From: a virus
IMG/VR virus record: IMGVR_UViG_3300043468_001551
Span: 1 to 23,327 of that record
DNA: 23,327 nt
Strand: one strand, 5' to 3'
In this document: positions 1 through 23,327 of the stretch, in pieces
Layout: each line of letters starts with the position of its first letter
How positions within the stretch are numbered: the stretch's first letter is position 1
The notes under the pieces: model-generated
The model's database searches: none
What the model saw: the letters and a program-made list of their open reading frames with translations, nothing else
What the model was told of the DNA's origin: nothing
Position numbers and translations under genes: made by a program

Positions 1-111
1 GATGGAAAGTATCCATATAATATAGTCTGTTATATCTGATTTACCTAAAAATTTTTGAATATTAGATATTTTTTTGCTAACCGGAAGGTTTTTTTGGTTA
101 GGTTTTTTCAT
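1..111 (-). CDS. 5' part of an unknown gene running off the left edge
   Basis: Reading leftward from an ATG at 111-109, the frame stays open for 37 codons to the window edge and begins MKKPNQKNLPVSKKIS. The N-terminus is basic and lysine-rich and then becomes more hydrophobic (ends DYIIWILSI). I do not recognise the family. The call rests mainly on context: it lies about 100 nt downstream of a good sigma70-like promoter (216-243) with a repeat-bearing leader (138-206) between them. No clear Shine-Dalgarno precedes the ATG, but many genes in this window lack one. The frame has no other usual start codon back to an upstream TGA. Confidence 0.5.
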   Translation of the reverse strand, partial: MKKPNQKNLPVSKKISNIQKFLGKSDITDYIIWILSI

Positions 112-137
112 ATAGATAATTACACTAGAATTTTTGT

Positions 138-206
138 TTATTTGGTGGATTGTTATTCACTTATTTGGCTAATTGTTGTTCGCAAATTTGGCGTTTTGTT
201 GTTCGC
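138..206. repeat. three contiguous 23-bp direct repeats in a gene leader
   Basis: Three abutting 23-nt units lie at 138-160, 161-183 and 184-206. On the plus strand each has the core ATTTGG, then a variable triplet, then TTGTT-TTC-C. Adjacent units match at 18 of 23 positions. On the minus strand this array starts at about the predicted transcription start of the promoter at 216-243 and ends about 27 nt before the ATG at 111. It could be a repeated operator or a repeated RNA-protein binding site in the 5' leader. The function is inferred; the repeats themselves are directly visible. Confidence 0.8.
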
Positions 207-215
207 ATTTACGTT

Positions 216-243
216 ACTATACATAAATATTACAATTTGTCAA
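216..243 (-). promoter_or_regulatory. sigma70-like promoter
   Basis: On the minus strand TTGACA (243-238), a 16-nt spacer and TATAGT (221-216) give a near-consensus host-type promoter. It sits just past the 3' end of the tmRNA gene and points toward the gene that leaves the left edge. The predicted start is near 208-210, at the edge of the 23-bp repeat array. Confidence 0.65.
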
Positions 244-602
244 ATAAATTTTAAAAAATGGTGGAGATGACGGCATACGATAGCCGTGTCCAATGAACGT
301 TCATTCTACGATTCTTCACATGTTTGAGTATATTTAACATTTCAGCTACCTTACGGCAACGAAGACAAAAGGCTGTTTGGTTATACTAACCGATTTTTAT
401 GTCTGCCTATATGTGTGATTAAAGACCACATATTACCTATGACTATTTTTACCACACTAGTCACCTCATGCACGAACCTCTGTGATTCAAAACGGATTTA
501 GAGGATTACCGTTAGGCTCTATTTTTCTACCCTTTTAATTCCTGCTGAACTTATCCGAGTTTCTGTGAACTAAATCACATTCAAGGGTACAGGGCTTGTA
601 GC

Positions 603-704
603 TCAAGCGGCGAGAGCATAATCTTCAACATCGGCGAGGAACTCGTCGGCGTTGTTGATAATATACTCGGCTTCAGCCAAGAGGTCAGAAGTATTATCTT
701 CTGC
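603..704 (-). other. tmRNA tag-peptide reading frame (33 codons)
   Basis: The resume codon GCA lies at 704-702 and the stop TGA at 605-603. The encoded tag begins AEDNTSDL, is rich in Asp/Glu/Ala and ends ADVEDYALAA. The terminal LAA is the classic ClpX recognition element. Thirty-three encoded residues is at the long end for tmRNA tags, which are often 8-20. The segments LLAEAEY and FLADVEDYALAA resemble each other, suggesting internal duplication. The frame has no start codon or ribosome site, as expected for a trans-translated tag. Confidence 0.9.
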
Positions 705-715
705 GTTTAGTTTTT

Positions 716-749
716 AATCGATTTTTTAGGAGGCCATCGATTAACCTCC
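716..749 (-). other. tmRNA pseudoknot PK1
   Basis: On the minus strand GGAGG pairs with CCTCC (745-749 with 729-733), while AATCGAT in the loop pairs with ATCGATT beyond the stem (736-742 with 716-722). This is an H-type pseudoknot just before the resume codon, the position of PK1 in bacterial tmRNAs. Confidence 0.85.
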
Positions 750-795
750 ACATGCATCGTGGAATTAGAATCCAATGTCGAATCCTTTCATCCCC

Positions 796-980
796 GTAAA
801 TTTTACAAAGATCAATGAGACGTTTACCCGCGACGTCTCTGGCTAATCCGCGCCCCGAAAGGCTGTCGGCTACTTTACGGCTTCGCCATGATTAGTAAAA
901 ACATTCATTGGCTACCGGGCTTTTAACCCGCTGGACGAATAATTTTTATTATCTCTGCCTAATCGAGACTAATCTTATAT
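796..980 (-). ncRNA. GC-rich structured RNA or tmRNA leader, family unknown
   Basis: Between the RNA ligase stop and the tmRNA 5' end there is no coding frame, but the stretch is GC-rich against a strongly AT-rich background and full of complementary segments. GAGACGT/ACGTCTC form a perfect 7-bp stem (817-839). GATTAGT/ACTAATC can close about 85 nt (890-974). CTAATC occurs three times (843-848, 959-964, 969-974) against one GATTAG (890-895), so alternative pairings are possible. On the minus strand a UUCG-type hairpin and a GGC-GAA-GCC hairpin are also possible. The orientation is inferred from the candidate promoter at 982-1009, which would start transcription right at the first GATTAG. It may be a processed tmRNA leader or a separate RNA; I cannot match it to a known family. 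Confidence 0.55.
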
Positions 981-981
981 A

Positions 982-1009
982 AGAATATACACTTTTATTT
1001 TAAAGTCAA
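982..1009 (-). promoter_or_regulatory. candidate promoter for the tmRNA unit
   Basis: On the minus strand TTGACT (1009-1004), a 16-nt spacer and TATTCT (987-982) have the same spacing as the stronger promoter at 216-243. The -35 overlaps the last codons of the RNA ligase gene. The predicted start near 974-976 coincides with the first base of the GATTAG stem. The -10 matches consensus at only four of six positions, so this is tentative. Confidence 0.4.
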
Positions 1010-2016
1010 TCCTTATAATTTCTATTTATGAGTTTAAATCCCATAGGTCGGCGAGTACTAAATGAACGAATATAAGAACAAGGTCTTACAACAATACCTT
1101 CTCCCACTTCTCCACTATTATAGCGCTGTTTGTCGGCAAGTTCTTGTAGCTTTTGTAAGGGGTTTTCCCATATTTTTATGGTAGATGTTACATCTAATTT
1201 AGCAATTAAAGGAACCACGTCACATTGTAGTTCGTTTTTACAAAATTCGGCCATCATATCATATGTCATATATGCGCGGTCTACTTTTATTTGAAAAACA
1301 AAGATTTTAATATCAACTAACTTTAAACGATTTTTCTGTATTCCATTCCCACACAATTCGCCTTGAATTACGCCAGACCAATTTTGGGGTATATTTAACA
1401 TGCGGGCTGATCTCCAAAATGTAGAATTATTAGTGTCCTTCTTGGAAAGGTTTCTACTACATACTTGTTTAATTTCACCATTTTCTACTACAATTGTAAT
1501 ACTACTACCATCTAATTTTTGTGTTATAGTAATACATGGGTCTTGTTCTAGTACTTGTTTAACCATTTCTGGATCGTTTAAACCGTTATCCTCGTCAGTT
1601 TTAGAGGCAAGATGAGTGGGGAACTCACCCTCATTTTCTCCGGAAAGATTCGCGGGAAGTTCTTTAATATATTTTTGAATACCCAAATCTTCCGTAAGAT
1701 CCTTTCCAACCTCGAAGTCCTGCAAGAAAAGAGGAAATTCGCCAATAGGTACAACTAGACCAGAACTATATTCTCCACGAAGTTTTACATTTTTAATCCT
1801 GATTGGCTTGTCTGGTTTCTCTTTATCAGCCAAAAATTCTGACCACTCGCATTTAGGAACAATAGTATCAATGGTTATAAAAACTACTTTGTCACCCTCT
1901 TTGTGGACCCCTTTTTTGACTATTGTTTGCCAGCCAAGAACTTCGGCGATTTCTAAAGAATCAGCATTACTATGACTCCTAATGTTTTTTATGATTTCTA
2001 TAGATGCAAGTTTCAT
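1006..2016 (-). CDS. RNA ligase, DRB0094/Rnl5-like
   Basis: An ATP-dependent RNA end-joining enzyme that would seal 3'-OH/5'-phosphate breaks. Counting from the ATG at 2016 (336 residues), the adenylation motif I KLDGSS places the lysine nucleophile near residue 167. It is followed by a QGELCGNG block (motif IIIa region, ~218), EGIVVRP (motif IV, ~306) and GFKLIN (motif V, ~327). The N-terminal domain (MKLASIEII...GWQTIVKKG) matches the N-terminal layout of the TIGR02306/DRB0094 family, and the length is typical. A TTG at 2034 and an ATG at 2025 are alternative starts; I prefer 2016 because the family begins at this point. No clear ribosome site is seen. The stop is TGA. It sits directly upstream, on the same strand, of the structured RNA and tmRNA, which suggests a shared role in RNA damage or translation rescue. 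Confidence 0.9.
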   Translation of the reverse strand: MKLASIEIIKNIRSHSNADSLEIAEVLGWQTIVKKGVHKEGDKVVFITIDTIVPKCEWSEFLADKEKPDKPIRIKNVKLRGEYSSGLVVPIGEFPLFLQDFEVGKDLTEDLGIQKYIKELPANLSGENEGEFPTHLASKTDEDNGLNDPEMVKQVLEQDPCITITQKLDGSSITIVVENGEIKQVCSRNLSKKDTNNSTFWRSARMLNIPQNWSGVIQGELCGNGIQKNRLKLVDIKIFVFQIKVDRAYMTYDMMAEFCKNELQCDVVPLIAKLDVTSTIKIWENPLQKLQELADKQRYNSGEVGEGIVVRPCSYIRSFSTRRPMGFKLINRNYKD

Positions 2017-2086
2017 AACGTACATTTGTAACAATAAATGAAAAGATAATCAAGAAAAAAAGAAAAAAAAGTGTAATTAATTAATT

Positions 2087-3160
2087 ATGAGTAACCTATC
2101 ATCACAAATTTCTAGTTTTGGTTATATGCCTTCAGCCAAATGGAATAATGAAATTACTAAGGATTATTTAAATCCTAGAACTTATAAAGTTTCCTTAAGT
2201 AGAGATACTTTATGGACCGGCTCACCTAGAGCCTCTTCTAAGACTAATCCGTATATTCTTACCGCTGTAGCATGGAGACAGGAAAGTGAAATACAAGAAA
2301 TGGTGGCTTCAAAGAAAAATATTCTGGCCCCTGCGTCTTACCTCTACAGATGGGATACTTCAAACAGTTTTCCTATAGTCTCCGAATTTGTTTCTACAAA
2401 TAGATTTATACGCCAATTCTATGGTAATCCCATACTTAATGATGAATATGGAGTTTCTTTACAAATGTTTCGTTATAATATGTTTTGGGGTCCAGCGTTA
2501 ATTTTATCAGAAGATATTTGGTTTAAAGATAACGGTCGATTATGCAAAGGCACGAGTAATCTAGGTGGATGCGGAGTAGGTGATCATGAAATTACTATAG
2601 GATGGGGTAAACAGGGGCAAATGGAAAATATTAAATGGTTAGGTTCCATGCATTTAAGGATGCTTTCTTCATCTCAAATATTGAATATAACCCAAAACCA
2701 ACATGCTTATCAAATAAACTTACCTACAAATTTAAATGGTGTAAGTGGTAGCTGGGTTGCACCGACTCAATTAGGTCCAGAATTTACAGCATATCTAGCT
2801 GGTCGGTCCCATGCGTCTGCTGCCCCAAAACCGATTACTTATAAAACAACTAGTAATACTCTTGCTACAGAAACTGGATGGGGCCTCGAAGATGCGCCCA
2901 CTTTCTTAAGTAATTCAAATTTTCCATTGAATGGTTTTATCGCAAATCGTTCTCTTGTTGGAAAATATAGACCACTATTCAGTCAAATTTTTGTTAGTCA
3001 AACTGGAAAACTTGTCGTTAATAAAGCGACAAACTTTAACACTAAGTTAGAGGCTTTATCAACGCAATTAGCTAAAATTGGAAATCATGTACCGTTAAAT
3101 TTAATTTTTAAAACTCAAAATACATTTCATTTCTATACTGTTTTTATTAAAGTTAAATAA
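2087..3160 (+). CDS. unknown 357-residue protein, the only plus-strand gene
   Basis: I do not recognise the family. The protein is 357 residues, soluble-looking, rich in Asn, Ser, aromatic residues and short Gly/Trp patches (for example GWGKQGQ, WLGSMHLRM, TGWGLED). There is no signal peptide, no membrane segment and no clear catalytic motif. The composition resembles phage structural or adhesion proteins, but that is only an impression. The ATG follows an A-rich, Shine-Dalgarno-poor stretch. It is divergent from the RNA ligase gene and converges on the next minus-strand gene, the two stops overlapping in TTAAATAA (3153-3160). Being alone on this strand, it could be an inserted cargo gene with its own promoter. 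Confidence 0.8.
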   Translation: MSNLSSQISSFGYMPSAKWNNEITKDYLNPRTYKVSLSRDTLWTGSPRASSKTNPYILTAVAWRQESEIQEMVASKKNILAPASYLYRWDTSNSFPIVSEFVSTNRFIRQFYGNPILNDEYGVSLQMFRYNMFWGPALILSEDIWFKDNGRLCKGTSNLGGCGVGDHEITIGWGKQGQMENIKWLGSMHLRMLSSSQILNITQNQHAYQINLPTNLNGVSGSWVAPTQLGPEFTAYLAGRSHASAAPKPITYKTTSNTLATETGWGLEDAPTFLSNSNFPLNGFIANRSLVGKYRPLFSQIFVSQTGKLVVNKATNFNTKLEALSTQLAKIGNHVPLNLIFKTQNTFHFYTVFIKVK

Positions 3161-3554
3161 CTTCTTCATTCCAACAAAATATTACATTATCAAACTTGGA
3201 TAGTTTACTGGTAATATTTGGTTTTACTATAACTTCCCATATTCTATATTTGTTTGCTAGTCCGCCGCCAAGTTGAGATATATAGAATGTTTTATCAGGA
3301 TTACTAGTAATCATACCTTCTAGATTTTCAAACTCTTCCCAAAATACTTCTTCATATTCATCTGGAGTGTAGAATGAACTATCTCTATTGTCTGGAAATT
3401 TTTTTGTAATAAACCCTATTGCATTTGGGTGATCACGAAGAATTGCGGCCCCACCGTAACCTGCTCTAATTAAGTTATCCCCAAAAACAAAATAAATATC
3501 TTTATTTGATTCTAAAAATTGTTTTGTTATCGTTATATTTTTGTATTGTGCCAT
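3153..3554 (-). CDS. small conserved-type protein with an FGDN...GYGG signature
   Basis: A 133-residue protein. The N-terminal half has the pattern VFGDNLIRAGYGGAAILRDHPNAIGF-TKK (about residues 23-52), which I associate with a small phage/bacterial domain family of unknown function (possibly the one called DUF7831; recalled, not searched). A second conserved-looking block, YISQLGGGLANKY, lies near residue 91. No signal or membrane segment is present. It begins 2 nt after the deaminase-like gene upstream, so the two are probably co-translated, and its stop overlaps that of the convergent plus-strand gene. The GDN and GGG loops suggest ligand binding, but no reaction can be assigned. Confidence 0.8.
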   Translation of the reverse strand: MAQYKNITITKQFLESNKDIYFVFGDNLIRAGYGGAAILRDHPNAIGFITKKFPDNRDSSFYTPDEYEEVFWEEFENLEGMITSNPDKTFYISQLGGGLANKYRIWEVIVKPNITSKLSKFDNVIFCWNEEVI

Positions 3555-3556
3555 AA

Positions 3557-3970
3557 TTATTCAGTAATAAAATTGCCGTCCTTATTTGTCCATATTACGT
3601 TCTTAAATTCAAAAAATTTCAATAAATTTTCGCAACTCATACAAGGTTTCGCAAAAGCTAAATTCTTATTTCTATCTATACGTATATTTACCATCGAACA
3701 TTTTTTCGAATTTATATTTGTTAATTTTTTTAATTTTAAAATCGCATTAAATTCACTGCAAGTATGCTTCTCATCCGAGAAATCTTTGCCAGTTTTTACT
3801 GAGGTTTTCCTATTTATCAGGTTAATAGGATGTGTTTTGGTATTATTTTGGCCAATAGATATTATACGGCCCTTATGCATTATAAAAGAAAAATGGTGGC
3901 ATCTTTTTTTAGAAGATGAGTCCATTAAAGAGAAAGCTAGGTCTTTCAATCTTTGTTTGTTCATTCGCAC
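3557..3970 (-). CDS. zinc-dependent cytidine deaminase-like protein
   Basis: A 137-residue protein with the zinc and proton-shuttle signature of the cytidine deaminase superfamily: HTCSEFNAI (H69, C71, E73) and, about 36 residues later, KPCMSC (C110, C113). C-x-E plus P-C-x-x-C gives the three zinc ligands and the catalytic glutamate. The N-terminal HHFSFIMHKGRIISIGQN resembles the substrate-side strand of these enzymes. The substrate could be a free nucleotide or nucleoside, or nucleic acid; it cannot be told from sequence. The ATG at 3970 overlaps the end of the upstream gene by 10 nt, and a second ATG two codons later is possible. Confidence 0.75.
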   Translation of the reverse strand: MRMNKQRLKDLAFSLMDSSSKKRCHHFSFIMHKGRIISIGQNNTKTHPINLINRKTSVKTGKDFSDEKHTCSEFNAILKLKKLTNINSKKCSMVNIRIDRNKNLAFAKPCMSCENLLKFFEFKNVIWTNKDGNFITE

Positions 3971-4503
3971 GAATATACTTCTTTTTGAAGTTTTAAATCA
4001 AGACTTTTATTACTTTCTGTAAAACTTTTATCTATAAAAATAACCTTATTGGTTGGTTGTATAGTTAATCTCCCATTATCTAATTCTATGAATTTAAATT
4101 CTTTCGATTGCTCTGGTGCCTCTGAAAATCCATCTAAAATTGGTGCGACCGTAAAAAGATAAGTTCCTTTAAATTTTTTATTTTTAATTATTGCTTGGCA
4201 TTGTAAGTTTTTTAAATACGTATATTCTACAGCCGACCAATGATAACCATAGCAATCCCAGAGTTGAGCCTGATTAATATTCCATTTTAAAGGCTTCTTT
4301 TCATTAAAAGAAACGGCGTGTGGTGGCAAGTTTCTATATACAGCCCCAGATTCAAACATTACATTTAACCCCCAAGCTCTTCCTGGAAAACTGGAAAGAC
4401 CAAACCACACAGCCGGAATAAACCCTATATTAATTTTATGCGTAAATGAAGAATCAACCCAAATATACTTATGATTGGGTATTGATCCTATAAAAGAATT
4501 CAT
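3961..4503 (-). CDS. unknown 180-residue phage protein
   Basis: The protein is rich in aromatic residues, with the stretch INIGFIPAVWFGLSSFPGRA and the phrase LPPHAVSF, followed by WDCYGYHWSAVEY. It has no membrane segment and no catalytic signature that I recognise. The tone is that of a conserved phage protein of unknown function. It starts 9 nt after the stop of the small gene upstream and overlaps the start of the deaminase-like gene by 10 nt, so it is part of a tightly coupled run (4698 down to 3153). The cysteine-containing C-terminus (YSCE) is unremarkable. Confidence 0.8.
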   Translation of the reverse strand: MNSFIGSIPNHKYIWVDSSFTHKINIGFIPAVWFGLSSFPGRAWGLNVMFESGAVYRNLPPHAVSFNEKKPLKWNINQAQLWDCYGYHWSAVEYTYLKNLQCQAIIKNKKFKGTYLFTVAPILDGFSEAPEQSKEFKFIELDNGRLTIQPTNKVIFIDKSFTESNKSLDLKLQKEVYSCE

Positions 4504-4512
4504 GGTAAAGTT

Positions 4513-4698
4513 TTATGTTTCGAAGCTTTTTATAGTATTATTATTAAATAAATACGGTTCTATTTCTTTTGAGTATTTATTAAGTTTTAATAATTTTATA
4601 CATTCCATATCAAAACTGTGTTCATCTATTTTTGAATTCAAATAATTATATAAGTCTATATATGCCGCATCTACAATATGACCATCACCTTCTAACAT
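4513..4698 (-). CDS. small unknown protein (61 aa)
   Basis: A short acidic-to-neutral protein beginning MLEGDGHIVDAAYIDLYNYL. I do not recognise it. Support comes from translation signals and context: AGGAG lies 9 nt before the ATG in the string AGGAGTATATATTT, nearly the same as the leader of the Hsp20 gene next door. The downstream gene begins 9 nt after its stop. The palindrome TAGCGCTA lies just upstream (4712-4719) and recurs in the Hsp20 leader. Confidence 0.65.
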   Translation of the reverse strand: MLEGDGHIVDAAYIDLYNYLNSKIDEHSFDMECIKLLKLNKYSKEIEPYLFNNNTIKSFET

Positions 4699-4729
4699 AA
4701 ATATATACTCCTAGCGCTAAATTAGTAAG

Positions 4730-5209
4730 TTACATTACAGCTACATCAATATTTATTGTTTCTGGTTCAATTAAAGGTACTGCTACCGTTAATAGACCAT
4801 CAACATAAGATGATGAGATGTTTTTCTTTTTGACTTTTTCGCTAAGAGAAAAAGATAGCTTACCTTTTCTTTGGCTAATGCCTTTTCTAAGATAATCATT
4901 CTTTTTATCTTCCGGCGATTCATGTTTAACATCGATACTAAGTAAATCATCTTTAACTTTAATATCAATATTATTTTTACCTACTCCGGCTAGAGCGACT
5001 TCAATTTCGTATTGCTTCGCCTCACCTTTGTCGTTTTTGATTAGTTTTATGTTGTAAGGATAAACAGCGTTTGGAACGTCCAAAGCTTTATCCCAACTAT
5101 CAATTGCGTTTGTTAGCCAATTGTCATTGAACAGATCGGGTAATCGGCTAAAAACCCTTTCTGTGGACGAATAATGTCCTGGAATTAGTGTTGTTGTGTT
5201 TAATTTCAT
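4730..5209 (-). CDS. small heat-shock protein (Hsp20/alpha-crystallin)
   Basis: An ATP-independent holdase chaperone of 159 residues. The alpha-crystallin domain runs from about residue 50 to 147: EVALAGVGKNNIDIKVKDDLLSI followed by a KGKLSFSL strand and the family's near-terminal YVDGLLTVAVPL. The C-terminal INIDV supplies the I-x-I motif used in oligomer assembly. Hsp20 genes are well known in T4-like cyanophages and other large phages, where they may assist virion assembly or host proteostasis. AAAGGAG lies 10 nt upstream of the ATG, one of the best ribosome sites in the window. An 8-bp inverted repeat lies in the leader (5248-5271). Confidence 0.92.
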   Translation of the reverse strand: MKLNTTTLIPGHYSSTERVFSRLPDLFNDNWLTNAIDSWDKALDVPNAVYPYNIKLIKNDKGEAKQYEIEVALAGVGKNNIDIKVKDDLLSIDVKHESPEDKKNDYLRKGISQRKGKLSFSLSEKVKKKNISSSYVDGLLTVAVPLIEPETINIDVAVM

Positions 5210-5247
5210 ATTTTATATACTCCTTTAATAAGCAAGTTTATTGTTTT

Positions 5248-5271
5248 AACTTCTACTTAGCGCTAGAAGTT
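5248..5271 (-). promoter_or_regulatory. inverted repeat in the Hsp20 leader
   Basis: AACTTCTA (5248-5255) and TAGAAGTT (5264-5271) form a perfect 8-bp stem with an 8-nt loop. The palindrome TAGCGCTA (5258-5265) overlaps the loop and is repeated at 4712-4719 upstream of the next gene. It sits about 23 nt upstream of the AAAGGAG ribosome site, so it does not hide that site directly. It could be an operator, an mRNA-stabilising hairpin or a weak terminator for the S8 protease transcript. Confidence 0.45.
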
Positions 5272-5305
5272 ATACTATAATATAAAATATTTTTAAAAAA
5301 TCAAA

Positions 5306-7153
5306 TTAAAAATTCTTATTTCTGGTACGTGGATATAATACCCCAGTTTCTTCGATATTACGAATAAAATAATTCTTTTTAGGGTATATTTCAAATTGAC
5401 TATTGCGTTCTTCAAAAAAACGAGCAGAGCGGTTAGGAGCACCTAAAAGTTCGCTAAATCTAGTATTAGAAAAAGCAAATAAATTGTTAGGATCTAATTT
5501 ACCACTGACACTCATTCTATTATTAATATAATTTAATGCTAATTTTGTATCCATATTAGGATATAACTCCAAAGCGCAAGCAAGCATACCACAAACCTGA
5601 GGAGCTGCGTAACTAGTTCCGTATCCTTTATCTAATACTTTACCAAAAAGTTTTTGTGGGTCACTTCCGGTCACTCTTGGATCTCTCATGTTAGTAATAT
5701 TTGTATCATAAGCGGCGCTAATAATATTCTCACCTGGCGCAAAAACATCAACTGCTGGGCCATTATTACTAAAATATGATTTTGTTTCTATAGCAAAAGC
5801 AGATGTCGCACCAACAATTATACAAGCTTTATCTCCTGATCTTAAAAACGTATTTTGAACATTATTAGATTTTATTCTTGCTTCGTTCGGAGTACCGCCT
5901 CTATTTATATAGATAGGAGTAGTGGGGGCGGTAGATAAATATAATCTATTATTATAATTTGGCCCGCCTGGGTTATCAATAAGAGTACTATCATTACCAG
6001 CAGCCGAAATAAAAATTATCCCTTCTAAAGCCCCATCTTCAAAATCTGTATTTACGGGTGTAGAAGAAGCTTCTACCCAAAATGAATAAGGCAAGCCTGA
6101 TGATAATGGGGACGAAAGAGCACTTCCTATTCCAAGGTTTTTCAATGTAGAAGACGTAAATGGGGCTGTATAATTAATTCCACTATAAACTATACCAGTA
6201 ATTCTACTAGTTCTAATATTTTCAGCTAACCCCCAACTGCAATTAACAATAGTTGGGTTTTTTCTGTTAGTTCCGGTATTAATTGGTTTATTTCTATGAA
6301 AAGCTCTTATATAATCTATTAAATAATTAGAATTTATATTATTAGGATCTTCCTCTCCATATGGGTTTAAATTATATATATTTGCTTCTCTAGCCCATCC
6401 TTGAGTATTTCCGCATGTAATTCCAGCTACAAAAATACCATGATCATTCCCACCTTGTATGTCTGGATAATTAAAATAATAATCATTGTAACCAGTATAA
6501 TAAACGTAATTACCACTTGGAGTACCATTCACTTCTGGATTATGTTTAAACCAATTATATGGGATAAATCTTGATTTCCCTCTAGAATCTAAAAATTCTG
6601 GATGATCTGGGTAGAGAAAGCCGTCGCAAATAATTACGTCAACATCTTTGCCAGCGTAAGAAAAATTTATAGTATCTATTTTTTTCTCATAGCCGCTAGG
6701 ATTTATATAAGATAAAATACCGGACCCCATAATACCATCAGTTAAGTCCACGCTGTTTGCAGTTCCCGTGGTTGTACCCCAGGAAGCTATGTTATTTCCT
6801 TTTATACATTGATATAAGCCCCAATTTTTACCATGATTAACCTTTACTTCGTAATATTTTTCAGCAGATTTGTCCCAAATACCAGATTGAATTATTGCGG
6901 CACGAGGTCTTATTTGAAAACCAAGATCCGCATTTGTCAAACTTACATTTAAAACACGCTTATCTAAAGCAAGCTGTTCGGCCTCTTCTTCTGTTAAAAA
7001 ATAATGAGTATTTCTGCTATATTCTCTCCTAGAGGCTAATTCTATATTTCTATATGGAATAGTATCACTACCAAAATTACTTTCCATTTCTTTGTAAAAA
7101 GAGTCTAAGTCAGAACTAGAAACTAAAGTAACTATATATTCTTTTTTTTCCAT
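5306..7153 (-). CDS. subtilisin-like serine protease (S8), probably virion-associated
   Basis: A 615-residue protein with the S8 catalytic set in order: Asp177 in VIICDGFLYPDHPEF, His238 in NDHGIFVAG, oxyanion Asn387 in ISAAGNDS and Ser514 in GYGTSYAAPQ. The residues around the Asp and His depart from bacterial subtilisins (CDG for DTG, HGIFVAG for HGTHVAG). There is no signal peptide. The first ~80 residues look like an I9-type propeptide or an adaptor (EKKEYIVTLVSSSDLDSFYKEM is the inhibitor-like strand pattern). The C-terminal ~60 residues beyond the catalytic domain are extra. The ATG lies 6 nt after the tail-fibre-like gene's stop with no ribosome site, so coupled translation is likely. 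Similar proteases occur as virion proteins in large marine phages; a role in processing the neighbouring fibre or in host entry is inference. Confidence 0.88.
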   Translation of the reverse strand: MEKKEYIVTLVSSSDLDSFYKEMESNFGSDTIPYRNIELASRREYSRNTHYFLTEEEAEQLALDKRVLNVSLTNADLGFQIRPRAAIIQSGIWDKSAEKYYEVKVNHGKNWGLYQCIKGNNIASWGTTTGTANSVDLTDGIMGSGILSYINPSGYEKKIDTINFSYAGKDVDVIICDGFLYPDHPEFLDSRGKSRFIPYNWFKHNPEVNGTPSGNYVYYTGYNDYYFNYPDIQGGNDHGIFVAGITCGNTQGWAREANIYNLNPYGEEDPNNINSNYLIDYIRAFHRNKPINTGTNRKNPTIVNCSWGLAENIRTSRITGIVYSGINYTAPFTSSTLKNLGIGSALSSPLSSGLPYSFWVEASSTPVNTDFEDGALEGIIFISAAGNDSTLIDNPGGPNYNNRLYLSTAPTTPIYINRGGTPNEARIKSNNVQNTFLRSGDKACIIVGATSAFAIETKSYFSNNGPAVDVFAPGENIISAAYDTNITNMRDPRVTGSDPQKLFGKVLDKGYGTSYAAPQVCGMLACALELYPNMDTKLALNYINNRMSVSGKLDPNNLFAFSNTRFSELLGAPNRSARFFEERNSQFEIYPKKNYFIRNIEETGVLYPRTRNKNF

Positions 7154-7159
7154 ATATAG

Positions 7160-8419
7160 TTATTCTAATTTTAGAATTGATATGAAAACAGTAACAGTCT
7201 TAGAAGAAGATGCTAAATTCTGGACTTTAATAGGTAATGTTGACGCACTTGTAAAAAATCCAATTGGACATGGGGCGAAAGTTACGGTTTTTGCTACTCC
7301 AGAGGTAATAGCTTCAGCTACAACGCCAGCATTTAAAGCTGGATCTGAAAATCTCGATCTATTTGCATCTGCGGTGCGTCTAGATGAATCTACGTATAAA
7401 GATACATAAGCCGAATCGGATATGGTTATTGTTTTTAAAGCATAGCTTTTACAGCCCGCTGGAATGTCCAAATTAGCTATTCCATTAGGTGCTAATACAG
7501 CTGTAGTTGCTGTTAAATTCACCGTTACAGGGTAAAAAGGAACGGCCCCATCATCTTCCTTTAAACTATTCCACTGAATTCCATCATAAGCCTCTAGTTT
7601 TCTAGAGGTTGTATTATAAATAATTAAACCAGTAGGAAGGATATGTGTTATTGTTTGAGTATTACCTACATTAATGACATTTTGCAATGCATTTCTTTGA
7701 CTGGTTGTTAATCTAGGTGGTAAAAAGCCCTGAGTAGTAGAATTTAATTCTAAAATTGTAACGCCATTATTTATACTATTAGACCCAATCATTACCTTTT
7801 GTTTCTGGCCTAATGGTAATGATGGAAATTCTATTCTGGCTGGGTTAGTCTCTGGTTGGATCTGTAAAAGAGTAGCATTTGTTGAAGTATTTTTTAAATT
7901 TAAAATCCCGGAAGAATTCGATATATCAAAATTATTTGTACTACTAAATAACGATATAGTTCTATTTGTGGGGACATCTATACCAGCCAGAATATCCGTA
8001 GAGAAAGTTTTTATGCCACTAATAGTTTGATTTCCGCTAATTTGAACAAAACTAGAAGTATTTATATTAGCGCCCGTACCCCCACCGCCAACTTCGTTTT
8101 GCAATAAAACACCTACGCCATTTACCGTAGGGCGAGAAACAAAATTTTTGACACCACTGATCGTCTGATTACCACTAGTATAAACGATAGTTGAAGTATT
8201 ACTGCTTCCAGTGGTAGTTCCAGCGGCTTCACCAACTAATAAAACACCTACTCCATTTATTGTGGGGCGGGATGTAAAATTTGTTTGACCAGCAATAGTT
8301 TTACTACCGGAAATAGGAACGTATTTATTTAATTCATTGTTAAGAAAAGTGAAATTTGAATTAATTTGACTATAAATTGCACTAGTAGGATTGAAAGAAG
8401 TGTTAATATAGGATAGCAT
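7160..8419 (-). CDS. tail fibre-like protein with repeated N-terminal segments
   Basis: A 419-residue protein. The N-terminal third carries three copies of a phage-fibre repeat: SGSKTIAGQTNFTSRPTING (37 on), SGNQTISGVKNFVSRPTVNG (82 on) and a shorter SGNQTISGIKTF (128 on). Two copies continue GVGVLL-x-x-E, and the copies are separated by Gly/Ser/Thr linkers. The middle part has low-complexity Asn/Thr strands. The C-terminal ~125 residues (from about 294) form a distinct beta-rich, receptor-binding-type domain (SLYVDSSRRTADANRSR, VAEAITSG, VQNLASSSKTVTVFIS), a layout I associate with marine phage fibres. It probably binds the host surface. AAGGA lies just before the ATG. It is followed directly by the S8 protease. 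Confidence 0.82.
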   Translation of the reverse strand: MLSYINTSFNPTSAIYSQINSNFTFLNNELNKYVPISGSKTIAGQTNFTSRPTINGVGVLLVGEAAGTTTGSSNTSTIVYTSGNQTISGVKNFVSRPTVNGVGVLLQNEVGGGGTGANINTSSFVQISGNQTISGIKTFSTDILAGIDVPTNRTISLFSSTNNFDISNSSGILNLKNTSTNATLLQIQPETNPARIEFPSLPLGQKQKVMIGSNSINNGVTILELNSTTQGFLPPRLTTSQRNALQNVINVGNTQTITHILPTGLIIYNTTSRKLEAYDGIQWNSLKEDDGAVPFYPVTVNLTATTAVLAPNGIANLDIPAGCKSYALKTITISDSAYVSLYVDSSRRTADANRSRFSDPALNAGVVAEAITSGVAKTVTFAPCPIGFFTSASTLPIKVQNLASSSKTVTVFISILKLE

Positions 8420-8442
8420 GTATCCTTATTACACTCAAAATT

Positions 8443-9453
8443 TTACAAATTAAAAAATATTCTATGAATCAATCCCATTTCTTTATCGTACAAGAAAGAA
8501 TTAACACCCCTTGTGTTATTTACATAACCTTTTTTAGTATGCCAAGCGTCGCTACCACTTAGAGAAGCTAAATACTGAATTTTAACGCCTTGTTGCTCTC
8601 TCTCCTGCATCATATGGAAATGCCCTAAATGCCAAAAACGATGACGGCATTGAGCCCAAAGATTTGACTGTTCTGTTGCCATAATGCCTACTAAATCGCC
8701 GCTTTTTTCTTCATTACCATGGGTAAATCCTATTAGATTTTTACCATACGAGTAATATTTACGACTCATAGCGGAATTATTAACATTTACATTAACATCT
8801 TTTTCGTATTTTACTTCAAGTAAGTCACCAAGCATAAATTCAGATAAATTACCATGATTTCCAGCCACTATAACTACGTCTACAGGCGCAATTCGTTTAA
8901 GTTTTTCAATCGTTTCAATTACTATCTTGCGTCCTTCTCTTAGAATCTTTTTAAACCTAGAGTCTACATCAACCCGCGTACCAGCAGTTGTCGCATTTTG
9001 CTCGTTATCAATTTGAAAAAAGTCATTTCCAAACGGAAATAAAATTTTATTAATTGGAAATTTAGAAGCTGCCTGTATAGTATAATCAATAGATTTATTA
9101 AGAGCGGCGGCGGCTTCTTTCATGTCATAATCGTGACCACTCTCTTCCGCCCACGCCAATTTACCCCAATGCAAATCGAATGGGGCAAACTCTAACAAAA
9201 GACCATTTTGTTTATTTTTATGTTTTGGAGTTATTACTTTTTTTGAATACTCAGCAAGTTCTTTTTTGAGTTCCTCCTTGTTTGCCTCATACGGGTTTCG
9301 CAATTTAAAATAAACTTTAAAATTATAACCTTTGGAATTTTCTTCTATAGTATAATGGTCAACATCCCATTTTTTAAGATCAACCGAACATTCTTTTAGA
9401 ACATCCTCTAGGCTTTTATTGTTAGATGGAATGCTGATTTCTTTTGTTGTCAT
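8443..9453 (-). CDS. calcineurin-like metallophosphoesterase
   Basis: A 336-residue protein with the five metal-binding blocks of the calcineurin-like family in order: DLHWG (Asp93, His95), GND (142-144), GNHG (198-201), THGN (His245) and GHFH (277-280). This is the two-metal phosphoesterase core. The N-terminal ~85 residues (SLEDVLKECSVDLKKWDVDHY...) look like a separate helical/strand domain that I cannot name. Phages often carry such proteins, described as metallophosphatases or as Mre11/SbcD-like exonucleases. The substrate, nucleic acid or small molecule, is open. AGGAG lies 3 nt before the ATG, with the palindrome CTATATAG (9459-9466) just upstream. Confidence 0.87.
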   Translation of the reverse strand: MTTKEISIPSNNKSLEDVLKECSVDLKKWDVDHYTIEENSKGYNFKVYFKLRNPYEANKEELKKELAEYSKKVITPKHKNKQNGLLLEFAPFDLHWGKLAWAEESGHDYDMKEAAAALNKSIDYTIQAASKFPINKILFPFGNDFFQIDNEQNATTAGTRVDVDSRFKKILREGRKIVIETIEKLKRIAPVDVVIVAGNHGNLSEFMLGDLLEVKYEKDVNVNVNNSAMSRKYYSYGKNLIGFTHGNEEKSGDLVGIMATEQSNLWAQCRHRFWHLGHFHMMQEREQQGVKIQYLASLSGSDAWHTKKGYVNNTRGVNSFLYDKEMGLIHRIFFNL

Positions 9454-9496
9454 ATCTCCTATATAGTATTATTTTTTATCAAGTCAAGGCTAAATT

Positions 9497-10180
9497 TTAT
9501 TTCCGTATTCCCCACTGATTATTATTAAATATGTTTACGGGCCTATTAATTGATTTGGCGAATTTATGCACGTCTGCTTCTACAGCCCTCCAATTTAAAT
9601 CGTCACCAATCAAAGCCCCGCCTTCCTCTAAAATATCCCAAGCATTTCTTAGTTCTAAAAAAGTTTCCCCTATTTCGTGAGCAGAATCTACATAAATGAC
9701 ATTAGGTAGATATGAAAGTTTTTTATTTATATGTAATCTTTTAAGTAACTTAATTCCTACTATTCCAGTTGTTTGAATAGGGGTTATACAATCAAGAAAT
9801 CCAGAATCAAAAATATTTGCTAAAAATCTTTGCCTTATCGTCGGCGCCCCATTTTTTAAACAAAGAAATTGCCATTTACTTTGATCACGTAATCCTTGCT
9901 CCCATTCCCACATATTTACATCCCCAGTAAAAGGATCTAGACATATTATATCTATATTAATATTGATTTTTTTGGCAATTTCAGCGGATAATATTGCCGA
10001 ACCACCTACCATACTCCCAATTTCGAGCCAAAAAATATTTTGTTTGTCTGAAATAGCCCATCTTATTAATTCCTCTGTTAAATTAGTATGTGGATACCCG
10101 TTATCAACACTGGTTCTATCTAACCAGATGTCTTGATCTTTAAATAGAATAGATCTAATTTCGTTTGTAATATTAGGCAT
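9497..10180 (-). CDS. class I SAM-dependent methyltransferase (Methyltransf_24-like)
   Basis: A 227-residue protein. Motif I is WLEIGSMVGGSAI (from residue 51), the acidic post-I residue is in CLDPFTGD (Asp82), and the later strand VIYVDSAHEIGETFLELRNA is typical of the Methyltransf_24/CmcI-like group, followed by EEGGALIGDDLNW. The GDD residues are the usual metal-binding acids of this group. The substrate is unknown; sugar or polyketide hydroxyls are common for the group. It begins 6 nt downstream of the stop of a decayed glf copy and has no evident ribosome site of its own. Confidence 0.82.
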   Translation of the reverse strand: MPNITNEIRSILFKDQDIWLDRTSVDNGYPHTNLTEELIRWAISDKQNIFWLEIGSMVGGSAILSAEIAKKININIDIICLDPFTGDVNMWEWEQGLRDQSKWQFLCLKNGAPTIRQRFLANIFDSGFLDCITPIQTTGIVGIKLLKRLHINKKLSYLPNVIYVDSAHEIGETFLELRNAWDILEEGGALIGDDLNWRAVEADVHKFAKSINRPVNIFNNNQWGIRK

Positions 10181-10186
10181 ATCTAA

Positions 10187-10328
10187 TTAGATATTTTTAA
10201 ATTTTGAGATTACTTGTTTTATCGCCATCCACATGTCTAGATATTTATATATTTACCTGTGGCCTGGTAGCGCAATACCAGACGGCTGTAATCCTACTTA
10301 ATCCGCACCCGATAATTTTAACTTTCAC
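10187..10328 (-). pseudogene. internally deleted relic of a second UDP-galactopyranose mutase gene
   Basis: From GTG at 10328 the minus strand encodes VKVKIIGCGLSRITAV, the FAD-binding N-terminus of Glf (intact copy: MKVNIIGCGLSGITAA). That frame soon stops. From about 10252 a different frame encodes YKYLDMWMAIKQVISKF and ends at TAA (10189-10187), the Glf C-terminus (intact copy: YKYLDMWMAVKQVMVKI). About 290 codons in between are missing and the joint holds a hairpin, CTGGTA-6 nt-TACCAG (10264-10281). The 3' piece matches the intact gene at 37 of 41 bases, the 5' piece at about 30 of 45, mostly differing in third codon positions. The start overlaps the phosphatase gene's end by 11 nt. It cannot encode a working enzyme. 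Confidence 0.85.
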
Positions 10329-10905
10329 ATTTTAAAATTTGATTATTTAATTGCCGTAAATCTTCATAGCTAGATATAATCCCTCCGTCGCCGAGAATAT
10401 TTTCTTTCCAGTTTTTAACTACGGAAACCATGTCTACATTTAAAATCTCCGATCCAAGTCTTAAAATACGAAGATTGGGCCACGCAATTGGTCTTATCGC
10501 TAGAACATATTCTAATGCCATCTGGGGAGTTTTTCCTGACATTACTAGTGCTATTATAGCTAACGCTGATGATCTAGAAATACCGGCAAAACAATTAACT
10601 CCCAAATTATGAACTTTATTGTCTTCAGCTAGTGGCTTTAAAAATGAAATAAATTTAGAGATATGTTTCTCTGTCGGGGCGTCATCTTTTAGATGATCCC
10701 ATTTTATACCATCTTCTTCCGACCAATCCGCGAAGAATTGAGAACAAAATTTAATGTTTTTAAAATCAAAATTTTTTCTCATTCTAGCAACTTTTCTTCT
10801 TTCACAGCTATCAACCGCTGAAATCCAAATGTCATAATCATGATCACCGCTAAAAGAATACCTTTCGGCATCGTGTAAATTTGTAATTTTAACCTGATTA
10901 ATCAT
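10318..10905 (-). CDS. dual-specificity/tyrosine phosphatase-like protein
   Basis: A 195-residue protein with the Cys-x5-Arg phosphate-binding loop CFAGISR (Cys105, Arg111) followed by SSALAIIALVM, the helix of DSP-type phosphatases. The usual His before the Cys is Asn here (VNCFAG). Candidate general acids are in FADWSEED (~60-66) or DDAP (~74-77). The RPIAWPN segment after the loop resembles the R-P-x-x-P/N region found in small phage and bacterial phosphatases. It could dephosphorylate host proteins, or RNA 5' ends as some family members do; the sequence does not decide. Its last codons overlap the start of the glf relic. Confidence 0.8.
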   Translation of the reverse strand: MINQVKITNLHDAERYSFSGDHDYDIWISAVDSCERRKVARMRKNFDFKNIKFCSQFFADWSEEDGIKWDHLKDDAPTEKHISKFISFLKPLAEDNKVHNLGVNCFAGISRSSALAIIALVMSGKTPQMALEYVLAIRPIAWPNLRILRLGSEILNVDMVSVVKNWKENILGDGGIISSYEDLRQLNNQILKCES

Positions 10906-10941
10906 TGATATTTTGTATAAAGATTTAAACTAAAAATCAAA

Positions 10942-11808
10942 TTAAAATTCAAATCCAAGAGTATCTTTAACAAATTTTATTCTTAGCTCGTCCGAATCAA
11001 TATTTTGTAATCCTGGGAAATTTATTTTAGCTTCTCCTAGTGATCTATGCGCAAAATGTAGCACTTTTGATTCCTCCATTTTAGGATTACCATGTTCATA
11101 TAAATCCACATATTTTTTAGGTGGACAAATATTGTAATGATTTAAAATAAGCTTATTTAATACTACGAATTCTTGATCATGAAAATGCCGAAATGAAGCT
11201 TTTTGATATGCTTCTTTAGTCTTCTCTAGGGAATTCTTTGTAAGATTAACCGTATCTTTACAGAAGTTAAGAAACTGATCTTTTGTACCCAAAACAAAGC
11301 AGGGGCAAACGCCATCTAAAAATGTAATCTTACCGGTTGGTTCTTTTAAATCTTCCAATGTGAAATTTTTATTTATAACGTCATAGTCACAAACTAAAAA
11401 TGCATCAGTTTCGTCCTGAACAGAATACGCTAGCCATCTCTTATAGCATGTAGCTCCATATTTCCCTAAAGAATTGCCTGTAATAAATTTGTGTATTGAT
11501 TCTAATTCGTTAATGAATTCCTGATAATAGGGGCTTTTTTTTGCGTCATCCTCGCTTAACACTTTGGCCTGAAATCCACGCTTCTCCCAACTTTTTTTCC
11601 AAAGATTAAGTAGTTCTTCCTGTTGAAGAAATTCGATATTGTCGTAATATGTATATACTTTTGTATTAGTATATGTATAATATCTTGATTTTTCTCCGTA
11701 TGTCCGCTCGAACTCCTCTGGGTGAAAAGTCTCAATTTCGCTTTTTATACAGTCTTCGATATATTTATCGTATTCTTCTTCTGTCATATTGTATGTTTCT
11801 GGCGTCAT
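10942..11808 (-). CDS. putative DXD glycosyltransferase (GT-A type)
   Basis: A 288-residue protein. After an acidic N-terminus it shows the pattern of sugar-nucleotide transferases of the GT32-like kind: ELLNLWKKSWEKRGFQAKVLSEDDA (65-89), a CYKRWLAY helix (121-128) and the metal-binding DXD as FLVCDYDVI (Asp141, Asp143). The later LHFAHRSLGEAK could supply the second metal-ligand histidine. No membrane segment is seen, so it is cytoplasmic. It is the last gene of the glycan cassette in transcription order and follows the three sulfotransferase-like genes. CTATATA occurs upstream (11821-11827). ATGs at codons 1 and 8 are both possible. Confidence 0.72.
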   Translation of the reverse strand: MTPETYNMTEEEYDKYIEDCIKSEIETFHPEEFERTYGEKSRYYTYTNTKVYTYYDNIEFLQQEELLNLWKKSWEKRGFQAKVLSEDDAKKSPYYQEFINELESIHKFITGNSLGKYGATCYKRWLAYSVQDETDAFLVCDYDVINKNFTLEDLKEPTGKITFLDGVCPCFVLGTKDQFLNFCKDTVNLTKNSLEKTKEAYQKASFRHFHDQEFVVLNKLILNHYNICPPKKYVDLYEHGNPKMEESKVLHFAHRSLGEAKINFPGLQNIDSDELRIKFVKDTLGFEF

Positions 11809-11840
11809 ATTATTTTATAATATATAGTTTGATTTAATAT

Positions 11841-12731
11841 TTATATAAAAAAATTAATCCCAGGTGACGAGCTTTGATTATAATAATAGTATAACTCTCT
11901 ATCCCAATATGTTATTTCTAAAAACTTTTCTTGTGCTTTTTCCGATAACGATAAAAAAGTAATTTTTTTATATTCGTTTTTATTTCTTTCTATTTGGTCG
12001 TATGGGCCTAGAGTTATGTCTTTAATCTCAATATTATAACTATTTTTTAAAGCATCTTTAATAGATTCGTCAACATTCTTCATTGTATATACAAAAAAAG
12101 ACTCTCTTGTAAATAAACCTATTATTTCATTAAAATGAATTTTAGTTATAGGATCTTTGTCTTGAATATTTAATAAAGTTCTTATAACCCAGCTATCCGA
12201 AAGCTGGCAAGAAAATATATATTCTTCAAAATTTTTTTGGTTAAGCCGTCCATGTGTTGGCTCGTGTTTAGATGCCTCGGATGTTAAATAGTTGAATTCT
12301 GATTGACATCTTTCGAATGGGTCTCTTAAAATTAAGAATTGATGAAGCTCGTGGTCATCCCTAACGAGCTTTAATATTGTTTCTCTACATGTAAAACCCG
12401 AAGACTCTATTACAACAGTAAAAAGAAAACATTCTTGTAAAATTTTAGTTATAAATTCTTCGTTAAAATCTATTATAAAATCATTTTTGGTTATTTTTTG
12501 TACATGGCTGCATGTATCTATAAAATGTTTTGGATCTCCCACTAAGAGCTTCGCTAAAATAAGCGTATTACTCTTAATTTGAATTGTTTTTATAATGGCT
12601 TTATCGCCAACATGATATTTGTTCCAAAATGTTTCAGTTGTTCTAAAGTGCCGAAATCCTGTTAAAAGCCAATCAATTACATAAGTACCGGCGTTTTTAG
12701 GTATATGATAGAATACTGGGATTTTGTGCAT
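11841..12731 (-). CDS. sulfotransferase-like protein, paralogue A
   Basis: A 296-residue protein. The N-terminal HIPKNAGTYV (9-18) matches the 5'-phosphosulfate-binding loop of the Sulfotransfer_2 group (usual form H-x-P-K-x-x-G-T). FLILRDPFERCQSEFNYL (132-149) matches the 3'-phosphate-binding R-(D/N)-P-x-x-R block. SEASKHEPTHG after it is shared with the protein encoded at 13356-14240 (SGASKHEATHQ), so the two are paralogues. The likely reaction is transfer of sulfate from PAPS to a sugar hydroxyl; the central part is divergent and the acceptor is unknown. The ATG is preceded by AGAAATCAAA, nearly the same as in front of the paralogue, with no Shine-Dalgarno. Confidence 0.75.
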   Translation of the reverse strand: MHKIPVFYHIPKNAGTYVIDWLLTGFRHFRTTETFWNKYHVGDKAIIKTIQIKSNTLILAKLLVGDPKHFIDTCSHVQKITKNDFIIDFNEEFITKILQECFLFTVVIESSGFTCRETILKLVRDDHELHQFLILRDPFERCQSEFNYLTSEASKHEPTHGRLNQKNFEEYIFSCQLSDSWVIRTLLNIQDKDPITKIHFNEIIGLFTRESFFVYTMKNVDESIKDALKNSYNIEIKDITLGPYDQIERNKNEYKKITFLSLSEKAQEKFLEITYWDRELYYYYNQSSSPGINFFI

Positions 12732-12739
12732 TTTGATTT

Positions 12740-13354
12740 CTAAAATTTATAATCAAACATTTTGATTAAAGTTTGTCCGGCTTCTTCTACCAGTTTTTTA
12801 GTTTTTAGATTGGAATAATAGTTTTGATATATATCATTTGGACATTTTTCTCGAAGGTTAAAAATCTTTTTCGGCGGTTCTACTTCAAATTTTTCTTTCA
12901 ATAATTGAAAATCTTTTTCAAAATTTTCTAATTTTATTACGTAATCTATGCAGGGTTGGTCTTTGTGATAGAAAAACATATCTATATTCAAAAATTTTAT
13001 TTTCTTACTCTGCCTCTGTTGTTTGTACCTATATTCTATATATTCATCAAAGCCCATTTTTTTTATAAAATCTGGAACATTTTTATCTTTTTTATCATGA
13101 TGAAAACGAGAAACAGCCATCCCCCAGGGATTTCTTACGCATGTAAATTTAAAAAACTCATTTTTTGAATATCCTAACGATTCTATATGTTCAATATGTT
13201 CAGTTAAACTTGCATGTTTAAATGCTTGAAAAAATTTAGTATATTCGTTACTATTTGGATTATACTTAGGGTGCCAGCCAAATGCAGCTTCAATACTAGT
13301 ACCTCCACACTTTGGGGGATGTGTAAAAATAATTTTCCTTCTAAAGTCTAACAT
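12740..13354 (-). CDS. sulfotransferase family 2-like protein
   Basis: A 204-residue protein, the clearest of the three sulfotransferase-like genes: IIFTHPPKCGGTSIE (8-22) is the PAPS 5'-phosphosulfate loop, and FTCVRNPWGMAVSRFHH (70-86) is the R-N-P-W 3'-phosphate block. KYNPNSNEYTKFFQAFKHAS supplies the conserved His region between them. It is near the short end for the family but keeps both cofactor motifs. It begins 1 nt after the stop of paralogue B and ends 8 nt before paralogue A, so the three are one translational block. It probably sulfates a glycan. Confidence 0.83.
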   Translation of the reverse strand: MLDFRRKIIFTHPPKCGGTSIEAAFGWHPKYNPNSNEYTKFFQAFKHASLTEHIEHIESLGYSKNEFFKFTCVRNPWGMAVSRFHHDKKDKNVPDFIKKMGFDEYIEYRYKQQRQSKKIKFLNIDMFFYHKDQPCIDYVIKLENFEKDFQLLKEKFEVEPPKKIFNLREKCPNDIYQNYYSNLKTKKLVEEAGQTLIKMFDYKF

Positions 13355-13355
13355 T

Positions 13356-14240
13356 TTAATTTTTTAACGTAAATAGCCTATATAACCGTCTATCAAACAT
13401 AATTCTTTCCAAGAACTTATCCATAGCTTCTTTGCTTAGACTGGACAATTCTAATTTAAGATTTTCAGAGTATACTGTTGCATTTTTGTCAAGAACTGTA
13501 CCCTCTTTAATTATGCTTCTTGTGCAGTCATAACATTCAGTAAAGACACTATCAATTATTTTATCTGTATTTGAAATGTTTTCTATCTGAAATTTTTTTA
13601 AAATTGAACACGCAACCTCAAAATCATTTTCTATTATTGGGCGAAATGGTGGTAAATCACATAAGTTGCGTATTAGCCAACTTTCTTCAATCTCATTAGA
13701 TGATATATATTCTTCAAATGTTTCGAATCGAATTGATTGATGGGTAGCCTCATGTTTAGACGCGCCACTTTTAATATAATTATATAACGATAAAACTCTA
13801 TCATAAGGGTGTCTAAATATAGTAAAATATATTGGGATTTTATTTATTTTATCAAAAATATTCTCAAAAACACCCTGTTTTATTAACTTTACTCCTCTTG
13901 GTTCTATAAAAACTGAAAATAAAAATAGATTACCGTTTTTTATTTCATTAAGAACTGGATCTAAATCAGTAATATTTATATTATCTACAAAATTATGTTT
14001 TAAATCAGGCGATATTTCATTAAGACTTTTACGTAAGTTGTTAAAATCCCAAACAATAAGTTTCATACACTGCTTATTATTAGAATCTAATATATGAAAT
14101 TTCCGTAAATCTAAATTTTGGACGGGTTTATTTATTGGGCTTTTATCGCGTAAATAAAAACGAAAAATTGAAGTAATCACAGATAAAACATAAGTACCAG
14201 CATTTTTGGGGATATGTAAGAATACTGGAATTTTATTCAT
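13356..14240 (-). CDS. sulfotransferase-like protein, paralogue B
   Basis: A 294-residue protein with HIPKNAGTYV (9-18) identical to paralogue A, IFRHPYDRVLSLYNYI (141-156) in place of its LRDPFERCQSEF, then SGASKHEATHQ and FETFEEYISSNEIEESWLIRNL, which parallel the other copy closely. The middle (about 30-110) has diverged. It is likely a PAPS-dependent transferase with a different acceptor from its sister. The leader contains CTATATA (14250-14256) and the palindrome TTGTTAATAACAA (14267-14279), which may mark the start of a transcription unit. Confidence 0.75.
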   Translation of the reverse strand: MNKIPVFLHIPKNAGTYVLSVITSIFRFYLRDKSPINKPVQNLDLRKFHILDSNNKQCMKLIVWDFNNLRKSLNEISPDLKHNFVDNINITDLDPVLNEIKNGNLFLFSVFIEPRGVKLIKQGVFENIFDKINKIPIYFTIFRHPYDRVLSLYNYIKSGASKHEATHQSIRFETFEEYISSNEIEESWLIRNLCDLPPFRPIIENDFEVACSILKKFQIENISNTDKIIDSVFTECYDCTRSIIKEGTVLDKNATVYSENLKLELSSLSKEAMDKFLERIMFDRRLYRLFTLKN

Positions 14241-14306
14241 TTTGATTTTCTATATATTCGTTGGGGTTGTTAATAACAATATATTATAAATAATTTGTAA
14301 GTCAAT

Positions 14307-14540
14307 TCAATTTTTTTGAGAATTAAAAGACATCATATGTTCATCTTGATAGATAGCGCAACATGTTGCCGGGGAAACATCTTGGAACATACTATTGTAA
14401 GGTTCGTTCCATTCTGATTGCATTACCCAACCCAGTTTATCCAAAGCTTCTTCTAAAGCTTGTTCGTAACTCATAGATTCTAAGTTGATTTGTTTACTTG
14501 AATCTTCTTTGGATATTATTTTGTGAAATTGTCTTGGCAT
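14307..14540 (-). CDS. small unknown protein (77 aa)
   Basis: A 77-residue soluble protein, MPRQFHKIISKEDS..., with a helical middle (YEQALEEALDKLGWVMQSEW) and a short Cys pair (ATCCAIY). I do not recognise it. It starts 9 nt after the FkbM methyltransferase gene and is followed by 66 nt of non-coding sequence before the sulfotransferase block. Codon use resembles its neighbours. It is likely real because the frame is tightly spaced within the run. Confidence 0.6.
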   Translation of the reverse strand: MPRQFHKIISKEDSSKQINLESMSYEQALEEALDKLGWVMQSEWNEPYNSMFQDVSPATCCAIYQDEHMMSFNSQKN

Positions 14541-14549
14541 GGTGGTCTA

Positions 14550-15200
14550 TTAATGATGGTCAAACGTTTCAATTGAATTTTCTTGTAGTTTCTGTTTTAA
14601 TAAAATAGCTTTGCTTTTCATTTCATTTTCATTTTTAAAAAAGTGCGGATGCCATTCTATAAAGATTTGCTTTATCTTTTTTAGATGCGATGATTGCAAC
14701 AATCTTTTTATAACTTTATATTCATATCCTTCTATGTCGCACTTTATGTAAATTTCAATTTCATTTCCATATTTAACAAATAAGTCATTTAAAATATCAT
14801 TAATATCTACTACCTCTACAGTTTGCGTTTCAAGCTCTACATTTTTTTGATGCCATACGATGTCATCGAGTAGGCTTGATGCTCCATTATCTCCGTCGAA
14901 GAGTTTACCATCTCTAGAATACCTAACGACATTTTTTATCTCGCTTTTCCCATTTAAGTCTCCAACTGCGACATTATAAAAATTAAAATCAGGATATTTT
15001 AGAAAAACATTCGATTTATAATTTTCTCTATTCATCTCCTCAAGCGCGCGTTCATATACAGTTTTATTTGGCTCATATGCTTGTATTATCCATGAAGAAT
15101 CGATATTAAGTTTTTCCATAAAAACATTTGTTAACCCCTGGAAAGCGTTTGAACCTAAATCTAAAAATATTTTTTTGTAATTCGTGTGCATCTGTTTCAT
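14550..15200 (-). CDS. FkbM-family methyltransferase
   Basis: A 216-residue SAM-dependent methyltransferase. The FkbM layout is clear: FLDLGSNAFQG (SAM-binding motif I, ~12-22), QAYEPN (acidic loop), FYNVAVGDLNGK, NGASSLLD, VEVVDINDIL, and IYIKCDIEGYEYKVIKRLL, the hallmark D-x-E-G-x-E segment, then EWHPHFF. The family methylates sugar or amine positions, often on surface polysaccharides or polyketides. It sits between the coiled-coil protein and the 77-aa protein in the glycan cassette. MKQM gives two possible ATGs; the first is used. Confidence 0.88.
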   Translation of the reverse strand: MKQMHTNYKKIFLDLGSNAFQGLTNVFMEKLNIDSSWIIQAYEPNKTVYERALEEMNRENYKSNVFLKYPDFNFYNVAVGDLNGKSEIKNVVRYSRDGKLFDGDNGASSLLDDIVWHQKNVELETQTVEVVDINDILNDLFVKYGNEIEIYIKCDIEGYEYKVIKRLLQSSHLKKIKQIFIEWHPHFFKNENEMKSKAILLKQKLQENSIETFDHH

Positions 15201-15212
15201 TTTTAATTAATA

Positions 15213-15467
15213 TTAAATTATATTATATGATTTTATCTCTTTCAAAAGATTATTTAAATTTTTAGTAGATTTTGAATCTATACAGTTATTTACAATTTCT
15301 ACGGTTCTATTTAATAAGTATTTTAAATTATCGATATCTCTTTGTTGAAGATATACTTGTATGCTTATTCCATTAAAGATTTCTTGCTCAATTTTTAATT
15401 CATGAATAGTTTTTTCAAGAAAAGCTATTTCTTGTTTCAATTCTTTATTAGCACTTTCTTTTTTCAA
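15213..15467 (-). CDS. small coiled-coil protein (84 aa)
   Basis: An 84-residue, almost wholly helical, charged protein. KELKQEIAFLEKTIHELKIEQEIF shows heptad-spaced hydrophobics typical of a short coiled coil, and a second helical segment follows (QRDIDNLKYLLNRTVEIVNN). Its ATG is 1 nt beyond the stop of the WcbI-family gene upstream, so translation is probably coupled. It may tether or oligomerise an adjacent enzyme; no known family is recognised. Confidence 0.65.
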   Translation of the reverse strand: MKKESANKELKQEIAFLEKTIHELKIEQEIFNGISIQVYLQQRDIDNLKYLLNRTVEIVNNCIDSKSTKNLNNLLKEIKSYNII

Positions 15468-15468
15468 T

Positions 15469-16329
15469 TTAGAAATAAAAAAGTTGAAATGCGGGATTCC
15501 CCTGTTTTTCGAGGAGCATATACTCTTCCAGAGAATAAAGTTTTTCGATTTCTCTTGGTATTATTATTTCAGGAAAAAGATTTCTGAAAAACAAAAACTC
15601 CATAGGGTTGAGTATTCTGGATTTGTTCGGGTAATTAAAAACTTCTAATTTTTTAGAATCTAAGTCTTCTTCTAAGTGGTTAAATAAAATTTTTATTAAT
15701 TCCACCCAATAAAGACCAGCCGGATGATTATGTGTTGCAAACAATAAATTGGTTTTCCAATTATTCTCGATGAAATCGTATATATCTATTTTATTAGTAC
15801 AATTATTTCCTTGCTGGTCGTATCGCCGTTTGTTCTCAATCATACACGATTCATAATTCGAAAATAAAATCTTTTTAAACTCAGGATTATCGTTATTTTT
15901 TATATATTTAATTATTTTATCTTTATCCTTATCTTTTGTTATGTTATCAGTTATATAATTCACGTAGTTGCATAAGCTATATTGATCTAAAGGATACCCA
16001 GTAAATCTTGAATTTGGCAAACAAATACTTATACCTTTAAATATATTATCGATTAAATATTCAGTTTTAAGCTCTTCAATAGCTGCGTTTTCGATAGGTT
16101 GAAAAATAAAAAAATCAGCTTGCTGAAGTTTTTTGTGAACGCATTCAAAATAGCTTTTTTGCTTTTCTAAGTTGTTCCTCCAGATAGCAAAATTTTTACT
16201 GGTGTGAAATTGATCAACGCCACATTCCAGGCAATCTAGAACTTCAAATTTATCGCTAAAATGTTCAAATATCCACTTAGAAATAAAAGCGCAATGGCAA
16301 TTTCCGTAAAATAAAAGTTTTTTCTTCAT
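15469..16329 (-). CDS. WcbI-family polysaccharide biosynthesis protein, copy 1
   Basis: 286 residues from the ATG at 16329; an upstream in-frame GTG at 16338 is less likely because the copy-2 protein aligns from here. The N-terminal KKLLFYGNCHCAFIS is the G-N-C motif of the WcbI family, and the C-terminal half has LLFATHNHPAGLYWVELI, the family's H-N-H-P block. An internal ICLPNSRFTGYPLDQYSL matches copy 2 (ISNNRFSGYLNGPDSV). WcbI proteins are needed for capsule or exopolysaccharide assembly; the exact reaction is unsettled and an esterase/acyltransferase-like fold has been described. It is cytoplasmic, with no signal peptide. Confidence 0.82.
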   Translation of the reverse strand: MKKKLLFYGNCHCAFISKWIFEHFSDKFEVLDCLECGVDQFHTSKNFAIWRNNLEKQKSYFECVHKKLQQADFFIFQPIENAAIEELKTEYLIDNIFKGISICLPNSRFTGYPLDQYSLCNYVNYITDNITKDKDKDKIIKYIKNNDNPEFKKILFSNYESCMIENKRRYDQQGNNCTNKIDIYDFIENNWKTNLLFATHNHPAGLYWVELIKILFNHLEEDLDSKKLEVFNYPNKSRILNPMEFLFFRNLFPEIIIPREIEKLYSLEEYMLLEKQGNPAFQLFYF

Positions 16330-16362
16330 TCGGGACACTCTTTATTATATATCTACAACTTT

Positions 16363-16605
16363 TTAGTATAGACTAGCTGATATTTTTTCATAGATTAGTC
16401 CAGTAAATTTTGGACCAAAAAATTCAGGTCTACTCGGTAATAAGGATATTAAATTTTCTATTTGATCGGTTAAATTAATTGGTAGTACAATTAGCTTTTC
16501 CTGTGAGCTTTGAGTAAAAACTAATTCGGAATCAGTAAGGCAGCTGATATATAATATATGGTTTTTATTATTAAGAGATAGTATCTCATTTTTATATACA
16601 CGGTT
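16363..16605 (-). pseudogene. startless 81-codon frame behind glf, gene remnant or readthrough tail
   Basis: Immediately after the glf stop (TAA, 16608-16606), and in the same frame, 80 sense codons run without a stop to TAA at 16365-16363. The product would read protein-like: HILYISCLTDSELVF, then QEKLIVLPINLTDQIENLIS and RPEFFGPKFTGLIYEKIS. In DNA this AT-rich such a run is unlikely by chance, yet it has no ATG, GTG or TTG. The simplest reading is the 3' end of a gene whose front was lost when glf was placed here. Stop readthrough giving a longer Glf is the alternative. I do not recognise the family. Confidence 0.5.
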
Positions 16606-17604
16606 TTAATCTAAACTATTTATTTTAACCATTACTTGCTTTACAGCCATCCACATGTCTAAATATTTATAACTAGCAAGTCTTCCCAAAAACAAAACAT
16701 CACTTTCCGCTTGTATTAATTTTTTATAATTTGAATAAATAGACATGCCTTCACCAAAATCTTTTGGGTATATTGGATCGTTGGTGTTATCATGCTCTTC
16801 TGGATAATCTCTTGTTAATATAGTATAAGATAAATTTTCATTCAAATATACCGAGTTATCCATTGTTCTATTAAATGGCAATTCGTTGCATTCATTTATG
16901 ACGGATCCTTTTTCCCAAGAAAAGTTTTCATCTTTCTTAACTTTGTAATGCTCAAAGCGCAAAGACCTATAAGATAACTTTCCGAACTGAAAGTTATAAA
17001 ATTCATCAGGTTTACCAGTATAAATCATTTTGTCGCATTTTATTTTTTTATATTCTTCCTTATTAACGCCAACATTAACTTTTATGCCATCTAGCATATT
17101 TTTAAACATTTCAGCATAACCATTGGCAGGTATCCCTTGATATTTATCAGTAAAATATCTTTCATCCCAGTTGTCTCTTTTTGTCGGCACTCTTCCAGAG
17201 ATAGAAGCAGGTAAATCTTCCCATTTAATGCCCCAATGTCTTTCTGAATATTTTCTAAATATTAATTCTTTAATTTCTTCTGGCGAAAGATCTCTGCCTA
17301 TCTGTTCTCTAGTTTTATAATTGTATGGAATAGAAATTAAACCAATGCTGGTATTAGCTCTTACTTTGTGTTCATAGTTATTAAAAGACGTATATCTATT
17401 GAGAAATTCCCAAACATCTTCGTCATTTGTGTGAAATATGTGAGACCCGTATTTATGGACAGTTATGCTGTCTTGTTTTTCGTCGTAACAATTTCCACCA
17501 ATATGGCTTCTTGTTTCAAAAATTTCGACATCATACCCTTTATTTTTCAAAAGTATGGCAGCTGTTATTCCAGAAAGTCCACATCCTATTATATTTACTT
17601 TCAT
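16606..17604 (-). CDS. glf: UDP-galactopyranose mutase
   Basis: A flavoenzyme converting UDP-galactopyranose to UDP-galactofuranose, the donor for Galf-containing glycans. The FAD-binding loop is MKVNIIGCGLSGITAA (GxGxxG at 7-12), followed by IGGNCYD, the Glf-specific KYGSHIFHTND, RHWGIKWEDLPAS-SGRVPTKRD, GIPANGYAEMF and MIYTGKPDEF-NF-FGKLSYRSLRFE. The C-terminal FLGRLASYKYLDMWMAV is the family's second FAD/substrate block. At 332 residues it is shorter than typical Glf (about 365-390) but all signature blocks remain, so it is probably active. It starts 16 nt after the methyltransferase gene. A deleted second copy lies at 10187-10328. Confidence 0.93.
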   Translation of the reverse strand: MKVNIIGCGLSGITAAILLKNKGYDVEIFETRSHIGGNCYDEKQDSITVHKYGSHIFHTNDEDVWEFLNRYTSFNNYEHKVRANTSIGLISIPYNYKTREQIGRDLSPEEIKELIFRKYSERHWGIKWEDLPASISGRVPTKRDNWDERYFTDKYQGIPANGYAEMFKNMLDGIKVNVGVNKEEYKKIKCDKMIYTGKPDEFYNFQFGKLSYRSLRFEHYKVKKDENFSWEKGSVINECNELPFNRTMDNSVYLNENLSYTILTRDYPEEHDNTNDPIYPKDFGEGMSIYSNYKKLIQAESDVLFLGRLASYKYLDMWMAVKQVMVKINSLD

Positions 17605-17620
17605 TAGTTTAATATTATTT

Positions 17621-18274
17621 TTACGTTAAAACAATTAATCCTAACCCCATTAGGTCATTACTATCTGTAAATTCGTGATAATTTTTAAAATCTTTTTTAA
17701 TTTCACTCCAGAATCTAACAACACCTGGACAGTTTTTATCAACAATATCATGAAACAAAATATATTTAGGATTTAATTTTAAAGCTAACTCAAAATCTTT
17801 TTTCACGGAATTATATGCATGATCTCCATCGATAAATATTAAATCATAATTTTTTTCAATACTACTAGCACGGGTATTTTGATAATTTATACTAAAAAAT
17901 TTTAAAAAATCATCTGACACGAATTTTATTGGATCAATTGTTAATGATTCTAAATCTGGATTTTGTAAAAATAAAAATTCTCTAAAAATTAAAAAAGTTA
18001 ATGCTTTATGCGTACCTATTTCTAAAAATGAATTAATTTTAGAACAATTTTTTAACAAGTATAATATACATTCGCTTAGTTGAATTGGTCTTTGCCATAA
18101 ACCCAATTCTCCATTTGAATTCATATATTTTTTATAATCTCCGTAAATATCTCTATTGTCAAATACTAAACCAAATTCGCAAATAGAATCTATTATTAAT
18201 TTTTGACTTACTTCTTCAATTTTATAAGATTTTATTTTGTGTAGGGCGTCTCTGTACGTTTCTTTTGTTTTCAT
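17621..18274 (-). CDS. class I SAM-dependent methyltransferase (Methyltransf_24-like), second type
   Basis: A 217-residue protein. FLEIGTHKALTFLIF is motif I. LTIDPIKF carries the next acidic residue. The strong late block DLIFIDGDHAYNSVKKDFELALKLNPKYILFHDI (from ~143) is the Methyltransf_24 signature (D-G-x-H-x-Y...D...H-D), and PGVVRFWSEIKKDF follows as in the group. The likely role is O-methylation of a sugar or sugar precursor. It lies 3 nt downstream of the GT8-like gene and 16 nt upstream of glf. It is only distantly like the methyltransferase at 9497-10180, so not a recent duplicate. Confidence 0.85.
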   Translation of the reverse strand: MKTKETYRDALHKIKSYKIEEVSQKLIIDSICEFGLVFDNRDIYGDYKKYMNSNGELGLWQRPIQLSECILYLLKNCSKINSFLEIGTHKALTFLIFREFLFLQNPDLESLTIDPIKFVSDDFLKFFSINYQNTRASSIEKNYDLIFIDGDHAYNSVKKDFELALKLNPKYILFHDIVDKNCPGVVRFWSEIKKDFKNYHEFTDSNDLMGLGLIVLT

Positions 18275-18277
18275 ATT

Positions 18278-19066
18278 TTAAAACCATTTATGTTTAAATA
18301 ACACAGTTTTTCCTTTATATTTTATAATGCCTTCTTCTTTAGTAGTCCCTTTTGCTGGAGTAAACATATTATGATTATGAATATCATATCCCATTTCTAT
18401 AATATTAAATCCTTCAGTTCCAATAATATAAGATATTAAAAATTGTTGATTAGCATAATGATTAAAAATTTCATCAATCCAATCAAATTTTTGTATATAT
18501 AAAAAGCATAGTTTTTTCCACGTTTTAATATTCATGCATAAAACGCCAGTATTATAACATTTTATATTTTTTAGATTTTTGGTATCTATAAATTCTTGCA
18601 TCCATTCATTGCTTTTTTTACAGACGAGCTTTATGCTTTCATCAGCTAAAGTTTGCTGAGGTGATACATTATATCCAACAAACACGTCGTTATCTTGTAA
18701 GCTTCTCAACAAAATCATTTCATCTGGCATTAAACTTCTTTGCAACACCATATCTCCATCAGTGAAAACTATAATGTCCGAATCTAAAAAGTTTTGAAAT
18801 CCTTCTGCTCTTAAAAATTCTCCATGTTGGAGACAATTATTCTTATTCTTTTTTACTATTGAATTTACATCAATTTGAGCTAATTCTATTTTAGATTCTG
18901 GTACAGTATCAACATCTGTTCCTAAATAAACTAAAATGTTTTTATCAAAATTTGAATTTATATTAATTGATTTCAAATAATTTTGAAAATTAACATTACT
19001 AATGTAGTGCTTGTCGGCTCCAAAAGCTAATATAATATTAGGTTCTTGTTGTTCTTTGTGTGTCAT
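18278..19066 (-). CDS. glycosyltransferase, GT8-like GT-A fold
   Basis: A 262-residue protein. The donor-binding D-x-D is IIVFTDGDMVLQRSL (Asp103, Asp105). KCYNTGVLCMNIKTW matches the N-x-G-x-x-x-(M/L)-N block that follows in GT8-like enzymes, and NQQFLISYII and DIHNHNMF provide the late D/H-containing segments. No membrane anchor is present. The donor and acceptor are unknown; a Galf transferase partner for Glf cannot be singled out. A 106-nt non-coding gap with a TTTGTTTC/GAAACAAA inverted repeat (19074-19120) precedes it, so it may start a sub-operon. Confidence 0.8.
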   Translation of the reverse strand: MTHKEQQEPNIILAFGADKHYISNVNFQNYLKSININSNFDKNILVYLGTDVDTVPESKIELAQIDVNSIVKKNKNNCLQHGEFLRAEGFQNFLDSDIIVFTDGDMVLQRSLMPDEMILLRSLQDNDVFVGYNVSPQQTLADESIKLVCKKSNEWMQEFIDTKNLKNIKCYNTGVLCMNIKTWKKLCFLYIQKFDWIDEIFNHYANQQFLISYIIGTEGFNIIEMGYDIHNHNMFTPAKGTTKEEGIIKYKGKTVLFKHKWF

Positions 19067-19073
19067 AAATTAA

Positions 19074-19120
19074 TTTGTTTCGTTCGTAATTTTTTTACAT
19101 TAATAATAAACTGAAACAAA
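19074..19120. repeat. inverted repeat in the gap before the GT8-like gene
   Basis: TTTGTTTC (19074-19081) and GAAACAAA (19113-19120) are perfect 8-bp complements around a 31-nt AT-rich loop, which itself holds a small GTAA/TTAC hairpin. It could stabilise or terminate part of the transcript. It is not a convincing rho-independent terminator on the minus strand. Confidence 0.3.
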
Positions 19121-19172
19121 GTTCAAATCCGTCATTACTCATTACAAAGAATTTTTCAATTGCTTATGATGG

Positions 19173-19892
19173 TTATACAAGTTTGATAGTGCCGCCTAGA
19201 GGCTCGACGGCCGCTGTAATTATTTGTTCGAGTAAATGAAATTCATTAAAAGGTGTGCCTGTTTTATGAATGCTATTTTCGCTTAAAAATTCAAAAACTT
19301 CCATTTCTTTGCCTTTAAATAATAAATCTAAGTATTTTTTAGATAATACCATCATCGATCCAGAGATATGTTTATTGAGCGGGATATGATGGGTAGATAG
19401 TAAATTTTCTATTAGCATTTTATTATCATTATCATGATTTTTTTGTCTAATAGGGAGACTTAAATCCTGAGTCTTATAATACTTTCTACCTCCGCATAAA
19501 AAAAGTTTTTCATCTTTTTCAAATAAAGAACATATTTCTTCGTATTTATTCTTTGTTCCAATCAGAGGTAAATATAAACCCCTTCTCCATTGCTCTCCAT
19601 ACGTATGTGGTGTGTTTCGTAAGGATTTTTTTCCATGAAGTTTAGTAACCGTTAAATATTCTTTGTTTTTAATTTTATCTAAAGCATACAAAAACCCACC
19701 AAAATCCACCCCCCTCTCTTCTACAACATATACCTCCGTTGAATTGTTTTTAATGTCGTTATACCACTCAGTTTCTATAGTATTAACAGTCACGTAAAGA
19801 TCTGTATTTTCATCCTTGACGTGCTTTAAATACGACCAAAATTCCGGCCAAAGATCTTGATAATATAAATGTAAAAGAATACAATTTTTCAT
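19173..19892 (-). CDS. RgpF-like rhamnan/polysaccharide synthesis protein
   Basis: A 239-residue protein resembling the RgpF family of glycan synthesis proteins: ILLHLYYQDLWPEFWSYL at the N-terminus (the family's H-x-x-Y-x-D-L-W opening), ERGVDFGGFLYAL (N/E-R-G-x-D-x-G-x-F-L), TVTKLHGKKSLR (K-x-H-x-K-K-S), WRRGLYLPLIG, and HISGSMMVLSKKYLDLL (G-S-M-x-x-x). These blocks in this order are convincing. RgpF proteins act in rhamnose-containing cell-wall or O-antigen assembly. The ATG overlaps the GT2 stop as ATGA, so the two are translationally coupled. Confidence 0.78.
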   Translation of the reverse strand: MKNCILLHLYYQDLWPEFWSYLKHVKDENTDLYVTVNTIETEWYNDIKNNSTEVYVVEERGVDFGGFLYALDKIKNKEYLTVTKLHGKKSLRNTPHTYGEQWRRGLYLPLIGTKNKYEEICSLFEKDEKLFLCGGRKYYKTQDLSLPIRQKNHDNDNKMLIENLLSTHHIPLNKHISGSMMVLSKKYLDLLFKGKEMEVFEFLSENSIHKTGTPFNEFHLLEQIITAAVEPLGGTIKLV

Positions 19893-20611
19893 AATATTTT
19901 GTTAAAATAATCCATATAGTTTTCAGCATCTTCTCCAATTAATCTTCTAAGATCTACTAAATTTGGATCAAGATTTTTTTGAACAAAACATGAACGATGC
20001 CATTGATACCCGGCATAAAGTCCTTTTATACCTATTAAATTGTGGCTTTCTTCGCTTTTGGGTAAAAATAATTTACGATTAACATCTTTGTTTTCCCTCC
20101 AAATATCCAGACAGAAGTTAAGTGTTCCACTTTCAATCAATTTGCTTAAATGCGGTATAAATGAATTAATAACAGATTTTTTAATTACAGTCTGACAAAG
20201 ACTTGCGTGACCTTCGTTAAAATAATTTATCCAACTTCTATTTCGTACATTGTAATAAAGAGCGTGACCCTCTCCAATCATTTCGTAATTAGAATTGCCA
20301 ATTCTTTGAGCCGCTTGTTCTAAATAAGTTGGAGAATACCAATCATCATCTTCAATAAAAGCAATCAAATCTCCAGTAATTAAATGTGATGAGTTTACAA
20401 AAAAAGATTGTAATTTTTTGTAAAGACTTAAGCGACCATGCGTATCAGAATAAAATATTTGCGTTTGATTTGATGCGCAATCTGCTGGAGTTAAACCATC
20501 ATCTAATACAAACCACTGATGAAATGGTAGAGTTTGTCTATTTATCCATTTTTTGCACAGCTTAAAAGCTTCTGGCCTATCACAAGTTGGTGTTATTAAA
20601 GTAAAATTCAT
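19889..20611 (-). CDS. family 2 glycosyltransferase
   Basis: A 240-residue protein with a GT-A opening, FTLITPTCDRPEAFKLC, then WFVLDDGLTPAD (the nucleotide-binding D-D-G) and IAFIEDDDWYSPTYLEQA (E87-D88-D89-D90-W), the metal-binding D-x-D-equivalent. LDIWRENKD and the later Glu/His residues could bear the catalytic base. It would transfer a sugar from a nucleotide donor; specificity is unknown. It lacks membrane helices. It starts 18 nt after the WcbI copy-2 gene and ends overlapping the RgpF-like gene by 4 nt. Confidence 0.85.
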   Translation of the reverse strand: MNFTLITPTCDRPEAFKLCKKWINRQTLPFHQWFVLDDGLTPADCASNQTQIFYSDTHGRLSLYKKLQSFFVNSSHLITGDLIAFIEDDDWYSPTYLEQAAQRIGNSNYEMIGEGHALYYNVRNRSWINYFNEGHASLCQTVIKKSVINSFIPHLSKLIESGTLNFCLDIWRENKDVNRKLFLPKSEESHNLIGIKGLYAGYQWHRSCFVQKNLDPNLVDLRRLIGEDAENYMDYFNKIL

Positions 20612-20629
20612 GTAAAATTAGTTCATTAT

Positions 20630-21454
20630 TTAAATTTTCGTATTTCGTACTAAATCCCAAGCTTCATAAGGACCATATGGAAGCTCAATCTCTCCGAAAT
20701 ATTTTTTAAAAAAATTCATTTTAAAAGTGTTAACTCCGCCCATATAAGAAGTAATTTTAAAATTTTTAATGTCTTCTTGGTTAAGATTTTCGCCTAAACG
20801 ACTTAATAATCTAGATAACAATTCCTCATAATAAAAAATAGATGGATGATTATGACTCAAAAACAAAAGTTTATTTTTATATTCTTTTTCTATAAAATCA
20901 TTTATTTCAATAAAACATGGTTTATGTCTTTCTTTTTGGTCATTCTCTCTTTTTTTGTTTTTTAAAAGACATTCTAATGCTTCCTTTTCAATCATTTTAA
21001 TTAAATTTTCATCAACTTCATTATACAAATAAGAAATTATATCCGTTCTTTCAAAAATTCCTATTTTTTGTTTTACGTAATCAATCATGTTCTGGACACT
21101 ATCAGGACCATTCAAATACCCTGAAAAACGATTATTAGATATGCAAAATTTCCCATTCTTTACGACATTTTTTAAAATATAATTTGTATTTAACTCTTCG
21201 CATTCACGATTACCTATTTCATTAAATACAAATATATCTGATTCCTCTATCAGTTTAATAACATTTTTATAAAAAAGTTTTTCATTTTTACGATTTTCAG
21301 GTGACCAGACCGCAAATACACCATATCCAAAAAATGGAATTAATCCAGCTTCTTCGCATTTAATCACTTCATATTTATCAGATAAAAACTGATCGAAAAA
21401 ATTTGCTAGTACTCCTAAATGACAGTTTCCGTAAAATAAAATTTTTTTTCTCAT
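20630..21454 (-). CDS. WcbI-family polysaccharide biosynthesis protein, copy 2
   Basis: 274 residues from the ATG at 21454; an in-frame TTG at 21469 would overlap the upstream gene. It starts MRKKILFYGNCHLGVLA, matching copy 1 (MKKKLLFYGNCHCAFIS), and shares ISNNRFSGY (cf. LPNSRFTGY) and LLFLSHNHPSIFYYEELL (cf. LLFATHNHPAGLYWVELI). The copies have diverged strongly elsewhere, so they are old duplicates or separate acquisitions, probably with different substrates. It lies 4 nt downstream of the GT-like gene. Confidence 0.82.
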   Translation of the reverse strand: MRKKILFYGNCHLGVLANFFDQFLSDKYEVIKCEEAGLIPFFGYGVFAVWSPENRKNEKLFYKNVIKLIEESDIFVFNEIGNRECEELNTNYILKNVVKNGKFCISNNRFSGYLNGPDSVQNMIDYVKQKIGIFERTDIISYLYNEVDENLIKMIEKEALECLLKNKKRENDQKERHKPCFIEINDFIEKEYKNKLLFLSHNHPSIFYYEELLSRLLSRLGENLNQEDIKNFKITSYMGGVNTFKMNFFKKYFGEIELPYGPYEAWDLVRNTKI

Positions 21455-21458
21455 TGTT

Positions 21459-22169
21459 TTATACAGCAATTAAAGCCTCTAGAACTTCTTTGTCTTTAAT
21501 TCCGTGATAGCAAACCGCTCCCTCTGCTTTTCTTTGCACTGCCCATTCACATCTAGGAACTCCTTCTCCTGGATGTATAGTGTTATAAGAACACCCTAAC
21601 TCTCCCCATCCAATCATTTTAATTTTATTTTTTTCGCAAACATATCCAACGGCTCTATCCCAAAACCCTTTTTCACAATCGTCTGGTTCTTTATCAAATG
21701 CTTCTAAAAGCCTGCAAAGGGTATCATAGTCCATTCTTAACGGTGGGTGAGGAAAATGAAATCCTTTAAACCCGTCATAGCCCCTATGATTCCAGAATTC
21801 TGGGCGGTTATCAGAATGCCAATTTTCTGGCATTTTATGTTCTGGGTTTTGATTACAATATAATACGCCAGCCTCACTAGGTAATGACTCTACAGGTCCA
21901 AAAATTATACTATCATACTCATGCAAAGTATACCAATCAGATCTAATAGTTGTCATAAATCTTAATATTGATTTACATCTTCTAATTGCTTCGGAGCTAT
22001 GATGCGCTGCTTCACCGATTCCAACTATATTATAGTTAGGCAAAGACATCATGGAATCTTGTGGGCACGTAAAAAGAATATTTGGATTTTCTTTTTCCCA
22101 AAAAGGTAGGTGTCTTTCGACCGTTTCTTGCGCTTGTTTATGAGCCATTATTATACTGATGTTTTTCAT
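21459..22169 (-). CDS. probable glycosyltransferase-like protein, first gene of the glycan cassette
   Basis: A 236-residue protein, MKNISIIMAHKQAQETVERHL..., with RCKSILRFMTTIRSDWYTLHEYDSIIFGP (about 64-92), a pattern seen where a nucleotide-sugar binding acid cluster (here EYD) sits on a GT-A strand, then PHPPLRMDYDTLCRLL and a C-terminal Cys/His-containing segment (GAVCYHGIKD). The assignment is by context and pattern, not a firm match. It looks less AT-rich than the genes beside it. CTATAT and TATAAT-like sequences lie just upstream (22173-22185), suggesting a promoter. Confidence 0.6.
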   Translation of the reverse strand: MKNISIIMAHKQAQETVERHLPFWEKENPNILFTCPQDSMMSLPNYNIVGIGEAAHHSSEAIRRCKSILRFMTTIRSDWYTLHEYDSIIFGPVESLPSEAGVLYCNQNPEHKMPENWHSDNRPEFWNHRGYDGFKGFHFPHPPLRMDYDTLCRLLEAFDKEPDDCEKGFWDRAVGYVCEKNKIKMIGWGELGCSYNTIHPGEGVPRCEWAVQRKAEGAVCYHGIKDKEVLEALIAV

Positions 22170-22251
22170 TTTCTATATTATATACACATCAGTCGTTTGA
22201 AGTAAAATTATTTTTATAAATTAAAATAAATATAATCTCGATTCCATATAA

Positions 22252-22560
22252 TTAAAATAATTTTTTCTTCTGTTCTTTTTTGAGAAATTGTGTATAAGCT
22301 TTTTGTCTTTCTTTAGAAAGTTTATCAGTTTCGAGCGTATCTAAAAGCTTCCAGAATGCATTATTGATTGCTTGTTGTTGCTTTCTGTCCGAAAGCTCTC
22401 CATTGCCGACCCTGTGTGCATACGACCAATTATCTGCATTTTTAACCAACTCTGCTATGCCGTCGTTATTACAAGAAATACAAAACATGTTTATCTTGTG
22501 CAGATAAGACTCGTATTGAGCTACTTTTTCTTTAAGAGTTGGCGTTTTCATACTCCTCAT
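22252..22560 (-). CDS. small unknown phage protein (about 102 aa)
   Basis: The frame is open farther upstream to 22653, but that part lies in a different frame inside the preceding gene. I start at the ATG at 22560 (MRSMKTPTLKEKVAQYES), with GGAAG five nt upstream; 22551 is the alternative. The product has a CISC pair (NMFCISCNND), an NWSYAHRVGNGELSDRKQQQ segment and a very basic helical C-terminus ending KKEQKKKLF. I do not recognise the family. It overlaps the upstream gene's end by 29 nt. Confidence 0.6.
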   Translation of the reverse strand: MRSMKTPTLKEKVAQYESYLHKINMFCISCNNDGIAELVKNADNWSYAHRVGNGELSDRKQQQAINNAFWKLLDTLETDKLSKERQKAYTQFLKKEQKKKLF

Positions 22561-22852
22561 ATATCTTCCATTGCGGTTTCTTATAACCATTAACCATATA
22601 AATATGTTGGTTCTTTTCCCAATCGTTATTCCAAAATTTCTTAACAACGTCAAGATATTCTTTTGCTTCTGATTTTGTAGAAAAAAATTTAATCGGCGTG
22701 GGTTTTTCTATTAATTTAGAAAATTCTTTTTTGCACATGGGTACACTAGTTGTCCAGCCATCAAGAGGGCTTGTACTATCTTTGTTTACATATGTATATT
22801 CATCGGGCTTATGGTTATATTCGCAGACTTTGTATTTCTTTTTAGTTTTCAT
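22532..22852 (-). CDS. small unknown phage protein (106 aa)
   Basis: A 106-residue basic protein, MKTKKKYKVCEYNHKPDEYT..., with aromatic-rich patches (FWNNDW, KPQWKIYEEYE). No motif is recognised. Its ATG overlaps the end of the YopX gene by 11 nt (ATGAAAACTAA), a coupled arrangement common in phage early regions. No independent promoter is seen. Confidence 0.65.
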   Translation of the reverse strand: MKTKKKYKVCEYNHKPDEYTYVNKDSTSPLDGWTTSVPMCKKEFSKLIEKPTPIKFFSTKSEAKEYLDVVKKFWNNDWEKNQHIYMVNGYKKPQWKIYEEYENANS

Positions 22853-23216
22853 GTTGTTTGACTAGTTCTCCTTCTTCATTCCAAATATAATCCTTCATAA
22901 TATTACCAACAATTTCTAAAGAGTCAATAGCAATATGCATTATTGGAGCATATCCGTTGTCGTAATTAATTACATACGCACAATAACTATCCATATATTC
23001 AATTACTCCTAATTTAGATTCATTAGAAGAATATACAAATCTTACAACATCTCCTTCATAGACTTCTTTCATGTTGGAGTCTAAAATTCCAAGGAACTGC
23101 TGGGGTATCAAATGCGGATCTGGATCAAACAATTCGTCTACTAAACCATTATATTTGTAATTCTGTACAAATGACTTGGCTTGTGGATTCCAAAATCTGT
23201 ATTTATTTTTATTCAT
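22842..23216 (-). CDS. YopX family protein
   Basis: A 124-residue protein starting at the ATG at 23216 (MNKNKYRFWNPQAKSF); a TTG two codons earlier is an alternative. The YopX pattern is clear: K-x-R-x-W at the start, PQQFLGILDSNMKEVYEGDVVRF in the middle (Q-x-x-G-x-x-D-x-x-x-x-x-x-Y-E-G-D), GVIEYMDSY, and the C-terminal SLEIVGNI. YopX proteins are small and very common in phages of many hosts; the function is unknown. The start overlaps the stop of the truncated gene upstream in ATGAATAA. Confidence 0.88.
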   Translation of the reverse strand: MNKNKYRFWNPQAKSFVQNYKYNGLVDELFDPDPHLIPQQFLGILDSNMKEVYEGDVVRFVYSSNESKLGVIEYMDSYCAYVINYDNGYAPIMHIAIDSLEIVGNIMKDYIWNEEGELVKQHEN

Positions 23217-23327
23217 TATCAATAAAATTGAGAATACTTTCCAATCTATGTTGCTCTATTATTGGAGCAAATCTTTTTCGCCAGTCGGGACCATGTTTTT
23301 TTTCTAGATAAGTTCTAGAAGACCGGT
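23209..23327 (-). CDS. 3' end of a gene entering from the right edge
   Basis: The minus-strand frame ending at TAA (23211-23209) is open to the right edge and gives RTYLEKKHGPDWRKRFAPII followed by EQHRLESILNFIDNE. It looks like the helical C-terminus of a small phage protein. The other two minus frames contain stops here. The overlap with the YopX start (ATGAATAA) supports it as a real upstream cistron. The family is unknown. Confidence 0.6.
   Translation of the reverse strand, partial: RSSRTYLEKKHGPDWRKRFAPIIEQHRLESILNFIDNE

Follow-up and report, generated by a model that had tools for sequence, protein, structure and literature searches.

Phage tmRNAs are usually viewed as borrowed host genes. 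As such they are already known (PMC4131195, PMC9004378, PMC11915505), examples being those of mycobacteriophages Bxz1 and Wildcat, Bacillus phage G and Streptomyces BE2 phages, and ssrA was reported in 402 of 18,146 phage genomes (PMC9004378). In a database of 97,179 tmRNAs the commonest tag length is 10 aa (PMC11915505). The methylophage Melnitz, an aquatic T4-like phage, has a two-piece, permuted tmRNA under a glutamine (glnA) riboswitch (PMC9004378), and mycobacteriophage DS6A encodes a TLD-only RNA, a tRNA-like domain related to tmRNA that has no tag frame.

The window analyzed here, an IMG/VR virus record of 23,327 bases taken as a whole, contains on its minus strand a gene that shares with bacterial tmRNA (ssrA, RF00023) an acceptor with G3-U70, CCA, P2, PK1-PK4, the Ala resume codon, a tag ending in ALAA and covarying helices. 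It differs in being phage-encoded, in its 33-aa tag, in an 8-nt T-loop combined with a 3-nt spacer and in an 84-nt RNA module. The gene is phage-borne like the known phage ssrA genes, but its tag was found by tblastn in none of 50,697 phage records, nor in any of 72,556 plasmid records, and it belongs to another group of phages, presumably with another host. With Melnitz it has in common a structured RNA element, here putatively regulatory, and apparently the association with an aquatic T4-like phage; the window tmRNA is however one-piece, and its leader has no Rfam family. With DS6A it shares the phage-encoded tRNA-like domain, but the window tmRNA also has the tag and the pseudoknots, complete and conserved. 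To judge from sequence comparison, what is new here is a long tag that is specific to phages and under selection, a TLD restricted to phages, a leader RNA not described before and the inserted module. The features of the gene are the following.

259..795, minus strand: tmRNA gene of 537 nt, by RF00023 match and covariation over 21 relatives
789..795, minus strand: 5' strand of the acceptor stem, GGGGAUG, pairing with 263-269 (CAUCUCC) and including G3-U70
786..788, minus strand: 3-nt spacer from acceptor to GG, one nt below most relatives with a 7-nt T-loop
716..749, minus strand: PK1 pseudoknot, GGAGG/CCUCC and AAUCGAU/AUCGAUU, with covariation in both stems
603..704, minus strand: tag reading frame, with resume codon GCA at 704-702, 33 aa AEDNTSDLLAEAEYIINNADEFLADVEDYALAA and stop codon TGA at 605-603
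519..602, minus strand: 84-nt insert from tag stop to PK2, missing from all aligned relatives
about 528-593, minus strand: core module of the insert, CCUGUACCCUU...CUCGGAUAAGUUCAGCAGG...AAGGGUA, also present in 13 other aligned viral copies
477..513, minus strand: PK2 pseudoknot, AACGG/CCGUU and CCUCU/AGAGG, stem 1 covarying in 5 of 5 pairs
327..476, minus strand: PK3-PK4 region, with a covarying stem AGUAUA/UAUACU (387-382 with 332-327)
308..323, minus strand: 3' strand of P2, pairing with 750-760, by RF00023 match and alignment
270..287, minus strand: T-arm with the 5-bp stem ACGGC/GCCGU and the 8-nt loop UAUCGUAU (275-282), by sequence and covariation
259..261, minus strand: encoded CCA, read from the sequence

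The preliminary description had proposed a complete phage-borne tmRNA at 259-795, naming no strand, and these ends proved exact: the RF00023 match runs from 795 to 259 on the minus strand and covers model positions 1-374 completely (cmscan, 91.1 bits, E 1.4e-34, gathering threshold 47). It is the sole RNA family in the whole window. The acceptor with G3-U70, CCA, GGAUUCGAC, P2, PK1 and the YALAA-TGA frame all lie where they had been placed, and the 8-nt T-loop is genuine, with UAUCGUAU on a perfect 5-bp T-stem. The two computational checks that had been suggested gave divided results, as the Rfam covariance score was positive while ARAGORN made no call anywhere in the window. We assigned 51 pairs by hand on the window sequence, in the acceptor, the T-stem, P2, the two stems each of PK1 and PK2 and one PK4 stem, and over 21 aligned genes 94.3% of the cells show standard pairing. 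As evidenced by 125 double-changed cells, compared to 32 +/- 6 in shuffles and 10-25 in slid helices, these pairs covary; in the slid helices pairing drops to 36-59% of cells. P2, PK1, both PK2 stems and the PK4 stem are paired in 70-100% of cells with covariation among the 21 relatives, and G3-U70 is invariant in 21 of 21. The discriminator base in the window sequence is an A. With the resume codon GCA and a tag frame with a hydrophobic -AA degron end, a tmRNA criterion, likewise present, membership in tmRNA is firm. The permuted two-piece form (RF04321) was ruled out by the standard gene order in the window and in family members.

The neighbouring RNA ligase gene led to seven viral contigs that are about 80% identical there, two of them with the same tmRNA nearby, and viral contigs were later scanned with the 3' motif, the upstream element, the tag coding pattern and the T-loop. 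In one Rfam scan nine of ten relatives scored 86-126 bits as tmRNA, the tmRNA of the tenth (L106) lying outside the fetched stretch, and further relatives reached 104-153 bits. The exact motif GTAGCTGAAATGTTAAAT was discarded as a probe, as nearly all of its 82 matching contigs were coding coincidences. A BLASTN search of the locus against isolate phages gave no match.

At 537 nt the gene is longer than the full-length relatives scanned (411-472 nt). This unusual length had been recognized before, and an enlargement in the PK2-PK4 region had been suspected as its source; the additional nucleotides are instead those of the long tag and of the 84-nt insert that separates the tag stop from PK2. 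The core of the insert, CCUGUACCCUUG...CUCGGAUAAGUUCAGCAGG...AAAAGGGU, recurs at unrelated sites of other viral contigs, some of which resemble group I intron loops when read by eye, while some are intergenic phage DNA. Across 14 aligned copies of the module (the others being L155, L156, L158, L160, L163-L165, L168, L171, L173 and L176-L178) the pairs form in 97.5% of cells, with covariation in the inner hairpin. The module is probably pseudoknotted, a model unproven because the pseudoknot stems are nearly invariant, its support coming from recurrence and hairpin covariation. Folded alone the insert did no better than shuffles, and against Rfam it gave chance-level matches and no family. As its core recurs in viral contigs and its hairpin covaries, the window tmRNA is interrupted by a structured RNA module that appears to be mobile. 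Such an interruption could have inactivated the window copy within an otherwise functional family, and among the aligned relatives the insert is indeed found in this copy only. We nevertheless consider inactivation unlikely: all helices around it are intact, as are the tag, the T-arm, the acceptor and the CCA, the insert sits in a linker past the stop codon, and loops of other RNAs, including group I intron-like sequences, contain this module as well.

The most distinctive feature is the tag, whose extreme length and conservation are absent from the preliminary description. Among 39 distinct tags with a located resume codon, 15 have 33 aa, 6 have 34 and 18 have 35, and the tag of L097, AENYISDLLAEAEYIFNNASEFLGDVVDSVVDFFNGAEQEYALAA, extends to 45 aa. 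The tag pattern EAEYI-x-NNADE is found on 50 viral contigs, all uncultivated, and no contig matched the tag coding pattern among 84,980 bacterial and archaeal species genomes. Each of the tags listed has between 8 and 12 acidic residues and no more than one basic residue, and the C-terminal -AA degron end is retained in nearly all of them. Searches of Pfam and PDB with the tag yielded no convincing relative, the best PDB match (E 0.066) being a designed protein. AlphaFold predicts the isolated tag as two helices with a break near NN (mean pLDDT 81.5, pTM 0.35, from a 10-sequence alignment). Relatives with canonical 7-nt T-loops bear the same tag.

Purifying selection acts on the tag frame. In a set of 32 tmRNAs found independently of the tag (19 distinct segments), this frame has a pN/pS of 0.124, compared to 1.9 and 2.7 for the two other sense frames, and for codons outside the later search pattern the value is 0.225. 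Note that a value of 0.113 was set aside since the search pattern biases it, and the tag-independent value is used instead. Since helix P5 of tmRNAs often overlaps the tag frame, the tag might be conserved for the RNA structure of its nucleotides rather than for the peptide. This explanation is very improbable, as variation is concentrated at third codon positions, where codon diversity in the tag is highest (mean 0.30 vs 0.08 and 0.05), and as the tag frame is the only one among the sense frames with a low pN/pS. A second, unrelated long tag, AKAIANAVEAVKSVMTNVAEFFFAEEPCLMAA (about 32 aa, with an approximate resume codon), was seen in L180 and L207, in standard tmRNAs with an 8-nt T-loop.

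The window tmRNA lacks the canonical 7-nt T-loop (UUCRANU), which is typical of tmRNA without being a curated membership criterion; since the gene still matches the full tmRNA model, we treat it as a variant. The pattern GGAC-stem-UAUCRUAW-stem-CUCCA occurs on 43 viral contigs but in only 2 of 84,980 genomes, in a search limited to 8-nt loops of this sequence. All five T-stem pairs form in each of 33 examples checked, 31 of them newly fetched viral ones and two the genome matches. Both of the latter look like phage DNA: the contig of L153 bears a ROOL RNA and a phage-type peptidase, with a second, ordinary tmRNA elsewhere in the MAG, and the 7.2-kb contig L154 encodes a phage-type exonuclease along with 2OG oxygenases. 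The UAUCRUAW loop is found in standard as well as permuted tmRNA genes with quite different tags, and by its sequence distribution appears to define a phage-wide type of tRNA-like domain. The spacer measures 3 nt in 25 of 25 tmRNAs with an 8-nt loop, compared to 4-5 nt in 18 of 20 with a 7-nt loop, a coupling that we state without a probability since the sequences share kinship. From their co-occurrence the two lengths may be read as one coupled change of the tRNA elbow. ARAGORN calls the complete 7-nt-loop members L002, L034 and L070, but misses every 8-nt-loop member tested (the window, L003 and L091), and surveys based on this program therefore probably undercount phage tmRNAs. L153:3120-3359 itself, from a Bacilli MAG, is a very short tmRNA of about 240 nt that combines an 8-nt T-loop with what looks like a 4-aa tag (AMAA).

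The phage-restricted T-loop raises the question whether the RNA might be a decoy whose altered T-arm binds host SmpB or AlaRS and so blocks host trans-translation, an effect reported for the DS6A TLD-only RNA; a DS6A-like truncated tmRNA does strongly inhibit tmRNA (PMC4131195). A decoy would have no need of a tag, yet its conservation at the amino acid level is strong, PK1, PK2 and PK4 are maintained by covariation, and the same tag is attached to relatives with canonical 7-nt T-loops, so that we regard this role as quite improbable.

Upstream of the tmRNA the window contains two further features, on the same strand.

892..973, minus strand: leader RNA, a three-way junction in which GUCCA and GGUAGCCAAUGAA are invariant, found on 36 viral contigs
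1006..2034, minus strand: RNA ligase gene directly upstream of the tmRNA unit (PF09414, 5e-17; phrog_968, 1e-54)

The leader lies about 100 nt upstream of the window tmRNA (an example in a relative is L113:6880-6990). It is paired in 95% of cells, with 29 double changes compared to 7.9 in shuffles, and gave chance-level matches and no family in Rfam; the glnA and Downstream-peptide models returned nothing at E<=5 in the window or in L113. By the tag scan, 28 of 37 leader copies are followed on their own strand by a tmRNA, in most cases at a distance of about 150 nt, and L097, with its slightly different tag, raises this number to 29. For four other copies the locus ends within about 135 nt, and in the last four no tmRNA was detected by Rfam, three of these having tRNA genes downstream instead. 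This covarying element stands before the majority of the related tmRNAs and heads phage clusters of tmRNA and tRNA genes, and it is a candidate riboswitch or antitermination element. With the tmRNA of Melnitz under a glutamine riboswitch (PMC9004378), regulation of phage stable-RNA genes by the leader is a reasonable, but unproven, analogy. Between leader and tmRNA, a GC-rich, conserved-looking stretch with a GAGACGUCGCGGGUAAACGUCUC hairpin was noticed in the window (796-893, minus strand) and in L103, and parts of it are seen again in L106 and L109, there on the upstream side of the leader. The motif AGTGTATATW was dropped as a promoter as it showed no enrichment over shuffles. In a related phage contig, an abiF RNA (RF03085, 49.6 bits) is located at L095:4814-4850 on the minus strand, where it precedes the leader element by about 430 nt.

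Besides the RNA ligase, the window has genes for Hsp20 and a subtilase, for a tail-fibre-like protein, and for methyltransferases and sugar-modifying enzymes. Of 20 related records, 3 encode a T4-like gp23 capsid protein, and sister contigs extend to 217 kb, so the carriers appear linked to T4-like phages where gp23 can be checked. The gp23 of the sisters is only about 34% identical to that of cyanophages and Shine-Dalgarno sites are scarce (4 of 23 ORFs), which tentatively hints at a Bacteroidota host.

tmRNA genes are common integration sites, and the sequence is that of a bona fide tmRNA, as would be expected had a host gene been captured by accident, as a transduced or attachment-site relic without function in the phage. 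Against this, dozens of phage contigs have the gene, arranged alike and preceded by the same leader RNA, and the tag is under purifying selection and was found in no bacterial genome searched. These comparative data largely refute accidental capture, to which we give hardly any credence.

Beyond the observed structure, conservation, tag selection and phage restriction, we infer that the window tmRNA functions in trans-translation. In our estimation it is quite probably a working, phage-encoded, one-piece tmRNA with a phage-specific tag that relies on the SmpB and AlaRS of its host. During infection it would be transcribed from a unit headed by the leader RNA and charged with alanine by host AlaRS via G3-U70, and the charged RNA would be bound by host SmpB and EF-Tu, with the 8-nt T-loop compensated by a D-side spacer shorter by one nucleotide. 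It would then enter ribosomes stalled on broken mRNA and append the 33-aa acidic tag ending in YALAA, so that the ribosome is freed and the product is marked for proteolysis, presumably of the host ClpXP type. The preliminary description had suggested that such an RNA might replace host rescue or redirect the degradation of truncated proteins. The tag body SDLLAEAEYIFNNADEFL, a predicted helix-turn-helix, probably contacts an adaptor, a protease or another partner beyond the usual degron. Some points weigh against a working tmRNA: the insert absent in relatives could impair the window copy, the 8-nt loop differs from the canonical TpsiC loop and may bind SmpB or EF-Tu less well, and SmpB was not found in 20 related viral records. 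Neither were SspB or ClpS found in these records, many of which are fragments, and host factors are presumably used. A ClpP-family protease (PF00574, E about 1e-26) was observed in 3 of the 20 tmRNA-bearing records, those of L132, L143 and L137 (e.g. L151, L152).

Tag and T-arm are conserved across phages, and neither was found in the tmRNA genes of bacteria, which suggests that these phages evolved a tagging signal and a tRNA-like elbow of their own. This makes testable the need of a phage for its own ribosome rescue, the contribution of a long tag and the tolerance of SmpB and EF-Tu for an 8-nt T-loop. More tentatively, and with doubt prevailing, one may picture a phage-wide branch of tmRNA with its own TLD type, in which the conserved body of the phage-specific, 33-45-aa acidic tag of one T4-like lineage would do a job other than ClpXP targeting, such as adaptor recruitment or the steering of tagged proteins, and the undescribed leader RNA would control expression.

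The two ends of the tRNA-like domain may also be exchanged between phages. L102 and L127 match L113 almost exactly in the middle of the tmRNA, whereas the 5' and 3' TLD ends are of the other type, which suggests that the TLD halves were swapped jointly by recombination. L105 and L117 are likewise of mixed-type appearance.
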